A stretch of DNA of 64,000 nt from Cytophagaceae bacterium (GTDB lineage: Bacteria > Bacteroidota > Bacteroidia > Cytophagales > JAIYAX01). A program made the translations under genes and the position numbers. The number at the start of each line of letters is the position of its first letter. The stretch's first letter is position 1. Under the pieces are notes generated by a model that worked only from the letters and a program-made list of their open reading frames with translations, did not search any database and was not told where the DNA came from. The DNA is taken from NCBI GenBank assembly GCA_027488815.1, contig JAIYAX010000019.1, forward strand, positions 1 to 64,000. The letters run 5' to 3'. Below are positions 1 through 64,000 of this stretch, one piece after another.

Positions 1-93
1 GAGGCCATACAAGCGGTCGATGTAGCCATGGTTTTTTATTTGGATAAAGCTCCGGCCTTTCCATTCGATGTGAGCAAGGGTAATGTTGGACAT
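1..93 (-). CDS. Probable tyrosine recombinase/integrase, N-terminal fragment (runs off the left edge)
   Basis: Reading leftwards from an ATG at 93, an open frame of 31 codons runs to the window edge without a stop. It begins MSNITLAHIEWKGRSFIQI. Many Bacteroidota phage-type integrases open with a similar short beta-rich segment ('ITL..L.HKG...IGI') ahead of the SAM-like DNA-binding domain, which is the basis for the call. Only this leader is visible, so no catalytic residue (R, H, R, Y) can be checked. An integrase beside the repeat-rich stretch 1154-1849 would fit the edge of a mobile or accessory region. It could equally be an unrelated protein with a chance resemblance. Confidence 0.4.
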   Translation of the reverse strand, partial: MSNITLAHIEWKGRSFIQIKNHGYIDRLYGL

Positions 94-276
94 TGCGTAC
101 TATTTTGTGTTGGCGCAATCCCAACGTATCGTGAGCATGCTGCATACCCCTCAGGTTGAGCCATGTAAATCATGGAAATAAGTAGGTTACGTCATTAAGG
201 AACAGGAGGGTTTCCTGGGTACCTCAAAAACCCGGCTATCGACAAACCAACAACCCAGGTTTCCTATTCAAATGTG

Positions 277-284
277 TATATTTG
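277..284 (+). promoter_or_regulatory. Candidate Bacteroidota -7 box directly before the start codon
   Basis: TATATTTG matches the Bacteroidota -7 consensus TAnnTTTG and ends six bases before the ATG at 291. If transcription starts the usual few bases downstream, the mRNA would be leaderless or nearly so. No clear -33 TTTG is seen at 19-bp spacing, so this rests on the -7 match and position alone. Confidence 0.35.
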
Positions 285-290
285 AACAAC

Positions 291-1145
291 ATGAAAGCAA
301 TCGCTACACTTCTCGTATTGTTTTTAGCTGCTTCTTCTAAAGCCCAATACCAATCCATCTTTGGACAGAACTCTACGGAATGGAGTGAGCTTAATACAAA
401 TTTAGGCTGGTCTTTTTCCGAGCATTTTACTGTATCAGGGGACACTATGGTAAATGGGTTGCCATACAAGACGGCATCGTTAATGAATTTCATTGCGTTA
501 CCATTACTTTTAAGAGAAGACACAACTACCGGAAAAGTATGGAGTCTTAGTATATCTTCAAACTTTACTCAGGAGTATCTAATTGCAGATTTTTCTTTAT
601 CACTTGGAGATGCTTTTTTGGTGTACAGACCTTACTATTTACCGTCCATTGAAACAGCCATTGTTGATTCGGTATACATTATATCAGGCAAAAAACATAT
701 CCGCTTCAATTACTTTAATCCTAATAGTAATTTTCCTTTCAAGCTGATGTTTATAGAGGGTGTCGGGCCGAATTTCGGTTTCTGGTATCAACCTCAAACA
801 TTTAATTTGTTTCCGATCCTCCTTTGTAAATCAAAAGATAATGTACAGGAATATGCCAATACCGTTTTAAATGGCAGCTGTACTGTAGTGGGTCTGGAAA
901 GTAATCAGGTTCAGGAAAGTATCAGACTAATACGGCAGGATGATGGATATCTGGTTCAATTTAAGCCCGGCTTAGAACCTTTTGAAATCAATTTAATGGA
1001 TATGCAAGGAAGGCTTTTAAAGGCTGATTTCGTTCCAGTTGACAAAGGAGAGACCTATATCAACCTATCCGGCTGGTCAGAAGGCATGTATTACGTGTCA
1101 ATCCATTCCAATACGGTGCATTATTCAACCAAAGTAATAAAGTAA
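291..1145 (+). CDS. Secreted protein with T9SS-type C-terminal sorting domain, function unknown
   Basis: A 284-residue protein from the ATG at 291; an in-frame TTG at 282 lies inside the putative -7 box, so the ATG is preferred. Residues 1-19 form a signal peptide (MKAIATLLVLFLAASSKAQ) with an Ala-Gln cleavage site typical of Bacteroidota. The middle, about 20-200, has no domain I recognise and is rich in aromatic residues. The last 75 or so residues resemble a T9SS type A sorting domain, with beta-strand segments such as INLMDMQGRLLKA and GMYYVSIHSN and a basic end (STKVIK). It is probably exported to the periplasm, carried across the outer membrane by T9SS and then clipped. The 3' end sits eight bases before repeat copy 1, whose inverted repeats may end its transcript. 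Confidence 0.7.
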   Translation: MKAIATLLVLFLAASSKAQYQSIFGQNSTEWSELNTNLGWSFSEHFTVSGDTMVNGLPYKTASLMNFIALPLLLREDTTTGKVWSLSISSNFTQEYLIADFSLSLGDAFLVYRPYYLPSIETAIVDSVYIISGKKHIRFNYFNPNSNFPFKLMFIEGVGPNFGFWYQPQTFNLFPILLCKSKDNVQEYANTVLNGSCTVVGLESNQVQESIRLIRQDDGYLVQFKPGLEPFEINLMDMQGRLLKADFVPVDKGETYINLSGWSEGMYYVSIHSNTVHYSTKVIK

Positions 1146-1153
1146 CAATATCT

Positions 1154-1324
1154 CCCTCTGTCGCTCGGCTGTGCTGAGTGACGACTATCAAACGGGCATC
1201 TTGCAGGTGTATTGGTTTTTTACACATGGCATTGCTTCCCCGGACTTACCACTACAAGATACGCAAACTCAGCCGGAGGCTAGATGATATATGGGTCACT
1301 CGGCACAGCCGAGCGACTGAATGG
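1154..1324. repeat. Inverted-repeat element, copy 1 (171 bp, MITE-like)
   Basis: The element is bounded by 23-nt terminal inverted repeats at 1160-1182 and 1295-1317 that pair with one mismatch (core CTCGGCTGTGCTGAG). It matches copy 2 at 1679-1849 over 171 bases with eight substitutions and no indels, about 95% identity. It contains no credible gene; the open frame crossing it is chance. No obvious target-site duplication is seen. The right edge cuts a PIN-domain toxin gene. Size, inverted ends and copy number suggest a non-autonomous miniature transposable element, or a large REP-like palindrome. Confidence 0.85.
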
Positions 1325-1398
1325 AGTTCCTTGCCAATTAAAAAACTAATCCAAAGATTGGTGTCAATAATTACCTTACTTGGCTTTTGACTTGGCAT
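1252..1398 (-). pseudogene. PIN-domain (VapC-like) toxin truncated at a repeat element
   Basis: Starting at an ATG at 1398, inside the last codons of the antitoxin gene (23-bp overlap), the frame encodes MPSQKPSKVIIDTNLWISFL then IGKEL. IIDTNLWISFLIGK is the classic first strand and helix of a PIN ribonuclease, including the first catalytic Asp. After about 25 residues the frame crosses into repeat copy 1 (junction near 1324) and reads meaningless sequence until a TAG at 1252-1254. The other catalytic acidic residues are missing and no remainder of a PIN gene is found on the far side of the element, where the 3' end of another gene lies. The toxin is therefore almost certainly dead, leaving the antitoxin as an orphan. 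Confidence 0.75.
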
Positions 1399-1612
1399 AT
1401 AGCTCTATCCTTACGATTTCTACCTCATTGTCAATTGTGCTTTGGTCTAATTCGTCAGTTTTAAAAGCCTCTAATAATGCAGTCAGTTTAGTGTCAATAA
1501 TCTCTCTTTCAAGTTCTCTTGAAAGTCGTATTTTCTCTTTTTTCGGTAGTTGCCTAACCAAATCCAAAATCTGGTTAAATTCCAGGTCAATGCTGTATGT
1601 TCCTGATTTCAT
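1376..1612 (-). CDS. VapB15-family-like antitoxin (orphan)
   Basis: A 78-residue, strongly charged, helical protein. Motifs such as SIDLEFNQILDLVRQLP, then RLSRELER and FKTDELDQSTIDNEVE follow the pattern I know from small proteins annotated as VapB15-family antitoxins of type II toxin-antitoxin pairs in Bacteroidota and Cyanobacteria. Such antitoxins bind a PIN ribonuclease and usually repress their own operon. The partner normally starts within or just after the antitoxin gene, and exactly there the first 25 codons of a PIN toxin remain. The pair lies between two near-identical inverted-repeat elements. Family assignment is from sequence pattern only. The antitoxin frame itself is intact. 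Confidence 0.65.
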   Translation of the reverse strand: MKSGTYSIDLEFNQILDLVRQLPKKEKIRLSRELEREIIDTKLTALLEAFKTDELDQSTIDNEVEIVRIELYAKSKAK

Positions 1613-1678
1613 AATGTCAAATTTAATTATTTCCAGTCAATTCTGATGGCCTACTGCCTGGTGCTTTCTCTTTAAACC

Positions 1679-1849
1679 CCCTCTGTCGCTCGGCTGTGCT
1701 GAGTGACGACTATCAAACGGGCATCTTGCCGATGTATTGGTTTTTTACACATGGCATTGCTTCCCCGGATTTACCACTAGAAGATAGGCAAACTCAGCCA
1801 GAAGCTAGATGATATAGGGGTCACTCGGCACAGCCGAGCGACTGAATGG
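1679..1849. repeat. Inverted-repeat element, copy 2 (171 bp, MITE-like)
   Basis: Same orientation, length and ends as copy 1: inverted repeats at 1685-1707 and 1820-1842, with identical short flanks CCCTCT on the left and TGAATGG on the right. Eight substitutions separate the copies. The 354 bases between them contain the antitoxin gene and the start of the broken toxin. The two copies in direct orientation could recombine and delete that interval. Confidence 0.85.
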
Positions 1850-1954
1850 GCAAACCAACTTGCCTGATCTGCATTTAGAACGCTCCAAAATCAGGGAAGG
1901 CACCTTTACCCTGAATTCCGTCCACTCATCCCAGATTGCAGCCTTGTCATCTAA
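1850..1954 (-). pseudogene. Possible gene fragment ending at repeat copy 2 (RES-domain-like?)
   Basis: Reading leftwards, 35 codons without a stop run from about 1954 to the right edge of repeat copy 2, with an in-frame TAG four codons upstream. The product includes AIWDEWTEFRVKVPSLIL, which resembles the 'W..F.V.VPS.I' segment of RES-domain toxins. It has no start codon or remaining domain, so it would be a relic cut by the element, like the PIN toxin beside copy 1. The match is short and could be chance. The remainder of 1955-2006 shows nothing else. Confidence 0.2.
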
Positions 1955-2006
1955 AAATTGAGTCTGCTAAACAGATTTCAAACTAGCTTTTCAACCCATA
2001 TACCCT

Positions 2007-4463
2007 ATGAAGCACAGATACCTTATTTATATTTTCTTTTTATGTAGCCTGGTAAGTGCCCATGCACAGCAAAAGTACAACCGAAAAGTACTGGGCAAAG
2101 TGCTAGATCAAGACGGCCATGCCATGCCTTTTGCCACGCTATATCTGGAGCGCACACGAGTAGGCACCACCTCCAACGCCGAAGGCTATTTCAGCCTGCC
2201 TATCCCAGTCGATAGTGTTGGCAAATTGGTGGTTCGCTTTGTCGGATATGCACCTTCCTACTATGAATTAAGTACGGGTGCTGAGGACATCAATCTTAAC
2301 CCGGTGCTGAAAATTGAGCAGGTGATGCTTCGGGAGGTTACGATCAAGTCAAAAAAGGGGAAATACGATGATCCGGCCTACGGCTACATGCGCAAGGCCA
2401 TTGAAAAACGAGCGTTCTACAAAAAACAAATGAGCAGTTTCAGTTGCCGGAGCTACATCAAAGGCTTACAACGATTGGTCAATGCCCCTAAAAAATTTAT
2501 GGGAATAGACATCACGTTACCGGGGCTGGATAGCACAGGAACGGGCATTGTATACCTCTCCGAGTCGGTTTCTGAGTACCATAAAGAAGGTGAAAAGGAG
2601 AAAGAAGTCATGATGGCCTCCAAAGTAAGCGGGAACAATAATGGCTTTAGTTTTAACAGTGCCAGTGATTTTCAACTCAGCCTTTATGATGAACTGATCG
2701 CCTCAGGTCAGATTACTCCCCGTGGAATCGTTTCGCCACTGGCAGACCAGTCATTTACCTACTACGTATTTGAATGGCTGGGTATCATCGAAGAGAATGG
2801 GTTAAAAATCCATAAGATCGCCATACAGCCAAGGCGTAGCATCGATCCCTCCTTTAGAGGTATCATTTACATACAGGATAGTAGCTGGAGGGTACACGCT
2901 GCCGAGGTTTACCTTGATAAGCGATCAAACATTGAGTTTGTTGACTCTCTGATGATCAGCCAAATCTATAGTCCTGTAAACGATAGTTTGTGGCTCATCA
3001 GCACCATGCGTTATGATTTCTCCTTTCAGGTATTGGCGTTCAAGGGCAATGGGTACTTTTTGGGTTCTTTTGACCAGTATAAAATCAGCCCCGATTTTGC
3101 GAAAGGGTTCTTCAATAATGAGATCCTGAAAATCACCGAAGAGGCCAAAGAAAAAGACAGCAGCTACTGGGATGCAATCCGCCCCATGACCTTGACGGAG
3201 GAGGAACGAACAGATTACACCAAAAAAGACAGCCTCTCAGCCATCTGGGAAAGCAAAACATACAAAGACAGCATTGATCGCATTCGCAACAAGCCCAAAA
3301 TTTTGAATGTGCTTTCAGGCTATACCTACAGCAACAGCTTCAAAGGCAGGAGCTACACCTGGGAGTCCGTGCTAAGTAATATACAATTCAACACCGTCGA
3401 AGGTTGGGTAGCCAACACCTCATTGTCATACAATCGACGGAACCCAAAAACCTCCAAAGGCTATACCATCGAAGGCCGGGCCCGCTATGGCTTCAGCAGC
3501 GAGCAGGCGTACGGCACGCTTGGCTTTCGTAATCTGATCGACCCGGTAAAGCGAACGGTTTTCTCGGTGGAGGGAGGGCGCTTTGTTCAGCAATTGGACA
3601 GAAATGATCCAATTTCTCCCATCATCAACAGCTCTTATACCTTGTTTGCCGAAGAGAATTTCATGCAACTGTACGATAAAACCTTTGCCAAAGTGGGCTA
3701 TGGCACCGAGCTCGACAATGGGCTCAGGCTGAGGGGCAGTATTGAATGGGAAGAAAGAAACACGCTAAAAAACAACTCAGATTATGTGTATCGGGACAAT
3801 CCTCAAAGGACTTACAATGAAAATCTTGCACTATTGTTGGGCAAGCATCAGGCCCTAACCCTAGACCTTTTGCTCACAATTCGTTTCAGGCAAAGCTACA
3901 TCAGCCTTCCTAACCGAAAGGTTAATCTGGGAACAGACTACCCCACGGTGTACCTCAACTACCGCCGAGGGATACCCGGGCTTTTCAGCTCGCAGACGGA
4001 TTTCGATCATGTGATCACAGGAGTTTACGATGAATTTTCCCTTGGTATGGCTGGTGCCATTGACTACCATGTGCTGGGAGGGACTTTCCTTTCCGCCTAT
4101 CGCACCGACTATCCTGACCGCTTTGTTTTAAGTGGCAACCGTACTTTTTTACTTCGTTCGCAGATCAACAGTTTCAACCTTCTGCCCTACTATGCCTTTA
4201 ACAACACCAGAAGCTATGCCCAGGCCCATGTGCGCTACCAGCTGCAAGGCTTACTGATGAATAAGCTACCTTACCTACGAAAACTCAAACTCAGGGAAAG
4301 GCTTGGGGCAAATGTCTTGTTTGTGGATGGCATGAAGGAGCCCTATTTTGAATGGTCGGCCGGAATAGAAAACTTTTTGAAGATCATCAGCGTCGAATAC
4401 TTTGTTTCCACTCCTTTTGAAGGTCGGCGCTTTCAGGGGATAAGGGTAGGGGTTCCCTTTTAA
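2007..4463 (+). CDS. DUF5686 outer-membrane protein with N-terminal carboxypeptidase-like domain
   Basis: An 818-residue protein. Residues 1-20 are a signal peptide ending AHAQ. Residues about 28-110 form a carboxypeptidase-D regulatory-like beta sandwich (VLGKVLDQDGHAMPFATLYL, then 'GTTSNAEGYFSL'). The rest matches the DUF5686 family, with many alternating hydrophobic strands and a final aromatic residue (GVPF), as in an outer-membrane beta-barrel. Its function is not established; the N-terminal domain is shared with SusC-type TonB receptors, but no plug domain is seen. It ends nine bases before the ATPase gene of an efflux operon and may be co-transcribed with it. Confidence 0.85.
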   Translation: MKHRYLIYIFFLCSLVSAHAQQKYNRKVLGKVLDQDGHAMPFATLYLERTRVGTTSNAEGYFSLPIPVDSVGKLVVRFVGYAPSYYELSTGAEDINLNPVLKIEQVMLREVTIKSKKGKYDDPAYGYMRKAIEKRAFYKKQMSSFSCRSYIKGLQRLVNAPKKFMGIDITLPGLDSTGTGIVYLSESVSEYHKEGEKEKEVMMASKVSGNNNGFSFNSASDFQLSLYDELIASGQITPRGIVSPLADQSFTYYVFEWLGIIEENGLKIHKIAIQPRRSIDPSFRGIIYIQDSSWRVHAAEVYLDKRSNIEFVDSLMISQIYSPVNDSLWLISTMRYDFSFQVLAFKGNGYFLGSFDQYKISPDFAKGFFNNEILKITEEAKEKDSSYWDAIRPMTLTEEERTDYTKKDSLSAIWESKTYKDSIDRIRNKPKILNVLSGYTYSNSFKGRSYTWESVLSNIQFNTVEGWVANTSLSYNRRNPKTSKGYTIEGRARYGFSSEQAYGTLGFRNLIDPVKRTVFSVEGGRFVQQLDRNDPISPIINSSYTLFAEENFMQLYDKTFAKVGYGTELDNGLRLRGSIEWEERNTLKNNSDYVYRDNPQRTYNENLALLLGKHQALTLDLLLTIRFRQSYISLPNRKVNLGTDYPTVYLNYRRGIPGLFSSQTDFDHVITGVYDEFSLGMAGAIDYHVLGGTFLSAYRTDYPDRFVLSGNRTFLLRSQINSFNLLPYYAFNNTRSYAQAHVRYQLQGLLMNKLPYLRKLKLRERLGANVLFVDGMKEPYFEWSAGIENFLKIISVEYFVSTPFEGRRFQGIRVGVPF

Positions 4464-4472
4464 TTGATTGGT

Positions 4473-5144
4473 ATGATTACATTGAAACAAGTTCAAAAAA
4501 GCTATTTCAACACAGCAACCCCTTTACAGGTGCTCAAAGGCATTGATATGCATGTGGCTGAGGGTGAGTTTGTTTCCATCATGGGCTCCTCCGGCAGCGG
4601 CAAATCAACCTTGCTCAACATTCTAGGGATCCTTGACGACTACGACAGTGGTAGCTATGAGCTGGCCGGCACGCTGGTAAAAAACCTAAGTCAAACGACA
4701 GCGGCCCGGTATAGGAATCGCTTTCTTGGTTTTGTTTTTCAATCATTTAACCTTTTGCCCTTCAAAACAGCACAGGAGAATGTAGCTTTGCCTTTGTACT
4801 ACCAAAAGGTATCTCGTAGCAAGCGTAACCAGATCGCACTGGAGTACCTTGACAAAGTTGGGATCAGGGATTGGGCGCATCACCTTCCTGCCGAGCTTTC
4901 AGGTGGGCAAAAGCAAAGAGTAGCCATTGCACGTGCACTCATATCCAAGCCAAGAGTTGTATTAGCTGATGAGCCTACCGGCGCCCTTGACTCAGTCACT
5001 TCACAGGAGGTGATTAACTTATTTCGTCAAATCAACCGGGACGAAAAACTAACCATGTTGGTCGTGACCCATGAAAACGAAGTAGCGGCTCAAACAGACC
5101 GAATCATCCGTTTGAAAGACGGTCAAATCCTCCTCAACGAATGA
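4473..5144 (+). CDS. ABC transporter ATP-binding protein, MacB/LolD type
   Basis: A 223-residue nucleotide-binding subunit. It has Walker A (GSSGSGKST), a Q-loop, the signature LSGGQKQRVAIARAL, Walker B (VVLADEPTGALD) and the switch His in VVTHENE. The ATG at 4473 is preferred over an upstream ATT in the same frame. The family powers FtsX-type permeases that extrude lipoproteins, peptides or drugs without carrying substrate through a membrane channel. The next gene starts inside its stop codon (ATGA at 5141), so the two are translationally coupled. Confidence 0.93.
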   Translation: MITLKQVQKSYFNTATPLQVLKGIDMHVAEGEFVSIMGSSGSGKSTLLNILGILDDYDSGSYELAGTLVKNLSQTTAARYRNRFLGFVFQSFNLLPFKTAQENVALPLYYQKVSRSKRNQIALEYLDKVGIRDWAHHLPAELSGGQKQRVAIARALISKPRVVLADEPTGALDSVTSQEVINLFRQINRDEKLTMLVVTHENEVAAQTDRIIRLKDGQILLNE

Positions 5145-6379
5145 TTGACCTGCTACAAGAAATCGGCTATGGCATACGCAAAAACAAACTGCGTACCTTT
5201 TTGACGGCCTTCAGCGTGGGCTGGGGAATTTTTATTCTGATCATTTTGCTGGGTGCAGGCTCAGGGCTGCTCAACGGAATCATTTACCAGTTCCGAGATG
5301 GTGCGATCAATTCCATCTGGATCAGACCACAACGTACCAGCTTAGCCTATGGAGGCATGCAGCCCGGCAGGCAATTGAGGTTTACCAATGAGGACTATGA
5401 TTATGTTAAAAACAATGTCAAAGGAGTAGAGCATGTGACCGCCCGCTTTTATTTGTGGGGTGAGTTTACCATACGCTACAAGCAGAACTATTCTGCATTT
5501 GATGTACGCTCCTGCCATCCTGATCACCGGTACCTTGAAAAGACCCTCATCACCAAAGGACGTTTTCTGAACGATAAGGATCAGTTAGAGAAACGTAAAG
5601 TTGCAGTGATCGGTACTAAGGTAGAAGAGATACTGTTCAAAGGAGTGGAGCCGCTTGATAAGTACATCACCATTAATAACATACAATATAAGGTAGTTGG
5701 CGTTTTTGATGACGAAGGAGGGGAGCAAGAGGTACGGCAACTTTACATACCGATCAGTACTGCACAAATGGCCTATAACGGAGGTAATCGCATCCACCAC
5801 CTGATGTATACCGTTGGTGATGCAAGCCCGAAGGAAAACGATGCCATACTGAATGAAGTGAAGAAAAACATAGCGGAGCGGCATAGGTTTGACCCCAATG
5901 ACCCCAGAGCATTAAGCATTTGGAACAATATTGAAGATTTCAAGCGCATTACAGGTGTGTTTGATGCGATTGGTATTTTTCTTTGGGTTGTGGGCCTGGG
6001 TACGATCGTGGCAGGTATAGTTGGCGTCAGCAACATCATGTTGATCAGTGTAAAGGAACGTACCCGTGAGATTGGCATTCGCAAAGCCCTTGGAGCGACC
6101 CCATCGTCGATTGTTAGTTTGATTTTACTCGAGTCCATCATCATTACCGCAGGGGCCGGGTACCTTGGGTTGCTGTCAGGTATTGGCTTGGTAGAGTTGA
6201 TCCAGTGGGGGTTGGCGCAGGCCGGAGAGCAGCCGGAATTTTTTCGCAATCCACAGGTAAACATCTCGACAGCACTTTATGCCTTGCTGATCCTTGTTTT
6301 TTCAGGCACTTTGGCAGGATTTTTCCCGGCCAGGCGAGCGGCACAGATTGTACCCATAGAAGCTCTAAAAGAAGAATAG
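5141..6379 (+). CDS. FtsX-family ABC permease (MacB-like), first of two
   Basis: A 412-residue permease with the standard layout: one N-terminal membrane helix (about 15-40), a long periplasmic MacB-type domain (about 45-265), then three C-terminal helices of the FtsX domain. Family motifs include TREIGIRKALGATPSSI after helix two and PARRAAQIVPIEAL at the end. It overlaps the ATPase gene by four bases and lies three bases before the second permease. Two separate permeases with one ATPase suggest a heterodimeric exporter that works with the downstream adaptor. Confidence 0.92.
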   Translation: MIDLLQEIGYGIRKNKLRTFLTAFSVGWGIFILIILLGAGSGLLNGIIYQFRDGAINSIWIRPQRTSLAYGGMQPGRQLRFTNEDYDYVKNNVKGVEHVTARFYLWGEFTIRYKQNYSAFDVRSCHPDHRYLEKTLITKGRFLNDKDQLEKRKVAVIGTKVEEILFKGVEPLDKYITINNIQYKVVGVFDDEGGEQEVRQLYIPISTAQMAYNGGNRIHHLMYTVGDASPKENDAILNEVKKNIAERHRFDPNDPRALSIWNNIEDFKRITGVFDAIGIFLWVVGLGTIVAGIVGVSNIMLISVKERTREIGIRKALGATPSSIVSLILLESIIITAGAGYLGLLSGIGLVELIQWGLAQAGEQPEFFRNPQVNISTALYALLILVFSGTLAGFFPARRAAQIVPIEALKEE

Positions 6380-6382
6380 CCC

Positions 6383-7639
6383 ATGTTTGAGCTTGATAAA
6401 TGGCAGGAAATCTGGGGTACCATTACCCGCAATAAGCTCCGCACTTTCTTAACCATGTTTGGGGTTTTTTGGGGCATCTTCATGCTCATGATCATGTTGG
6501 GCTCAGGTAAAGGACTGGAAAATGGAGTGATGGATGGATTTAATGGAGTTTCTAAAAATGCAGTCTTTGTTTGGGGCCAAACTACAACGATGGCTTATGG
6601 CGGCTTGCTGCCCGGCCGCTTTGTGGAGATGAGCAATGCCGATGTGGCAGCCATCAAGGCAGGTTGCAAGAATCTGGATATCTTAAGTCCCCGCAACCAA
6701 TTGGGCGGCTGGAGGGGAGGCAACCTGGTGACCCGCAAGGGCAAAACAAGTCCATTTACAGTCTATGGCGACTACTCAGAAATCGCCTTCATCCAATCTT
6801 TTAAGATCACCTCCGGCCGTTTTCTCAACCCATTCGACCTTTCTGAAAACCGAAAAGTAGCCGTGATAGGTGATCAGGTTGCTAAAATCTTATTTGACAG
6901 TACAGAAGTGCCCATCGGCGATTACATATACATCAAGGGGGTTTACTTTCAAGTGATCGGCACATTTAAAACACTGCAGCAAGGAGGAGATGCCGAGCGG
7001 GAGTCAAATAGCATTTATGTGCCTTTTACCACTTTTCAAAAAGCCTTTAACTATGGCGATGACGTGAGTTGGTTTTGTATGACTCCTAAAGAAGGCTACT
7101 CCGCTGAAGCACTTGAGTCAGAAGTAAAAGCAATGCTTAGCAGTCGGTTGAGAATACACCCCGATGACAGCAATGCCATAGGAGCATGGAACACAGAAAA
7201 AGAGTTTAACAAACTCAATGGACTTTTCTCGGGTATCGGCGCCTTTGTATGGGTGGTGGGTATTGGCACACTGCTGGCTGGCATCATAGGAGTAAGCAAT
7301 ATCATGTTGATTGTAGTGAAAGAGCGCACCCGTGAGATAGGCATCAGAAAAGCACTTGGCGCAACACCCTGGAGTATCACCAGTCTTATTTTGCAAGAGG
7401 CGGTGGTGATCACCACACTGGCCGGCTACACCGGACTGGTGTTGGGTATCGGGCTAATGGAAGGGCTCAACATCATGCTTCAGGGTCAGGAAACGGAAAT
7501 GTTCAAACGACCGGAAATCAATCTTCAAATAGCTTTTGCAAGTCTTGTCGTGATCGTCTTCGGGGGGCTTCTTGCCGGGCTCATTCCTGCCCGAAAAGCA
7601 GCCTCGATCACCCCTATCGAAGCCTTAAGAAACGAATAA
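6383..7639 (+). CDS. FtsX-family ABC permease (MacB-like), second of two
   Basis: A 418-residue paralog of the preceding gene with the same topology. The start (RNKLRTFLTMFGVFWGIFML) and the cytoplasmic loop TREIGIRKALGATPWSI are nearly the same as in its neighbour, while the periplasmic domain is more diverged, as expected if the two halves of a heterodimer contact different partners. It ends 19 bases before the adaptor gene, in the same operon. Confidence 0.92.
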   Translation: MFELDKWQEIWGTITRNKLRTFLTMFGVFWGIFMLMIMLGSGKGLENGVMDGFNGVSKNAVFVWGQTTTMAYGGLLPGRFVEMSNADVAAIKAGCKNLDILSPRNQLGGWRGGNLVTRKGKTSPFTVYGDYSEIAFIQSFKITSGRFLNPFDLSENRKVAVIGDQVAKILFDSTEVPIGDYIYIKGVYFQVIGTFKTLQQGGDAERESNSIYVPFTTFQKAFNYGDDVSWFCMTPKEGYSAEALESEVKAMLSSRLRIHPDDSNAIGAWNTEKEFNKLNGLFSGIGAFVWVVGIGTLLAGIIGVSNIMLIVVKERTREIGIRKALGATPWSITSLILQEAVVITTLAGYTGLVLGIGLMEGLNIMLQGQETEMFKRPEINLQIAFASLVVIVFGGLLAGLIPARKAASITPIEALRNE

Positions 7640-7658
7640 TCAAACACAACCAAACATC

Positions 7659-8750
7659 ATGAAACGCATCGTTCCAATTTTGATCATTTTACTCGTCCTT
7701 TCCAGCCTTGGAGGTACAGGGTACTACCTCTACCAAAAATCTGAAGAAAAGCCGGTGATTTTTGCGCTTGACAGTGCCTTCTACACCGACATCATCAAAA
7801 AGACGGTTGCCACAGGCAGTATCGTACCCCGTCGAGAGGTTAACATCAAATCTCAGGTTTCAGGAGTGCTGGAAGAGTTGTATGTCACACCGGGAGAAAA
7901 AGTCAGCAACGGTCAATTGATCGCACGTATCCGGATTATTCCCAATGTGGTTAACCTCAACAATGCCGAAAACCAGGTCAAGACCGCCTTGATCAATTTT
8001 AAAAATGCAGAACGTGAATTTGAGCGCCAGAAAAAACTCTTTGATCAAAAAGTCATTCCCGAGTTTGATTTCAACCAGCAACAGCTTCAGTTTAACCTGC
8101 GAAAACAAGAACTGGAAGCAGCAGAAAATAACCTGGAATTGGTCAAAAAGGGGTCGAGTGTCAAGGCAGGGACTGTCTCCAATCTGGTAAGATCAACCGC
8201 TAGCGGCCTGGTACTGGATGTACCTCTGAAGGAGGGAAGCTTTATCATTGAGTCAAACACGTTCAATGAAGGAACCACCATCGCCAGCATTGCTGATATG
8301 CAACAAATGATTTTTGAAGGCAAGGTTGATGAGTCTGAAGTAGGCAAAATACGTGAAGGGTTGCCTCTGCTCATGAAAATTGGGGCTTTGGAAAAAGACA
8401 CGTTCAATGCCCGGCTTGAGTTTATTTCACCCAAAGGAAAGACCGAGGAAGGAGCCATTCAGTTCCAGATCAAAGCTGAAGTGGAGCTTAAAAAAGGAGT
8501 TTTTATTCGTGCAGGATATAGTGCCAATGCAGATATTGTGCTGGATCGTCGGGACTCAGTCATGGCCATAAGAGAAAGTCTCATCCTTTTTGAGGGGGAG
8601 AAAGCCTTTGTAGAAGTAGAACGCAAGCCCCAGACTTTTGAAAAAGTAAGCATAAAAACCGGCCTATCAGATGGAATAAACATCGAAATACTGGAAGGTC
8701 TCAGCCTGAAAGACCGGATCAAAGTAAGGGAAACTGCCATAAAATACTGA
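7659..8750 (+). CDS. HlyD/MacA-type periplasmic adaptor protein
   Basis: A 363-residue membrane-fusion protein. One N-terminal anchor helix (about 4-24) is followed by a split biotinyl-lipoyl-like domain (VNIKSQVSGVLEELYV; later 'STASGLVLDVPLKEG'), an alpha-hairpin coiled coil (about 105-165) and beta-barrel plus membrane-proximal domains. Such proteins bridge the inner-membrane pump to an outer-membrane channel. It is the last gene of the ATPase-permease-permease-adaptor set and completes a MacAB-like tripartite efflux system. No TolC-like outer-membrane gene follows; the channel may be elsewhere, or the DUF5686 barrel upstream may take part (speculative). Confidence 0.9.
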   Translation: MKRIVPILIILLVLSSLGGTGYYLYQKSEEKPVIFALDSAFYTDIIKKTVATGSIVPRREVNIKSQVSGVLEELYVTPGEKVSNGQLIARIRIIPNVVNLNNAENQVKTALINFKNAEREFERQKKLFDQKVIPEFDFNQQQLQFNLRKQELEAAENNLELVKKGSSVKAGTVSNLVRSTASGLVLDVPLKEGSFIIESNTFNEGTTIASIADMQQMIFEGKVDESEVGKIREGLPLLMKIGALEKDTFNARLEFISPKGKTEEGAIQFQIKAEVELKKGVFIRAGYSANADIVLDRRDSVMAIRESLILFEGEKAFVEVERKPQTFEKVSIKTGLSDGINIEILEGLSLKDRIKVRETAIKY

Positions 8751-8778
8751 TTTTTGCAGCCTTAAAACCTTAACTGAA

Positions 8779-10185
8779 ATGAAAGAGGCGCCAGCCATCA
8801 GGGAAAACCTATGGCAATCGTTGAAGTCTGCCTTGCGTGGCACGGAGGCTGATTACACCAAAATCAGCCTAAAAAGAGCAATATTTTTATTGGCTGTACC
8901 CATGATCCTAGAGCTGGTGATGGAGTCCACTTTTGCTATCGTTGATATCTACTTTGTCGGCAGGCTGGGCGCCTCAGCTGTTGCAACCGTAGGACTTACA
9001 GAGACTTATTTGTTTCTGCTTTACTCTCTGGCCATGGGTCTGGCTACCGCCGTGACGGCCATTGTTGCCCGCAGGGTCGGAGAGCATGACCCCCAAGCGG
9101 CTGGTCGATCGGCCGTCCAATCCATTTTACTGGCCATCATGTTTTCAATTCCTTTCATGGTTGCCGGAATGTTTTTCGCTCCTGAGCTCCTTGGCCTGAT
9201 GGGCGCTGATGAATGGGCAATGAAAGAGGGCTATGCCTACACCCAATGGATGTTGGGTGGCGATGTGGTCATCATGCTGCTGTTTGTAATCAATGCCGTT
9301 TTCAGGGGTGCAGGAGATGCCGCCATTGCCATGAGGGTGCTTTGGGTGAGCAATCTGATCAATATCATACTGGACCCCATCCTCATCTTTGGTTGGGGGC
9401 CTGTTCCGGCCATGGGCATAGAGGGTGCCGCCATTGCCACCACAATCGGCCGTGGATCAGGGGTGCTGATGCAGCTTTGGACACTTATGCAGGCAGGTAA
9501 GCATATACAACTGGTCTGGAAGCAATGGAAAGTAGAACTAGATCTGATGGTTCACATTTTCAAAACCAGTCTGGGAGGCATAGGTCAAATGATTGTGGCT
9601 ATGACCGCCTGGATTTTCCTCATGCGCATCCTTTCCAATGTAGGCAGTGAGGCTGTAGCAGGGGCAACCATTGCCCTCAGGATCATGATGTTTACCCTTA
9701 TGCCTGCCTGGGGACTATCGAATGCAGCAGCAACCCTTGTGGGCCAAAACCTTGGAGCAGGGCAGCCTGACAGAGCAGAGCAATCCGTGTGGAAGATCGG
9801 TGTTTACAATATGGGATTCCTTCTGCTGGTTTCTGTGCTGTATTTTCTGTTCAGAGCCGAACTTATGGGGCTTTTCACACAAGACCCAAGGGTGATCGCC
9901 ATCGGCAGCGAGTGGTTGGGTATTCTGGCGGTATCCTTCATCGTGTACGGCTGGTGGATGGTCTCTGTTCAGGCTTTCAATGGTGCAGGTGATACCCGAA
10001 CTCCAACACTTATCAATCTCGTCTTCTTTTGGTTGATCCAAATCCCTTTGTCTTATTACCTCGCTCTTGGGCTGGGTTGGGCTGAGTCAGGCGTTTTCTG
10101 GGGTGTCTTTTTCTCCGAAACCTCTGTGGGCCTGTTTACCCTTTGGCTGTTTAAAAAGGGTAGCTGGAAGGAGATGAAGGTGTAA
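8779..10185 (+). CDS. MATE-family multidrug/cation antiporter
   Basis: A 468-residue inner-membrane protein with about twelve helices in two repeats, as in NorM/DinF-type MATE exporters. Typical features are 'PMILELVMESTFAIVDIYFV' in the first helices, the GLATAVTAIVARRVGE segment, and the second-half counterpart 'GLSNAAATLVGQNLGAGQP'. It exchanges cationic compounds for sodium or protons. It starts 28 bases after the adaptor gene, in the same direction, so it may be read from the same operon. Confidence 0.93.
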   Translation: MKEAPAIRENLWQSLKSALRGTEADYTKISLKRAIFLLAVPMILELVMESTFAIVDIYFVGRLGASAVATVGLTETYLFLLYSLAMGLATAVTAIVARRVGEHDPQAAGRSAVQSILLAIMFSIPFMVAGMFFAPELLGLMGADEWAMKEGYAYTQWMLGGDVVIMLLFVINAVFRGAGDAAIAMRVLWVSNLINIILDPILIFGWGPVPAMGIEGAAIATTIGRGSGVLMQLWTLMQAGKHIQLVWKQWKVELDLMVHIFKTSLGGIGQMIVAMTAWIFLMRILSNVGSEAVAGATIALRIMMFTLMPAWGLSNAAATLVGQNLGAGQPDRAEQSVWKIGVYNMGFLLLVSVLYFLFRAELMGLFTQDPRVIAIGSEWLGILAVSFIVYGWWMVSVQAFNGAGDTRTPTLINLVFFWLIQIPLSYYLALGLGWAESGVFWGVFFSETSVGLFTLWLFKKGSWKEMKV

Positions 10186-10206
10186 TAATCATATTTAGTA
10201 CGTACA

Positions 10207-10701
10207 TCATTTTAATTTATACGATCTTTTTAAATAATATACCATTGTTGAGAACACACCAAATAATAGCGCAACTAATATTGCTAAAATAATCCATTGA
10301 AAATCAATTGCAATAAGGTTTGAAACTATAACAAAAAGCAAAAACATGATGCATAAGAAAAAAAGTGTTAACAGTCTAGACATTCTAGTCACATTTGAAT
10401 ATTGCCTTTCAGCATTATCTAAAGTTATTTTGAAGGGATAGTTTAAGACATATGGGAATTTATTCAAGATATAGGTCAATATAAAAAATAAAGAAGAAAA
10501 GAGTGGCGAGAATTCACTAAAATAATCTTCCAGCCCTATTCCAGGTAAAGTGGAAATGAAATCATCAGATACTAATTTATCTATGTCAAGTTGAAGCTGA
10601 TAAAAAAACAACCAATGAAAAAGCAAAACAAAGACGCATACGAGATGAATAAATGCATCAAATAGAGTGATTCTGATTTTTATACAAGGTCTAACATTCA
10701 T
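10207..10701 (-). CDS. Hypothetical membrane protein
   Basis: A 164-residue protein with four likely membrane helices (about 13-33, 68-85, 108-128, 135-155). I recognise no family. The DNA is clearly more AT-rich than the genes on both sides, the gene points against the preceding operon, and its product lacks a signal peptide or catalytic motif. This could reflect recent acquisition or relaxed selection. The stop lies 21 bases from the end of the MATE gene. Confidence 0.55.
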   Translation of the reverse strand: MNVRPCIKIRITLFDAFIHLVCVFVLLFHWLFFYQLQLDIDKLVSDDFISTLPGIGLEDYFSEFSPLFSSLFFILTYILNKFPYVLNYPFKITLDNAERQYSNVTRMSRLLTLFFLCIMFLLFVIVSNLIAIDFQWIILAILVALLFGVFSTMVYYLKRSYKLK

Positions 10702-10785
10702 AGAAAATGCTTATTTATATCATCAAAATAAGATTGGACTAAAGCTTAACTTTAAAAAGACGAAAGGAATCAGCCCGCCACTAAC

Positions 10786-12225
10786 TCACTCCACCCTCTC
10801 AAACGCTCCAATATCCACTGTATCTGCCTGTGGCCTTGAAATGCCTTTAAAATCGATCAAGACTGCCGGTAAGCCCAGTATCGGTATTCCTGCATTGCGG
10901 GCAGGTGAAAGGGTATCCAATTGATAGTCTACCTCGGCCTGGTTTTTAAACTTTGGATTTTGATTGATCTTATTCCCATTGATGTTTAGGGTGTTAAGTT
11001 GAGTTCTCAGGATGCTGGCCCTAATGTCCAAAACAAAAGCAGCGCCCGGGTCATTGCTCAGCAACAACTCCTCTTCCTCGCTGCCATACAGGATGCTATT
11101 GATTGCAGTCAGGTTAAGCCCTGCTCTAAGCACCGAATTGTCAGCGAGAACCAGATTGTTTGAAAGCACCAGCGAAGGATCTTCCCGTTGAAACAAGCTG
11201 GCGAAATCCGCAAGACTGCAATGAAAAAGCCTAACGGCTCCCCCTGCCAAGACGCTGATGGTACTTATTTGACAGTTCCCCACGACCGTATTGATGAGAT
11301 CAACATCTGTAGAGATGAAAAGTAGTCCGGAACCTGTGCAGTTGCGAATAAGAGTGTTGCTGATGAGGAGGTCCGGGTCATCATTGCCGTCATCAGGCTT
11401 ACCAAAGCGAATGCCATTGGTGGCATTTCGGATAATGGCATGGTCGACTACTGAATTGGAAGTGGCCATCTCCAGAAAGATAATCCCGCCCCACTGTCCA
11501 GGTACGTTGATAAATCGTTGCTCCAGCCTTGTACCTCTGAAATGAACTTTGTTCTCCGCTTCACCCTGTACCAAAAGTGTACCTGCTACAAACAGGTTTG
11601 AGCCATTGTGCATATACACCTGTGTGCCCGGCAATATGGTAAGTGAACAGGCACTGTCCACCAAGGCAGAGTTGTAGATCACCACCGGTCGGTTGGGTGC
11701 CCAGGTCGTATCACAACCAATGACCTCCCCGTTCAAAAACAAGGCATCCTGGCCCCAGCTTACCAGTTGTACTTGCTGAGAACGACCCAGATGCTCCACA
11801 ATCAGGCTGTCGGTCACGATAAAGGGCAGGTTCTGATTGGCAGGTAGAATGAAAACGGTAATCAGCACCAGCAGGCTATCCTTCCCTAAAATTTCCAAAT
11901 CGCTTACAGCTGCTCCGTTGATCCCATCTACGGTGATTTTGTAGGCTGAGCCTGTCCCTCCGCCAAGCCTTACCATGGCCAATCGGAGTGCATTCACCGA
12001 TGTATTGTAGATGTACAGCCTTTTGGTCACGTTTCGAACCACGGTTGGCGAACCGCTGAATACCGTATCGAAAAGGACCGTGTCATCGCTAAACCGAAGC
12101 TCGATGGGGGAATCCGTAAAAATTTCCTCTTTGGGTCGGCAACGGTAAAGTATGAGACTCAGCAGCAAGAGGCTACTGATCAGAAGCGTGAGGTACTGTC
12201 TAGGGTAAAGCTTTGCGTACCTCAT
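10786..12225 (-). CDS. Surface or secreted right-handed beta-helix protein
   Basis: A 479-residue protein with a hydrophobic N-terminus (about 10-28, LTLLISSLLLLSLILYRC); the Cys fits a lipoprotein signal, although the basic stretch before it is long. From about residue 200 it shows short repeating turns ('GSNLFVAGTLLVQGEAEN', 'TNGIRFGKPDD', 'GSGLLFISTDVDLINTVVGNC') typical of parallel beta-helix proteins of the choice-of-anchor or pectate-lyase-like fold. Ligand and role are unknown. Its start codon shares one base with the prfA stop codon, so it is probably co-transcribed with prfA. Confidence 0.75.
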   Translation of the reverse strand: MRYAKLYPRQYLTLLISSLLLLSLILYRCRPKEEIFTDSPIELRFSDDTVLFDTVFSGSPTVVRNVTKRLYIYNTSVNALRLAMVRLGGGTGSAYKITVDGINGAAVSDLEILGKDSLLVLITVFILPANQNLPFIVTDSLIVEHLGRSQQVQLVSWGQDALFLNGEVIGCDTTWAPNRPVVIYNSALVDSACSLTILPGTQVYMHNGSNLFVAGTLLVQGEAENKVHFRGTRLEQRFINVPGQWGGIIFLEMATSNSVVDHAIIRNATNGIRFGKPDDGNDDPDLLISNTLIRNCTGSGLLFISTDVDLINTVVGNCQISTISVLAGGAVRLFHCSLADFASLFQREDPSLVLSNNLVLADNSVLRAGLNLTAINSILYGSEEEELLLSNDPGAAFVLDIRASILRTQLNTLNINGNKINQNPKFKNQAEVDYQLDTLSPARNAGIPILGLPAVLIDFKGISRPQADTVDIGAFERVE

Positions 12226-13298
12226 TAATCTCCTGCTCCAGAGCCCATTTCACCATTACGGTCAGCCAGGCGCAGCCTCTCGATGAAATCTCCTATTTCT
12301 CCGTCCATCACCGTTGGCAGGTTGTACACAGTATGACCAATCCTATGGTCTGTTATCCGGCTTTGTGGATAGTTGTAGGTACGTATTTTGTCGGAGCGAT
12401 CGCCGCTCCCTACCATCGATTTGCGTTGTGCTCCTACAGCATCGTTATGCTTTTGCAACTCAATTTCGTAAAGCCTGGATCTGAGCACTTTGAGGGCCTT
12501 ATCAAAATTCTTGATCTGTGACTTTTCATCCTGACAGCTTACCACCAGCCCCGAAGGAATATGGGTCAGCCTCACGGCAGAATAGGTGGTATTCACTGAC
12601 TGCCCACCCGGACCGGAAGAGCAAAAGGTATCCTTGCGGACATCATTCATATTGATCTCGACTTCCACTTCTTCCATCTCCGGCAAAACGGCCACTGTAG
12701 CAGCTGAAGTATGCACCCTGCCTTGTGTCTCGGTCTGAGGCACACGCTGTACCCGGTGAACACCGCTTTCATACTTCATCTTGCCATAGACATCATCACC
12801 GCTGAGCATGGAAATGATCTCTTTGTACCCTCCGGCCGTTCCTTCGGTATAGTCCATGATTTCCATTTTCCAGCCCTGGGTCTCTGCGAAGCGCTGGTAC
12901 ATCCGGAACAAATCTCCGGCAAAAATGGCGGCTTCATCTCCACCTGTACCGGCACGGATCTCCAAGATGGCATTCTTACCATCGTTGGGGTCTTTAGGGA
13001 TCAGCAGTTCCTTAAGCTCTTCTTCAAGGGTATCGGCCTGTGGCTGAAGCTCGTCCAGTTCCATTTTGGCCATTTCCCTAAACTCTTCATCCTTTTCCCG
13101 TTCAATGATTTTTTTGGAGGTGTCAATGTTACTCAGCACTTCCTGATAACGTTTATAAAGCTGCACGATCTTCTCCAGATCCTTGTATTCTTTGCTGAGT
13201 TTAGAGTAGTTTTTCATATCAGCCATGGCTTCCGGCTGTACGATTAGGTTTCCTACCTCGATAAAACGACGACTAAGTTCTTCCAGTTTGTCAATCAT
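12225..13298 (-). CDS. prfA: Peptide chain release factor 1
   Basis: A 357-residue class I release factor that reads UAA and UAG and triggers peptide release. The catalytic GGQ loop is present ([16 protein letters not shown]). The codon-recognition tripeptide region reads [15 protein letters not shown], so the usual PxT motif is PQT, which marks RF1 rather than RF2. Length and domain order are normal. The GGQ glutamine is the target of the PrmC methyltransferase encoded at 53223-54068. The gene diverges from the acyl-CoA carboxylase gene, with 136 bases between. Confidence 0.96.
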
Positions 13299-13315
13299 GG
13301 GGGAATAAAAGCCTG

Positions 13316-13323
13316 CAAAAATA
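13316..13323 (-). promoter_or_regulatory. Candidate -7 box for prfA
   Basis: On the minus strand TATTTTTG fits TAnnTTTG and ends 17 bases before the prfA ATG. No -33 TTTG is seen at the usual spacing. Confidence 0.4.
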
Positions 13324-13406
13324 GGGATTATGAATGGTATATGAGGCTTTATTCAGGAATACAATCAACTCCAGCTAAGGCAAAGAAAAAGGAAAGCTAC
13401 TGTTTC

Positions 13407-13414
13407 TATATTTG
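13407..13414 (+). promoter_or_regulatory. Candidate -7 box for the acyl-CoA carboxylase gene
   Basis: TATATTTG fits TAnnTTTG and ends 20 bases before the ATG at 13435. The -33 element is not evident. Confidence 0.45.
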
Positions 13415-13434
13415 AGCCATTAAAATCTACTTGC

Positions 13435-15000
13435 ATGAAGGAGCCGGTAAAAAATCATGAGGATCGTTACAGGGTATTAGCCAATAAAAAAGCAGAAACC
13501 CAGCTTGGGGGCGGAGAAGCCCGACTGGAGGCTCAACATAAAAAAGGCAAGCTCAGCGCCAGAGAACGAATTGATTTACTGATCGACGAGGGCACTTTTG
13601 AAGAAATAGGCAGCTTCGTTATGCACCGGGCGAAGGATTTTGGGATGGACAAGGAGCACTTTCTGGGCGATGGGGTTGTCACTGGCTATGGCAAAGTGAA
13701 TGGACGTCTGGTTTATGTCTTTTCTCAGGATTTTACTGTTTTCGGTGGATCACTTTCCGAAACGAATGCCCAAAAAATTTGCCGCATCATGGATTTGGCC
13801 ATGAAAAACGGCGCTCCCGTGATTGGCCTAAATGACAGTGGAGGAGCCAGAATTCAGGAGGGTGTGCTTTCTCTGGCTGGCTATGCAGATATTTTCTACC
13901 GCAATACACTTGCCTCCGGGGTCATTCCTCAATTGTCAGCCATCATGGGGCCTTGTGCCGGTGGAGCGGTATACTCACCCGCCATTACAGATTTCATCTT
14001 AATGGTCGAGCAGACATCGTATATGTTTGTGACAGGTCCTAACGTAGTCAAAACAGTAACGCATGAAGAAGTCACTTCCGAAGAACTGGGAGGAGCCATG
14101 ACCCATGCGACCAAAAGTGGTGTGACCCACTTTGCCTGTGCCAATGAGGCTGTATGCATCGATAACATCAAGCAACTGCTGAGTTACATGCCACAAAACT
14201 GTGAAGAGACAGCCCCGAAATACCACTATACTCCAGCTCAGGACGAGGGCAGGACGGTTCTAAACACCATTATTCCCGAAAACCCCAATCAACCCTATGA
14301 CATGCATGAGGTGATCGAGCAGATCGTCGATGAGGGTACATTCATGCCTGTGCACAAAGATTTCGCTGAAAACCTCATCGTAGGTTTTGCACGTTTGGGT
14401 GGCCGCTCCATCGGTATCGTAGCCAATCAGCCTGCTGTACTTGCAGGGGTATTGGACATCAATGCCAGTGCCAAGGCTGCACGTTTTGTTCGCTTCTGTG
14501 ACTCGTTCAATGTGCCTCTGCTGGTGCTTGAAGATGTACCCGGCTTTCTCCCCGGCACAGACCAGGAATGGAACGGAATCATCACCAATGGAGCCAAGCT
14601 GCTCTATGCCTTTTGTGAAGCAACAGTGCCTCGTGTTACGGTTATCACCCGAAAAGCCTATGGAGGAGCGTATGATGTGATGAACTCCAAGCATATCGGT
14701 GCTGACATGAATTATGCCTGGCCGATGGCAGAAATAGCCGTGATGGGTGCCTCCGGCGCTGCCGAAATTATTTTCAAAAAAGAAATTGCCGAAGCGCCTG
14801 ACCCGGCTGCCAAGCTGAAAGAAAAGGTGGATGAATACACCCACAAGTTTGCGAACCCCTACCGGGCAGCTCACAGAGGCTATGTGGATGAGGTGATCTT
14901 GCCCTCAGAAACGAGAAAGAAGCTGATTACCGCTTTTGCGATGCTGGAGAATAAGGTGGCCAATCTGCCAAGAAAGAAACACGGGAATATTCCGTTGTGA
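13435..15000 (+). CDS. Acyl-CoA carboxylase carboxyltransferase (beta) subunit, propionyl/methylmalonyl-CoA type
   Basis: A 521-residue biotin-dependent carboxyltransferase. Both crotonase-like halves are present: the N-terminal one with [20 protein letters not shown] and '[12 protein letters not shown]', and the C-terminal one with '[14 protein letters not shown]' and '[13 protein letters not shown]'. These contain the acyl-CoA and carboxybiotin oxyanion-hole glycines. Length and sequence fit propionyl-CoA carboxylase beta (PccB) or the equivalent methylmalonyl-CoA decarboxylase subunit. No biotin carboxylase or carrier gene is adjacent. The methylmalonyl-CoA epimerase at 35868-36266 would act in the same propionate pathway. 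Substrate is inferred, not proven. Confidence 0.92.
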
Positions 15001-15061
15001 TCAATAGCTGAGAGGATATTACTGCATCAATTCTTTCCTTTGAAATGGAGATAGGAGCAAC

Positions 15062-15400
15062 CTAAAATTCATTTTCAAGAATGTGTTTGATTTGTGACTC
15101 CAGTTTATCCAAATCCTGAGTAGCGTAAAAGATCCTTTGCATTTTAACGCCATGATACTCGTGAATGATGAAGTTGCGAAATGAACGTGGTATATGCCAT
15201 GGAAATTGATACTTTTCTAAAATAGAAGGGTCAATGTACCGAATGGCTTCACCAATAATGAGAAACTGATATTGTACAGCACTTTGTACTTTGATATCTC
15301 TCGCAAAACTGTCTTCATCTACACCGGAAACAAACTCACGAATGCAAACTATTGCATTTAATATATGTTCAACTCTTTCTTTTGGGGTTGGTTTATCCAT
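15062..15400 (-). CDS. HEPN-domain toxin, HepT-like (DUF86)
   Basis: A 112-residue all-helical protein of the HepT/DUF86 family, putative RNases forming the toxin half of HEPN/MNT pairs. The active-site motif Rx4HxY is seen as RNFIIHEY around residue 81. In characterised pairs the MNT partner adds AMP groups to the tyrosine and blocks the RNase. The gene overlaps the upstream MNT gene by eight bases, so the two are translationally coupled with antitoxin first. Confidence 0.88.
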   Translation of the reverse strand: MDKPTPKERVEHILNAIVCIREFVSGVDEDSFARDIKVQSAVQYQFLIIGEAIRYIDPSILEKYQFPWHIPRSFRNFIIHEYHGVKMQRIFYATQDLDKLESQIKHILENEF

Positions 15401-15989
15401 ATATCTTTACTAAATCCTTCTTTACAGTTTCAAGCACAAAAGGCTGAAGACATCCCTCTTCTACCAAATCAATTCTTCTATTTGTTTTACTCTCCAACAA
15501 ATGGGCGATATCTGCATAGTCAAACAAACTTATTTTCATTTGAGGATTGAATCTAACCATCAAATCAATATCACTCTTCGAATTTTGATCATTCCTTGCA
15601 AATGAACCAAACAACCATGCCTGTTCAACTCTCTTATCCTCTTTAAAAAAATCAATGAGAATGTGAAGAATTGATTGTATTTGATTGTTCTTTTGAATGG
15701 AATACGCAACTCTTTCTTCTGCAACTTGCAGAGCCTTAATGGCCAATTCATCATCTCCAATTTCAAAAATCACCTTTTCACTTAAAAACAGCACCATCAA
15801 TTCATCTGTGTCCTGTTCATAAAGCCTGGCTAATTTCTGAATCATATCTTTGGATAGTCTTCTTTCACCTCGTTCCATTTTACTTAAAATAGCTACATCT
15901 ATATCCACGATTGCAGCTACTTTGCGTAAGGACCATCCTTTTTCTTCTCTTAACCGACGAAGCCTTTCCCCGATTTTCTCTGTTGACAT
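15393..15989 (-). CDS. HTH-MNT fusion: Cro/CI-type DNA-binding domain plus MntA-like nucleotidyltransferase antitoxin
   Basis: A 198-residue two-domain protein. Residues about 6-62 form an XRE-type helix-turn-helix (RLRRLREEKGWSLRKVAAIV, then 'ILSKMERGERRLSKDMIQKL'). After a helical linker, residues about 105-195 form a minimal nucleotidyltransferase with a perfect GSx10DxD motif (GSFARNDQNSKSDID) and a later acidic strand ('RIDLVEEG'). Known MntA antitoxins adenylylate their HEPN partner; here the same chain also carries a repressor-like domain, so it could neutralise the toxin and repress the operon. Candidate operator sites overlap its promoter and start (15983-16019). It overlaps the HEPN gene. 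Confidence 0.88.
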   Translation of the reverse strand: MSTEKIGERLRRLREEKGWSLRKVAAIVDIDVAILSKMERGERRLSKDMIQKLARLYEQDTDELMVLFLSEKVIFEIGDDELAIKALQVAEERVAYSIQKNNQIQSILHILIDFFKEDKRVEQAWLFGSFARNDQNSKSDIDLMVRFNPQMKISLFDYADIAHLLESKTNRRIDLVEEGCLQPFVLETVKKDLVKIYG

Positions 15990-16019
15990 ATGAGGTGTTG
16001 ACAGTTGTTGTCAAAATTA
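15983..16019 (-). promoter_or_regulatory. Candidate autoregulated promoter/operator of the HTH-MNT/HEPN operon
   Basis: A palindrome TTGACA-N5-TGTCAA lies at 15998-16014 and a third TTGACA half-site at 15983-15988 overlaps the start codon. On the minus strand a -7 box TAATTTTG (16019 to 16012) overlaps the outer half-site. Repeated half-sites over promoter and start are what a self-repressing Cro/CI-type protein would use. No -33 element is clear. The remaining 16020-16272 shows nothing recognisable apart from the upstream region of polA. Confidence 0.5.
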
Positions 16020-16272
16020 GGAAATAATAAGTTTGGATGGACGTGTACAGGCCTTGAGTTGTTCCTATCTCCAGTATGTAAGTTGCATTGAGAAACCACT
16101 TTAAAGTCAGTACTATTAACTACTGATAACTCAATAACATGATTTTTTCGATCAGGTTCTTGATTCAATTGGTTTATACCATTGCGCTTATGCTCTTGAC
16201 TATAATTAGGACAAACCAGCTGACCTAATAAGCCACCGTTTTTCCTTACTTTCGCTTTGACCAACTGTATTT

Positions 16273-19098
16273 ATGTCAAGCCCTTCTCGAAAGCTTTTTT
16301 TATTGGATGCCATGGCCCTGATCTACCGGGCTCATTTTGCGTTTTCCAAAAACCCAAGGATTACCTCAAAAGGCCTGAATACGGGTGCAGTGTTCGGATT
16401 TACCAATACCTTGCTGGAAATCATTCAGAAAGAAAAACCAAGCCACCTGGGTATTGCATTTGACACTTCGGCTCCGACCTTCAGACATACCCAGTTTGAG
16501 GCATACAAAGCACAAAGGCAGGCACAACCGGAGGATATCACGGTTGCTATTCCACTGGTAAAAAAACTAGCTGCCGGCTTTCATATCCCCATCCTTGAAC
16601 TGGATGGCTATGAGGCTGATGATATCATAGGCACCATTGCCTGGCAAGCCGCTGATCAGGGTTTTGAAGTATTCATGATGACCCCCGACAAAGACTATGG
16701 GCAACTGGTGCGGGAACATGTGTACCTGTACAAGCCATCCTTTATGGGTAAAGAGATCGAAGTCATGGGCGTAAAAGAGGTTTTGCAGAAATGGGAAATC
16801 GATCGGATCGATCAGGTAACGGATATGCTCGGGCTGATGGGAGATAAAGTTGATAATATCCCGGGTATACCAGGAGTAGGTGAAAAAACAGCCACAAAGC
16901 TGCTCAAGGAATATGGCAGTGTAGAAAACCTGATCACCCATGCGGGAGACATCCCCGGGAAAATGGGTGAAAACATCCGAAACTTTGCGGAACAGGGAAT
17001 ATTATCAAAACAACTTGCAGTGATCTGCACCACAGTGCCTGTTCCTTTCGAGCCTGAAAACCTCCTCTATACCGGCCCTGATGCCTCTTTACTCAAGCCA
17101 CTTTTCGAGGAGCTTGAGTTTCGTACCCTTGCCAGCCGCATTTTGGGAAGCAGCCCTGTGGCGGCCGATGCTCAAAAAGTGGATACACAAACCGGACAAA
17201 TTTCACTTTTCGATAGCCCAGCAGCAAATGTATTCGTTGCCAGTCCTACTGAGGAAGGGGCAGAAGAGGAAGTCGCTTTGCCTAAGAAGAGAATCGATAA
17301 CACGGCGCATAACTACATTATCCTCAAAGATGAAGAAGAGATCCGCTCTCTGACGGAATTCCTTTTGGCTCAAAAATCCTTTTGCTTCGATACAGAAACA
17401 GATGAACTCGATCCGCTCAAGGCTCAATTGGTAGGGCTGTCCTTTTGCTATCGGGCACATGAGGCTTACTATATCCCGGTGCCAGCGGATCATTCCAAAG
17501 CGCTGGAAATTCTGAGCTGGCTTAAGCCTGCCCTTTGCCATCCTGACATCGGGAAAATCGGCCAAAACATCAAATACGATTTTCAGGTACTCAAAAACTA
17601 TGGGCTGCAACTGGAAGGCTCCTTGCAGGATACCATGCTGATGCATTACCTGCTGGAACCTGACATGAGGCATAATATGGACTCCATGTCAGAGCACTAC
17701 CTGAACTACTCCCCGGTTTCAATTACCACACTTATCGGTAAAAAAGGGACCTTACAAGGGAATATGCGGGAAGTGGCAGTAGAAGAAATTGCAGACTATG
17801 CCGCTGAGGATGCAGATATCACCTTTCAACTAAGCAAGCTTTTTGCCCCAGCAGTTGAGAAACAAGGTCTAAACAAGCTCTACTCCGAAGTGGAAGCACC
17901 GTTGATCCAAGTCTTAGCTGATATGGAGCGAGAGGGGATAAGAATTGATGTGGAAGCCCTGAAAGAGATTTCACAAAGCCTGGAAAAGGAAATCAAAGTA
18001 AGTGAGGCCAAAGTATTTGAATTGGCCGGAATGGCTTTTAATCTAAGCTCTCCAAAGCAGTTGGGCGAAGTGCTTTTCGAACATCTTAAACTCGACCCTC
18101 AGGCCAAAAAGACAAAAACAGGGCAATATGCCACAGGAGAAGAGGTATTGTCCAGACTGGGGTCAGAGCATGCTATTGTTAGCCACATACTTGACTACAG
18201 GGAATTTCAAAAGCTTAAGTCCACTTATGTCGATGCCTTGCCTTTGTTAATCCATTCCTCTGATGGAAGGGTGCATACGTCATATAATCAGGCGGTAGCA
18301 GCCACAGGAAGGCTGAGCAGCACCAATCCTAACTTGCAGAATATTCCCATTCGTACCGACAAGGGTAGGGAAATTCGCAAGGCATTTGTACCCAGAAATG
18401 ATGACTACCTGCTGCTCTCTGCCGATTATTCTCAGATCGAGTTAAGAATCATTGCCGATTTTTCAGGAGATACCAGTATGATTCAGGCATTTAAAGAGGG
18501 TAAGGACATCCACAGCCTCACGGCTTCAAAAGTATACGGGGTTTCCTTAGATCAGGTGAACAGCGATATGCGACGCAAAGCGAAAATGGTGAACTTCGGG
18601 ATCATTTATGGCATTTCAGCTTTTGGGTTGGCTCAGCGCCTCGACATTCCCCGAAAAGAAGCCGCATCCATCATTGATGCCTACTTCAGGGAGTTCCCGG
18701 CCATTAAAACCTATATGGACTCAATCATCAACAAGGCTCGTGAACAAAAGTATGTCGAAACCTTGCTAGGGCGCAGGAGGTATCTTAGAGATATTGACTC
18801 ACGCAATCAGACCATGAGAGGTTTTGCTGAGCGAAATGCCATCAATGCTCCGATACAAGGTAGCGCAGCCGATATGATCAAAATTGCCATGATCCGACTT
18901 CATGATCGCATTCATAAAGAAGGATTAAAGTCAAAAATGTTGCTTCAGGTGCACGATGAATTGGTCTTTGATGTTCACCGATCTGAAATTGATCAACTAA
19001 AAAGCCTGGCCATTGAGGAAATGGGTTCAGCCATGAACTTAAAAGTACCGCTAGAAGTGAGCGTGGGGATTGGTCTCAATTGGCTAGAAGCTCACTAA
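16273..19098 (+). CDS. polA: DNA polymerase I
   Basis: A 941-residue enzyme for gap filling and Okazaki-fragment processing. The N-terminal 5'-3' exonuclease (about 8-290) begins LFLLDAMALIYRAHF and has 'GYEADDIIGT'. A 3'-5' exonuclease domain (about 345-530) keeps the metal ligands in FDTETDEL, so proofreading is probably active. The polymerase domain has motif A DYSQIELRIIADFSGD, motif B 'RRKAKMVNFGIIYGIS' and motif C VHDELVFDV. Length is normal. The ATG at 16273 gives a standard N-terminus. It is followed after 13 bases by a secreted protein gene. Confidence 0.97.
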   Translation: MSSPSRKLFLLDAMALIYRAHFAFSKNPRITSKGLNTGAVFGFTNTLLEIIQKEKPSHLGIAFDTSAPTFRHTQFEAYKAQRQAQPEDITVAIPLVKKLAAGFHIPILELDGYEADDIIGTIAWQAADQGFEVFMMTPDKDYGQLVREHVYLYKPSFMGKEIEVMGVKEVLQKWEIDRIDQVTDMLGLMGDKVDNIPGIPGVGEKTATKLLKEYGSVENLITHAGDIPGKMGENIRNFAEQGILSKQLAVICTTVPVPFEPENLLYTGPDASLLKPLFEELEFRTLASRILGSSPVAADAQKVDTQTGQISLFDSPAANVFVASPTEEGAEEEVALPKKRIDNTAHNYIILKDEEEIRSLTEFLLAQKSFCFDTETDELDPLKAQLVGLSFCYRAHEAYYIPVPADHSKALEILSWLKPALCHPDIGKIGQNIKYDFQVLKNYGLQLEGSLQDTMLMHYLLEPDMRHNMDSMSEHYLNYSPVSITTLIGKKGTLQGNMREVAVEEIADYAAEDADITFQLSKLFAPAVEKQGLNKLYSEVEAPLIQVLADMEREGIRIDVEALKEISQSLEKEIKVSEAKVFELAGMAFNLSSPKQLGEVLFEHLKLDPQAKKTKTGQYATGEEVLSRLGSEHAIVSHILDYREFQKLKSTYVDALPLLIHSSDGRVHTSYNQAVAATGRLSSTNPNLQNIPIRTDKGREIRKAFVPRNDDYLLLSADYSQIELRIIADFSGDTSMIQAFKEGKDIHSLTASKVYGVSLDQVNSDMRRKAKMVNFGIIYGISAFGLAQRLDIPRKEAASIIDAYFREFPAIKTYMDSIINKAREQKYVETLLGRRRYLRDIDSRNQTMRGFAERNAINAPIQGSAADMIKIAMIRLHDRIHKEGLKSKMLLQVHDELVFDVHRSEIDQLKSLAIEEMGSAMNLKVPLEVSVGIGLNWLEAH

Positions 19099-19111
19099 CG
19101 TAAGATTGCCT

Positions 19112-20539
19112 ATGGGTCGATGGCTGCTACTGCTACTTCTTTGCCTAAAGGGAACGGTACTTTATGCTCAGCCTGACCTGCTGCTCCACCATGCCGGTAA
19201 AAAAGTAAACCGATTTCTTCACTACCGGTCGCCTGCCCAAGAATTAATCATCATAAGCGGTCGTGCAGGCGCATACGAAGCTCTGGTGTTTGATGAGCAA
19301 TTGCAACTTGTTCAGAACCGGAAATTTACTGCCAAGATGAACAGTCTGGAAGGGTTTAGGCTGCTTTCCCTTGTTGGTGAAGATACCCTGACCTTGTTCT
19401 TGTTTAGCAAGGAAAACAACAAACTGTATACCTACACTCTGGTGTCAGACAGCCTTTACGAAACCAAAAGCATTGAACATTATTTTGGTTCGAACATGAA
19501 GTACATCGCTGCCCGAATTTTGGAAGGCCGGCTACATTTTTACTTTGTGCCAAATGATCAGAACAGGCTATTGATTTATGCAACTTCAAACGGAGCACGT
19601 TTTGACCTCAGCGAATACCGAATCCAAATACCCGGCTTTTACCGGAGAGCCTCAGAGGATCCATTTACAGAGACCCGGTATTACGATAGGCTCTATGTTT
19701 CGGAAATACGCTCCACTATGCACGACCCGCTTGTCTCTTTGGCATTCAAAGTCAAACTTTACTTTCGTGGGCCGGAAATCATACTGATGGCCGATGATAA
19801 GGATGCCTTGCATGTGCAAAGGATCCATGAATTAAGTCAGGAGGCTGAGGTTAAACGGCACCTGATCAGACTGGAAGGAATGAAGCCCAACCAGCCCTAC
19901 TTTATGCATTCTTTGCCGGGACCGGGCTCCGCTTTGTACCGACTGAGCCGGTATAATCGAAATTACTGGTTGCATCGTATTGACGGGGATAGCGTGAGCA
20001 AGGCCATGCCCCTTTTTGCCGAAGGCGGTATGCTGAATGAGCGAGCTTATTTTTACACCGAAAGTCTGGAAAATGGCAAGGAGCGAGAGCTCAATGACCG
20101 AAACCACAAGTTGAGACATCTGCGTCGCTTACTCAATGATGGCACCTGCCTGCTAAGGATTGATGAGCAATCTCCTCCCGACACTTTGCTGTTCGACATA
20201 GGCTCCTTTCGTTTTATGGAGAGCTACTTTACCGGTTTAGGCAGGGGCAACAGCTTACAGCTTTTCGATTTTGGATATGACCCCTGGTACAGCTACAACA
20301 GACCCACACGCCTTAGCAGTTACTTTCTGTATGATCACTTAAAGGTGCAACTCCTGAAGAATAAACTCTCCATTATAAAATCTGAGAAAACCGACAGCAG
20401 AAGGAGGTTTATGGAAACTCAGGAATGGCTTAAGGAACATGAAGCTCCTGTGCACATGGAGTGGACAGAGCTGAACGGAAACTATTACATCCTGTACCTT
20501 GACCGTAAAGGAGACCTACGCTATCGGATCAGTCAGTAA
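19112..20539 (+). CDS. Exported protein of unknown function
   Basis: A 475-residue protein from the ATG at 19112; a TTG two codons upstream is the alternative. Residues 1-20 are a signal peptide (MGRWLLLLLLCLKGTVLYAQ). The rest is mainly beta with many Tyr, Arg and Leu residues and no domain I can name; there is no lipobox and no clear T9SS tail. It follows polA closely but is unlikely to be functionally linked. Its end lies seven bases from the convergent TPM gene. Confidence 0.7.
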   Translation: MGRWLLLLLLCLKGTVLYAQPDLLLHHAGKKVNRFLHYRSPAQELIIISGRAGAYEALVFDEQLQLVQNRKFTAKMNSLEGFRLLSLVGEDTLTLFLFSKENNKLYTYTLVSDSLYETKSIEHYFGSNMKYIAARILEGRLHFYFVPNDQNRLLIYATSNGARFDLSEYRIQIPGFYRRASEDPFTETRYYDRLYVSEIRSTMHDPLVSLAFKVKLYFRGPEIILMADDKDALHVQRIHELSQEAEVKRHLIRLEGMKPNQPYFMHSLPGPGSALYRLSRYNRNYWLHRIDGDSVSKAMPLFAEGGMLNERAYFYTESLENGKERELNDRNHKLRHLRRLLNDGTCLLRIDEQSPPDTLLFDIGSFRFMESYFTGLGRGNSLQLFDFGYDPWYSYNRPTRLSSYFLYDHLKVQLLKNKLSIIKSEKTDSRRRFMETQEWLKEHEAPVHMEWTELNGNYYILYLDRKGDLRYRISQ

Positions 20540-20546
20540 ACTGGTG

Positions 20547-21311
20547 TTACCAGCTACCCCCTGCTCCACCACCACCGCTGGATCCACCACCAAAGCCGCC
20601 AAAGCCGCCGCCTCCACTGCTGAAGTCTCCGAAACCGCCGCCGCCGCCGCCTCCTCTGCCACCTGAATTCAGCAGCATGAGCAAGGTGAAAAGATCAAGG
20701 CTGCTACCCATGTGGTTTCGCTTGATCTGATTTATTCGGCTGAGCATGATCAGAACGAAAATGATGAAGACCACAATCAATCCAGCTGAAATCCCCCGTC
20801 CTCTTTTTTTCTTGGGCTCTGCTTTATACTCACCCGTCACTACCATCATGATATCGTTGCTGGCAGCTTCAAGACCAGCCGCATAGGCTCCAGCCTTAAA
20901 AGCAGGTTTTAAGCTATTTTCAACAATTCGTTTTGAAAGAGCATCCGTGAGTGTAGCCTCCAGACCATAACCAGTTGTGATCCAGACTTTCCGGTTTTCT
21001 ATTGCGACCAATATCAGGGCACCGTTGTTTTTCTCCGCCCGGCCAATACCCCATTTTTCAAAGAGGCGATAGCTATAGTCTGCAATCTCGTAAGGACCAA
21101 GGTCAGTTATGGTAACAATCGCAATCTGAGTTGAGGTAGTATCATCGAATGCCACCAATTTACGCTCCAGGCTTTGCTCCTCTTCAGGGCTCAGGACATT
21201 GGCAAAATCATTTACCAGCCTTGGTGGATTGGGCTGCTCCGGGAAGTCCTGCGCTGATAGTACAGCAATGAACCCAAAACAAACGACAAATAGAGAGAGT
21301 ATTCTTTTCAT
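20547..21311 (-). CDS. TPM-domain protein with glycine-rich C-terminal tail
   Basis: A 254-residue membrane-anchored protein. A signal peptide (MKRILSLFVVCFGFIAVLSA) is followed by a TPM domain (about 28-160: 'RLVNDFANVLSPEEEQSLER', 'TGYGLEATLTDALSKRI'), one membrane helix (about 178-196) and a tail of almost only Gly, Ser, Phe and Trp, usual in this family. TPM proteins are linked to membrane or photosystem maintenance; the biochemical role here is unclear. The ATG at 21311 gives a clean signal peptide; one five codons upstream would overlap the preceding gene. Last gene of a LemA-TPM-TPM operon. Confidence 0.88.
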   Translation of the reverse strand: MKRILSLFVVCFGFIAVLSAQDFPEQPNPPRLVNDFANVLSPEEEQSLERKLVAFDDTTSTQIAIVTITDLGPYEIADYSYRLFEKWGIGRAEKNNGALILVAIENRKVWITTGYGLEATLTDALSKRIVENSLKPAFKAGAYAAGLEAASNDIMMVVTGEYKAEPKKKRGRGISAGLIVVFIIFVLIMLSRINQIKRNHMGSSLDLFTLLMLLNSGGRGGGGGGGFGDFSSGGGGFGGFGGGSSGGGGAGGSW

Positions 21312-21312
21312 T

Positions 21313-21750
21313 TTATTGGCTGCCAAATGATATACCGTCAGGCAATTCGTTGATGTCTCCGTCTTTGTACGGAAAATGTGCCTTCAGTTGTTGTCCAGCC
21401 ATCAATACTCCTTTGCTTAATCCACCGGCAAAATCACCATTCTTGAACATGGGTAACATAATGTCTTTTATTTCATCCCAGTAGCCCTTGGGCACTCTGG
21501 AGTTGATCCCGGCATCTCCTAAAATAGCAAATTTGTGGTCTTCGTAAGCAAGGTAGAAAAGTACCCCATTGCGCAACTTAGTGCGGTGCATCTTCAAGGT
21601 TTTAAAAACCTGAGCGGCACGATCGAGTGGGTCAATCTTGCAGGTATACTCAATGTGTACCTGTATCTCACCTGAGGTAGCCAACTCAGCTTCCCGAATG
21701 GAGTCTTCGATTAGCTTGCGTTGTTCGTCTGTGAAGAGTTCTTTGGCCAT
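21313..21750 (-). CDS. TPM-domain protein, soluble form
   Basis: A 145-residue TPM-domain protein without signal peptide or membrane helix. Family features are 'LIEDSIREAELATSGEIQVH', the 'DHKFAILGDAGIN' strand and VPKGYWDEIKDIM. It sits between LemA and the membrane-anchored TPM protein, with spacings of 7 and 1 bases. This gene order is common in Bacteroidota, which suggests the three act together at the cell envelope, though the function is not known. Confidence 0.9.
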   Translation of the reverse strand: MAKELFTDEQRKLIEDSIREAELATSGEIQVHIEYTCKIDPLDRAAQVFKTLKMHRTKLRNGVLFYLAYEDHKFAILGDAGINSRVPKGYWDEIKDIMLPMFKNGDFAGGLSKGVLMAGQQLKAHFPYKDGDINELPDGISFGSQ

Positions 21751-21757
21751 GTGCGAC

Positions 21758-22348
21758 TTAGAATTTCACTTCAGGCGCTTTTTCTGCTCCTGCAGCGGCT
21801 TCAAAGTACGCCTTTTTCTCAAAACCAAAAATTCCGGCGGTAAGATTGTTGGGGAACTTACGGATATAACTGTTGTAGTCTTTAACCGTTTCGTTGAACT
21901 TGTTACGCTCTACATTGATCCGATTCTCGGTACCTTCAAGTTGGCTTTGCAACTCCGTAAAGTTGGCAGTCGCCTTCAAATCTGGGTATTTTTCGACTAC
22001 GACCATTAATCTCGATAAGGCAGAGGAAAGACCATCCTGAGAAGCCTGAAACGCCTTAATGTTCTCAGGGGTCAGTTTATCAGCACTGATATTAACTTTG
22101 GTGGCATTGGCACGAGCCTCAATCACTTGAGCCAAAGTCTCTTTTTCAAAATTGGCGGCACCCCTAACGGTGTTTACAAGGTTGGGGATCAGATCCATAC
22201 GTCGTTGATAGACGTTTTGTACTTGTGCCCAGCTGGTTGAAACTGTTTCTTCTTTTGAAACCATGTTGTTATAGGGGCCGGCAATCAATAAATAGAGCAG
22301 AATGCCTATTCCAAAAATAACTCCCAGCACGATTAATAATGTTCTCAT
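21758..22348 (-). CDS. LemA family protein
   Basis: A 196-residue protein with one N-terminal membrane helix (about 2-22) and a long helical bundle outside. The LemA signature segments VSTSWAQVQNVYQRRMDLIP and 'YNSYIRKFPNNLTAGIFGF' are present. Cellular role is unknown. It is the first gene of the LemA-TPM-TPM operon. The 5' leader just before the start is a run of CAA-type repeats (22350-22371 on the minus strand), an unstructured leader that suits initiation without a Shine-Dalgarno site. Confidence 0.93.
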   Translation of the reverse strand: MRTLLIVLGVIFGIGILLYLLIAGPYNNMVSKEETVSTSWAQVQNVYQRRMDLIPNLVNTVRGAANFEKETLAQVIEARANATKVNISADKLTPENIKAFQASQDGLSSALSRLMVVVEKYPDLKATANFTELQSQLEGTENRINVERNKFNETVKDYNSYIRKFPNNLTAGIFGFEKKAYFEAAAGAEKAPEVKF

Positions 22349-22385
22349 TTCTGTTGTTGTTTTGTTGTTGTGGATCTCTGATGTA

Positions 22386-22393
22386 CAAACCTA
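22386..22393 (-). promoter_or_regulatory. Candidate -7 box of the LemA-TPM operon
   Basis: On the minus strand TAGGTTTG matches TAnnTTTG; a TTG lies 21 bases upstream, two more than the usual spacing. It ends 37 bases before the LemA ATG. Confidence 0.4.
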
Positions 22394-22504
22394 ATTCCAT
22401 TCGAGGAGTATTCCCAACATCCTTCACCTATCTTGTGGACAGAGTGGGGTCTAGAAAGGTAAGTCCTCCTCAAACCATTCAGCATCAGTCATCGTTTGCT
22501 CTTC

Positions 22505-23065
22505 ATGCATCGACTTCGATACCTTTTGATGGCCTTATGGCTACTGCTTGCTTGCGAAAAGCGTACCATTGTCCGAAAAGACAATCCCAACCCTGACTTT
22601 TTGGCATCCTCCGATGGCACACTTTATTTTAAAAATGTACGTCAAATCGCCTACCACCGAAGCCAACCCAAGAACCTCAACATGACCATTTACACCCATA
22701 AAGAGCTGCCGCAGCTAAAAGACAAGCCGCAGGTTTGGGCTTATATGGCTGAAAACTGGCGATTTCAGGAGGCCTATCTCATGCTTGAGTCCAATGAGGC
22801 ATTTGGCGATTTTGTGGAGAACAGGTATGCCTACAGCTCAAGGAAGGATAGCAGCTATCATTCGTTTAAAGCTGTCAGGTACCACAAGCCTGAGTTTCTA
22901 CGCTTTGCTGACTTTGTTGTTTCTTCCTTCAAAGAGGAAAGTCCTCTCTATTTGATTTATCCAAATGGGGATAGCCTAAAGATATTTGAGCAGGAAGCTG
23001 AGAAGGAAGCCTTCAGAATTACCCTGAAAGACTATAAAAAATGGATTGCCAAATCCGTGGATTAA
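22505..23065 (+). CDS. Putative lipoprotein, function unknown
   Basis: A 186-residue protein from the ATG at 22505 (a TTG three codons upstream is the alternative). The start MHRLRYLLMALWLLLACEK has a lipobox LLAC, so it is probably lipidated at Cys17. The mature part is basic and Tyr-rich with no known domain. It stands alone on the plus strand, and its last four bases overlap the end of the convergent FKBP gene. Confidence 0.65.
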   Translation: MHRLRYLLMALWLLLACEKRTIVRKDNPNPDFLASSDGTLYFKNVRQIAYHRSQPKNLNMTIYTHKELPQLKDKPQVWAYMAENWRFQEAYLMLESNEAFGDFVENRYAYSSRKDSSYHSFKAVRYHKPEFLRFADFVVSSFKEESPLYLIYPNGDSLKIFEQEAEKEAFRITLKDYKKWIAKSVD

Positions 23066-23487
23066 CGGATCGCAAGTAAAGTGATCTCAAACCACATATC
23101 GGTGTTGGGCGGGATGATGAACTGCTCGAAATTCTGAGGACTTCGTTGCCCTTCCTGTCCGTAGGCTTTTGCTGATTTCACCCAGGCTTTAATCGTGCTG
23201 CCCTTCTTCAAGATGGGCAACAGTTCGTTCCATCCAGGGATTAGCGGATCTTCGGCCAACTTGACCACATAGCCTTCCTCAGGAGACTGATCCACCACTT
23301 CATCTTGTCCAATTCCAGCGGTATATCTAATTAAAAGTGTTTGTCCGGCTTTTGGAGCAGGGCCTTTACCCGGGCTGATCCAGACGTACCGTATTCCCTC
23401 TGATAAAGTAAGTGTATCTGCCGGAGACTGCCCTTGAGCCGAACAGGCCAAAAGCAAAATCCCCAGCAGCGTTACACTAAACTTCAT
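23062..23487 (-). CDS. FKBP-type peptidyl-prolyl isomerase-like lipoprotein
   Basis: A 141-residue protein from the ATG at 23487, which gives a proper signal and lipobox (MKFSVTLLGILLLACSAQGQ). The rest is a single FKBP-like domain: 'KAGQTLLIRYTAGIG', 'PLIPGWNELLPILKKGSTIK' and the final strand IPPNTDMWFEITLL. Several active-site aromatic residues of classical FKBPs appear altered, so isomerase activity is uncertain; such proteins may act as periplasmic chaperones. It lies seven bases downstream of a larger FKBP lipoprotein gene. Confidence 0.85.
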   Translation of the reverse strand: MKFSVTLLGILLLACSAQGQSPADTLTLSEGIRYVWISPGKGPAPKAGQTLLIRYTAGIGQDEVVDQSPEEGYVVKLAEDPLIPGWNELLPILKKGSTIKAWVKSAKAYGQEGQRSPQNFEQFIIPPNTDMWFEITLLAIR

Positions 23488-23494
23488 GAATTGA

Positions 23495-24385
23495 TTATTT
23501 TCTGATGTCAACCATTTCCAGCTCAAACAAGAGCACAGCATTAGGAGGAATAGAGCTTCCATTTCCTCCTTGGCCATAAGCGAGACCTGAAGGAATCAAC
23601 ACCCTGCCTTTTTCTCCTTTTTTCATTTTCAGCAGCGTTTCATCCCATCCAGGGATCACATAACCGGTACCAATCGGGAATGAAATGGGCTGACCACTTT
23701 GAACAGAACTCTGGAAAACGCTACCATTCAGCAACATACCGGTGTAGTGAACATATACCGTGTCACCCACATTTGGCACATTGCCACTACCTGCTTTCTG
23801 CTGCTCGTAGTATACCCCAGTAGCAGAGCGTGTGGCTTTTATTTTTGACTTCGCTAGCCAGTCCTTTATGGCTTGTTCATCCGTCTCCACTTGTTTTTCA
23901 GAAGCTGCCGCCTGATCTTTCATGGCTTTCTCCATTTCGGCTTTTTGTTCCGCTTCTGTTTTGAGAGTAAGAATTTTAACCAAAAACTTCAGTTTGCTGC
24001 CTTTCTCCACACCAGGAGGTAAGCCACCGGGAGCATCTTTGAACAGGCTGTCCACCGGCACCAAAAACATGGCACTATCGCCTACGGAAAGGAGAGTCAT
24101 GGCATCATCAACTCCACCTTTAAATGGCGAGGGGGATACTTTGTAATTCAAAGGACTGCCTTCGGTGTAGCTGTTACGCAGGATAGAGTCTTTGCTGTTG
24201 TACAAAATCAGATGAAGACTGAGCATGTCGCCCAGGACAGCATTATTGCCTTTTTCATCCTTGAGGATCTTGTATTCTGCACCGTTCTCAGCGACCTTGA
24301 AGCCATTTTTGCTACCTGAACAGGCCATTTGATAAAATCCACCCATGACAAGCATAAAGGCGGCAACCCATTTTTTTGTGTTCAT
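23495..24385 (-). CDS. FKBP-type peptidyl-prolyl cis-trans isomerase lipoprotein
   Basis: A 296-residue protein with a lipoprotein signal (MNTKKWVAAFMLVMGGFYQMAC). It has a degenerate FKBP-like N-terminal half (about 35-150), a charged helical linker (about 150-190) and a well-conserved C-terminal FKBP domain: 'VGDTVYVHYTGMLLNGSVFQ', VIPGWDETLLKMKKGEKGR, 'AYGQGGNGSSIPPNAVLLF'. It should assist folding of exported proteins. It is followed by the smaller FKBP lipoprotein, and both probably share a transcript. Confidence 0.92.
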   Translation of the reverse strand: MNTKKWVAAFMLVMGGFYQMACSGSKNGFKVAENGAEYKILKDEKGNNAVLGDMLSLHLILYNSKDSILRNSYTEGSPLNYKVSPSPFKGGVDDAMTLLSVGDSAMFLVPVDSLFKDAPGGLPPGVEKGSKLKFLVKILTLKTEAEQKAEMEKAMKDQAAASEKQVETDEQAIKDWLAKSKIKATRSATGVYYEQQKAGSGNVPNVGDTVYVHYTGMLLNGSVFQSSVQSGQPISFPIGTGYVIPGWDETLLKMKKGEKGRVLIPSGLAYGQGGNGSSIPPNAVLLFELEMVDIRK

Positions 24386-24417
24386 TTTGTGTGTTTTAGA
24401 GTTAATTGAAGGAAATA

Positions 24418-25431
24418 TTATCGGACCAACAGTTCACTGAAGCCCGGAAGTAAAGACAGCAAACGCTGTTCTGTTTGTTCCAAAGTTTGTATGCTTTTGC
24501 CACCTGCAGCATTTTGATGGCCACCCCCCTGAAAATGTTCTCTTGCAAAACGATTGACATTCACACCGTCAACTGAGCGAAAAGACATTTTGATCATATC
24601 ACCCCGGTCGATCATGACCACTGCCATACGTACTCCCTGAATACTTAAGGCATAGTTGACAAACCCTTCGGTATCACCGGTCTGCGAATGATAGCGATGT
24701 AATTCGCCTGAACTAACCGTGATATAGGCCGTTGCGTAGCCCGGCAGTACTTTTAGTTTGTCTCGAAGGATATGACCGAGAAAGTGCATGCGTTCCTCTG
24801 TATTGTTGTCATAGATCAACCGATGAACTCTTGTGGTGTTGACACCTCGTTTAATCAATTCAGCAGCGATCAAATGAACCTCAACGGTCGTATTTGAATG
24901 CCTGAATGAACCGGTATCCGTCATGATGCCGGCATAGAGACAAGAGCCGATCTCTGTGTCCAACAAATCCAGATCATTTTCCCGCTGCATGATCCGGAAG
25001 ATCAACTCACAAGTAGCAGCTGCCTTCACGTCATAAACTTCGAAGTCTGCAAAGTCCTGCTTATCAAGGTGATGGTCAATAAGTACTTTGCGGGCTTTGC
25101 TTTCAATCAAATGGGGCTCCATATCATAGAGCCTGTCGGTACGGGAAAAGTCAAGGCAAAAGATGACATCAGCGCTACGAATAAGCCTAAGGGCTTCTTC
25201 TTGCTTCTTGGGATGGGTAAAATCAATCACTCGCTCATGACCCGGCATCCAATGCAAAAAAGAAGGGTAATCGGAAGGAGTAATGACCTGGCAGCTATGT
25301 CCCAATTTTTCAAGATAAGCCTGCATGGCAAGACTTGAACCCAATGCATCAGCGTCTGGTTTGTGATGGGTGGTAATAACTACTTGAGTTGGGCTTCCCA
25401 AAAAAGCCTTTAGTGAATTGCCTGACGACAT
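24418..25431 (-). CDS. nrnA: DHH/DHHA1 phosphoesterase, NrnA-like (oligoribonuclease / pAp phosphatase)
   Basis: A 337-residue member of the DHH family. The metal-binding motifs of the DHH domain are visible: TTHHKPDADALGSSLAM near the start, 'DVIFCLDFSR' and LIDHHLDKQDFADF. The DHHA1 domain has the GGGHQNAAGG loop near residue 312. NrnA enzymes degrade short RNA oligomers and 3'-phosphoadenosine 5'-phosphate. Length fits. It diverges from ndk. Confidence 0.92.
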   Translation of the reverse strand: MSSGNSLKAFLGSPTQVVITTHHKPDADALGSSLAMQAYLEKLGHSCQVITPSDYPSFLHWMPGHERVIDFTHPKKQEEALRLIRSADVIFCLDFSRTDRLYDMEPHLIESKARKVLIDHHLDKQDFADFEVYDVKAAATCELIFRIMQRENDLDLLDTEIGSCLYAGIMTDTGSFRHSNTTVEVHLIAAELIKRGVNTTRVHRLIYDNNTEERMHFLGHILRDKLKVLPGYATAYITVSSGELHRYHSQTGDTEGFVNYALSIQGVRMAVVMIDRGDMIKMSFRSVDGVNVNRFAREHFQGGGHQNAAGGKSIQTLEQTEQRLLSLLPGFSELLVR

Positions 25432-25521
25432 CTTGAGGTTTGCCCCTACGCTGAAAAAAGCGGTACAAAAATGAAAATAAGCTAGGCAAAAACAAACGGA
25501 CGTTCACATTAATCGCTAAGA

Positions 25522-25552
25522 TTTGGAACGGACAGGCATTCCCTTAATTTTG
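25522..25552 (+). promoter_or_regulatory. Bacteroidota-type promoter of ndk
   Basis: TTTG at 25522-25525, exactly 19 bases, then TAATTTTG at 25545-25552: a full match to the Bacteroidota consensus TTTG-N19-TAnnTTTG. It predicts a transcript start near 25558-25560, which makes the ATG at 25584 more credible than the one at 25566. Confidence 0.75.
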
Positions 25553-25583
25553 CGTTGCAATTAAAATGCAAAAATCTCAATTT

Positions 25584-26003
25584 ATGGCAGGCAACGTAAC
25601 CTTTTCGATGATCAAACCTGATGCTTATGCTGATGGAAACAGTGGTGCTATTTTACAAATGATTGAAAAAGCCGGTTTTAAAATCAAAGCTTTGAAGCTT
25701 ACCCAACTGAGTGAGCAGAATGCCGGAAAATTCTATGAAGTTCATCGAGAGAGGCCTTTCTACAAAGACCTTTGCAGCTACATGTCTTCAGGACCTATCA
25801 TGGCGCTCGTACTTGAAAAACAAGATGCAGTTGCCGCTTTCAGAAAACTGATCGGTGCTACCAATCCGGCACAAGCTGAAGAAGGAACCATCAGAAAAAT
25901 TTTCGCAAAATCTATTGAAGCAAATGCCGTTCATGGCTCTGATAGCGACGAAAACGCTTTGATCGAAGCTTCCTTCTTTTTTTCAGGTTTGGAAATGTTC
26001 TGA
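25584..26003 (+). CDS. ndk: Nucleoside diphosphate kinase
   Basis: A 139-residue enzyme that passes the terminal phosphate of ATP to other nucleoside diphosphates through a phosphohistidine. It has the substrate residues '[13 protein letters not shown]', RPFYKDL and the active-site segment '[15 protein letters not shown]' with catalytic His. The second ATG (25584) is chosen because it gives the usual family length and N-terminus ([11 protein letters not shown]) and leaves a leader after the predicted transcript start; the first ATG at 25566 would be almost at that start. Confidence 0.95.
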
Positions 26004-26033
26004 TTTATTGACAACTTCGGAAAACAATCGTTT

Positions 26034-26312
26034 ATGAGAACCCTCTTACTTACCGCAATCTTTTCAATGGCTGTGGTACTGGCATTTGCTGCCGGCCCTC
26101 AGCTCGAAATCAGATATGTCAACCCTGCTAAAGTGGCTGATGTTGCTTCAAATACCCATGTAGTTCGTGGAGTGAACTACCCTTTGGTTTCCAGTCGTGA
26201 AAGGGCACTTGGTTATTACACAACCATGTATTCCAAGACCAATCAATCCAAAGTGATCATTTATGTGCTAAGCGAGGAGAAAAAGAAAACGGAACTGCTC
26301 GATATGCCTTGA
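26034..26312 (+). CDS. Small exported protein of unknown function
   Basis: A 92-residue protein with a signal peptide (MRTLLLTAIFSMAVVLAFAAG) and a short mature part rich in Val, Tyr and Lys without known domain. It follows ndk by 30 bases in the same direction and is closed by a strong terminator, so it is probably the second gene of the ndk transcript. Confidence 0.65.
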   Translation: MRTLLLTAIFSMAVVLAFAAGPQLEIRYVNPAKVADVASNTHVVRGVNYPLVSSRERALGYYTTMYSKTNQSKVIIYVLSEEKKKTELLDMP

Positions 26313-26318
26313 AACCCA

Positions 26319-26347
26319 TAAAAAAAGCGGCCTGGCCGCTTTTTTTA
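26319..26347. terminator. Bidirectional intrinsic terminator
   Basis: A perfect hairpin, AAAAAAGCGGCC facing GGCCGCTTTTTT, with A and T runs on both sides. It can end the ndk transcript on the plus strand and the nifU-like transcript on the minus strand. Confidence 0.9.
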
Positions 26348-26364
26348 TGTCTCATTTTTAAGAT

Positions 26365-26946
26365 TTAAGCTCCTTCCGCAACCACTTCTGTTACTTCCGG
26401 AACCATTCGCTTCAAAAGGTTTTCAATTCCTGCCTTTAGCGTGATGGTTGAAGAGGGGCATCCGCTGCAACTTCCCTGCAATTTTACTTTTACACGACCA
26501 CTGTCGAAAGAGTGAAAGCTGATCGCTCCTCCGTCACTTTCAACAGCAGGCCTTACGTATTCATCCAAAATTCCCTTGATTCTGGTAACTAACTCATCGT
26601 CCTGCTCGTTCATTTCCGGCTGAGAGGCCAAAAGCCTGACATCAAAAACTGGTGACCCTTCCTCAAGGTATTCACGAATGAATTGCTTGAGTTTTGATAA
26701 GATATTCACCCATTCCTCGTCCGCAGCCTTAGTGATGGTGATGAAATTTGCTGCTATAAAAACTCGCTCGACAAAAGGATAGGTAAAAAGGGCAAGAGCA
26801 AGAGGAGAACTCTGGGCACTTTCCATACTTGGATAATCAACTGCCTCAGCCTCAGGGGTAAGCATGAAATTCACTACGAACTTCATGGAATTCGGATTGG
26901 GGTTGGACTCGGTATATAAATTAACGTAACGCTTGGTCTTCTCCAT
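26365..26946 (-). CDS. NifU-like (Nfu) iron-sulfur carrier protein
   Basis: A 193-residue Nfu-type scaffold. The N-terminal Nfu_N domain (about 7-95) shows 'YTESNPNPNSMKFVVN', and the C-terminal NifU domain (about 115-190) has the cluster-binding motif CSGCPSS. Such proteins hand Fe-S clusters to target enzymes. It works in the same pathway as the IscA-like protein at 34956-35282. It is a single gene convergent with the ndk transcript. Confidence 0.93.
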   Translation of the reverse strand: MEKTKRYVNLYTESNPNPNSMKFVVNFMLTPEAEAVDYPSMESAQSSPLALALFTYPFVERVFIAANFITITKAADEEWVNILSKLKQFIREYLEEGSPVFDVRLLASQPEMNEQDDELVTRIKGILDEYVRPAVESDGGAISFHSFDSGRVKVKLQGSCSGCPSSTITLKAGIENLLKRMVPEVTEVVAEGA

Positions 26947-26991
26947 GTTATTTAGACTGTTTCTACAAAACTAAGGATAAATCCTCTTTGT

Positions 26992-28296
26992 TCAATCGAC
27001 TTCTGCCGGGGGATGCAGAGCGTTTTCACTTTGAGCGATGATAGCGCATACCATTGTATCGCCCGTCACATTGACGACAGTGCGGCACATATCCAAAATT
27101 CGATCTACTGCCAAAATCAACGCAATTCCACTGGTGGGGACTCCGATGCTTTCCAAAACAATCACCAGCATGACCAAACCAGCCCCAGGCACACCAGCAG
27201 AACCAATGGATGCCAAGGTGGCTGTGAGAACGATCATTAACTGATCTGTAAAATCCAATGGGATATTTAATGCCTGAGCGATGAACAAAGCAGCTACGCC
27301 CTGATAGAGGCTGGTACCATCCATGTTAACTGTAGCCCCAAGCGGCAAAACAAAGCTGCAAACCTCCTCTGAGGCACCCATGTTTTTTTCACATCGCTCC
27401 ATGGTCAGTGGCAAAGTGGCATTGGAGGACGATGTGCTAAATGCAAGTAACTGCACCGGTCTGATGGCTCTGAAGTAACGCCCTACGGGAAGTTTAGTAA
27501 ACAGCCTCAACAAAATAGGGTAAACAACAAAAACCATGATGGCCAAGCCTGAAACGACTGTGAGACTATACCAAAACAGGGCAGCCAATAGCTCAAAAGC
27601 TGAGCCCGGGTCATCGCCTGCTATGTCAACGATCAGAGAACCCATCAAAGCAAAAACCCCAATTGGAGCAATTACCATGATAAAATCAACCAGTTTGATG
27701 GTAAGCTCATTAAGTCCGTCAAAAAAAGCGATGACCGGAGCTGCCTTTTCTCTTGGAATGCTGATCAAAGCTACCCCGGCAAGCACAGCAAAGAGTACTA
27801 CCTGTAGCATGGCTGTATTATTGCTAGCTGCAGATACAATGTTGTCAGGGACCATGTCAACTAATGGCTGCAGCGGTGAAATGTCCTTCAGCGACTCAGC
27901 CCCTTCCAATGCCTTGCTTGTATTTTCCCCGAATGTGGCCATGAGCTGATCCCTTGTTTTCTGGGGCAAGGTTTCGCCTGGTCGAATTAAGTTCCCTATG
28001 ACCAGACCAATGGTGATGGCGAGTACCGTTGTAGCCAGATAAATGAAAATGGTTTTACCACCCATTCTGGATAGCTTTTTGACATCGCTCAGGCTGGAAA
28101 CACCTACGATAAGCGAGGCAAGCACCAATGGGAGGGCAATCATTTTGAGCAATCGGACAAAGATGGTCCCAAAAGGCTCAATATAATTAGATGTAAAAGA
28201 AGGTGGCCAACCTTGCCAGGCAGAGATAAAACCCCAGGCAACGCCTAATGCCAATCCGATTAATATCTTCGAATGGAGCGGTATTTTAGTCTTCAT
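26992..28296 (-). CDS. Dicarboxylate/amino acid:cation symporter (GltP/DctA family)
   Basis: A 434-residue inner-membrane carrier of the DAACS family. It contains the serine-rich hairpin motif FSTSSSNATLPLTMERCE, the NMDGTSLYQ motif and 'DRILDMCRTVVNVTGD', which together bind the substrate and sodium or protons. It takes up glutamate, aspartate or C4-dicarboxylates; which one cannot be told from sequence. It ends 45 bases before the nifU-like gene, and aroC lies 22 bases upstream, so it may be in an operon with aroC and batD. Confidence 0.92.
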   Translation of the reverse strand: MKTKIPLHSKILIGLALGVAWGFISAWQGWPPSFTSNYIEPFGTIFVRLLKMIALPLVLASLIVGVSSLSDVKKLSRMGGKTIFIYLATTVLAITIGLVIGNLIRPGETLPQKTRDQLMATFGENTSKALEGAESLKDISPLQPLVDMVPDNIVSAASNNTAMLQVVLFAVLAGVALISIPREKAAPVIAFFDGLNELTIKLVDFIMVIAPIGVFALMGSLIVDIAGDDPGSAFELLAALFWYSLTVVSGLAIMVFVVYPILLRLFTKLPVGRYFRAIRPVQLLAFSTSSSNATLPLTMERCEKNMGASEEVCSFVLPLGATVNMDGTSLYQGVAALFIAQALNIPLDFTDQLMIVLTATLASIGSAGVPGAGLVMLVIVLESIGVPTSGIALILAVDRILDMCRTVVNVTGDTMVCAIIAQSENALHPPAEVD

Positions 28297-28318
28297 AAGG
28301 CCTAAAGGTAAGTGGATT

Positions 28319-29407
28319 TCAATCGATGAGCTGATTTGCCTTGCTCATGGCCCAAAAATCCATCAGCACATGAGCAGTCATCGCCTCCACTATAGGTACA
28401 GCCCGAGGTAGTACGCAGGGATCATGTCGGCCTTTTCCGGTGATGGTGACCTCTGCGGCCTCTTTGTTGACACTCTGCTGTGGCTGTAGCAAGGTGGCAA
28501 CCGGCTTAAAGGCTACCTTAAACAGAATGTCTGCTCCATTGCTGATCCCTCCCTGAATGCCACCTGAGTGGTTTGTAGATGTAACTATTTTTCCCTCCTC
28601 AGTAGTGATAAACCGATCATTTTCCTCACTTCCCTTTTTCTCTGCCCCGGCAAAGCCAGAGCCCATTTCAAAACCTTTACTAGCATTGATGCTCATCATG
28701 GCAAACCCCAGTCTGGCGGACAATTTTTCATACACCGGCTCACCTAGTCCAACCGGCACCCCTTTGACTACCGTGCTGATCACGCCGCCAAGTGTATCCC
28801 CCTGTACCCTTACTTCGTCAATCAGGGCTTCCATTGCTATAGCTGTTTCCTCATGAGGACACCTGATGGCAAAATCATCAATTCGGCTTAGGTCTAGATT
28901 ATCCAAACTTTCCGGCAGGCTTATGCTCCCTACCTTACTCACATAGCTGAAGATCCGAATACCTTGTAAGGCCAGAAACTTTTTAGCGACAGCCCCTGAC
29001 GATACCCTGGCCACTGTTTCCCTTGCTGAACTACGGCCTCCTCCTCTGTGATCTCTGTGGCCATACTTAAGGTCATAGGTATAGTCTGCATGCGAAGGCC
29101 GAAAGGCGGATTTCAAGTAGTCATAATCTGCCGGTCTGGAGTCTTCGTTGGGTACAAAAAGCGTCAAAGGAGCACCGGTTGTTTTTCCCTCAAACCAGCC
29201 TGAAAGAATTTGCACCTGATCTTTCTCAGACCGGGGACTACTCAGCCTGCTTTGCCCGGGTCGGCGGCGGTCAAGCTCTGCTTGTATTTCTTCGATGCTG
29301 ATAGCCAAGCCAGAAGGGCAGCCATCGATCACTACCCCTATGCCCGGTCCATGGGACTCCCCAAAAGTGGTAATCCTCCAATGTAGACCGAAACTGTTAG
29401 AAGCCAT
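28319..29407 (-). CDS. aroC: Chorismate synthase
   Basis: A 362-residue enzyme that turns 5-enolpyruvylshikimate 3-phosphate into chorismate with reduced FMN. Signature segments are all present: GESHGPGIGVVIDGCPSG near the N-terminus, 'GHRDHRGGGRSSARET' and 'TNHSGGIQGGISNG'. Length is typical. Its start overlaps the end of the batD gene by 11 bases, which suggests coupled expression although the roles are unrelated. Confidence 0.97.
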   Translation of the reverse strand: MASNSFGLHWRITTFGESHGPGIGVVIDGCPSGLAISIEEIQAELDRRRPGQSRLSSPRSEKDQVQILSGWFEGKTTGAPLTLFVPNEDSRPADYDYLKSAFRPSHADYTYDLKYGHRDHRGGGRSSARETVARVSSGAVAKKFLALQGIRIFSYVSKVGSISLPESLDNLDLSRIDDFAIRCPHEETAIAMEALIDEVRVQGDTLGGVISTVVKGVPVGLGEPVYEKLSARLGFAMMSINASKGFEMGSGFAGAEKKGSEENDRFITTEEGKIVTSTNHSGGIQGGISNGADILFKVAFKPVATLLQPQQSVNKEAAEVTITGKGRHDPCVLPRAVPIVEAMTAHVLMDFWAMSKANQLID

Positions 29408-30866
29408 GTGGTTTGTTTGCCCGTTTGATCATCATTCCGAGTACCAGAAAAACAGCCAGACCCAGAGCGATGTTGTACCAGACTTTATACTCTTTGGGCT
29501 TCTTCAAACTCACCAGGGTATTACTTTCTTTATCGATGCGTCCATAAAAAGGGCCTAGGTCGCTGTTCTGAATGGCTTTGTCTCTTTGGCTTTGGCCACC
29601 TACCTGCAAAACTGATTTAGGCTGCAATGTATCGTATCGGTTTTTGGAAGTGTTGAAGTAAATCCAGCTAAAGGCCGATGAAAGCGGTATGGTTCCTGGC
29701 TCTTTGGGAGCAATAAAATAGTCAAAGGCCTTAGAACCGGACACATAGCCCTGATTCCGGTTGATGTTTTGCCGGATGTTGGGAGGGTAAACTTCAAAAA
29801 GATCCTGATTGATGATCTGAGGTTCCGGAAGGCTGGAGATGTTACCAATTCCGGTAATTTTAATGGTGAAAGGGAGTGCTTTACCAGCTGTAGCAGAGGA
29901 ACTTACGCCGGCATCTTCCAGCTTGAAAACTCCAACGGCAACCTGATCTTTAAGTGGGTGAGGAGGCAAGGCTTTCACCCTGACAACTTTGGTTCTGGTA
30001 TTGAACATTTTGAAATCCTGCTGCCGGTTGGTGCTGAAAAAAGAGGGGTTTTTAGCCACTTTGTACTTAATCATGTTTAGCCCAACAGCAGGAAAGCGAA
30101 CATCCTCTACGCTTAAAGGAAAAAAATCGGCCTCGTAGATTTTATACTGCACATAAGGCTTACCATTCATTACGACAGGCACCCTGGTGATTTCAGAAAT
30201 ATTAAAGTTTTCTTCCCAGCAATTTTTAGGTTTTACCTTTTTGAGGATATCCCCCAGTTGTGTGGTCAGGTCATAAAACTGCATTTCTGCTCGGTTCGTT
30301 TCCGACACATAAAAGGCCAATTCAACATGAAACCCTTCTCCTACATAGACCTGGTCTTTACTCGTGCTCAATGAGAAAAAAGCGTCATCCTTAACCTCAA
30401 CAAACTCTGTCGGGGCTGTTTTTCGACCAAAAAACTCTTCGAAAATATCATCGCCAAAAGGGTTATTGGCATTTCTCTGTCTGGGAGGGCCAACCGTTAC
30501 ACTCATCCCGGTAATCTTCAGGGTCTTATCATTAACTGTGATACTGAAGTCAGGTATGGTAAATGTGCCCTCCTTCGTCGGTTGGTAGTTTTGAATGATG
30601 CTTTGGGTCACACTCACCTTGTTATTCATGATGTTGGTTGAGGTCTGTGATGAGGTACCCACTTTATTAAAAGAGCGGATTTCTGGAAAACCAGAGTAAC
30701 TTTTGATGCTCTCGTTGCTCACGGTCAGGGTGATGGTAAACACATCGTTCAAGGCAATGTTTCGGTTACCCAATGTCACTTTGGCCTCCTGAGAAAAACA
30801 TAGACCTGGAATCAGTACCAGAAGGGTGTAAATAACAGACTTAGCGTGTAGTGTTACCGCTTTCAT
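29397..30866 (-). CDS. batD: BatD family protein (Bacteroides aerotolerance operon type)
   Basis: A 489-residue protein with a signal peptide (to about residue 25, ending CFSQ), several immunoglobulin-like beta domains and a C-terminal membrane helix (about 462-480). Sequences such as 'TLGNRNIALNDVFTITLTVS' and 'QNYQPTKEGTFTIPDFSITV' are typical of the BatD/oxygen-tolerance family. In other Bacteroidota it neighbours BatA, BatB, BatC and a MoxR ATPase; none is present here, so this may be a solitary paralog. It overlaps aroC. Confidence 0.9.
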   Translation of the reverse strand: MKAVTLHAKSVIYTLLVLIPGLCFSQEAKVTLGNRNIALNDVFTITLTVSNESIKSYSGFPEIRSFNKVGTSSQTSTNIMNNKVSVTQSIIQNYQPTKEGTFTIPDFSITVNDKTLKITGMSVTVGPPRQRNANNPFGDDIFEEFFGRKTAPTEFVEVKDDAFFSLSTSKDQVYVGEGFHVELAFYVSETNRAEMQFYDLTTQLGDILKKVKPKNCWEENFNISEITRVPVVMNGKPYVQYKIYEADFFPLSVEDVRFPAVGLNMIKYKVAKNPSFFSTNRQQDFKMFNTRTKVVRVKALPPHPLKDQVAVGVFKLEDAGVSSSATAGKALPFTIKITGIGNISSLPEPQIINQDLFEVYPPNIRQNINRNQGYVSGSKAFDYFIAPKEPGTIPLSSAFSWIYFNTSKNRYDTLQPKSVLQVGGQSQRDKAIQNSDLGPFYGRIDKESNTLVSLKKPKEYKVWYNIALGLAVFLVLGMMIKRANKPHGF

Positions 30867-31196
30867 TCGACAAGTAGACTCTATTCAATTGCAAATTAAA
30901 CAAATCATAAGGCCATGAAGCTACCGCTGATCACATAAAACAGGCTTTTCCAGCCGCATACTTCATCTTTAAATCACATCGGTTTCATTTCAATTGATCT
31001 GATTATTCAATAATTGCTTCTGTCCAAAGAAGATCGCTCTGATAGAATTTTCCCAAGCTCTGGGAAATCGAAAGCACCTCTTATCAGGAGATTTTGCTTT
31101 AAGGGCCAGACGTATCCGCTAACAGCTGAATAAGCCCTTTTGAAAACAAGGATATTCTGTCGATGTTTGAAGGTGTATTAAAAAAGGTATTGGAAG
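30867..31196. other. 330-bp divergent intergenic region
   Basis: No gene is seen here. A perfect 7-bp inverted repeat (TTTCCCA / TGGGAAA, 31049-31067) has no T-run and is not a terminator; it could be an operator. The promoter at 31139-31169 lies inside the region. Codons of short open frames here are not gene-like. Confidence 0.6.
31139..31169 (+). promoter_or_regulatory. Probable promoter of the epimerase gene
   Basis: TTTG at 31139-31142, 19 bases, then GATGTTTG at 31162-31169. Spacing is exact; the -7 box differs from TAnnTTTG at its first base. It predicts a leader of about 20 bases before the ATG at 31197. Confidence 0.5.
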
Positions 31197-32159
31197 ATGA
31201 ATTTCCATGGTGAAAGAATATTGGTGATTGGAGCAAACGGTCAGTTGGGTACCGAACTGGTTGAAGCTCTGGCCGGAAGGTATGGAGAAGCCGCTGTCTT
31301 GGCTTGTGATGTAAGCCCCAGCTCAAAAACGGATTATCAGGGGCCCTACAAGCAACTGGATGTTTTGGATAAGGATCGGCTTTTTGAGATCATGAAGCAG
31401 GGCCAGTTTACACAAGTATATCACCTTGCAGCACTGCTATCCGCACGTGGGGAGCAGCAAAGAGATTATGCCTGGAAGCTCAATATGGAAGGCTTGTTTC
31501 ATGTACTGGACGGGGCACTTCAATTTTCAGTAGGAAGGGTATTCTGGCCAAGCTCCATTGCTGCCTTTGGACCTACCACGCCCAGGCACCAAACGCCCCA
31601 GCACACCATCATGGAACCTACCACAGTCTATGGCATCAGCAAGCAGGCAGGTGAGCAATGGTGCTCCTACTATTGCCAGAAAATGGGTGTCGACGTGCGC
31701 AGCCTTCGTTACCCTGGACTGATAGGTTACAAAAGCTTGCCTGGCGGGGGTACCACGGACTACGCAGTGGATATTTATCATAAAGCACTGACAGAGGGGA
31801 AGTACGCCTGTTTTCTGAAAAAGGACACCTACCTGCCCATGATGTATATGCCTGATGCGCTTAAAGCCACGCTCGACCTCATGCATGCAGATGGCAGCAG
31901 AATAAAGATCAGAACCAGTTACAACCTGGGAGGCATGAGTTTTAGCCCCGAAGAAGTGGCCCAGTCCATACGAAAAGAAATACCTGACTTCAGCATCTCC
32001 TATGAACCTGACTTTCGCCAGTCCATTGCAGACTCATGGCCTGCAAGTATTGACGACAGCAAAGCACAACAAGACTGGGACTGGAAAGCAGAGTTTGATT
32101 TAGATGCCATGACACGTGATATGCTAAAACAATTAGGCCCCAGGTACAAAAAACAATAA
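31197..32159 (+). CDS. NAD-dependent epimerase/dehydratase, L-threonine 3-dehydrogenase-like (short-chain type)
   Basis: A 320-residue extended short-chain dehydrogenase. The Rossmann motif is VIGANGQLGTEL, and the catalytic YxxxK is in 'TVYGISKQAGE'. The stretch 'RYPGLIGYKSLPGGGTTDYA' is characteristic of the UDP-galactose-epimerase-like L-threonine 3-dehydrogenases of Bacteroidota and eukaryotes, which oxidise threonine to 2-amino-3-ketobutyrate. The KBL ligase partner gene is not in the window. A different sugar or amino-acid substrate is possible. Confidence 0.85.
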   Translation: MNFHGERILVIGANGQLGTELVEALAGRYGEAAVLACDVSPSSKTDYQGPYKQLDVLDKDRLFEIMKQGQFTQVYHLAALLSARGEQQRDYAWKLNMEGLFHVLDGALQFSVGRVFWPSSIAAFGPTTPRHQTPQHTIMEPTTVYGISKQAGEQWCSYYCQKMGVDVRSLRYPGLIGYKSLPGGGTTDYAVDIYHKALTEGKYACFLKKDTYLPMMYMPDALKATLDLMHADGSRIKIRTSYNLGGMSFSPEEVAQSIRKEIPDFSISYEPDFRQSIADSWPASIDDSKAQQDWDWKAEFDLDAMTRDMLKQLGPRYKKQ

Positions 32160-32193
32160 ATAGATTGCATCACACAATGAACCTAAACTAACG

Positions 32194-33867
32194 ATGTCGA
32201 ACAATCAAACCGAAAACTGGGGGTCACGAATAGGACTGATCCTGGCGATGGCGGGAAATGCAGTAGGGTTGGGTAACTTTCTGAGATTTCCGGTACAGGC
32301 AGTCCAAAATGGTGGGGGTGCATTCATCATACCTTACATCATCTGCTTTTTACTCATGGGTATTCCTCTGCTCTGGATCGAATGGTCCATGGGCCGGTTT
32401 GGTGGAAGAAAAGGAAATCACTCGACTCCATTTATCCTCGATGGCATGGATAAAAGGAGTTTTTGGAAATACATCGGTGTTTTTGGGATTTTTACCAATG
32501 TGGCTGTAGCTGCCTACTATTGCTATCTGGAGAGTTGGACCTTATCCTACATTTATCATTCAATGATCGGCACTTTCAGAGGCATGGACCAGGGCTCTGT
32601 AGCCAATTTTTTTGCCGACTATGTCAATATCGAAACCACTACCTCTGGAATACCCTATGAGGCTATATGGTTTTTCCTGCTTTGTTTGTTTTTAAACACC
32701 TACATCCTATCCAAAGGCCTGAGTGGCGGGGTAGAGAAAGCAGCCAAAATAGGGATGCCTCTTTTAATCATCTTCGGTTTGTTTCTGGCCTATAAAGGGA
32801 TCACCCTTACCGCAGGAAAAGAGGGTGCAATCTATGATGGCACTTTGGGGTTGAATTTTCTCTGGTCACCAAATTTTGACACATTATGGAACCCGAAAGT
32901 GTGGCTTGCTGCAGCAGGACAAATTTTCTTTACCCTCTCCGTAGGCATGGGAACCATACAGTGCTATGCCTCCTATGTCCGCCAGAAAGACGACATCGCT
33001 CTGAATGCCATGTCGGCAGGATGGATGAATGAGTTTGTTGAAGTGGTATTGGGCTCTTCGATCCTCATCCCGATTGCGGTTGGCTATCTTGGAATAGATA
33101 AAGTAGTAGAACTGACTGCCTCCGGTGGTCTGGGCCTTGGCTTCCGTACCATGCCTTTTTTGTTTCAGCAGTGGGGCGTTGTATTGGGTACCGTAGCCGG
33201 TGTCTCATTTTTTGGCTTGCTGTTTTTTGCGGGTATTACATCCTCTCTTGCTATGGGTACACCCTGGATGGGTTTTATGAAAGATGAATTCAACTGGAAC
33301 AGGCAAAAAGGTGCATGGTCTTTTGGATTGATCGTTTTGGCATTAGGTCTACCTACCGTTATCTTTTTTAACGAAGGCGTTTTTGATGAATATGATTACT
33401 GGGCTGGAACAGTTTCGCTGGTCGTTTTTGCCTTGGCTGAAACCATTCTGTTTGCCTGGATCTTTGGGATGGACAAAGGCTGGAAAGAGATTACCGATGG
33501 CGCAGAAATCAAGGTTCCTATCTTTTACAAGTTCGTTATAAAGTACATCACCACCTCATTGCTTCTGTTTGTATTTATCGGATCGCTATGCAATCCGGCA
33601 GGAGGTGACTGGGCAGGAGCTTTTCAAAGCCTCTTGGCTGGTCAGGGATGGCCATTTGATCATGGCTCTATCATCGCACAAATCAGCAACATGGGCTTAA
33701 ATCAGCAAATAGCCGCTGCAACTGATCCGTTGATGATACAAGCCCTTGAGAATAAACGCTTTTACATCAACCTGTCCAGAACGATTTTACTTGCTGTATT
33801 CCTGGGTACTACCTATCTGGTGTACATTGCTTACCAACGCAGAGTGGCCAGTGGCCGAATTAACTAA
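32194..33867 (+). CDS. Sodium-dependent transporter of the NSS (SNF) family
   Basis: A 557-residue inner-membrane symporter with about twelve helices of LeuT fold. Helix 1 carries the sodium and substrate site in 'ILAMAGNAVGLGNFLRFP', followed by 'GGGAFIIPY'. NSS proteins import amino acids or related amines with sodium. The next gene, 11 bases on, encodes a 35-residue protein like MetS, the small subunit of the methionine importer MetPS, so an amino-acid substrate such as methionine or alanine is plausible. Confidence 0.92.
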   Translation: MSNNQTENWGSRIGLILAMAGNAVGLGNFLRFPVQAVQNGGGAFIIPYIICFLLMGIPLLWIEWSMGRFGGRKGNHSTPFILDGMDKRSFWKYIGVFGIFTNVAVAAYYCYLESWTLSYIYHSMIGTFRGMDQGSVANFFADYVNIETTTSGIPYEAIWFFLLCLFLNTYILSKGLSGGVEKAAKIGMPLLIIFGLFLAYKGITLTAGKEGAIYDGTLGLNFLWSPNFDTLWNPKVWLAAAGQIFFTLSVGMGTIQCYASYVRQKDDIALNAMSAGWMNEFVEVVLGSSILIPIAVGYLGIDKVVELTASGGLGLGFRTMPFLFQQWGVVLGTVAGVSFFGLLFFAGITSSLAMGTPWMGFMKDEFNWNRQKGAWSFGLIVLALGLPTVIFFNEGVFDEYDYWAGTVSLVVFALAETILFAWIFGMDKGWKEITDGAEIKVPIFYKFVIKYITTSLLLFVFIGSLCNPAGGDWAGAFQSLLAGQGWPFDHGSIIAQISNMGLNQQIAAATDPLMIQALENKRFYINLSRTILLAVFLGTTYLVYIAYQRRVASGRIN

Positions 33868-33878
33868 GTTTAGAAAGA

Positions 33879-33986
33879 ATGGAAACCAACGCTCTGATCA
33901 TGATGCTGAGTACCCAACTGGTGGTGACCGGCTTTACCCTTTATTTTTTCTACAGGGTTCTGTTTCATAAACCACCGGAAGAGTAA
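33879..33986 (+). CDS. MetS-like small subunit of NSS transporter (35 residues)
   Basis: A very short gene starting 11 bases after the NSS transporter stop. The product has one membrane helix (about residues 6-28, ending FYRVLFHKPPEE) and nothing else. Position, size and shape match the MetS family of small NSS-transporter subunits, in which the small protein is needed for activity of the large one. The reading frame is tight: it ends 12 bases before the next gene. Confidence 0.75.
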   Translation: METNALIMMLSTQLVVTGFTLYFFYRVLFHKPPEE

Positions 33987-33998
33987 ACTTGATTAAAG

Positions 33999-34925
33999 GT
34001 GTGGCGTAAGCTGATCAACCTGCTGCGGGATGAATATGGCTACTCTGCCTCACAGGCAAGGGGTGTCATTGCCCTTTTTGGGCTTATAATCATCATTTTA
34101 CTCATACCGGCCGCCTGGAGCCTGATAAAGCCAAAACTGGTCTATCACGAATCGGAAAAGAAACTGATTGAAGGTGACAGGCAAGCTTTGGAGGCTTTTT
34201 TTAAAGAGAGCGGTGCATACAAATCTGGCAAGCCTGATAACTTTCGTAATGAGAAGGAGCAGAAAAAGTTCTACCCTTTCAACCCCAATCGAGATAGCCG
34301 TGATGCTTTGGTCAATGCCGGACTACCAACCTACCTTGCTGAACGTATCTTAAAGTACCGGGAAAAGGGAGGCAAATTCAAAAAAGCCGATGACCTTGGA
34401 AAACTCTATGGCATGAGCCCGGGTCTTTTTGCTCAGCTTAAGCCTTTTATCAGGCTGGAAACTCCCGATACTGTTTCTGCCAAGCCAGAGTTGAAGTCAG
34501 CCAAGGCCATGCCAGCTAAACCAATTCCTTTGGTCAATTTAAACATGGCAGATACTATCCTGTTAGAGTCACTCAGAGGCGTCGGAGCCAAGACCGCCTC
34601 ACGCATCGTTCGATACCGTGACCGGTTGGGCGGCTTTCACAACTTGAACCAGTTAAAAGAAATTTTTGGCATCGACTCTACGATGTTTTCAGCCATTAGA
34701 ACACAGTGTGAAGTGGATACGGTTACCTCCCCAATAAGAAAAATTTCTATGTCCGAGGTAGAGCTGGATGCCTTATCACTCCACCCCTACATCAGCCGCA
34801 GACAAGCCGGAATTCTGTTGGCCTGGAGGAGGCAGAGGGGTATTAAAAATGGGAATGACCTGATTTTATCTAAAGCTCTAAGTGCTGAAGAAGCGAAAAG
34901 GCTGGAGCCTTATCTGATCTTTTAA
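33999..34925 (+). CDS. Membrane-anchored helix-hairpin-helix protein (ComEA-like)
   Basis: A 308-residue protein starting with GTG at 33999; no suitable ATG is near. One membrane helix (about 20-42) is followed by three helix-hairpin-helix segments: 'NAGLPTYLAERILKYREKGG', then 'LRGVGAKTASRIVRYRDRLG', and a third near the C-terminus. Such HhH proteins bind DNA non-specifically; ComEA acts in DNA uptake. The repeats also resemble the Bacteroidota 'HhH motif' family with three units. DNA binding outside the inner membrane is inferred. Confidence 0.85.
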   Translation: MWRKLINLLRDEYGYSASQARGVIALFGLIIIILLIPAAWSLIKPKLVYHESEKKLIEGDRQALEAFFKESGAYKSGKPDNFRNEKEQKKFYPFNPNRDSRDALVNAGLPTYLAERILKYREKGGKFKKADDLGKLYGMSPGLFAQLKPFIRLETPDTVSAKPELKSAKAMPAKPIPLVNLNMADTILLESLRGVGAKTASRIVRYRDRLGGFHNLNQLKEIFGIDSTMFSAIRTQCEVDTVTSPIRKISMSEVELDALSLHPYISRRQAGILLAWRRQRGIKNGNDLILSKALSAEEAKRLEPYLIF

Positions 34926-34955
34926 TATCGTAATTGAAAGGGAAAAAACTGATCC

Positions 34956-35282
34956 TCAAACCGCAAAACTCTCCCCACAGCCGCAGGTGCGGGTAGCATT
35001 GGGATTGATGAACTGGAAACCCTTGCCATTGAGCCCGTCAGAAAACTCGAGTGTAGTACCCAGCAGGTAAAGCAAGCTTTTTTTATCTACCAGAATTTTC
35101 ACTCCCTTGTCTTCAAAAACCTGATCTCCGGGGGTAGTATGATCATCAAAGCCCAGATCATACATCAGACCTGAACAGCCACCGCCTTTCACCGATACCC
35201 TGATGTTGTGGATCTCAGAGTACCCTTCCTGCTTACGCAGCTGGATGATTCGTTCTTTTGCTTTATCGCTTACCTGTATCAT
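34956..35282 (-). CDS. IscA/HesB-type iron-sulfur carrier (A-type)
   Basis: A 108-residue A-type carrier with the three conserved cysteines: one in GGGCSGLMYDLGF and two in TRTCGCGESF at the C-terminus. It delivers Fe-S clusters to apoproteins. The ATG at 35282 (MIQVSDKAKERI) gives the usual family start; an ATG three codons upstream is the alternative. It follows the 137-residue gene by about 30 bases. Confidence 0.93.
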   Translation of the reverse strand: MIQVSDKAKERIIQLRKQEGYSEIHNIRVSVKGGGCSGLMYDLGFDDHTTPGDQVFEDKGVKILVDKKSLLYLLGTTLEFSDGLNGKGFQFINPNATRTCGCGESFAV

Positions 35283-35320
35283 GGTGTGCATGGATTAAAA
35301 CTGGTGTTTGTGTCGACTAA

Positions 35321-35734
35321 TTAGGCTACGGGGTTGAGCACCAGGCTAAAAACTGTAATGGTATTCATATCTCTGCCATAATAGAGCTTATCTAAGGCAT
35401 CGTACATATTCTTTGCTCTGAAATACGAAGTATGCAGTTCAGGATCCCCTTTTGCCAGCCACTGGATGGTATAGGAGCCTTCCTTCTCTTTGTACTTCTT
35501 CACATAGTCGAGCATTCGTTGAAGTACATCGACTTTATCATAACCTTTAACTGATTGAAAAAGGAAACTTTGGTTATGTCTGGGATTGATGGTAATCAGG
35601 TCAAGCTGCATCTTTCCATCGATGCTTCGGAATTCAAAAATCAACTGACCACCAGTTAGTCCTAAGTGCTTTTCTATTTCGCTTTGAATGCGAGCGCATT
35701 CAACATGTATATCGGTAATGGATTCCATCTTCAA
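35321..35734 (-). CDS. Conserved hypothetical protein
   Basis: A 137-residue soluble alpha/beta protein without signal peptide or recognised motif. Segments such as 'GGQLIFEFRSIDGKMQLDLI' and 'YTIQWLAKGDPELHTSYFRA' suggest a compact beta sheet with helices. I have no function to offer. It is the first gene of a probable two-gene unit with the iscA-like gene, a hint of a role near Fe-S metabolism at most. A second ATG two codons in is possible. Confidence 0.6.
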   Translation of the reverse strand: MKMESITDIHVECARIQSEIEKHLGLTGGQLIFEFRSIDGKMQLDLITINPRHNQSFLFQSVKGYDKVDVLQRMLDYVKKYKEKEGSYTIQWLAKGDPELHTSYFRAKNMYDALDKLYYGRDMNTITVFSLVLNPVA

Positions 35735-35867
35735 TTCTGAGCCTCTCTCAACTTACTTCAACAAGAAATAAAAGGGTTTCGTTTGACAGGATACAAAATT
35801 AACGTAAAATTTGACCCACACAAGCAATGCCAGAGTGAATATCGGGCTTAAAACTTGTCCATTTGTC

Positions 35868-36266
35868 ATGAAAATAGAACATCTCGGCATCGCCGTAAGT
35901 AATCTGGAACAGTCAATAAAGGCCTTTTCTGACTTGCTGGGTACGTCTCCCTACAAAACTGAAGTGGTTGAGTCAGAAGGAGTGAAGACTGTATTTTTTC
36001 AAGTTGGTGATTCAAAAATCGAGTTACTTGAAGCTACGCATGAGCAGAGTGCCATTGCCAAGTTTATCAGTAAGCGTGGGGAAGGTCTGCACCATGTTGC
36101 CTTTGCCGTTGATCACATTGAGTCAGAAATGGAGCGACTCAAGTCAGAAGGCTATACACTGATCAACGAGAGCCCAAAGGAAGGCGCTGATCAAAAACTG
36201 ATCTGTTTCATCCACCCCAAATCAACAGGAGGGATTTTGATTGAGCTTTGTCAGGATCGACCTTAA
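35868..36266 (+). CDS. mce: Methylmalonyl-CoA epimerase
   Basis: A 132-residue enzyme of the vicinal-oxygen-chelate fold that interconverts (R)- and (S)-methylmalonyl-CoA. Metal ligands are visible: His in KIEHLGIAV, His in GEGLHHVAFAVDH and Glu in 'GGILIELCQ'. The ATG at 35868 gives the canonical start; an upstream in-frame ATG would add a 19-residue tail not seen in the family. It links to the acyl-CoA carboxylase at 13435-15000 in propionate metabolism. Its last four bases overlap a small convergent lipoprotein gene. Confidence 0.94.
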   Translation: MKIEHLGIAVSNLEQSIKAFSDLLGTSPYKTEVVESEGVKTVFFQVGDSKIELLEATHEQSAIAKFISKRGEGLHHVAFAVDHIESEMERLKSEGYTLINESPKEGADQKLICFIHPKSTGGILIELCQDRP

Positions 36267-36388
36267 CGGTACTGTAAGCTGTTGTAATACTTCTTTTTAG
36301 CTTTGCCCTTTCGGGTGCGGCATTCCGGCTTAGAGCAGGCTGCCAAGACAAAAAGCAGCAATAAAATAAGGATCAGAGGCTTTCTCAT
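36263..36388 (-). CDS. Small lipoprotein, 41 residues
   Basis: Between mce and thiL a minus-strand frame encodes MRKPLILILLLLFVLAACSK, then a short basic tail (CRTRKGKAKKKYYNSLQYR). The lipobox LAAC with Cys18 is textbook, and the frame ends exactly at the mce stop. The tail has one further Cys and seven lysines. Tiny basic lipoproteins of this shape occur in Bacteroidota, but I know of no assigned function. Confidence 0.65.
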   Translation of the reverse strand: MRKPLILILLLLFVLAACSKPECRTRKGKAKKKYYNSLQYR

Positions 36389-36456
36389 CGGATGAACTGG
36401 CTAGGATCAACAAAAAAACAAACTTTCTAATTAGTAAACAATATTTGTCGTTGAAG

Positions 36457-37500
36457 ATGAGCAACTTCTCAGGTCAAAGAACAGAACTGTCCAGCATTGG
36501 TGAATTCGGATTAATCGACCGGATCAGAAACATGGGTGGCGGATTTAAACATCCCAACACCTTAAAATCGATAGGCGACGATGCTGCAGTTATCAAAAGT
36601 ACAGATGGGACTTGTTTGTTGCTCTCCACTGACCTACTGGCTGAAGGGGTGCATTTTGACCTCAGCTATATGCCTTTGAAGCATCTTGGCTATAAGGCTG
36701 TATCCGTAAATGTCTCTGACATAGCAGCAATGAATGGCAAGCCTGAGCAATTGCTGGTGAGCCTGGCTTTAAGCAATCGCTTTTCTGTAGAAGCAGTAGA
36801 AGAGCTGTATGCAGGAATGCTTGCGGCATGCGAAGACTATTCCGTAGAACTTGTTGGTGGAGACACTACTTCATCAAAATCAGGACTGGTGATCAGCATT
36901 ACTGTGTTGGGTAAAGCACAAGAGCAAAAGATATGCTACCGCTCCGGAGCGATGTTGCATGACCTGCTTTGTGTGAGTGGAGATCTGGGAGGAGCATTTG
37001 TGGGTTTGCAGCTTTTGGCAAGGGAAAAAGCGGAATGGGAGGTTAACCCTGCTATGACCCCCCAGTTAGAAGCCTATGACTATCTGGTAATGCGTCAACT
37101 AAAGCCAACGGCCCGTATGGACATGGTTTATCAGTTTGAAAGCCTTGGTCTTCAGCCTACCAGCATGATGGATATCTCTGATGGGTTGGCCTCTGAATTG
37201 TTTCATTTAAGTAAGGCAAGTGGGCTGGGTTTCAGGGTATATGAGGACAAGTTACCAATTGACCAGCAGACCTATGATACGGCTCGTGAGTTTGGTCTCG
37301 ACCCTACCACATGTATCATGAACGGAGGAGAAGATTATGAATTGGTCTTCACTCTTCCACAATCCGATTTCGAAAAGGTTAAAAATCACCCCGATATATC
37401 CATTATTGGCCATACCCTCCCCATGGAAGAAGGTTTACAGTTGATGAGTAAGTCAGGTCAGTTGCACCCCATACAAGCCCAAGGCTGGAGGCACTTTTAG
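36457..37500 (+). CDS. thiL: Thiamine-phosphate kinase
   Basis: A 347-residue member of the PurM-like ATP-binding superfamily that phosphorylates thiamin monophosphate to TPP. Conserved features are the 'FGLIDRIR' start, the metal-binding SIGDDAAVI, 'NVSDIAAMNGKP', LVGGDTTSS and NGGEDYELVF. The ATG at 36457 is preferred to a TTG four codons upstream. It is not preceded by a TPP riboswitch in this window. Its presence matters for the thiamin unit at 49309-53251, whose kinase homolog looks inactive. Confidence 0.95.
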   Translation: MSNFSGQRTELSSIGEFGLIDRIRNMGGGFKHPNTLKSIGDDAAVIKSTDGTCLLLSTDLLAEGVHFDLSYMPLKHLGYKAVSVNVSDIAAMNGKPEQLLVSLALSNRFSVEAVEELYAGMLAACEDYSVELVGGDTTSSKSGLVISITVLGKAQEQKICYRSGAMLHDLLCVSGDLGGAFVGLQLLAREKAEWEVNPAMTPQLEAYDYLVMRQLKPTARMDMVYQFESLGLQPTSMMDISDGLASELFHLSKASGLGFRVYEDKLPIDQQTYDTAREFGLDPTTCIMNGGEDYELVFTLPQSDFEKVKNHPDISIIGHTLPMEEGLQLMSKSGQLHPIQAQGWRHF

Positions 37501-37502
37501 GC

Positions 37503-38393
37503 TTACAGATTAAGTAAATATTTGATAGCTCTCCTGGCCTGTGCGAGGATTGAGCGACGGAAAATAGTCTGATAAATCCGTTGTTCAATGGCTTTGTTTT
37601 CTGCTTCAGAAGCCACCCTGAGATCATCAAAATCAAACGCCTGAGTGCTACGGTTTTGCAGCAACTGATCGGCTCGTGTGGTATGAGTTGCTCTGGCGTC
37701 AAAGCCAATGTTTGAGATCAGGTTCTTAATTGGCAATACTGCTCTGTGGCCTAGGTACCAGTGCATGTACTGGGTTTGATAGTCCCAGGTATCTACTTTG
37801 CCACTGTTGGCTTCTTTGACTTTGCTTACCCAATAAATTTTATTTGACCAATTGCCCGGAATTTTATCAGGCTTAATGGTTTCGTCATTCAGCTCTATTT
37901 CAAGGAACTTTTTCCATACTCTTCGCCAGCTTGCCCAGCCCCAGTTATGAGCATAAGGCACTAGATAATGCGAATAAGGCACCCCATCGGCTGCCTCTAT
38001 GAAATTCGTACCACATATATGGCCAATGCGTTCATCTTTTCGATAATGGGCAAGCATGCTGCTGCAAAACCTGTAAAACCCCGGATGTGGTAGGCAATCA
38101 TCTTCCAAAATGATACCCTCCTCCTCGTGCTCAAAAAACCAGGTAATCCCACCCATGATTGCCCGCTTACACCCTAAATTATGCTCTCTGAAAAGTGTAT
38201 AAAGCTCACAAGGCCAGTCTACCTGCTTCACGATGGATCTTACCTGCTCGCATAATGCTGCCTCCCCTTCCTTTTGAGCCCTGGGTCCATCTGCTGCGAC
38301 GTAAAGCCGTGCCGGCTTGTAAGCCCTTATTGAATCAAATACTTGTCTGGTAAGATCAGGTCGGTTGAACACCAAAAACAAAACAGCTGCCAT
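37503..38393 (-). CDS. Glycosyltransferase, GT-A fold
   Basis: A 296-residue protein starting AAVLFLVFNRPDLTRQVF, an N-terminal strand-helix typical of GT-A enzymes. The acidic sugar-nucleotide/metal motif is in GIILEDDCLPHPGFYRFC, and the acceptor half contains 'NWGWASWRRVWKKF'. No membrane helix is seen. Donor and acceptor are unknown; it resembles enzymes of surface polysaccharide clusters. The ATG at 38393 is chosen because a -7 box sits directly before it. It diverges from another glycosyltransferase gene and ends three bases from thiL. Confidence 0.85.
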   Translation of the reverse strand: MAAVLFLVFNRPDLTRQVFDSIRAYKPARLYVAADGPRAQKEGEAALCEQVRSIVKQVDWPCELYTLFREHNLGCKRAIMGGITWFFEHEEEGIILEDDCLPHPGFYRFCSSMLAHYRKDERIGHICGTNFIEAADGVPYSHYLVPYAHNWGWASWRRVWKKFLEIELNDETIKPDKIPGNWSNKIYWVSKVKEANSGKVDTWDYQTQYMHWYLGHRAVLPIKNLISNIGFDARATHTTRADQLLQNRSTQAFDFDDLRVASEAENKAIEQRIYQTIFRRSILAQARRAIKYLLNL

Positions 38394-38402
38394 ATCGAAT
38401 AG

Positions 38403-38410
38403 CAAAGGTA
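38403..38410 (-). promoter_or_regulatory. Candidate -7 box of the glycosyltransferase gene
   Basis: TACCTTTG on the minus strand, nine bases before the ATG at 38393, implies a leader of only a few bases. Confidence 0.4.
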
Positions 38411-38423
38411 AAAAAGGCAAACA

Positions 38424-39488
38424 ATGAATTCAGTGAAAGAGGAAAGCATGAACAAACCTACCTTTGCGATTATGGAAAAGCCTGAAGGACTATCAATACT
38501 GGTCTTTTGTTACAACAGCTCTTGGATCATTGAAAGAAATCTTGAGCGACTGGTCGCTCAGCGATCAAGCTACCCCGTTGAAATTCTGGTTATTGATAAC
38601 AATTCAAAAGATGAAACTTCCAGGATTGCCCAGACATATTTAGAGTCTCATTCCCGTTTCCCGTTCAAGATTATCCATGAGGCAAAACAGGGGCTAAGCC
38701 ATGCCCGCATCGCTGGATTAAGACAAGCTTCATTCAGATATACCCTGTTTGTAGATGATGATAATCTTCTTGAAGGTATTGAGTGGGTAGATACATTAGT
38801 TGACCTTTTCTCTTCCCAACATGAAATCGGGGCCATAGGTTGCGGATCGATAGCTGAGTTGCCTGTGCCAGCTCCAGTTTGGTGGCAAAATCCTTATACC
38901 TTCTGCGTCGGTGAGCAACGTGCTAATGAAGGATTGTTTTATCCTGTCAAAGCTGACGATATGCTCTGGGGGGCATGTCTTTGTTTCAGAACGCAAGATG
39001 CCTTAAATGCCTGGTCCATCAGCCCAATGCTGCTAACTGACCGTGCAGGAAATGTGGCTTCTGCTGGTGGTGACGTGGAACTAGGCTTCAGACTGGCAAT
39101 CATGGGCTACCCTTTCTGGTATACAAAAAAACTACAGTTTGTACATGTCATGACTGCAAAGCGGCTAAGTGATCCCTATTTAAAAGCTGCTGTTAAAGGA
39201 GGCAGGCAGGTCCATGCAGTCATGGAAGCCTATCGCCAACTTCTGATCAGTGGTCGTCTTTCGTTGTCCTCAGTTTATCTAAAAACATTGACCTCTTATA
39301 CCATTCATTTTCTGTTAGGTCTGATTTCCAGACTGCCCATGCCCAAAGACCGACGGTACTATACCTTATGGATCAGTCGTATCGACTTAGAAGAAGTCAA
39401 AAACATGTGGATGCACCTTAAGATTGTAAGAAAAAACGCTACCCAACTTCGTCAATTACCCGCTTTGCTCCATCGTAAGCATAGCTAA
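38424..39488 (+). CDS. Family 2 glycosyltransferase
   Basis: A 354-residue GT2 enzyme. The nucleotide-binding half has 'LSILVFCYNSSWIIERNLER' and 'VIDNNSKDET', the metal-binding DxD motif is FVDDDN, and the acceptor site has 'AGGDVELGFRLAIMGYP'. It adds a sugar to a cell-surface glycan or glycolipid; specificity is unknown. It starts 30 bases from the divergent glycosyltransferase gene, so the two are probably controlled together. Its end overlaps the convergent trmH-type gene by four bases. Confidence 0.88.
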   Translation: MNSVKEESMNKPTFAIMEKPEGLSILVFCYNSSWIIERNLERLVAQRSSYPVEILVIDNNSKDETSRIAQTYLESHSRFPFKIIHEAKQGLSHARIAGLRQASFRYTLFVDDDNLLEGIEWVDTLVDLFSSQHEIGAIGCGSIAELPVPAPVWWQNPYTFCVGEQRANEGLFYPVKADDMLWGACLCFRTQDALNAWSISPMLLTDRAGNVASAGGDVELGFRLAIMGYPFWYTKKLQFVHVMTAKRLSDPYLKAAVKGGRQVHAVMEAYRQLLISGRLSLSSVYLKTLTSYTIHFLLGLISRLPMPKDRRYYTLWISRIDLEEVKNMWMHLKIVRKNATQLRQLPALLHRKHS

Positions 39489-40012
39489 AAACGGCTTCTT
39501 AAAAGCTCCCAAAGGACAATCCCAATTGTTACGGAAACGTTGAGGGAATGCTTGGTGCCTTGCTGAGGGATCTCCATTGCACCGGAGCAGTGACTTAATG
39601 CCTCCTCTGAAATGCCAAAAAGTTCGTTCCCAAAGACCAGTGCAACAGGACTTTGTCCATCCCAGATCGACTGCTGCAGAGGTATTGATCTTTCGACCTG
39701 TTCAATAGCCCATAGCGTGTACCCTTTTGATTTAAGCTCCAACAATACTTCAGAGATCTGATCATGGTGCACCCATGACACGGTTTCAGTTGCTCCAAGT
39801 GCCGAACGTTCAATTTCTTTATGGGGAGGCTTTCCGGTAAACCCACATAGATAGAGGCACTCAATACGAAAAGCATCTGCTGTGCGAAAGGCTGAACCGA
39901 CATTGTGAAGGGATCGTATGTTGTCAAGGACCAATACAATGGGTTGCTTGGGAGCACTTTTGAAATTTTCCCGATCCAATCGCCCCAACTCTTCCATGGC
40001 TAGTTTTCTCAT
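39485..40012 (-). CDS. TrmH/SpoU-family RNA 2'-O-methyltransferase
   Basis: A 175-residue SPOUT-class enzyme with all three knot motifs: motif 1 'NVGSAFRTADAF', motif 2 VALVFGNELFGIS and motif 3 'KHSLNVSVTIGIVLWEL'. It methylates a ribose in tRNA or rRNA using S-adenosylmethionine. The ATG at 40012 is preferred, since a -7 box lies directly upstream and the longer frame adds a non-conserved tail. The exact RNA target cannot be told. Confidence 0.9.
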   Translation of the reverse strand: MRKLAMEELGRLDRENFKSAPKQPIVLVLDNIRSLHNVGSAFRTADAFRIECLYLCGFTGKPPHKEIERSALGATETVSWVHHDQISEVLLELKSKGYTLWAIEQVERSIPLQQSIWDGQSPVALVFGNELFGISEEALSHCSGAMEIPQQGTKHSLNVSVTIGIVLWELLRSRF

Positions 40013-40016
40013 CGGG

Positions 40017-40024
40017 CAAAGGTA
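40017..40024 (-). promoter_or_regulatory. Candidate -7 box of the trmH-type gene
   Basis: TACCTTTG on the minus strand ends four bases before the ATG at 40012, so the transcript is expected to be leaderless. Confidence 0.4.
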
Positions 40025-40074
40025 CAAAGGGTACAGATGTGGAATAATGGTGGAAAAAGCCCGGGAGTGGTTTG

Positions 40075-40082
40075 TATCTTTG
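40075..40082 (+). promoter_or_regulatory. Candidate -7 box of mutS
   Basis: TATCTTTG ends five bases before the mutS ATG at 40088. A start of transcription at or next to the ATG is expected. Confidence 0.4.
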
Positions 40083-40087
40083 TTTTT

Positions 40088-42712
40088 ATGGCCAGTGTAG
40101 AAACCCCTTTGATGAAGCAATACTCCGCCATTAAGGCTAAGTATCCAGGAGCCCTGTTGCTTTTTAGGGTTGGTGACTTTTATGAAACATTTGGGGAAGA
40201 TGCGGTAAAGACCAGTCGCATACTGGATATCACACTGACCAAGCGCTCCAACGGATCGGCCTCCGAAGTGGAATTAGCCGGGTTCCCATATCATGCTCTG
40301 GATAACTATTTGCCGAAATTGGTAAGGGCTGGGCAAAGAGTGGCGATCTGTGACCAGTTAGAAGACCCCAAAATGGTCAAAGGAATCGTCAAGAGAGGGG
40401 TGACAGAATTGGTGACACCGGGTGTCAATTTGCACGATCACATCCTGGATGTTCGCAAAAACAACTACCTCTGCGCTGTACTTTTTCAGGAAAAAAAGGC
40501 AGGAATAGCTTTTCTGGATCTTTCGACCGGAGAGTATTCAGCTGCCGAAGGGGATCTGGCATTATTGGAAAAACTGGTAAATAGTTTCAGTCCTGCCGAA
40601 GTTCTTTTTCACAAAAAACAAAGAAAGGAGTTGCAGGAACAAGTTCCTGAGATCAGCAGCACCTACGGGTTGGATGATTGGGTATTTCAGTATGAATATG
40701 CCTATGAGCAATTAATCAGGCAATTTAAAACACAAAATCTCAAGGGTTTTGGGCTGGAGGATATGCCCTTGGCCATAACTGCCGCCGGAGCGATTTTGCA
40801 TTACCTCAAGGAAACTGAGCATAACGATCTGGCTCATATTTCCGGGCTTAGCAGAATTGAACAAGATCAATATGTCTGGCTGGATCGGTTCACCATTCGA
40901 AACCTTGAATTGCTGCAAGCCCAACATGAAGGTGGGGTTCCGTTGCTGCAAATTCTGGATCATTCAGCTACTCCCATGGGCTCCAGGCTATTGCGCAGAT
41001 GGATTGCTTTACCGCTCAAGGAGTTGGACCGTATCAAACAAAGGCTTGAGGTATTGACCCATTTAAAAGAGTCTAAAAACTTGAAGGAGAGCCTTGTAGC
41101 AGAGCTCAAACCCATTGGTGACCTGGAAAGATTAATCTCCAAAGTGGCGGTGAGGAGGATCAATCCCAGAGAAATGCAACAACTTCGTCGGGCATTGGGG
41201 CATCTGGTACCCATCACCCGATTTCTTATCGACAGTGGTAATGATCGGCTGTCAAGCCTGGCCGGAAGAATCAACTTATGTGATGAGCTCTATCAGAAAA
41301 TATACCGGACATTAAAAGCTGAACCACCTGCTCTGCTTTCTCAGGGTGGACTTATCGCTGATGGTGTTGATCCTGAGCTGGATGAATTGCGGGGCATTGC
41401 CTATGCCGGAAAAGACTACCTGATCAAACTCCAGCAGCAAGAGATCGGCAGAACAGGTATCAGCTCCTTAAAAATAGCATACAACAAAGTGTTCGGTTAT
41501 TATCTGGAGGTTACCCATGTCCATCGTGATAAAGTGCCTGCGGACTGGATAAGAAAGCAAACACTAGTCAATGCAGAACGGTACATTACCCCTGAGCTGA
41601 AGACGTATGAGGAGAAAATCCTGAATGCCGAAGATCGGATTTTACAGATCGAGTTGAGAATCTTTCAGGAACTGATGGCTGAAGCGGCTGAGTATGTCCT
41701 GCCTATTCAGGAAAACGCAAGGGTAATCGCTCAACTGGATGTGCTTCAAAGCCTGGCGACGGTGGCCGAAAAACTTCAATATTGCAAGCCTGAAGTTGAT
41801 GAAAGTCTGGTTTTGGATATTCGCAGAGGACGTCATCCGGTGATTGAATGTCAATTGCCCCCCGGAGAAAGCTACATACCCAATGATTTGTACCTCGACC
41901 AAGAAGATCAGCAGATTATGGTGATTACCGGCCCAAACATGGCCGGGAAATCAGCCCTTCTCCGTCAAGTAGCCCTGATCAGTTTGATGGCACAGATGGG
42001 TTCATATGTCCCTGCCGATTATGCCAGAATAGGGATCATAGATAAAATCTTCACCCGGGTAGGCGCCTCTGATAATTTGTCAAAAGGGGAGTCAACATTC
42101 ATGGTGGAAATGACCGAAACGGCCAGCATTCTGAACAATATGAGTGACCGAAGTCTCATTCTGATGGATGAAATAGGCCGTGGAACCAGTACTTATGATG
42201 GCATTTCGATCGCCTGGGCTATTGTCGAGTATCTGCATAACCACCCCAGGTATAAACCCAAAACCCTCTTTGCCACCCATTACCATGAGTTAAATGAGCT
42301 TGCCAAGGACCTACAGGCAGTGAAAAACTTCAATGTAGCCGTAAAAGAGGTTGGTGATAAAGTGATCTTCTTAAGAACGCTCAAGGCCGGAGGCTCAGAG
42401 CATAGTTTTGGTATACACGTAGCTCAAATGGCAGGGATGCCTAATGCAGTGGTGCTAAGAGCTGCTGAAATCATGCATCAGCTCGAAAAGGACCCGGCTC
42501 GTAAACAAAACAAGGCAAGGATCAAGGAAATAAACCGTGCAGAAGTGCAACTGCATCTTTTTGATCCGGTTAATCCCCATTTTAACAGGGCGATGAAGCT
42601 TCTGGATGAAACAGATATCAATACGTTAAGCCCTGTTGAAGCGCTACTCAAGCTCAATGAGCTTAAAAAACTAGCAGAAATTGCCCGTTCATCAGAAAAT
42701 TTAGTGAGCTAG
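40088..42712 (+). CDS. mutS: DNA mismatch repair protein MutS
   Basis: An 874-residue mismatch-recognition ATPase. The mismatch-wedging FxE motif is in GDFYETFGEDA near the N-terminus. The ATPase domain has Walker A TGPNMAGKSALLRQVALI, Walker B 'SLILMDEIGRGTSTYDG' and the 'TLFATHYHEL' switch. The ATG at 40088 gives the normal start (MASVETPLMKQYSAIK); the upstream part of the frame overlaps the promoter. It pairs with MutL (not in the window). Confidence 0.97.
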   Translation: MASVETPLMKQYSAIKAKYPGALLLFRVGDFYETFGEDAVKTSRILDITLTKRSNGSASEVELAGFPYHALDNYLPKLVRAGQRVAICDQLEDPKMVKGIVKRGVTELVTPGVNLHDHILDVRKNNYLCAVLFQEKKAGIAFLDLSTGEYSAAEGDLALLEKLVNSFSPAEVLFHKKQRKELQEQVPEISSTYGLDDWVFQYEYAYEQLIRQFKTQNLKGFGLEDMPLAITAAGAILHYLKETEHNDLAHISGLSRIEQDQYVWLDRFTIRNLELLQAQHEGGVPLLQILDHSATPMGSRLLRRWIALPLKELDRIKQRLEVLTHLKESKNLKESLVAELKPIGDLERLISKVAVRRINPREMQQLRRALGHLVPITRFLIDSGNDRLSSLAGRINLCDELYQKIYRTLKAEPPALLSQGGLIADGVDPELDELRGIAYAGKDYLIKLQQQEIGRTGISSLKIAYNKVFGYYLEVTHVHRDKVPADWIRKQTLVNAERYITPELKTYEEKILNAEDRILQIELRIFQELMAEAAEYVLPIQENARVIAQLDVLQSLATVAEKLQYCKPEVDESLVLDIRRGRHPVIECQLPPGESYIPNDLYLDQEDQQIMVITGPNMAGKSALLRQVALISLMAQMGSYVPADYARIGIIDKIFTRVGASDNLSKGESTFMVEMTETASILNNMSDRSLILMDEIGRGTSTYDGISIAWAIVEYLHNHPRYKPKTLFATHYHELNELAKDLQAVKNFNVAVKEVGDKVIFLRTLKAGGSEHSFGIHVAQMAGMPNAVVLRAAEIMHQLEKDPARKQNKARIKEINRAEVQLHLFDPVNPHFNRAMKLLDETDINTLSPVEALLKLNELKKLAEIARSSENLVS

Positions 42713-42924
42713 TTTTGTAGAAAATGCACTTAGCGATTATTGAAAAATAGGCCTCCACAATTCGCAATCGCCAATTTTCCCCATAATTCAATCGAAATCG
42801 CTCCAAAATTCTTCCGAGAATCGCAAAAACAAATTATTGGAGGGTAGCGTACCTGCATGCAACTTTGATCAACAAAACACCATGAACTATCTTCGGTCGG
42901 GTTGGTCCCCGTCGAACTTCTGAC
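42713..42924 (+). ncRNA. Structured intergenic region, possible small RNA or long mutS 3' UTR
   Basis: No gene is present. Complementary segments suggest folding: AGCGATT-ATTGA at 42732-42743 can pair with TCAAT-CGA-AATCGCT at 42788-42802, and CCTCCA near 42752 with TGGAGG near 42838. A TAGTTTTG overlapping the mutS stop could act as a -7 box, and the strong terminator at 42925 closes the stretch. It could be an independent small RNA of about 240 bases. I recognise no Rfam family, so the call is tentative. Confidence 0.3.
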
Positions 42925-42964
42925 AAGTGCCCTTCTCTTGGAAAAGAAAGGGCACTTATTTTTT
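42925..42964 (+). terminator. Intrinsic terminator
   Basis: AAGTGCCC at 42925-42932 pairs with GGGCACTT at 42950-42957, extended by a partial CTT/AAG stem, and a T-run follows. It ends the transcript coming from mutS or from the candidate small RNA. Confidence 0.8.
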
Positions 42965-44384
42965 AGTGCCCATACCCCGCTAAAGCCTTCCACTGCTTGC
43001 TCCAGGCATTTTGGGAACTAAGTCTGATCAATTGAACCCCTGAACCATTCAATAAGTGAGAGATGTCCCAAATCTGAAGCTCTTTTCCTTTTGAAAGCAA
43101 TTCTTTGGCAAGCATTCGTTGCCCATTCATGCTAAAAACCTCTAACTGGAGGTATTCATCTCCATCGGATTTAAAAGTTATCAGAGTTCGACCATGAACA
43201 GAACTCAAATAGCAATAGGGTTCATCTTGCCCTACTGATGGAGTGAACAAAGTACCATTGCTCATTTTTATGAAAAGAGGAATATCTGCACTAAACGAAA
43301 AGTTCTGGCTGCTTTCTGTGTACTTCAGAAGCACTAAATAGGGTTTTTCCCGTTGGTCAGTAATCAAGGTATTCCAATTCAACTGAGCATTAAATCCTTG
43401 TGAGTCAGGAATAACCGCCTGGGTTACGGCTGGATTATTGAGCATGAAATCGGCCTGAAACCGAAGACTCTTTTGAGTGAGGTCTGGATCTAGCAAACTG
43501 ACATTCAATTGAAAAAACTGGCCTGCAACTGCCGGATGTTCATACAAGAACAATGGAGGAGGTTGAAAATTATTTTGTACTATCTGAGGTGACTGGTTGA
43601 AGCCGGGCACATTCATTACCGCAATTAACACGTCCCTTCCGACCAGTCCTATCATTTGTCCTGCCCTCCATTCCTCAACATTAACCCTCCAAACATATTG
43701 TCCTATTACCACCGGCTTCCAAAGAAAAATACCAAGCTGCTGGTCAAACAAATAACTCGAAGCCCCTATGTTCCATGGGAAACTTGAAATGATTGGGTCT
43801 GAAGGACCATTGCCCACTGGTAAAGCCGGTCGATATACCAAAGAGTCACCATCTGGGTCAACTGCATCCAATGCGATGGAATACCACTGTTGGCTTAAGG
43901 CCGCAGGCTCTGGTATTCGCCTGATCCGGGGGCTGCTGTTGGGCATGCCTTGAACAAAAGGAGTGAACTCCGTCATTAATCCCAATTGCTGGGATGAGGA
44001 ATTGCTCATATTGAGGATGCTAAATGTGCGGCAACATTGAGCAATCCAACAGGTATACTTTAGTGAGCTATCCGGAAAAACGATACTACCACCATAGTAC
44101 AAGTCAAGAAGCTGATTATTGTTAAGGGATTGTGCACTATCCACTTGAAGCAAAACAGAAAAAACTGCCAGACCCGAGGATGAGGGTGGCTCTACCCACA
44201 TGGTAAAGTTCGGCGGAGTTGCAATTACACCCGTATACCTAAGAAAGCGCAGGTTTGCCCTGAACGTATTTCCTGAAACATGATGAATCCTGATCTCACC
44301 TCCAACACCATGATTACCGAGGCTGTCCAAAGACCAAAAAAGGCAGCAACCTATACAAAAGAGATATAGACTTGCCTTTTTCAT
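42963..44384 (-). CDS. Secreted GGEI-type repeat-family protein, paralog A of four
   Basis: A 473-residue exported protein, the most diverged of four tandem paralogs. After a signal peptide (to about residue 23) comes the family start HGVGGEIRIHHVSG. Shared landmarks follow: an adjacent cysteine pair (CWIAQCCRTFSILN), 'NSSPRIRRIPEP', the DPDGDSLVYRP segment and VEEWRAGQMIG. This order matches the large Bacteroidota 'GGEL...YRDC / DPDGDSL' surface proteins. The C-terminal 75 residues look like a T9SS sorting domain (LEVFSMNGQRMLAKELL) but with an unusual end (YGH). It starts nine bases after gene B and likely shares its transcript. Confidence 0.7.
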   Translation of the reverse strand: MKKASLYLFCIGCCLFWSLDSLGNHGVGGEIRIHHVSGNTFRANLRFLRYTGVIATPPNFTMWVEPPSSSGLAVFSVLLQVDSAQSLNNNQLLDLYYGGSIVFPDSSLKYTCWIAQCCRTFSILNMSNSSSQQLGLMTEFTPFVQGMPNSSPRIRRIPEPAALSQQWYSIALDAVDPDGDSLVYRPALPVGNGPSDPIISSFPWNIGASSYLFDQQLGIFLWKPVVIGQYVWRVNVEEWRAGQMIGLVGRDVLIAVMNVPGFNQSPQIVQNNFQPPPLFLYEHPAVAGQFFQLNVSLLDPDLTQKSLRFQADFMLNNPAVTQAVIPDSQGFNAQLNWNTLITDQREKPYLVLLKYTESSQNFSFSADIPLFIKMSNGTLFTPSVGQDEPYCYLSSVHGRTLITFKSDGDEYLQLEVFSMNGQRMLAKELLSKGKELQIWDISHLLNGSGVQLIRLSSQNAWSKQWKALAGYGH

Positions 44385-44392
44385 GCTGCTAG

Positions 44393-44506
44393 CTCAAGGT
44401 TTAATCAACTTCAGAGTCTTCTGCCAGCCTTTTCCATCTACTGCTTTGAGGATGATCAATCCTTGATGAGCTGTGAGCTTATCACTGATAAACTGATGCT
44501 GACCCT
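44393..44506. repeat. Near-identical 3' block shared by paralogs B and C (copy in B)
   Basis: 114 bases covering the last codons and stop of paralog B match 46211-46324 of paralog C with seven substitutions, far closer than the rest of the two genes. It encodes the T9SS tail. Gene conversion between the two is the likely cause. Confidence 0.75.
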
Positions 44507-45824
44507 TGGTCATAGTGCCTTCTGCAAACTTGGCAAGCTTCCTTCCTTGCACATCATACGCCATGATGTTGATGTCTTTGGCAGATGGCAATCGGAGTGA
44601 CATTTGGAGTAAGCCTGCTTCATTTAAATAGGCATCAAAGGCAATGTCGTCAACTTGACTCTGCTCCAAGCCAGCTACGATTGATGATACCTGGAGCATA
44701 ACTGGTATATCTCTGCTAAAGGTGTAAAGAGGTGTCACCTCACGGTATTTAATATGCATTTGGTGGGGGACAGGGCTGATCATCGACAAGGAAGGAGTCC
44801 AATTGATAACAGCGCTGATGCCAGTTGATGTCGTGGTCGTGCTGGCAACTGCTGCGGATGGGCCTTGAAATACTGGACCGGTAAATAAAAATGATTTCGT
44901 GGTAGGATCAGGATCCGTGATATCGAGGTTTAATGTAAAAGGTGAACCGGCTTGAATTTGAATAGAAGGAAGTGTAAAGCCAGTCAGAGGATTTCCATTC
45001 AATAATATGGTCGGAGGATTTGTGTTAACTGAATTATTAATAACACTTATCTGAATATCTCTCATAACTGATCCAATTTTAGTTCCATTACGCCATTCAT
45101 CCACAGCATAAGTAAGTTGATGTGAGCCTAAGGTATTAGGCAACCAAAAAAAGGTACCAGTCTGTGCATCAAAACTATAAGGAGTGTTGTTAACTTGATA
45201 AATTGGGATAAAGGTTGGGATATTAATTAGATAACCATACATGTACCCCATAGTTTGAGAAACTTCCAATCTAAAGGTCAGAGAATCGCCATCAGGATCG
45301 AAAGCAAATGGGCCATGAATATAAGGTTGATTAACTGGAGCAAATGGTTCAGGAGGTAGTAAAAAGCGAGGACTTGAATTTGAACTCCCTACAGCTGAAG
45401 GTGAAAACTCTGTAGTTACAGCAAAATGGTGCGCACTGCTTCCGATCCCACCCAGATTTAGAATATTTAAGTTTCGGCAACAAGTTGATGTAATTATTCT
45501 ATACCGTTCATTCAAAAAAGGGAAAGTAATTAAAGAACTGTAATAATACTCCTCAGCATAATTTGGACTAATTACTTTACTACTATCCAAAGACAAAATA
45601 CTGTGAAAGTAGAAATTTGAAGAACTTGCGATGCTTCGAGTAATCACATCAAAAGTGCTTGGAGCTATGGCACCTGATGAAAATCGCCAAAATCTTACAT
45701 TCAATTTATATTGTGAGCCGCTTACATGTGTTACAAAAATTTCCCCGCCCATTGAATGGGTTGCAAAGCTATCCTCTATTCCAAAAAGGTAGCAAAAAGA
45801 TAGCAAAAAGATCAGCTTTTTCAT
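44394..45824 (-). CDS. Secreted GGEI-type repeat-family protein, paralog B of four
   Basis: A 476-residue exported protein with signal peptide (about 1-21) and start THSMGGEIFVTHVSGSQYKL. Landmarks: TSTCCRNLNILNLGG, 'NSSPRFLLPPEP', 'DPDGDSLTFRLE', VDEWRNGTKIG and 'TFSRDIPVMLQ', then a T9SS-type tail ending WQKTLKLIKP. The tail and the cysteine pair suggest a folded, surface-exposed protein. The gene is a mosaic: its 3' end matches paralog C and a 176-base block matches paralog D. The 387 bases upstream share short stretches with the region upstream of D. Confidence 0.72.
   Translation of the reverse strand: MKKLIFLLSFCYLFGIEDSFATHSMGGEIFVTHVSGSQYKLNVRFWRFSSGAIAPSTFDVITRSIASSSNFYFHSILSLDSSKVISPNYAEEYYYSSLITFPFLNERYRIITSTCCRNLNILNLGGIGSSAHHFAVTTEFSPSAVGSSNSSPRFLLPPEPFAPVNQPYIHGPFAFDPDGDSLTFRLEVSQTMGYMYGYLINIPTFIPIYQVNNTPYSFDAQTGTFFWLPNTLGSHQLTYAVDEWRNGTKIGSVMRDIQISVINNSVNTNPPTILLNGNPLTGFTLPSIQIQAGSPFTLNLDITDPDPTTKSFLFTGPVFQGPSAAVASTTTTSTGISAVINWTPSLSMISPVPHQMHIKYREVTPLYTFSRDIPVMLQVSSIVAGLEQSQVDDIAFDAYLNEAGLLQMSLRLPSAKDINIMAYDVQGRKLAKFAEGTMTKGQHQFISDKLTAHQGLIILKAVDGKGWQKTLKLIKP
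44614..44789. repeat. Near-identical block shared by paralogs B and D (copy in B)
   Basis: 176 bases match 47949-48124 with 12 substitutions and no indels (about 93%). The equivalent part of paralog C is much less similar, although C matches B closely at the 3' end. Confidence 0.75.
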
Positions 45825-46211
45825 ATTGTTCGAAGTTTAGACCCTACAAATTAATCTTTTTTATTTTAGAATGCAAGTATTTTTAAAGCTTTAGCCTATA
45901 CCTTTTCATTTTTCATCAAAATAGAGGAAATGAAGGCCATTATCCATTAACATTATTCACAATTTCTTAACATATGCCTGAGCACCACTCAATTATAAAT
46001 TCATGGGATAAAGAGATGGGCTCTACTCATCCGTAATCAGACAAATTGATAATCGACAATAGTAAAAATGGATAGAGACTTAGCTAAACAGTGTCTCCTA
46101 TCATAAAACTCTTTCACATTAACAGGAAACTGACAAGCAGTAAATCAAAAGCCTAATGTTACTAACTATTGCCCTTAGTGAGCTAAAACTTATGGCAGAC
46201 GCTTTACTAAC
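45825..46211. other. 387-bp intergenic region upstream of paralog B
   Basis: AT-rich and without a gene. Around 45906-45985 it resembles the region upstream of paralog D (49220-49300): both contain a 'CATCAAAATAG' stretch, then 'AATGAAGG' and an 'ATTCA...ATTTCTT' segment. It therefore looks like a duplicated promoter region with the gene. I see no exact TAnnTTTG box or terminator. Confidence 0.5.
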
Positions 46212-46324
46212 TCAAGGTTTAATCAACTTCAGGGTCTTCTGCCAGCCTTTTCCATCTTCTGCTCTAAGGATAATCAATCCTTGATGAGCTGCGAGCTTAT
46301 CACTGATAAATTGATGCTGACCTT
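46211..46324. repeat. Near-identical 3' block shared by paralogs B and C (copy in C)
   Basis: Partner of 44393-44506; the identity begins just before the stop codon and includes the final 37 or so codons. Confidence 0.75.
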
Positions 46325-47657
46325 CGGCATACTGGCCTTCCATTAACACCCCTAAGTTTCTACCTTGAACATCAAAAGCAACTACCCTCATTTCTGCCTT
46401 TTCGTCGAGGTTCAAAGTCAAATTAAGTCGTCCATCTTCGTTCAGAAAGGCCACAAGATTGTTCTCCTTTTCCCGATTATTTCCTAACCCTGCAACTGCT
46501 GGCAGTACTGTCACCATGACCGGAATATCCCGGCTGAAGGTATATAAAGGTGTGGTTTCCAGATACCGGATATGCAGCATATGAGGTGTGCTGCTTACCA
46601 TACTAGTGCCGGGTGTCCAATTAATAGATGCTGAAATGCCGTTAGAAGTATTTGTGGTTGTGACCATAGCCGGGTTACTCCCTTGAAATATTGGGCCTGT
46701 AAACCTGAAAGATTTAGTCGATGGGTCTGGATCGTTTATGGCGATAGTCAAATTAAATACAGAACCTGCATAAGCATTCAACTGCGGTAGGGCTATACCG
46801 GTGAGTTGATTTCCTCCAAGAAATATGGAAGGTGGGGTAGGATTGAAGGAACTACCTAATACATTGATCCTAAAATCTCTAGTGACTGAGCCAATCTTTT
46901 GACCGTTTCTCCATTCATCAACTTTGTAGAGGTGTTGGAAACCTCCAGTTGAAGTGGTGAGCCAGTTAGTGGTACCAGTCATCGTATCGAAGCTAAAAAT
47001 TGAGTTCGCAATGGGTAATGCACTTAAGGACCAAAATGGGGATGCATTGATTAGATTTACTGGTACATATCCATTTCCGTTAGTTTGAGGTGTGTCCAGT
47101 CTAAATGTCAATGAGTCTCCTTCAAGATCATAAGCAAAAGGGCCATGAACATAAGGCTGATTTGCCAAAACAATTGGTTCGGGTGGTAGATAAAACCTTG
47201 GACTTGAGTTAGGAACACCTGAAATAGATGGAGTGAACTCTGTGGAAAATGCTAATAGATTATTTGCACTTGAAGGACCAAATAGATTTATAATAAGAGG
47301 ACTTCTACAACAAAAAAACGTAGATATCTCATATCGATCAGTAATATTAGGGAACGTAAATAAAGCACTATAATAATGCTCTTCTGCATAATTAGGACTA
47401 ATTACAGAAAAACTATCTTTAGTCAAGACTATGTTGGGAGCAAAAAAATTACTGCTCAAACTTCTAACATGTACCTGAAAAGCATGAGGAGCAGGAAGCC
47501 CTATGATAAATCTCCAGTAATTAATTTGCAGTTTATACTGTGACCCGGAGACATGTGTTACAATCAGTTCACCACCCATCGTTTGCGACTGTATAGCTTT
47601 TGCATCAGTTAATCCCATCAATAAAAGGAAAAACAGTATTACAGAAATTTTTCTCAT
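46212..47657 (-). CDS. Secreted GGEI-type repeat-family protein, paralog C of four
   Basis: A 481-residue exported protein with a signal peptide (about 1-21) and start TMGGELIVTHVSGSQYKLQI. It has the same landmarks as its neighbours: FFCCRSPLIINLFG, 'NSSPRFYLPPEP', 'DLEGDSLTFRLD' (the usual Pro-Asp changed to Leu-Glu), VDEWRNGQKIG and 'TFSRDIPVMVT', then a T9SS tail ending WQKTLKLIKP. Role unknown; adhesion or surface decoration is a guess based on the wider family. It lies 71 bases after paralog D. Confidence 0.72.
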   Translation of the reverse strand: MRKISVILFFLLLMGLTDAKAIQSQTMGGELIVTHVSGSQYKLQINYWRFIIGLPAPHAFQVHVRSLSSNFFAPNIVLTKDSFSVISPNYAEEHYYSALFTFPNITDRYEISTFFCCRSPLIINLFGPSSANNLLAFSTEFTPSISGVPNSSPRFYLPPEPIVLANQPYVHGPFAYDLEGDSLTFRLDTPQTNGNGYVPVNLINASPFWSLSALPIANSIFSFDTMTGTTNWLTTSTGGFQHLYKVDEWRNGQKIGSVTRDFRINVLGSSFNPTPPSIFLGGNQLTGIALPQLNAYAGSVFNLTIAINDPDPSTKSFRFTGPIFQGSNPAMVTTTNTSNGISASINWTPGTSMVSSTPHMLHIRYLETTPLYTFSRDIPVMVTVLPAVAGLGNNREKENNLVAFLNEDGRLNLTLNLDEKAEMRVVAFDVQGRNLGVLMEGQYAEGQHQFISDKLAAHQGLIILRAEDGKGWQKTLKLIKP

Positions 47658-47728
47658 TGTTAAGAACTATTTTTATCTCAAACTAACTAACCAATGGATT
47701 GTTAGGAAAAAGTATTTAAGAAGAACAA

Positions 47729-49150
47729 TTACCTACCTATGAGCTTTATGGTCTTCTGCCAACCTTGATGATCTTGTGCCCTGAGTATCATCATGCCTTG
47801 ATAACCTGTAAGCTGATGATGAACAGATTGGTGTTGACCCGATTCAAAACGGCCTTCTACGAGTACACCCAGGCTCCTGCCCTGTACATCATAGGCGTAA
47901 ATGCTCAAATCAGATGCTTCCAATAGGGTAAAATTCACTTGCACATGTCCTGCTTCATTTAAAAAGGCATCAAAGGCAATGTCGTCAACTTCACTCTGCT
48001 CCAAGCCTGCAACAATTGATGATACCTGAAGCATAACCGGGATATCCCTGCTAAAGGTGTAAAGAGGTGTCACCTCATGGTATTTAATATGCATTTGGTA
48101 TGGGACAGGGCTGATCATCGACAAAGGGGGTGTCCAGTTGATGACAGCGCTGATGCCTGTTGAGGTTGTGGTCGTATTGGCGAGGGCTGAGGATGCACCC
48201 TGAAACATAGGTCCGGTAAACAGCAATGACTTAGTTGTAGGGTCCGGATCGGTGATGTCGAGGTTTAACGTAAAAGGTGAACCTGCTTGGATCTGGAAAG
48301 TGGGCGTTGTAAATCCTGAAAAACCACTTCCGTTAAGTACAATTGAAGGAGGAGTGGTGTTAATCGAATTATTAACTACACTAATCTGAACATCACGACT
48401 GACTGATCCTATTTTGATACCATTCCTCCACTCATCAACCACATACGTTAGCTCAAATGCTCCTAACATATTTGGTAGCCAACTAAATGTACCAGTCGTT
48501 TGGTCATAACTATAGGATGAGTTACTTACCTGATATAAATATGTAAAGGGTTGTATGTTTGATAAGTTGCCATTAAGGAGGGTTTTTGTCGTATCTAATC
48601 TAAAGCTAAGCGAATCTCCATCAGGGTCAAATGCAAAAGGCCCGTGTATGTAGGGTTGATTCAATAAAGCAAAGGGCTCTGGAGGCAATAAAAACCTCGG
48701 ACTTGAATTTAATGAACCTCCTACTGTTGGTTTGAATTCTGTGTAAACTGCAAACATAAGAGAGGCGCTTGAAGCCCCACCTAAGTTTAAAATGTTTGCG
48801 TTTCTACAGCAGACAAATGTTTTGATTAGATAAAGATCACTTAAACTGATAAAAGAAAATGTTCCGCTATAAAAATATTCCTCTGCATAATTTGGGCTTA
48901 TGACTTTAGAGCTATCCAGGTATACATTGATGTTGCTTTCCGGAATGCTGGATGTTAGACTCTTAATTGAAATTGGAAAAACTGTAGGAGCAGGTATCCC
49001 TGCTATAAATCTCCAAAATCTAAAGTGAACCCTGTACTGTGATCCACTAATCTGATTTAGATAAATCTCTCCACCCATGGAATGAGAGGCAAAGGTCTCC
49101 TGAATTCCCAATAAGCAGCAAAGCGAAAGTAGCATGATCAGCTTTTTCAT
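47729..49150 (-). CDS. Secreted GGEI-type repeat-family protein, paralog D of four
   Basis: A 473-residue exported protein, first in the array in the direction of transcription. Signal peptide to about residue 21, then SHSMGGEIYLNQISGSQYRV; landmarks KTFVCCRNANILNLGG, 'NSSPRFLLPPEP', DPDGDSLSFRLD, VDEWRNGIKIG and TFSRDIPVMLQ. The tail ends WQKTIKLIGR rather than the KLIKP of B and C. It shares a 176-base block with B. It diverges from the thiamin unit with 307 bases between. Confidence 0.72.
   Translation of the reverse strand: MKKLIMLLSLCCLLGIQETFASHSMGGEIYLNQISGSQYRVHFRFWRFIAGIPAPTVFPISIKSLTSSIPESNINVYLDSSKVISPNYAEEYFYSGTFSFISLSDLYLIKTFVCCRNANILNLGGASSASLMFAVYTEFKPTVGGSLNSSPRFLLPPEPFALLNQPYIHGPFAFDPDGDSLSFRLDTTKTLLNGNLSNIQPFTYLYQVSNSSYSYDQTTGTFSWLPNMLGAFELTYVVDEWRNGIKIGSVSRDVQISVVNNSINTTPPSIVLNGSGFSGFTTPTFQIQAGSPFTLNLDITDPDPTTKSLLFTGPMFQGASSALANTTTTSTGISAVINWTPPLSMISPVPYQMHIKYHEVTPLYTFSRDIPVMLQVSSIVAGLEQSEVDDIAFDAFLNEAGHVQVNFTLLEASDLSIYAYDVQGRSLGVLVEGRFESGQHQSVHHQLTGYQGMMILRAQDHQGWQKTIKLIGR
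47949..48124. repeat. Near-identical block shared by paralogs B and D (copy in D)
   Basis: Partner of 44614-44789. Confidence 0.75.
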
Positions 49151-49278
49151 ATCGTACGAGGTTTAGATGTGGAAAACTAATCCTTTTGACGATAAAAAGC
49201 AAGCACTTAATTAAGTCTATGTCATGGATTCTTCATTTTCATCAAAATAGGTGCAATGAAGGGCATTTTGTTTATGCA

Positions 49279-49308
49279 TTGTTCATCATTTCTTTACCTC
49301 TATCTTTG
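49279..49308 (+). promoter_or_regulatory. Promoter of the thiamin unit
   Basis: TTG at 49279-49281, 19 bases, then TATCTTTG at 49301-49308, a good Bacteroidota promoter whose transcript would start just at or inside the first bases of the TPP riboswitch. The rest of 49151-49278 shows the duplicated upstream region of paralog D and nothing else. Confidence 0.6.
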
Positions 49309-49396
49309 CATCGGGGTGCCCTGAATCAAAATCGTATCAGGGCTGAGATCATACCCATAGCACCTGATCAGGGTAATGCCTGCGAAGGGAACCGAT
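49309..49396 (+). promoter_or_regulatory. TPP riboswitch (THI element)
   Basis: The conserved THI-box parts appear in order: a 5' stem strand with CGGGGTGCC, the GGGCTGAGA core at 49340-49348, ACCC, the CACCTGATC strand, GGTAATGCC and the closing GCGAAGGGA. TPP binding to such elements lowers expression. The 60 bases after it hold a perfect hairpin (CCGGAG-TC-CTCCGG, 49424-49437) but no T-run, so control of translation is more likely than termination. It governs the receptor and probably the two genes after it. Confidence 0.93.
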
Positions 49397-49457
49397 CTTC
49401 GAACGATAGCGAGGCGTTCTGCCCCGGAGTCCTCCGGTACTTAATCATGCAAATTGT

Positions 49458-51698
49458 ATGTATTTGATTCGCTTCAGCTTTTGGAGTTTGTTCTTTTTTA
49501 TCTCCATTCCCCTATCCGCCCAACCCTTAAAAAACATCAGAATTCTTGATCGATCCACTTTGCTGCCGCTTCCGGGTGTGGTGGTTTTTGATGGTCAAAA
49601 ATCAACCCTCAGCAACCAGGCCGGTTGGGTTGAATTAGCTACTTCGTCTGCGGAGCTTTCTTTCAGCCTGACAGGCTACAAGAGCCTACGGATCCCGTTC
49701 ACAAGCCTTAAGGATACCCTTTCTTTGGAACCTATGGATTATCTTCAGGAAGTTGTCGTGGTAGGTCTGAGAGGTGGAGGCTACATGAGTACCAGTCAAA
49801 AAACCCTCAGTAAAACTGAAATTGAGGATCAATATTACGGTCAGGACGTAACTGAGCTGTTGCAGAACACTCCGGGTGTCTATTCAAATTTCCAATCCGG
49901 TGTGCCTTTTACCAATTACTCAGAGATCAGGCTGCGAGGCATGGACCAAAGCCGCATCAACATCACTTTAGATGGTGTGCCTTTAAATGATGCTCTTGAC
50001 CAGGGGGTGTTCTTTTCCAATTTTACTGATTTTGGCAACAGCATTGAAAGCATCCAGGTTCAGCGGGGAGTAGGCACATCCAGCACCGGAACAGCTTCTT
50101 ATGCCGGCAGCATCAATTTTGAGTCCATCAGCCTGAGAGATACTGCTGCTTCTGCCTCCATTCAAAGTGGGGCTGGTTCATTTCAAACTCGTCGATTTTC
50201 AGCTGAAGCTTCCACAGGCTTAAAGGCAAATGGCTTAAGTGCTTATGTACGTTACAGTGAGCTTGCCACAGATGGATACAGATATCACAGCGGCACGAGG
50301 GCCACATCTTTTTTTGGCTCAGCCGGTTACTATGGCAAAAAGGACCTTTTAAAAGTGGTAGCCTTTTCCGGTCGCACAAAAAATCAGCTAGCTTATCTGC
50401 CTGAACCCATCAGCCTCATCAATGCAGATCGCAAGGTTAATAGCCTAAGCAGAAACATGACGGATGATTTTGGGCAGTCCTTGTTCAGCCTCCAGTACCA
50501 TCGCTTTTTGGGCAGAGCGCACACCCTGGCTGCAACCCTCTTTCATGGCTGGGCTGGCGGAGATTTTGAAGTAAGCGACGATCTTAACTTTAGTTTACAA
50601 AACAACCACTCCGGCGTGTTAATGAACTATCATTTTCAGCCGGTCAGTGTATTTACATTGGATGCAGGTGTGCAGGCACAGCAGTTCAAAAGAGAAAACT
50701 ATGCCTTCTTAAGCCCCTTGAATACCCAGAGACTCTACACCAACTTTGGTTTAAAACAGGAGCTATCTGCCTTTTTAAAAATGGGATACCGGTTGGGAAA
50801 GCTGACTGCATTTGCTGATCTGCAAGTCCGAAATGTGGCATTTGATTATACCGCCGATGCTCAGTACCAATTGGAAGTCCCTGCAATTCAATGGCAATTC
50901 ATCAACCCTAAAGCTGGCCTGAGCTATGAGTTGAACCCCAAAAGCCAGATTTGGATAAGTCTGGGCCGATCCGGAAGAGAACCCACCCGAAGGGATTTGC
51001 TGGTAGGACTGGATGACATAACTCCGGCTAATGCTGACACTGCCGCTAACTTCAAATCGATCAAGGCAGAGCAGGTAACCGATTTGGAATTGGGCTATCG
51101 CTTTCAAGGGCCTAAGCTTAGCCTTGACTTCAATGTTTATCGAATGGAGTTCAGGAATGAAATCGCACCGACAGGCGAATTCACAAGTTGGGGTGAACTA
51201 CTCAGAAAAAATCTTCCAGAAAGCCGCAGAGAAGGGATTGAACTAGGTCTTGTCTGGAAGCCACTTAAATGGTTCAAGTTAAGCCATACCTCTGCCCTGA
51301 CCCGTGCCCGAATAAAAGTGTATGAAAACAGCAGTCAGGACCTTGTGTTTTCAAACGTTCAGCCATTGTTAAGCCCTCAGGTGATCCTGCAGGAACAAGT
51401 TGAACTGGACTATCCTGGAAGAGGCCAACTAATCCTCACGACCAGATACGTGAGCAGATCTTACTTAAGCAATGAAAATGTTGATGGGTTCTACCTTCCC
51501 TCCTACTTGGTGATGAATGCCATGGCTCGTCTGAATTTGTATAAAAACCATAAAATCAGCTTTATGGTGAACAACCTGTTAAACGCCCGGTATTTTACTT
51601 CCGGAACAGTGAATGGTATTTTTAGCCCTGAGGCTGAAGCAGCCTATTTCGTGGCAGCACCCCGCAACTATATGATCACCCTTCACCTCTCTTTCTGA
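49458..51698 (+). CDS. TonB-dependent receptor, thiamin-regulated (probable thiamin or precursor uptake)
   Basis: A 746-residue outer-membrane receptor. A signal peptide (about 1-21, ending SAQ) is followed by a carboxypeptidase-like domain (about 25-90), a plug domain ('VTELLQNTPGVYSNFQSG', 'IRLRGMDQSRINITLDGVP') and a 22-strand barrel ending in Phe. Because it lies directly under a TPP riboswitch it probably imports thiamin, a thiamin phosphate or a pyrimidine precursor using TonB energy. No inner-membrane permease gene follows in this unit. The next gene starts one base inside its stop codon. Confidence 0.92.
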   Translation: MYLIRFSFWSLFFFISIPLSAQPLKNIRILDRSTLLPLPGVVVFDGQKSTLSNQAGWVELATSSAELSFSLTGYKSLRIPFTSLKDTLSLEPMDYLQEVVVVGLRGGGYMSTSQKTLSKTEIEDQYYGQDVTELLQNTPGVYSNFQSGVPFTNYSEIRLRGMDQSRINITLDGVPLNDALDQGVFFSNFTDFGNSIESIQVQRGVGTSSTGTASYAGSINFESISLRDTAASASIQSGAGSFQTRRFSAEASTGLKANGLSAYVRYSELATDGYRYHSGTRATSFFGSAGYYGKKDLLKVVAFSGRTKNQLAYLPEPISLINADRKVNSLSRNMTDDFGQSLFSLQYHRFLGRAHTLAATLFHGWAGGDFEVSDDLNFSLQNNHSGVLMNYHFQPVSVFTLDAGVQAQQFKRENYAFLSPLNTQRLYTNFGLKQELSAFLKMGYRLGKLTAFADLQVRNVAFDYTADAQYQLEVPAIQWQFINPKAGLSYELNPKSQIWISLGRSGREPTRRDLLVGLDDITPANADTAANFKSIKAEQVTDLELGYRFQGPKLSLDFNVYRMEFRNEIAPTGEFTSWGELLRKNLPESRREGIELGLVWKPLKWFKLSHTSALTRARIKVYENSSQDLVFSNVQPLLSPQVILQEQVELDYPGRGQLILTTRYVSRSYLSNENVDGFYLPSYLVMNAMARLNLYKNHKISFMVNNLLNARYFTSGTVNGIFSPEAEAAYFVAAPRNYMITLHLSF

Positions 51699-52633
51699 TG
51701 AGATCAGTTACAGTTGCTCTTGACTGGGCACCCAATACCAATCATGCCGGAATTTTGGTGGCTTTGGCCAACAATTGGTATTCCGAAGCAGGTCTCGATG
51801 TCAAGCTCATCTCTACTGAAGCAGATGAATATGCGGTTTATCCCATCCAAAAGCTGGTAGAAGGCTTGGTTGATGTGGCAATGGCTCCTTCAGAACATGT
51901 TATCTACTACCATCATGAGGGTAAAATTCTAGAACCAATAGCCATTGCAAGTGTCTTTCAGGAAGATAGTTCGCTGATGTTGATACGGAACTCAACGCCA
52001 CAAGGACCTGCCGGTCTGGACCATAAAATCTACCTGGGCTACCAAACTCGATTTGAGGAAGATGTGATTCAGCACATGGTCCGGTTTGCTGGGGGCAAAG
52101 GAATGGTGCATTTATCTCACCCGCCAAAACTATCCCTTTGGGATTCATTTATTCATGGGGAAGGTGACGCTTGTTGGGTGTTCAAAGGCTGGGAATATGC
52201 TCAGGCTGTCCAAGTGGGAATGGAAGTAAAACCCTACCGGCTTGCTGATTATGGAGTGCCATATGGTTACTCTCCCGTTTTGATTGCAAACAGGTCTGCT
52301 TTGGATAAAGACCCCATGCCCTACAAATCATTTATCAAAGTCACGCAAAGAGGTTATCAATTTGTAGTGGAACATCCTTTGGAAAGTGCTCTTCTCATGA
52401 AAAAAGTCTGGGAACATAAGAACACTGCAGACCCCGCATTTACACTATTTAGCCTGATGCACATAAACGATTCATTTCTTACTCCATCGGGAAACTGGGG
52501 CTACATGAGCCAAGATCGTTGGCATTCCTGGTCAGACTGGCTGTCCAAAAAGCAATTAATTGTAGATGCTAATGGAACCGCCGTTCCTCCCGAACGGGTT
52601 CAGGCAAGTGCCTTTTTTCAAAACCTGATTTGA
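51698..52633 (+). CDS. THI5/NMT1-like (ThiY-type) protein without signal peptide
   Basis: A 311-residue type II periplasmic-binding-protein fold. It starts at the first strand (VTVALDWAPNTNHAGILVA) with no export signal or lipobox, and the ATG is fixed by overlap with the receptor stop. Relatives are ThiY, which binds formylaminopyrimidine for an ABC importer, and fungal Thi5, a cytoplasmic enzyme that makes the HMP-P pyrimidine from PLP and its own histidine. In APSEHVIYYHHEG a His lies where Thi5 has its donor His66, but the PLP-binding Lys four residues earlier and the CCCFC iron motif are not seen. So a cytoplasmic pyrimidine-binding or altered enzyme role is likelier than either textbook function. 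Confidence 0.8.
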   Translation: MRSVTVALDWAPNTNHAGILVALANNWYSEAGLDVKLISTEADEYAVYPIQKLVEGLVDVAMAPSEHVIYYHHEGKILEPIAIASVFQEDSSLMLIRNSTPQGPAGLDHKIYLGYQTRFEEDVIQHMVRFAGGKGMVHLSHPPKLSLWDSFIHGEGDACWVFKGWEYAQAVQVGMEVKPYRLADYGVPYGYSPVLIANRSALDKDPMPYKSFIKVTQRGYQFVVEHPLESALLMKKVWEHKNTADPAFTLFSLMHINDSFLTPSGNWGYMSQDRWHSWSDWLSKKQLIVDANGTAVPPERVQASAFFQNLI

Positions 52634-52636
52634 TTT

Positions 52637-53251
52637 ATGTCCTCACACCATATCATCAGAGATGATCAGGAGCCTGCGCTATTCATTCTGGAAGCAGAAG
52701 AAGGTTCTAACGAGGCCATTGGTCAGTGGCTGGAGTGGAGTCCTCTGGTCATGATCACTGAAAAGTCTTTCCACTTCGCCTATGCTTCACAAATCAAAGT
52801 CGATGTTATGATCTGCTCGCACGAAAATGAGGTGGTTTTCAAGTCTCTTTTGCAACATCAATATCCTTTGACATTCATTCTCTCTCCAAGTGAAAGATTC
52901 CTTCAGGCCGGACTTCAGCATTGGGGAGCTAAAAGCATTCTAGTATTTACCTCTGTGCTTCAGGGGCTGGACCAACTGCTAACTACTTTGGCCAACTTAA
53001 GGCCTGATGGCCAGTGTTCCTTGCTTACACCAGATGCCCGTTGGGTTTATTGTCCTTCAGGTCAATATGAAAAGCATTTTGCTGGAAACAGTATGATCGC
53101 TTTGCACTTAAATGAGGCCAAACAATTGATAGAGGGTCCTGAATTCAAGCTTTCAAACAAGGGTGAATGGACTTCACAAGTAACAGGCACTATCAGAATT
53201 AAATCTCTAAGCCCTTTTTGGATTAAGGAGCCTGTTTCTTCAAATGTATAA
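52637..53251 (+). CDS. Degenerate thiamin pyrophosphokinase-like protein
   Basis: A 204-residue protein. Its start, MSSHHIIRDDQEPALFIL, then 'LGQ/GQWLEWSPLV', closely follows the Bacteroidota thiamin pyrophosphokinases (MSSHHIVRDDQEPAL...LLEWSP). But the catalytic parts are gone: the 'LGDFDR' site reads ICSHENE, the 'QNKTDLEKA' segment reads SPSERFLQAGL, and the 'GRRADHT' site reads VLQGLDQLL. It lacks the metal and nucleotide-binding Asp residues, so TPP synthesis is unlikely; it may bind thiamin or serve a regulatory role. It is three bases after the THI5-like gene and its end overlaps prmC by 29 bases. Confidence 0.7.
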   Translation: MSSHHIIRDDQEPALFILEAEEGSNEAIGQWLEWSPLVMITEKSFHFAYASQIKVDVMICSHENEVVFKSLLQHQYPLTFILSPSERFLQAGLQHWGAKSILVFTSVLQGLDQLLTTLANLRPDGQCSLLTPDARWVYCPSGQYEKHFAGNSMIALHLNEAKQLIEGPEFKLSNKGEWTSQVTGTIRIKSLSPFWIKEPVSSNV

Positions 53252-54068
53252 ATCGCTCTTTTCCAAGAAAGTCAACGATCAGCTCAGCAGCAGTCCAATT
53301 CTGCTTTTGCGATAATTTTATTAGTTCAGAAGAATAAGCAGGATTAATTTCTGCATAAAGATCTCCTTCAGAGGCCAGGGCAAGGAAGCCTTTAGAAAAC
53401 AAGGCTTGATAGAAAATAAGGGGATTTTCAGCCGGAACAAAAAGTGCCAAATGGGGCTCATAGTTCAATACCTTTGGTTCCATCAGAGAGCTTTCAGATT
53501 GGCTCACATACGGCGGATTGCTGACAATAAGGTCAAATGGCCCACCTTCAGGCCAGTGAGCAAACAGATCTGCTTGCAGAAAATTGATGTCCAGATTTAG
53601 TTTCTCTGCATTTCTTCTTGCGATTTCAATTGCTCCGTGACTCACATCAAAAGCCGTGATCTGACAACCTTCAATCCACTTTTTTAAAGCCAATGCAATG
53701 CAACCACTCCCGGTGCAGCAATCCAGAACACGCTTGGCATAGGAATGCTTTTGACTGATCAGGTAGACCAATTCTTCTGTTTCGGGTCTTGGTATTAAAA
53801 CCTCTTCATTGACTTCGATCTTTAGTCCACAAAACCAGGCATACCCAATGATGTACTGCACTGGTTCTTGTGCCTGAAGCGCCCTTATCCATTCTTGTAG
53901 AACATTATCCTCCAGATTAAGCTCCCTGCCCGCCAGTACAGCTGCCATTTCCAGATCAAAATACTCCCTTATCAACCATGAGGCTTCCATACGTGCTTCC
54001 TGAAAACTAGTATGAGCTTTTAGTTGATCGGTTAGCAACTGCAATAATTCCCGACTGTCCAATACCAT
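53223..54068 (-). CDS. prmC: Peptide chain release factor N5-glutamine methyltransferase
   Basis: A 281-residue enzyme that methylates the GGQ glutamine of RF1 and RF2. A helical N-terminal domain (about 1-80) with 'EPVQYIIGYAWFCGLKIEVN' precedes a Rossmann methyltransferase domain with VLDCCTGSGCIALAL and the glutamine-binding NPPY (IVSNPPYVSQSE). Length is normal. Its substrate RF1 is encoded at 12225-13298. It diverges from ribD with only 29 bases between. Confidence 0.95.
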   Translation of the reverse strand: MVLDSRELLQLLTDQLKAHTSFQEARMEASWLIREYFDLEMAAVLAGRELNLEDNVLQEWIRALQAQEPVQYIIGYAWFCGLKIEVNEEVLIPRPETEELVYLISQKHSYAKRVLDCCTGSGCIALALKKWIEGCQITAFDVSHGAIEIARRNAEKLNLDINFLQADLFAHWPEGGPFDLIVSNPPYVSQSESSLMEPKVLNYEPHLALFVPAENPLIFYQALFSKGFLALASEGDLYAEINPAYSSELIKLSQKQNWTAAELIVDFLGKERFIHLKKQAP

Positions 54069-54077
54069 CTATTTGCC

Positions 54078-54096
54078 TAGTTTTGGAACAAAAGTA
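54078..54096. promoter_or_regulatory. Face-to-face -7 boxes of ribD and prmC
   Basis: Plus strand TAGTTTTG at 54078-54085 lies 12 bases before the ribD ATG, and minus strand TACTTTTG (54096 to 54089) lies 20 bases before the prmC ATG. The two promoters overlap inside a 29-bp gap, and each -33 region would lie in the opposite gene. Confidence 0.45.
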
Positions 54097-54097
54097 A

Positions 54098-55138
54098 ATG
54101 AAGATGGTCGCCAATCATGAGGTTTTCATGCGGAGAGCATTGGATCTGGCCTTGCGAGGACTTGGGAAAGTGAGCCCCAATCCCTTGGTTGGTGCAGTTT
54201 TGGTTCATGAGGGCAAAATTATTTCAGAGGGCTATCATTCCTGTTTTGGCGGGCCTCATGCTGAGGTCAATGCTTTGCAGGGTATTGACCATGAGCCTAC
54301 TCTTGAACAAAGCACTTTGTATGTCAGTCTGGAGCCTTGCAATCATTTTGGAAAAACTCCACCCTGCACTTCTCTGATCATCAAGAAAAGAATCCCGAGG
54401 GTGGTTATTGCCTGCGAAGATCCCAATCCAATTGTTGCTGGGAAGGGCATTCAAACGTTGAAGGAAGCCGGTATTGAAATCGTCAAAGGAGTACTTGAAA
54501 AAGAGGCTAAGGAGGTCAATCGGCGATTTTGGGTAAACCAACTTGAACAAAGACCTTACCTGATCCTGAAATGGGCTGAAACGACCGATGGGTTTGTAGC
54601 CGAAAGAGACCATATGCCTATCAAAATAAGTTCGGAATTAAGTGATCGACTTAGCCATCGCTGGAGAACCGAAGAGGACGCTTTGCTTGTTGGTCGCAAA
54701 ACGGTAGAGTCAGATAACCCCAGCCTTACCGCAAGGCACCTAACAGGAAGACATCCGGCTGTTGTTATCATCGATCCGTATTTAAAATTGACACCGGGCT
54801 ACCGTTTATTTAATGCCCAGCGAAAAGTGTTCATCATCAATCATCGCAAGGAACTACATCTGGAACAACTGCACTATCTACTGGTACCGGATCATGCAGA
54901 TTTTCTTCAGTTGGCCATGCATAGGCTTTACAAGGAAGCAGGCACAGGCTCTATCATCATAGAAGGGGGGCCAAACACACTAAATCGGTTTATCCATTCT
55001 AACCTGTTTGATGAATTCAAAATCATTCGCTCTATCCAAAAAATTGGCACCGGTCTACCTGCCCCCTTTCTTCCAAAAGGGAATTTTCAACAAGTAAAAT
55101 GGGGTACTGATGAAATTTTGTTTGGGAAAAGACATTAG
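54098..55138 (+). CDS. ribD: Bifunctional riboflavin biosynthesis deaminase/reductase
   Basis: A 346-residue enzyme for two steps of riboflavin synthesis: pyrimidine deamination (N-terminal, about 8-150) and ribosyl reduction (C-terminal, about 150-345). The zinc site of the deaminase is HAEVNAL and PCNHFGKTPPC. The reductase has 'LILKWAETTDGFVA' and 'SIIIEGGPNTLNRFI'. Length fits. A second ATG two codons later could also be used. No FMN riboswitch is seen; other rib genes are elsewhere. Confidence 0.95.
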   Translation: MKMVANHEVFMRRALDLALRGLGKVSPNPLVGAVLVHEGKIISEGYHSCFGGPHAEVNALQGIDHEPTLEQSTLYVSLEPCNHFGKTPPCTSLIIKKRIPRVVIACEDPNPIVAGKGIQTLKEAGIEIVKGVLEKEAKEVNRRFWVNQLEQRPYLILKWAETTDGFVAERDHMPIKISSELSDRLSHRWRTEEDALLVGRKTVESDNPSLTARHLTGRHPAVVIIDPYLKLTPGYRLFNAQRKVFIINHRKELHLEQLHYLLVPDHADFLQLAMHRLYKEAGTGSIIIEGGPNTLNRFIHSNLFDEFKIIRSIQKIGTGLPAPFLPKGNFQQVKWGTDEILFGKRH

Positions 55139-55206
55139 GTTAAGCCGTTTTTACTATACTTGTGACCTCGTAGTACCCATTTTTAAACAACTATAATCGA
55201 TTCAGT

Positions 55207-56094
55207 ATGAAAAAAATCTCCTTGTTCACCCTGTCTGCATTGGTCGGTGGACTTCTCTTTTTCAGCTCCTGCACCAAAGAAACCATTGAGACAGACAAGG
55301 CGAATGGTGCTGTATTGCAGGAAAATGATGTGCCAGATGGCAGAAAAACAATTACTTACTCAGTATCTGTGGTGTCAGCCAATGGCTGTCAGACTGGTCG
55401 TGTAGCAGGTATTAGTGGAGCAAGAGTTACTTTGGTTCAAGGTGCAGTTACTGTAACCCGTACAACCAACCAGAGTGGTGTAGCTGTATTCACCAACCTT
55501 GGCCCTGGCCAGGTAACAGGTTATGCTGAGGCTCCAGGTGCAGTTGGAATGAACTTTACTGCTGTTCTTAATACTTCAAGTGAAGTAAGCGATAAAGATC
55601 TTGTTGAGTTCGCTGCTTCAATGGTTGCTCTTTTTGAAACCAATGGAAAAGCTCAGGGATTTGTTAGAGCTGACTGGGATCTTAATGCTGTTACACCTGC
55701 TTCTTTTGACCGTCCGGTGTCAATACCAGGTAATCCAAGAATGAAAGTGGATTATACCCTAACTTCAGCTACCTATTTGACGGCTGTGAATGGTACTCCT
55801 ACTGCAACTCCACGTTCTGGTACGCTTACAGCAGTTTCTTTGGATAAAGTTTCATTCTCTGGTAATGTAATCACTGATGGTTCTTATTTCATCAACAACG
55901 TACCAACCATCCCAAGTGGATACGGCCTGTCAGCCACTTTGAACATGGTTGATTTTGGTATCCCAGCACCGGCAGGTTCTACATCAAACAGACAGCGTGT
56001 GTTCCGTATGGTACCTGTACCTTTGTCGACTGTGTTAACTCCATGTTCTGATGATCTTTACATTCCAGATCAATTGTTGAACTTGTTGCCATAA
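55207..56094 (+). CDS. Putative lipoprotein with carboxypeptidase-like beta domain
   Basis: A 295-residue lipoprotein; lipobox FSSC near residue 22 (LLFFSSCTKETIETDK). The mature part starts with a beta sandwich ('GARVTLVQGAVTVTRTTNQS', 'GVAVFTNLGPGQVTGYAEAP') like carboxypeptidase regulatory or Ig-type domains. Codon choice is notably GCT/GTT/ACT-rich relative to neighbours, as often in highly expressed envelope proteins. A -7-like TATACTTG lies at 55155-55162. Function unknown; it may sit on the cell surface. Confidence 0.75.
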   Translation: MKKISLFTLSALVGGLLFFSSCTKETIETDKANGAVLQENDVPDGRKTITYSVSVVSANGCQTGRVAGISGARVTLVQGAVTVTRTTNQSGVAVFTNLGPGQVTGYAEAPGAVGMNFTAVLNTSSEVSDKDLVEFAASMVALFETNGKAQGFVRADWDLNAVTPASFDRPVSIPGNPRMKVDYTLTSATYLTAVNGTPTATPRSGTLTAVSLDKVSFSGNVITDGSYFINNVPTIPSGYGLSATLNMVDFGIPAPAGSTSNRQRVFRMVPVPLSTVLTPCSDDLYIPDQLLNLLP

Positions 56095-56110
56095 TTATTC
56101 TCATAACACT

Positions 56111-56152
56111 CAATGAAAACCCACTGAAGCAATTCGGTGGGTTTTTTCATTG
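56111..56152. terminator. Intrinsic terminator after the lipoprotein gene
   Basis: CAATGAAAACCCAC pairs with GTGGGTTTTTTCATTG around a short loop, with a T-run on the plus strand; the stem is nearly symmetric, so it could work in both directions. Confidence 0.85.
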
Positions 56153-56220
56153 CTCCCCGCTCTAAATTTGTTTCTTCCTTTTAAACAACAACCAACCGCT
56201 TATTCAATTTTCTATTTCCT

Positions 56221-56712
56221 ATGGCTGAGGAGCTAATCGTTTCTAATTCAATAGATAAAGCAACTAAATACCGTTTGCTATTTTCCCAATTGGAGCATTT
56301 GATCGAGCCTGAGGCAGACTTGATTTCTAACCTCGCCAATACCACAGCTGCTCTTAAGCAAACCTTCGGTTTCTTCTGGGTAGGTTTTTATCTTGTAAAA
56401 GGAGAAGAACTGGTACTTGGGCCTTTTCAGGGAGATTTGGCTTGTACCCGCATAAGAAAAGGAAAGGGAGTATGTGGTACGGCCTGGGCGTTAGGACAAA
56501 CTCAACTGGTACCTGATGTGGATTTGTTCCCGGGTCATATTGCCTGCAGTTCCCTTTCAAGGTCTGAAATTGTCATGCCAATACGTTCACCAAAAGCTGA
56601 GGTTTGGGGTGTATTGGATGTAGACAGCGACCGTCTGGATGATTTCGATGAGCAAGACAAGCATGGACTTGAACGAATTGTTCAGCTGCTTGCCCAAATC
56701 TGTTTTAAATAA
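56221..56712 (+). CDS. msrC: Free methionine-(R)-sulfoxide reductase (GAF-domain type)
   Basis: A 163-residue GAF-domain enzyme that reduces free methionine-R-sulfoxide. The catalytic and resolving cysteines are visible in LACTRIRKGKGVCGTAW and HIACSS, and the end has 'VWGVLDVDSDRLDDFDEQD'. Length and spacing fit fRMsr of other bacteria. It is a single gene, ends four bases from the convergent psd gene. Confidence 0.93.
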   Translation: MAEELIVSNSIDKATKYRLLFSQLEHLIEPEADLISNLANTTAALKQTFGFFWVGFYLVKGEELVLGPFQGDLACTRIRKGKGVCGTAWALGQTQLVPDVDLFPGHIACSSLSRSEIVMPIRSPKAEVWGVLDVDSDRLDDFDEQDKHGLERIVQLLAQICFK

Positions 56713-56715
56713 AGC

Positions 56716-57369
56716 CTACCACTCGGCGATTACGGTTTTACCTCCGGTAGTTTTTTGCCCTATCTGTACTTTGATGCTGGCAGTTAAAGGGAGAAAAATA
56801 TCCACTCTAGAGCCAAATTTAATAAACCCAAACTCTTCGCCCTGTTTTACCTGCTCGCCCTCCTTAACATACCACACAATTCTCCTGGCCAAAGCACCGG
56901 CGATTTGCTTCATCAACAAGCTGCCTCTTTGGTTTTGGATGGCAATACTGGTTCGTTCATTTTCCGTTGACGATTTTGGATGCCAGGCAACCAGGTATTT
57001 CCCGGGGTGGTATTTGCAATAAGTCACTTTACCTCCAACCGGATTACGGTTTATATGTACATTCAGAGGTGACATAAAAATGGATACCTGAATCCTTTTC
57101 TCCTTTAAAAATTCACTTTCCTCTGTTTCTTCGATCACAACCACTTTTCCATCAGCAGGGGCAAGTATTTGATTCTCATTTTGGTTGATGACCACCTTAG
57201 GGGATCGGAAAAACTGAAGAACGATCAGAAAAAGAAAAACTGAGATTCCCAAAACGATATAGGCAGGTAGCTCCTGTGAAGGGAACAACCTGGCAGATAA
57301 AAGATTAAGAAAAAACAAGGCCACGAACGCTATGGCCAGGCTTGGATAGCCTTCTTTATGTATGGTCAT
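56716..57369 (-). CDS. psd: Phosphatidylserine decarboxylase, short form
   Basis: A 217-residue proenzyme of the short decarboxylase family, with two membrane helices at the N-terminus (about 8-50). It cleaves itself at the Gly-Ser of FGSRVDIFLP to make a pyruvoyl cofactor, then produces phosphatidylethanolamine. Further motif: 'SPLNVHINRNPVGGKV'. It acts downstream of CdsA (58873-59709) and a phosphatidylserine synthase not seen here. Terminator and gene order place it after gdhA as a separate transcript. Confidence 0.93.
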   Translation of the reverse strand: MTIHKEGYPSLAIAFVALFFLNLLSARLFPSQELPAYIVLGISVFLFLIVLQFFRSPKVVINQNENQILAPADGKVVVIEETEESEFLKEKRIQVSIFMSPLNVHINRNPVGGKVTYCKYHPGKYLVAWHPKSSTENERTSIAIQNQRGSLLMKQIAGALARRIVWYVKEGEQVKQGEEFGFIKFGSRVDIFLPLTASIKVQIGQKTTGGKTVIAEW

Positions 57370-57380
57370 GGGGTAAAAAT

Positions 57381-57409
57381 AAAAAAAGGGCGGGGAATGC
57401 CCACCCTTT
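57381..57409 (-). terminator. Intrinsic terminator of the glutamate dehydrogenase gene
   Basis: On the minus strand AAAGGGTGGG pairs with a CCCGCCCTTT stretch around CATTC, followed by a T-run. Confidence 0.75.
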
Positions 57410-57429
57410 GGTTCTGACTATGCCTTAAA

Positions 57430-58704
57430 TCAATACCCTCCTCTGAATTTGAAGGTTTTGGCCACTTTATCAATCGCAACGATATAGGCTGCAATTCTCA
57501 TGGAGACTTTGTGCTCAATGGAAGTTCTATACACCTTTTCAAAAGAGTCACGAATGATCTTATCCATTCGACGATGCACCCTGTCTTTGCTCCACTTGTA
57601 GCCCAATCTGTTTTGTACCCACTCAAAGTAAGAAACAGTTACGCCACCTGCATTGGCAAGAATATCTGGAGCCACCAGAATTCCCTTTTCGTTGATGATG
57701 CTGTCGGCTTTGGCAGATGTTGGGCCATTTGCTCCTTCAATGATCATTCGAGCTTTGATCTGATGTGCATTCTTTCCTGTGATCACATCCTCCATAGCAG
57801 CAGGAACTAATACATCTACTGGAAGTGTGAGTAGCTCTTCGTTTGGAATCTTGGTAGCTTCTTTGAAGCCATCCAAAGTGCCACGATTACCTTCCTTGTA
57901 TGAGATTGCCTTTTGAATGTCAATACCTGACTCGTTGTAATAGGCTCCTGTGATATCAGAAATGGCCAAGACTTTTACCCCACGTTCTTCTAACAGCTTG
58001 GCAGCATTGCTTCCCACATTTCCAAAACCTTGTACAGCACAAGTTGCCTGAATAGGGTTTACTTTAAGTTTTTCCATGGCAGCCATGGTTGAAACCATCA
58101 CCCCTCTGCCGGTTGCTTCTACCCGTCCAAGAGAGCCACCTAACACAATGGGTTTTCCGGTTACGACAGCATGTACTGTCATTCCTTTCGCTCTGGAATA
58201 AGCATCCATTAGCCAGGCCATTTCTTCAGGGCCAGTACCCATATCCGGTGCAGGTATGTCCCGGTCAGGACCAAACACATCCAGCATAGATCTGGTATAA
58301 GCCCTCATGAGTCGCTCTACCTCACCTCTGGACATCTGCCTTGGATCGCAGGCTACTCCGCCCTTAGCACCGCCGTAGGGGATATCTACTACTGCGCATT
58401 TCCAGGTCATCCAAGCGGCCAGTGCTCGTACTTCATCGAGATTTACTCCGGGGTCAAAACGTATTCCACCTTTTGATGGACCTAAAATCGTAGAGTGAAT
58501 CACTCTGATGCCTTCAAATACCCTCACTTCGCCATTGTCCATGGTGACTGGTAAAGACACAATGTGCTGACGGGCTGGACTTTTTAAAACATTATAAGTT
58601 TGGGCGTCAAGGCCCAGGATTTCTGCAGCGCTGTTGAAACGCTCCATCATGGACTCCAATGGATTTTCTTTATCAATAATTGGAGCCGGTTCGAGGATTG
58701 CCAT
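57430..58704 (-). CDS. Glu/Leu/Phe/Val family dehydrogenase, probable glutamate dehydrogenase
   Basis: A 424-residue NAD(P)-dependent dehydrogenase. The substrate-binding 'GPSKGGIRFDPGV' and catalytic 'PYGGAKGGVACDP' segments and the Rossmann 'VQGFGNVGSNAAKLL' are clear; the C-terminal half has 'EGANGPTSAKAD'. Length fits hexameric glutamate dehydrogenase of the small type that interconverts glutamate and 2-oxoglutarate. The ATG at 58704 (MAILEPAP) is preferred to an upstream ATG. A -7 box TAATTTTG lies at 58748-58741, 36 bases before the start. Confidence 0.93.
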   Translation of the reverse strand: MAILEPAPIIDKENPLESMMERFNSAAEILGLDAQTYNVLKSPARQHIVSLPVTMDNGEVRVFEGIRVIHSTILGPSKGGIRFDPGVNLDEVRALAAWMTWKCAVVDIPYGGAKGGVACDPRQMSRGEVERLMRAYTRSMLDVFGPDRDIPAPDMGTGPEEMAWLMDAYSRAKGMTVHAVVTGKPIVLGGSLGRVEATGRGVMVSTMAAMEKLKVNPIQATCAVQGFGNVGSNAAKLLEERGVKVLAISDITGAYYNESGIDIQKAISYKEGNRGTLDGFKEATKIPNEELLTLPVDVLVPAAMEDVITGKNAHQIKARMIIEGANGPTSAKADSIINEKGILVAPDILANAGGVTVSYFEWVQNRLGYKWSKDRVHRRMDKIIRDSFEKVYRTSIEHKVSMRIAAYIVAIDKVAKTFKFRGGY

Positions 58705-58872
58705 AGTGTTCAGGTTCGATGCTTGGTGTAAAATTGGGTTCAAAATTAGCAGAATTTGCTTCGCTATTTAATCGATTTCGCCTAGTTTTGTTTGCTTCAT
58801 GGCCAAATTAGCGGCCTTTAACGATTGATTTAATTGTTTCATCCCTTCTCAAACCGGATGCCAAGTTCATTA

Positions 58873-59709
58873 TCAGAAGTTGGAAATGAAGTAGCAATAC
58901 ACAGCGATAAAGGGGGCTGCAAGCAATAAACCATCAAATCGATCCATAAATCCTCCATGCCCCGGAATAAGGCTACCGCTGTCTTTGATCTTGAGACTTC
59001 TTTTGAATTGTGACTCAACTAAATCTCCGTAACTCCCAAATACTACAATGATGACAGACATAGTCATCCATTGACTCCAGGACCAAACTCCAAGTAGTTG
59101 AGGAAGCAACAGAGCGACCAAAATGGAAAGCAAAGCACCTCCAGCTAGCCCTTCCCAGGTTTTTTTGGGGGAAACCCGCTCAAAAAGTTTTCTTTTTCCA
59201 AAAGCCTTTCCGGCAAAATAGGCGCCTACATCACTTGCCCAAAGCAAAAGCAGAAAGCCCAGCAAGCTACCCGGTGAGTATCTGCCTGTTGCCTGATAAG
59301 AGGACATGAGCAGCAAGGCAAAAGAAAAAGCAATATAGACCACCCCTGTTACGGTTAATGCAACATCAATGAATGGCTTGTGGGCATGGTGATACAACTT
59401 GAGGATAAACAGCAACGAAAAAAGGGGGAACAGAAGTAAAAACACTCCTAGTGGCAGATCATTTTCCATTACCAGGTAAGTGATCATGACACTTGCAGCA
59501 CCAATAAAAGTACCGATAAGTCTAAAGGGATAGTTCCCATCCATCCCGAGAAGCCCATAAAACTCCCACTGTGTAAATATGGCTATAGCTGTAAGCAAGA
59601 GGGCTGCACTTAAAGGGTCTAAATAGATGCATAAGCCTAAAACCAAAGCCCCCAAGGCACCAGCGATGATGCGCTGTTGTAGATTGCTCATTTCCCTGAC
59701 TTTCTTCAT
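58873..59709 (-). CDS. cdsA: Phosphatidate cytidylyltransferase
   Basis: A 278-residue membrane enzyme that makes CDP-diacylglycerol from phosphatidate and CTP. The family signature near the C-terminus is complete: 'SQFKRSLKIKDSG' followed by IPGHGGFMDRFDG. About seven membrane helices are present. The ATG at 59709 overlaps the stop of the CPBP gene by four bases (ATGA), so they are coupled; an ATG six codons in is the alternative. It supplies precursor for phosphatidylethanolamine together with psd. Confidence 0.94.
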   Translation of the reverse strand: MKKVREMSNLQQRIIAGALGALVLGLCIYLDPLSAALLLTAIAIFTQWEFYGLLGMDGNYPFRLIGTFIGAASVMITYLVMENDLPLGVFLLLFPLFSLLFILKLYHHAHKPFIDVALTVTGVVYIAFSFALLLMSSYQATGRYSPGSLLGFLLLLWASDVGAYFAGKAFGKRKLFERVSPKKTWEGLAGGALLSILVALLLPQLLGVWSWSQWMTMSVIIVVFGSYGDLVESQFKRSLKIKDSGSLIPGHGGFMDRFDGLLLAAPFIAVYCYFISNF

Positions 59710-60632
59710 GGAGACGGGTTTAGCTTTCGGTCAAGCAGGTAAAGTCGGTGAAGAAGCAACAGGATCAAAGTAAGAGATAAAGCTGCAAAATAGGGGCTTG
59801 GTCCGGTGAGGTAGCTGCGGTCATCATTTACAGGTATATCGGTTAGGTAGGTAAAGGTTACTCCCAGGAAATTGTTTAAAAAATGACCCAGAATGGGGAT
59901 CAGGAGTGATCGGGAGTAAACATACATATAGCCCAGTAATACCCCAATCAGTAATCGGGGGAAAAACCCAAAGAACTGAAGATGAAAGGCACTGAAAAGT
60001 AAAGCAGTGATCCATATCCCCGCATGAATACTTCCTGTAAGTCCACTAACCTGTGGTTGCAATATGCCCCTGAAGGTGATTTCCTCTCCTATCGCCGGTA
60101 AAATGGCGATAGCCAAAACCCCAATCAGGTATTGACCAGGATGGTCAAAATCTGTCAGGTAAAGTGTAAGTTTCATCAACTCTTCTTCCTTGGCCTTAGC
60201 CCAGGTTTCAAATCCGCTTGCCCAGGTTGGGAAAATCAATTCGTTATTCCACTGTACCAGATACTCCATAAGTGGTAAGGAAGCCATCAAGAGTAAAAAA
60301 GTGATGAGCCAAACCCGGGAATTAGGAATAGGGAATACCAGTGTGCCCAAATCTGACTGATACCTCTGTCGCAAAAAAAGCAAAGGGAAAAGCACAAAAC
60401 CAATGAAGGAAATGATGGTCTGAGTCAGCAATAAAGCTGTTCTTGCTCCGGCATACGTCTCAGGACTCGCCAGAATATCCGGCAGTATACTCACATCGCC
60501 TACCAGGTACCACAGCATCATGACCGCAGCGATATTTCCGATCAGCAGCCCAGCGATTAAGGTAATACAAAAGTACACCAGGTGACGAAGTGGCCGGGGG
60601 TCTAATCTCTTATGGTAAGGTTCGATATTCAA
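59706..60632 (-). CDS. CPBP-family intramembrane metalloprotease
   Basis: A 308-residue membrane protein with eight or so helices. The three CPBP (CAAX protease/bacteriocin-processing) motifs are visible: EEITFRG (EExxxR), 'FSAFHLQFFG' and HFLNNF. In prokaryotes such proteins cleave within membranes and some confer self-immunity to peptides. It begins with TTG at 60632 since no ATG is near. It is coupled to cdsA and diverges from dusB, which also starts with TTG. Confidence 0.9.
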   Translation of the reverse strand: MNIEPYHKRLDPRPLRHLVYFCITLIAGLLIGNIAAVMMLWYLVGDVSILPDILASPETYAGARTALLLTQTIISFIGFVLFPLLFLRQRYQSDLGTLVFPIPNSRVWLITFLLLMASLPLMEYLVQWNNELIFPTWASGFETWAKAKEEELMKLTLYLTDFDHPGQYLIGVLAIAILPAIGEEITFRGILQPQVSGLTGSIHAGIWITALLFSAFHLQFFGFFPRLLIGVLLGYMYVYSRSLLIPILGHFLNNFLGVTFTYLTDIPVNDDRSYLTGPSPYFAALSLTLILLLLHRLYLLDRKLNPSP

Positions 60633-60641
60633 GGGAATGGC

Positions 60642-60649
60642 TATTTTTG
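60642..60649 (+). promoter_or_regulatory. Candidate -7 box of dusB
   Basis: TATTTTTG, 17 bases before the TTG start at 60667; no -33 TTTG at standard spacing. Confidence 0.4.
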
Positions 60650-60666
60650 CGGAAAAATAAATAAAC

Positions 60667-61659
60667 TTGGTCAGGATAGGTCAGATAGAGCTTGGAGATT
60701 TTCCTCTGTTGCTAGCACCCATGGAAGATGTGAGCGATCCACCTTTCCGTAGGGTTTGCAAAGAACAAGGGGCTGACTTGATGTATACGGAGTTTATCTC
60801 AGCGGAGGGCCTTATCAGAGATGCAGCCAAATCCTTGCAGAAGCTTGATATTTTCGATTATGAAAAGCCTATTGGCATTCAGATTTTTGGTGATAAAGTA
60901 GAAGTGATGAGGGAGGCAGCCCGAATTGCCAATGATGCTCAACCTGATCTGGTCGATATAAACTTTGGTTGCCCTGTGAAGAATGTTGCATGCAAAGGGG
61001 CTGGTGCCGGTCTACTGCGAGACTTACCAAAAATGCAGAAAATCACAGAAGAGATCGTGAAAATTTGTAATCGCCCGGTGACTGTCAAGACTCGCCTTGG
61101 TTGGGATGATGAAAGCAAAAATGTGATTGAAGCCGCCACCAGATTGTATGATGTAGGCGTAAAGGCGATTACGATTCACGGACGTACCAGAGCTCAGATG
61201 TACAAGGGTGAAGCCGACTGGAGTTTGATCGCCCAGGTCAAAAACCTTCCGTTTATGGATATCCCGGTCTTTGGTAATGGTGATATTGATTCTGCCGAAA
61301 AGGCTCTTGAATATAAAAACCGCTATGGAGTTGATGGAGTGATGATCGGCAGAGCAGCTATTGGATACCCTTGGATCTTCAATGAAATAAAACACTTTGT
61401 CGCTTATGGAACCCATCTTCCTGCACCGGATCTGGCTCAGCGGGTTGAAGTGACTCGCACCCATCTTGACTTTTCCCTCCAATGGAAAGGGCCTAAGCTT
61501 GGAGTGTTCGAAATGAGAAGGCATTATGCCAACTACTTCAGAGGTATACCAAACTTCAAAGAATACAGGACCAAACTCGTAGAAGCACCTACTTATGAGG
61601 AAGTAAGTATTCTTCTGGATGAAATCAGAGAGCATTTTGGAGCTTTAGCATGCGCCTAG
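60667..61659 (+). CDS. dusB: tRNA-dihydrouridine synthase
   Basis: A 330-residue FMN-dependent enzyme that reduces uridines in tRNA. The TIM-barrel start has 'LLLAPMEDVSDPPFR', and the active-site Cys is in 'INFGCPVKNVACKGAGAG'. Later segments are 'TVKTRLGWD', 'GRTRAQMYKGEADW' and 'DGVMIGRAAIGYPWIF'. The TTG start at 60667 gives the usual N-terminus (VRIGQIELGDFPLLL); in-frame stops lie just upstream and no ATG fits. It overlaps the next gene by ten bases. Confidence 0.93.
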   Translation: MVRIGQIELGDFPLLLAPMEDVSDPPFRRVCKEQGADLMYTEFISAEGLIRDAAKSLQKLDIFDYEKPIGIQIFGDKVEVMREAARIANDAQPDLVDINFGCPVKNVACKGAGAGLLRDLPKMQKITEEIVKICNRPVTVKTRLGWDDESKNVIEAATRLYDVGVKAITIHGRTRAQMYKGEADWSLIAQVKNLPFMDIPVFGNGDIDSAEKALEYKNRYGVDGVMIGRAAIGYPWIFNEIKHFVAYGTHLPAPDLAQRVEVTRTHLDFSLQWKGPKLGVFEMRRHYANYFRGIPNFKEYRTKLVEAPTYEEVSILLDEIREHFGALACA

Positions 61660-62546
61660 CTCGCTCAGTAGCTCAGGAAAATCCCTGGATGCCTTGGATG
61701 CTTCTTGGACTGCTTTCATTGATCTGGGGCAGTTCTTTTATTCTGATCAAACAAGGGCTAAAGGTCTATCCGGCCGATCAGGTAGCAGCAATACGTATAT
61801 CGGCAGCCTTCTTTGCTTTATTGCCTTTAGCCATCAATAGGGTTAGAAATCTGGGGTTCAGAAACCTCAAATGGTTATTCATCAGTGGCATACAAGGTAA
61901 TTTTCTCCCTGCTTTTCTATTTGCCTATGCTCAGACACGCATCGAAAGTGCCTTGGCTGGAATTCTCAATGCGCTAACACCTCTTTTTACCTTACTGATT
62001 GGTGTGGTTCTTTATAGGCAAAAAGCCTCAGCAGGTAAATTCATAGGCGTATTGGTAGGTCTTGCAGGGTGCATAGGCCTGATTGTCAGCAAGAATGGGC
62101 TAAACAGTCTAGAAGGAAATGTATATGCACTTTTGGTGGTGGTGGCGACTGTATTGTACGGTTCCAATGTCAATATTCTAAAGTTCAAGCTTCAGCACCT
62201 TGAACCTATGGTAACTGCAAGCATTGCCATGCTACTGGTTGGGCCTTTTGCCGTCAGTTATTTATTTATGGGTGATTTTGCCAACCGTACAGCGCAAATT
62301 CCGGGAGCCATTTATTCCCTTGGGGCGATCGTTTTGCTTGGCTTACTGAGCACAGCACTGGCTTTGGTGCTCTTTAATCAATTGATTAAGCAATCCACCA
62401 CTCTGTTTGCAAGCTCGGTGACTTACCTAATGCCGATAGTCTCTCTGGGTTGGGGTTTCTGGATCGGAGAACGTATTGGTTTTATCGAGTTGATGGGTAT
62501 GATGGTGATCCTTGCCGGTGTACTGATCGTTCACAGAGCAAGATGA
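61650..62546 (+). CDS. EamA-family (DMT) transporter
   Basis: A 298-residue inner-membrane protein with ten helices in two EamA repeats; the first has 'LLGLLSLIWGSSFILIKQGL', the second 'NVYALLVVVATVLYGSNVN'. Members export or import metabolites such as amino acids or purines; the substrate is unknown. The start overlaps the dusB stop region by ten bases, which implies one transcript. Confidence 0.9.
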   Translation: MRLARSVAQENPWMPWMLLGLLSLIWGSSFILIKQGLKVYPADQVAAIRISAAFFALLPLAINRVRNLGFRNLKWLFISGIQGNFLPAFLFAYAQTRIESALAGILNALTPLFTLLIGVVLYRQKASAGKFIGVLVGLAGCIGLIVSKNGLNSLEGNVYALLVVVATVLYGSNVNILKFKLQHLEPMVTASIAMLLVGPFAVSYLFMGDFANRTAQIPGAIYSLGAIVLLGLLSTALALVLFNQLIKQSTTLFASSVTYLMPIVSLGWGFWIGERIGFIELMGMMVILAGVLIVHRAR

Positions 62547-62608
62547 TCTTTTTCCTTTCACAGGAAAAACCTAGTATTATACTCAAATAACTAAATCCAC
62601 AAGGTAAA

Positions 62609-63463
62609 ATGGAAGCAATTCAGGATTGGCTGCTCAGCAATTTGTTTTCAATACTTTTTATCATTTTTATTCTGACATTCATTTACAATTGGAAGAAAAA
62701 ATCCAAAAAGATGGAGCAGATAAAAGTCGAGCTCGATAAGAAAGTGAATGAAGCAAATGAAAAGAATTTAAAGGTAAGTATCCGGGCCTCCGGTGATATT
62801 CAAACTGATTCAAAGAGTAACAGTAATGAAATTGGAGGCGATACAACTTATGAGGGATCTACTGGTGATTTGCAGTGGAAGTTAACCTCCTCCATTATAT
62901 TCTCCTCCCGAAATAATTCGGATCACCCCAGTTCCGAAAGAGAAGTATGGAAAAGAAAAAGCCAATGGTTTACGTCTTTTTCACCACTTCCTAAGGACAG
63001 TTATGTGGCTATCATGGGTACTCCGGGAAATGCCCATTCCAGCAAAGAAAAGATGGGGGGCATTTTTGGTAAGGTGGTCAATTTTATATCTGATAAGGTG
63101 TTCGATATCTATGTGATTGGCTATTTCGGAAGCAGATTCGCCTCCCTGGTAAACGTTGCCCAAGATGAAATCCTCAAGATTCCCGGTCTCGATTCTTATT
63201 TCATTGTGACTAACGTGCCGGATATCGCAAAGCGATTTTTTGATGATCAAACGGTAAGTGTGCTAGTCAATTGGAAAAAAGAAAAACAGGGCTTCAAGCA
63301 AGAGGGTTCTGTTGATCTCATTGGCTTCCTTTTTCATGATGGTGGTGCTGTTGCGGGCTGTCAGGCTTCTATGGAAAATGCCTCAGAAGCAAAAATGCTT
63401 GCAGACTTTTGCAGCACCTTGTCGTTTAAAATGCAGCAAGCTATTGGAGGACATCAAGCCTAG
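62609..63463 (+). CDS. Membrane-anchored protein of unknown function
   Basis: A 284-residue protein. One N-terminal membrane helix (about 9-28) is followed by a charged coiled-coil-like stretch (about 29-55), a polar Ser/Asn-rich linker, and a C-terminal domain (about 95-280) of mixed alpha and beta with 'SYVAIMGTPGNAHSSKEK' and 'IPGLDSYFIVTNVPDIAKRF'. No signal for export or catalytic motif is recognised. The gene stands alone with 62 bases to the gene before it. Nothing else is seen in 63464-63538. Confidence 0.6.
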   Translation: MEAIQDWLLSNLFSILFIIFILTFIYNWKKKSKKMEQIKVELDKKVNEANEKNLKVSIRASGDIQTDSKSNSNEIGGDTTYEGSTGDLQWKLTSSIIFSSRNNSDHPSSEREVWKRKSQWFTSFSPLPKDSYVAIMGTPGNAHSSKEKMGGIFGKVVNFISDKVFDIYVIGYFGSRFASLVNVAQDEILKIPGLDSYFIVTNVPDIAKRFFDDQTVSVLVNWKKEKQGFKQEGSVDLIGFLFHDGGAVAGCQASMENASEAKMLADFCSTLSFKMQQAIGGHQA

Positions 63464-63538
63464 ATATGTCTTTGAACTGTTTCAATTAAACACATTTTAA
63501 CTGAATGACACCATCTTTGAGGTCAGCAGTTGTTTTCT

Positions 63539-64000
63539 CTAAGCTATATTGGTTTGAACAAGAACCGGATGTTGGATTAAAAACTGCTTCAACAACTTAT
63601 TCACCTGCTCTGGTTGATCCAGTGTCGACATATGTCTTGACCCCTCGATTCTGACATAAGATCCATGGGTAAGTTTTCGGGTATACCCCAGCTTAAAATC
63701 CTCGGTTGTGTAATCCATTTCAGCACCCATGACCAATACAGGGCAGTTGATGCGATTCAATCTGGCGGTTACACTCCAATTTATTAAGGCATTAAAGGCC
63801 AGCTTGTAAGGCTTCTTTTCATTTTTCAACCAACGCTCCAGGAACTTTTTCCTCAGCTGCTCTTGGTCAGCATCAGGAAACAGGCGCTCACTCATAAGCT
63901 TACAAAAGTACCTGAAACCAAACCAGCGTATGACAAACTTGCGTTGCCTGATAAACTGTTTAACGGTCAGGCTATCATTCAAAAACTCAGGTGCGCTATT
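63539..64000 (-). CDS. Alpha/beta hydrolase, C-terminal part (runs off the right edge)
   Basis: The frame is open to the window edge, so this is the C-terminal 153 residues of a longer protein (the edge reads NSAPEFLNDSLTVKQ). The cap region is helical. The catalytic Asp (GAEMDYTTED) and His ('RIEGSRHMSTLDQ') of the alpha/beta hydrolase triad are visible; the nucleophile and oxyanion segment lie beyond the window. Substrate unknown. Any start inside the window would be false. Confidence 0.8.
   Translation of the reverse strand, partial: NSAPEFLNDSLTVKQFIRQRKFVIRWFGFRYFCKLMSERLFPDADQEQLRKKFLERWLKNEKKPYKLAFNALINWSVTARLNRINCPVLVMGAEMDYTTEDFKLGYTRKLTHGSYVRIEGSRHMSTLDQPEQVNKLLKQFLIQHPVLVQTNIA

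Follow-up and report, generated by a model that had tools for sequence, protein, structure and literature searches.

Mosaic identity in a tandem array of predicted secreted-protein genes of a Cytophagaceae bacterium and its probable origin in gene conversion between neighbours

Gene conversion between paralogs of exported and surface proteins is already well known, and the array described here reveals no new mechanism. The surface proteins of P. gingivalis are described as undergoing domain rearrangement and allelic exchange, with gene conversion named (PMC5266723). Gene conversion among the M. tuberculosis PE/PPE/ESX paralogs is reported as over 300 events on a phylogeny of 151 genomes (PMC13061034), and 26 genes with long-lasting, recurrent concerted evolution are reported among prokaryotic paralogs (PMC6053082). 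The present locus would resemble the first system in that Bacteroidota surface proteins with sorting tails have parts reshuffled by recombination, although that study covers 21 strains and long adhesin modules, and ours one genome, short tracts and unrelated proteins. It would share with the PE/PPE/ESX family the short conversion tracts between exported-protein paralogs of a single genome, but those events are placed on a phylogeny and the two old tracts here are read from one genome. The homogenization of same-genome paralogs is likewise common to this locus and to the concerted evolution reported in the third study, which is long-lasting and recurrent there, whereas here two patches were homogenized and the rest is saturated. 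One literature search in which gene conversion was combined with type IX secretion and C-terminal domain yielded only the P. gingivalis paper (PMC5266723).

The locus lies in a window of 64,000 nucleotides, meaning the whole stretch of DNA analyzed, from a draft assembly of 30 contigs (genome size 3.4 Mb). The array comprises four minus-strand genes arranged head to tail, which according to the open-reading-frame list are transcribed in the order D, C, B, A:

47729-49150, minus strand: paralog D, 473 aa, the first gene in the direction of transcription (from the open-reading-frame list, with a full-length match in its own genome)
46212-47657, minus strand: paralog C, 481 aa, protein identity of 51% to D and 56% to B
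44394-45824, minus strand: paralog B, 476 aa, the mosaic gene, protein identity of 67% to D and 56% to C
42963-44384, minus strand: paralog A, 473 aa, distant, with 28-30% protein identity to each of B, C and D

The four reading frames are intact, and the products (473-481 residues each) are predicted to be secreted. Gene coordinates place 71 bases between D and C, 387 between C and B, and 9 between B and A, gap sizes that make two transcription units, D-C and B-A, likely. Paralog A exhibits no window of high identity to B, C or D and no sign of having taken part in exchanges. A gene labeled mutS-like from its translation (40037-42712, plus strand) is convergent with the array and adjoins it. 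MutS restricts the recombination of diverged sequences in general; the juxtaposition is curious and probably due to chance.

The array proteins matched no Pfam or PHROGs family at E <= 0.1 and no PDB sequence. When the last 98 residues were searched alone, TIGR04183 (T9SS type A sorting domain) was the sole or best family for all four paralogs, with scores of 14.1-20.1 bits that fall under the curated cut-off of 23, so the tails do not qualify as sorting domains by that measure; in the whole-protein search the family appeared in A only (16.5 bits). The genome does encode the secretion system and other cargo, with a SprA match at 2611 bits and 103 TIGR04183 matches, of which the 100 above the cut-off represent a rich set of predicted secreted cargo. 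Elsewhere in the window, a 287-residue protein (282-1145, plus strand) carries a TIGR04183 tail above the cut-off, at 29.3 bits. An AlphaFold model built from the four-row alignment with B as its first row (mean pLDDT 64.0, pTM 0.47) displays an N-terminal helix followed by successive beta domains similar to generic Ig-like folds. Among the Foldseek matches listed, most were antibody, Ig-like cell-adhesion and cadherin chains, and since their TM-scores on the query did not exceed 0.22, only the presence of Ig-like beta domains was taken from the structure. The array proteins are predicted to combine a signal peptide, Ig-like beta domains and a weak match to a type IX secretion sorting tail; they would be secreted surface proteins, perhaps adhesive ones.

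Searching the genome itself with D recovered the array genes as the only full-length matches. Seven further rows at E <= 0.01 were each confined to a portion of the query, and four of these lay within open frames of 620-1604 residues. Beyond this genome, 7 of 291 genomes in the order matched D at E <= 1e-25 (up to five candidates scored per genome); one was its own, and the other six aligned only with query residues 2-360, within open frames of 882-1753 residues. A phylum-level search with a four-gene profile at E <= 1e-40 (up to four candidates per genome) returned its own genome and no other among 395. The genus and family searches, in each of which the set consisted of this genome only, returned no relative, and neither did a contig scan with B. 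A plasmid search gave one weak match in Hymenobacter (26.9% identity over 61%), and a pattern search found three viral contigs. Among the genomes sampled (291 in the order, 395 in the phylum), no full-length relative of the array proteins was therefore detected.

B, C and D are old paralogs whose silent sites approach saturation along most of the alignment: in columns 0-1020, pS reaches 0.73 for B-D, 0.66 for B-C and 0.76 for C-D. Outside the tracts described below, codons encoding the same amino acid are identical in most segments at a frequency near that predicted by codon usage (0.32-0.43). Silent-site divergence drops in two tracts only, whose edges are approximate:

44614-44840, minus strand: B copy of the B-D exchange tract, at alignment columns about 1020-1249
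47949-48175, minus strand: D copy of the B-D exchange tract, on the same basis
44389-44509, minus strand: B copy of the B-C tail tract, covering the last ~116 coding bases and about 5 past the stop codon
46207-46327, minus strand: C copy of the B-C tail tract, on the same basis

Within the internal tract, B and D differ at 21 of 227 bases. The initial annotation had reported 12 differences between them over a 176-base block, and the comparison of B 44614-44789 with D 47949-48124 returned exactly that number in 176; the clear divergence of C that it described for the same columns is likewise borne out by 82 (B-C) and 79 (C-D) differences. The B-D pS is 0.31 in the tract vs 0.59-0.83 elsewhere in the pair. 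Among codons encoding the same amino acid in B and D, 51/66 are identical in the tract and 105/241 in the rest (Fisher p 7e-7, an optimistic value since segment edges were picked from the same data), whereas this identity is not raised for C-D in the block (17/41 vs 80/193 in the rest). Site patterns in the block columns favor B=D over B=C by 86:5, and the longest surviving run of identity now extends up to 30 bases.

The second tract, at the 3′ ends of B and C, exhibits 92% identity over 121 bases and stops about 5 bases beyond the stop codon. The near identity of the last 114 bases that had been noted for this pair stands, although its count of seven differences does not: we count nine when starting from the stop codon and eight when starting from 44393. 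Without gaps, the same 114 bases differ at 41 positions in B-D and 40 in C-D. The B-C pS falls to 0.21 in the tail vs 0.56-0.91 elsewhere in the pair, and 28/32 same-amino-acid codons are identical, compared with 94/222 in the rest of B-C (Fisher p 9e-7, optimistic for the reason given above). In the tail columns, the B=D and B=C patterns occur in the ratio 3:36, and the longest surviving identity run is now up to 24 bases.

The mosaic in B is confirmed. Its tracts of raised identity are bounded by more diverged sequence, the rise extends to silent sites, and the nearest neighbor of B conflicts between them. A uniform profile, which the initial annotation had set against its own reading, was not what the analysis gave; divergence is sharply uneven along the alignment, silent sites included. 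The GENECONV-type recombination test proposed there strongly supported both tracts, with permutation counts of 0-8/5000. Over the columns where B, C and D differ, which served for both permutation procedures, the observed score was reached at all sites in 0/5000 permutations for B-D and 0/5000 for B-C, and at third codon positions in 0/5000 and 8/5000, respectively; max-chi2 gave 0/5000 for each pair at all sites, and 29/5000 (B-D) and 2/5000 (B-C) at third positions. When sequences were simulated under a single tree with local rates, the tracts were reached in 0/2000 cases for B-D and 0/2000 for B-C at all sites, and in 0/2000 and 1/2000 at third positions. Separate rather than proportional branch lengths per segment yielded likelihood ratios of 148.8 at all sites and 56.9 at third positions (6 df), with p-values that are again optimistic for fixed segments. 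This three-sequence branch-length test and the simulations were used because the four-taxon AU test, applied to eight segments including the whole gene with A as the distant outgroup, left the alternatives mostly unrejected and, for columns 0-1020, leaned toward B+C (p-AU 0.926, as opposed to 0.114 for B+D and 0.058 for C+D), A being too distant for the test to decide in most cases.

A further candidate tract between C and D (columns 403-449) was reached at all sites in 39/5000 permutations and 9/2000 simulations and is not claimed; it weakens when third positions alone are used, the best stretch then (columns 395-461) being reached in 392/5000 permutations and 110/2000 simulations. Directed base-specific mutagenesis was set aside, as the tracts contain differences of mixed types. 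The crude measure applied to the N-terminal part gave no support for positive selection, pN being lower than pS for all three pairs over columns 0-1020.

The initial annotation had also proposed that exchange spares the N-terminal regions. This holds for the most part, as those regions are mostly diverse (pS 0.66-0.76), but a weak hint of older exchange between B and C appears in columns 90-600. In these columns 50/93 same-amino-acid codons are identical in B and C vs 36.6 expected (p 0.003, uncorrected), and third-position patterns number 46 for BC, 29 for BD and 28 for CD (p 0.05). The signal hints at what may be an older, decayed exchange, which we do not claim, and the history of B would thus not be simply that of a D copy with two patches. 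In columns 900-1020, B and D are nearly the same in protein (pN 0.07) despite saturation of their silent sites (pS 0.68), and exchange is therefore not the source of all their likeness.

The upstream regions of B and D carry further traces of their common history:

45825-45989, minus strand: upstream (5′) flank of B, homologous to that of D
49151-49314, minus strand: 5′ flank of D, with likeness to the B flank

The two flanks share 103 identical bases among 164 aligned, whereas shuffling the D flank 60 times never gave more than 77. C starts 71 bases past the D stop, and upstream of it no flank of the B/D type was found, the repeat search having paired the B and D flanks only. Because they share this diverged flank, B and D are most simply viewed as the products of an old duplication in which the upstream region was retained, with patching at a later time; the two tracts are younger overlays. 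Block exchange, offered initially as the cause of the B-D likeness, would account for the tract, but part of the likeness is inherited, as seen in columns 900-1020 and in the homologous 5′ flanks. The likeness of the flanks ends about at the start of the TPP riboswitch of a divergent gene, beside which D keeps its place. That riboswitch (RF00059, 60.8 bits; 49302-49407, plus strand) precedes a gene labeled TonB-receptor-like from a reading of its translation (49458-51698), whose promoter region falls inside the stretch homologous to the B 5′ flank. The next gene (51698-52633) resembles THI5/NMT1-type binding proteins, and the three elements together probably serve thiamine uptake.

Homologous recombination, that is, gene conversion, within the array is in our judgment the probable and best explanation of the mosaic; given the weak signal between B and C in columns 90-600, we put it no more firmly. 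One duplication that included the upstream region would have given rise to B and D. Homologous recombination, acting much later where patches of identity survived, would have copied short stretches between neighbors, homogenizing about 230 bases between B and D and about 120 bases at the 3′ ends of B and C. We infer RecA-type gene conversion inside the array as the process, and sufficient remaining identity as the reason why exchange took place in the tail and the inner domain; surviving identity runs would have let recombination of this type pair the neighbors and copy about 120-230 bases each time, and no dedicated diversity-making device would be required. The silent divergence of 0.2-0.3 in the tracts, with substitutions of mixed types, fits old exchanges. 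The recombination originally suggested is supported by the uneven silent-site profile, but its description as repeated extends to at least two tracts, others being only hinted at. The searches above returned no second strain or close relative, and exchange is thus read from the sequence of one genome.

The C-like tail of B could instead reflect a fusion, resulting either from an unequal crossover or from the duplication of a D-C unit and a later deletion between the D-like and C-like ends, in which case only the B-D block would be due to conversion. The 5′ flank and signal peptide of B do resemble those of D, and its very end resembles that of C; unequal crossing-over, if repeated, would be expected to build the tandem order D-C-B-A. 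Yet DNA carried along from downstream of C could reach further than the roughly 5 bases past the stop at which the likeness to C ends, an objection short of proof since the junction itself or later change may have removed that DNA, and the silent sites in columns 90-600 do not follow D; we regard the fusion as unlikely. Exchange between strains, whereby natural transformation or transfer brought in related array DNA that recombined into B, C or D, would suit tracts that are 91-93% identical rather than fully so, as the donor may have been a diverged allele, and allelic exchange of surface genes is reported in the P. gingivalis study (PMC5266723). An outside donor would, however, have to match D still in the internal tract and C in the tail, and the same numbers follow from an internal exchange with later silent change; we regard this source as very unlikely.

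Two explanations would dispense with exchange altogether. Selection might have conserved some portions of the proteins as the others diverged, and columns 900-1020, protein-alike in B and D over saturated silent sites, are what it predicts; in the tracts, however, the silent sites are alike too, while those of the other pairs in the same columns are not, and the silent-site and same-amino-acid codon tests rule out protein-level selection as the cause of the tracts, leaving this account a negligible probability. Misjoined reads from neighboring copies are conceivable where paralogs stand in tandem and the assembly is a 30-contig draft, but a misjoin would give exact identity, and 21/227 and 9/114 bases differ, scattered along the tracts, in genes with intact frames; we give such an artefact next to no credence.

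With gene conversion within the array as the preferred reading, it is conceivable, though we think it quite improbable, that the array acts as a slow generator of diversity for surface proteins. Recombination would then keep the secretion tail and the inner Ig-like domain alike as handles, while the outer N-terminal domains would diverge and be swapped onto the common ends. More generally, the array would represent a clear, statistically strong case of patchy gene conversion among predicted secreted proteins, and it indicates that whole-gene trees of such arrays mislead.
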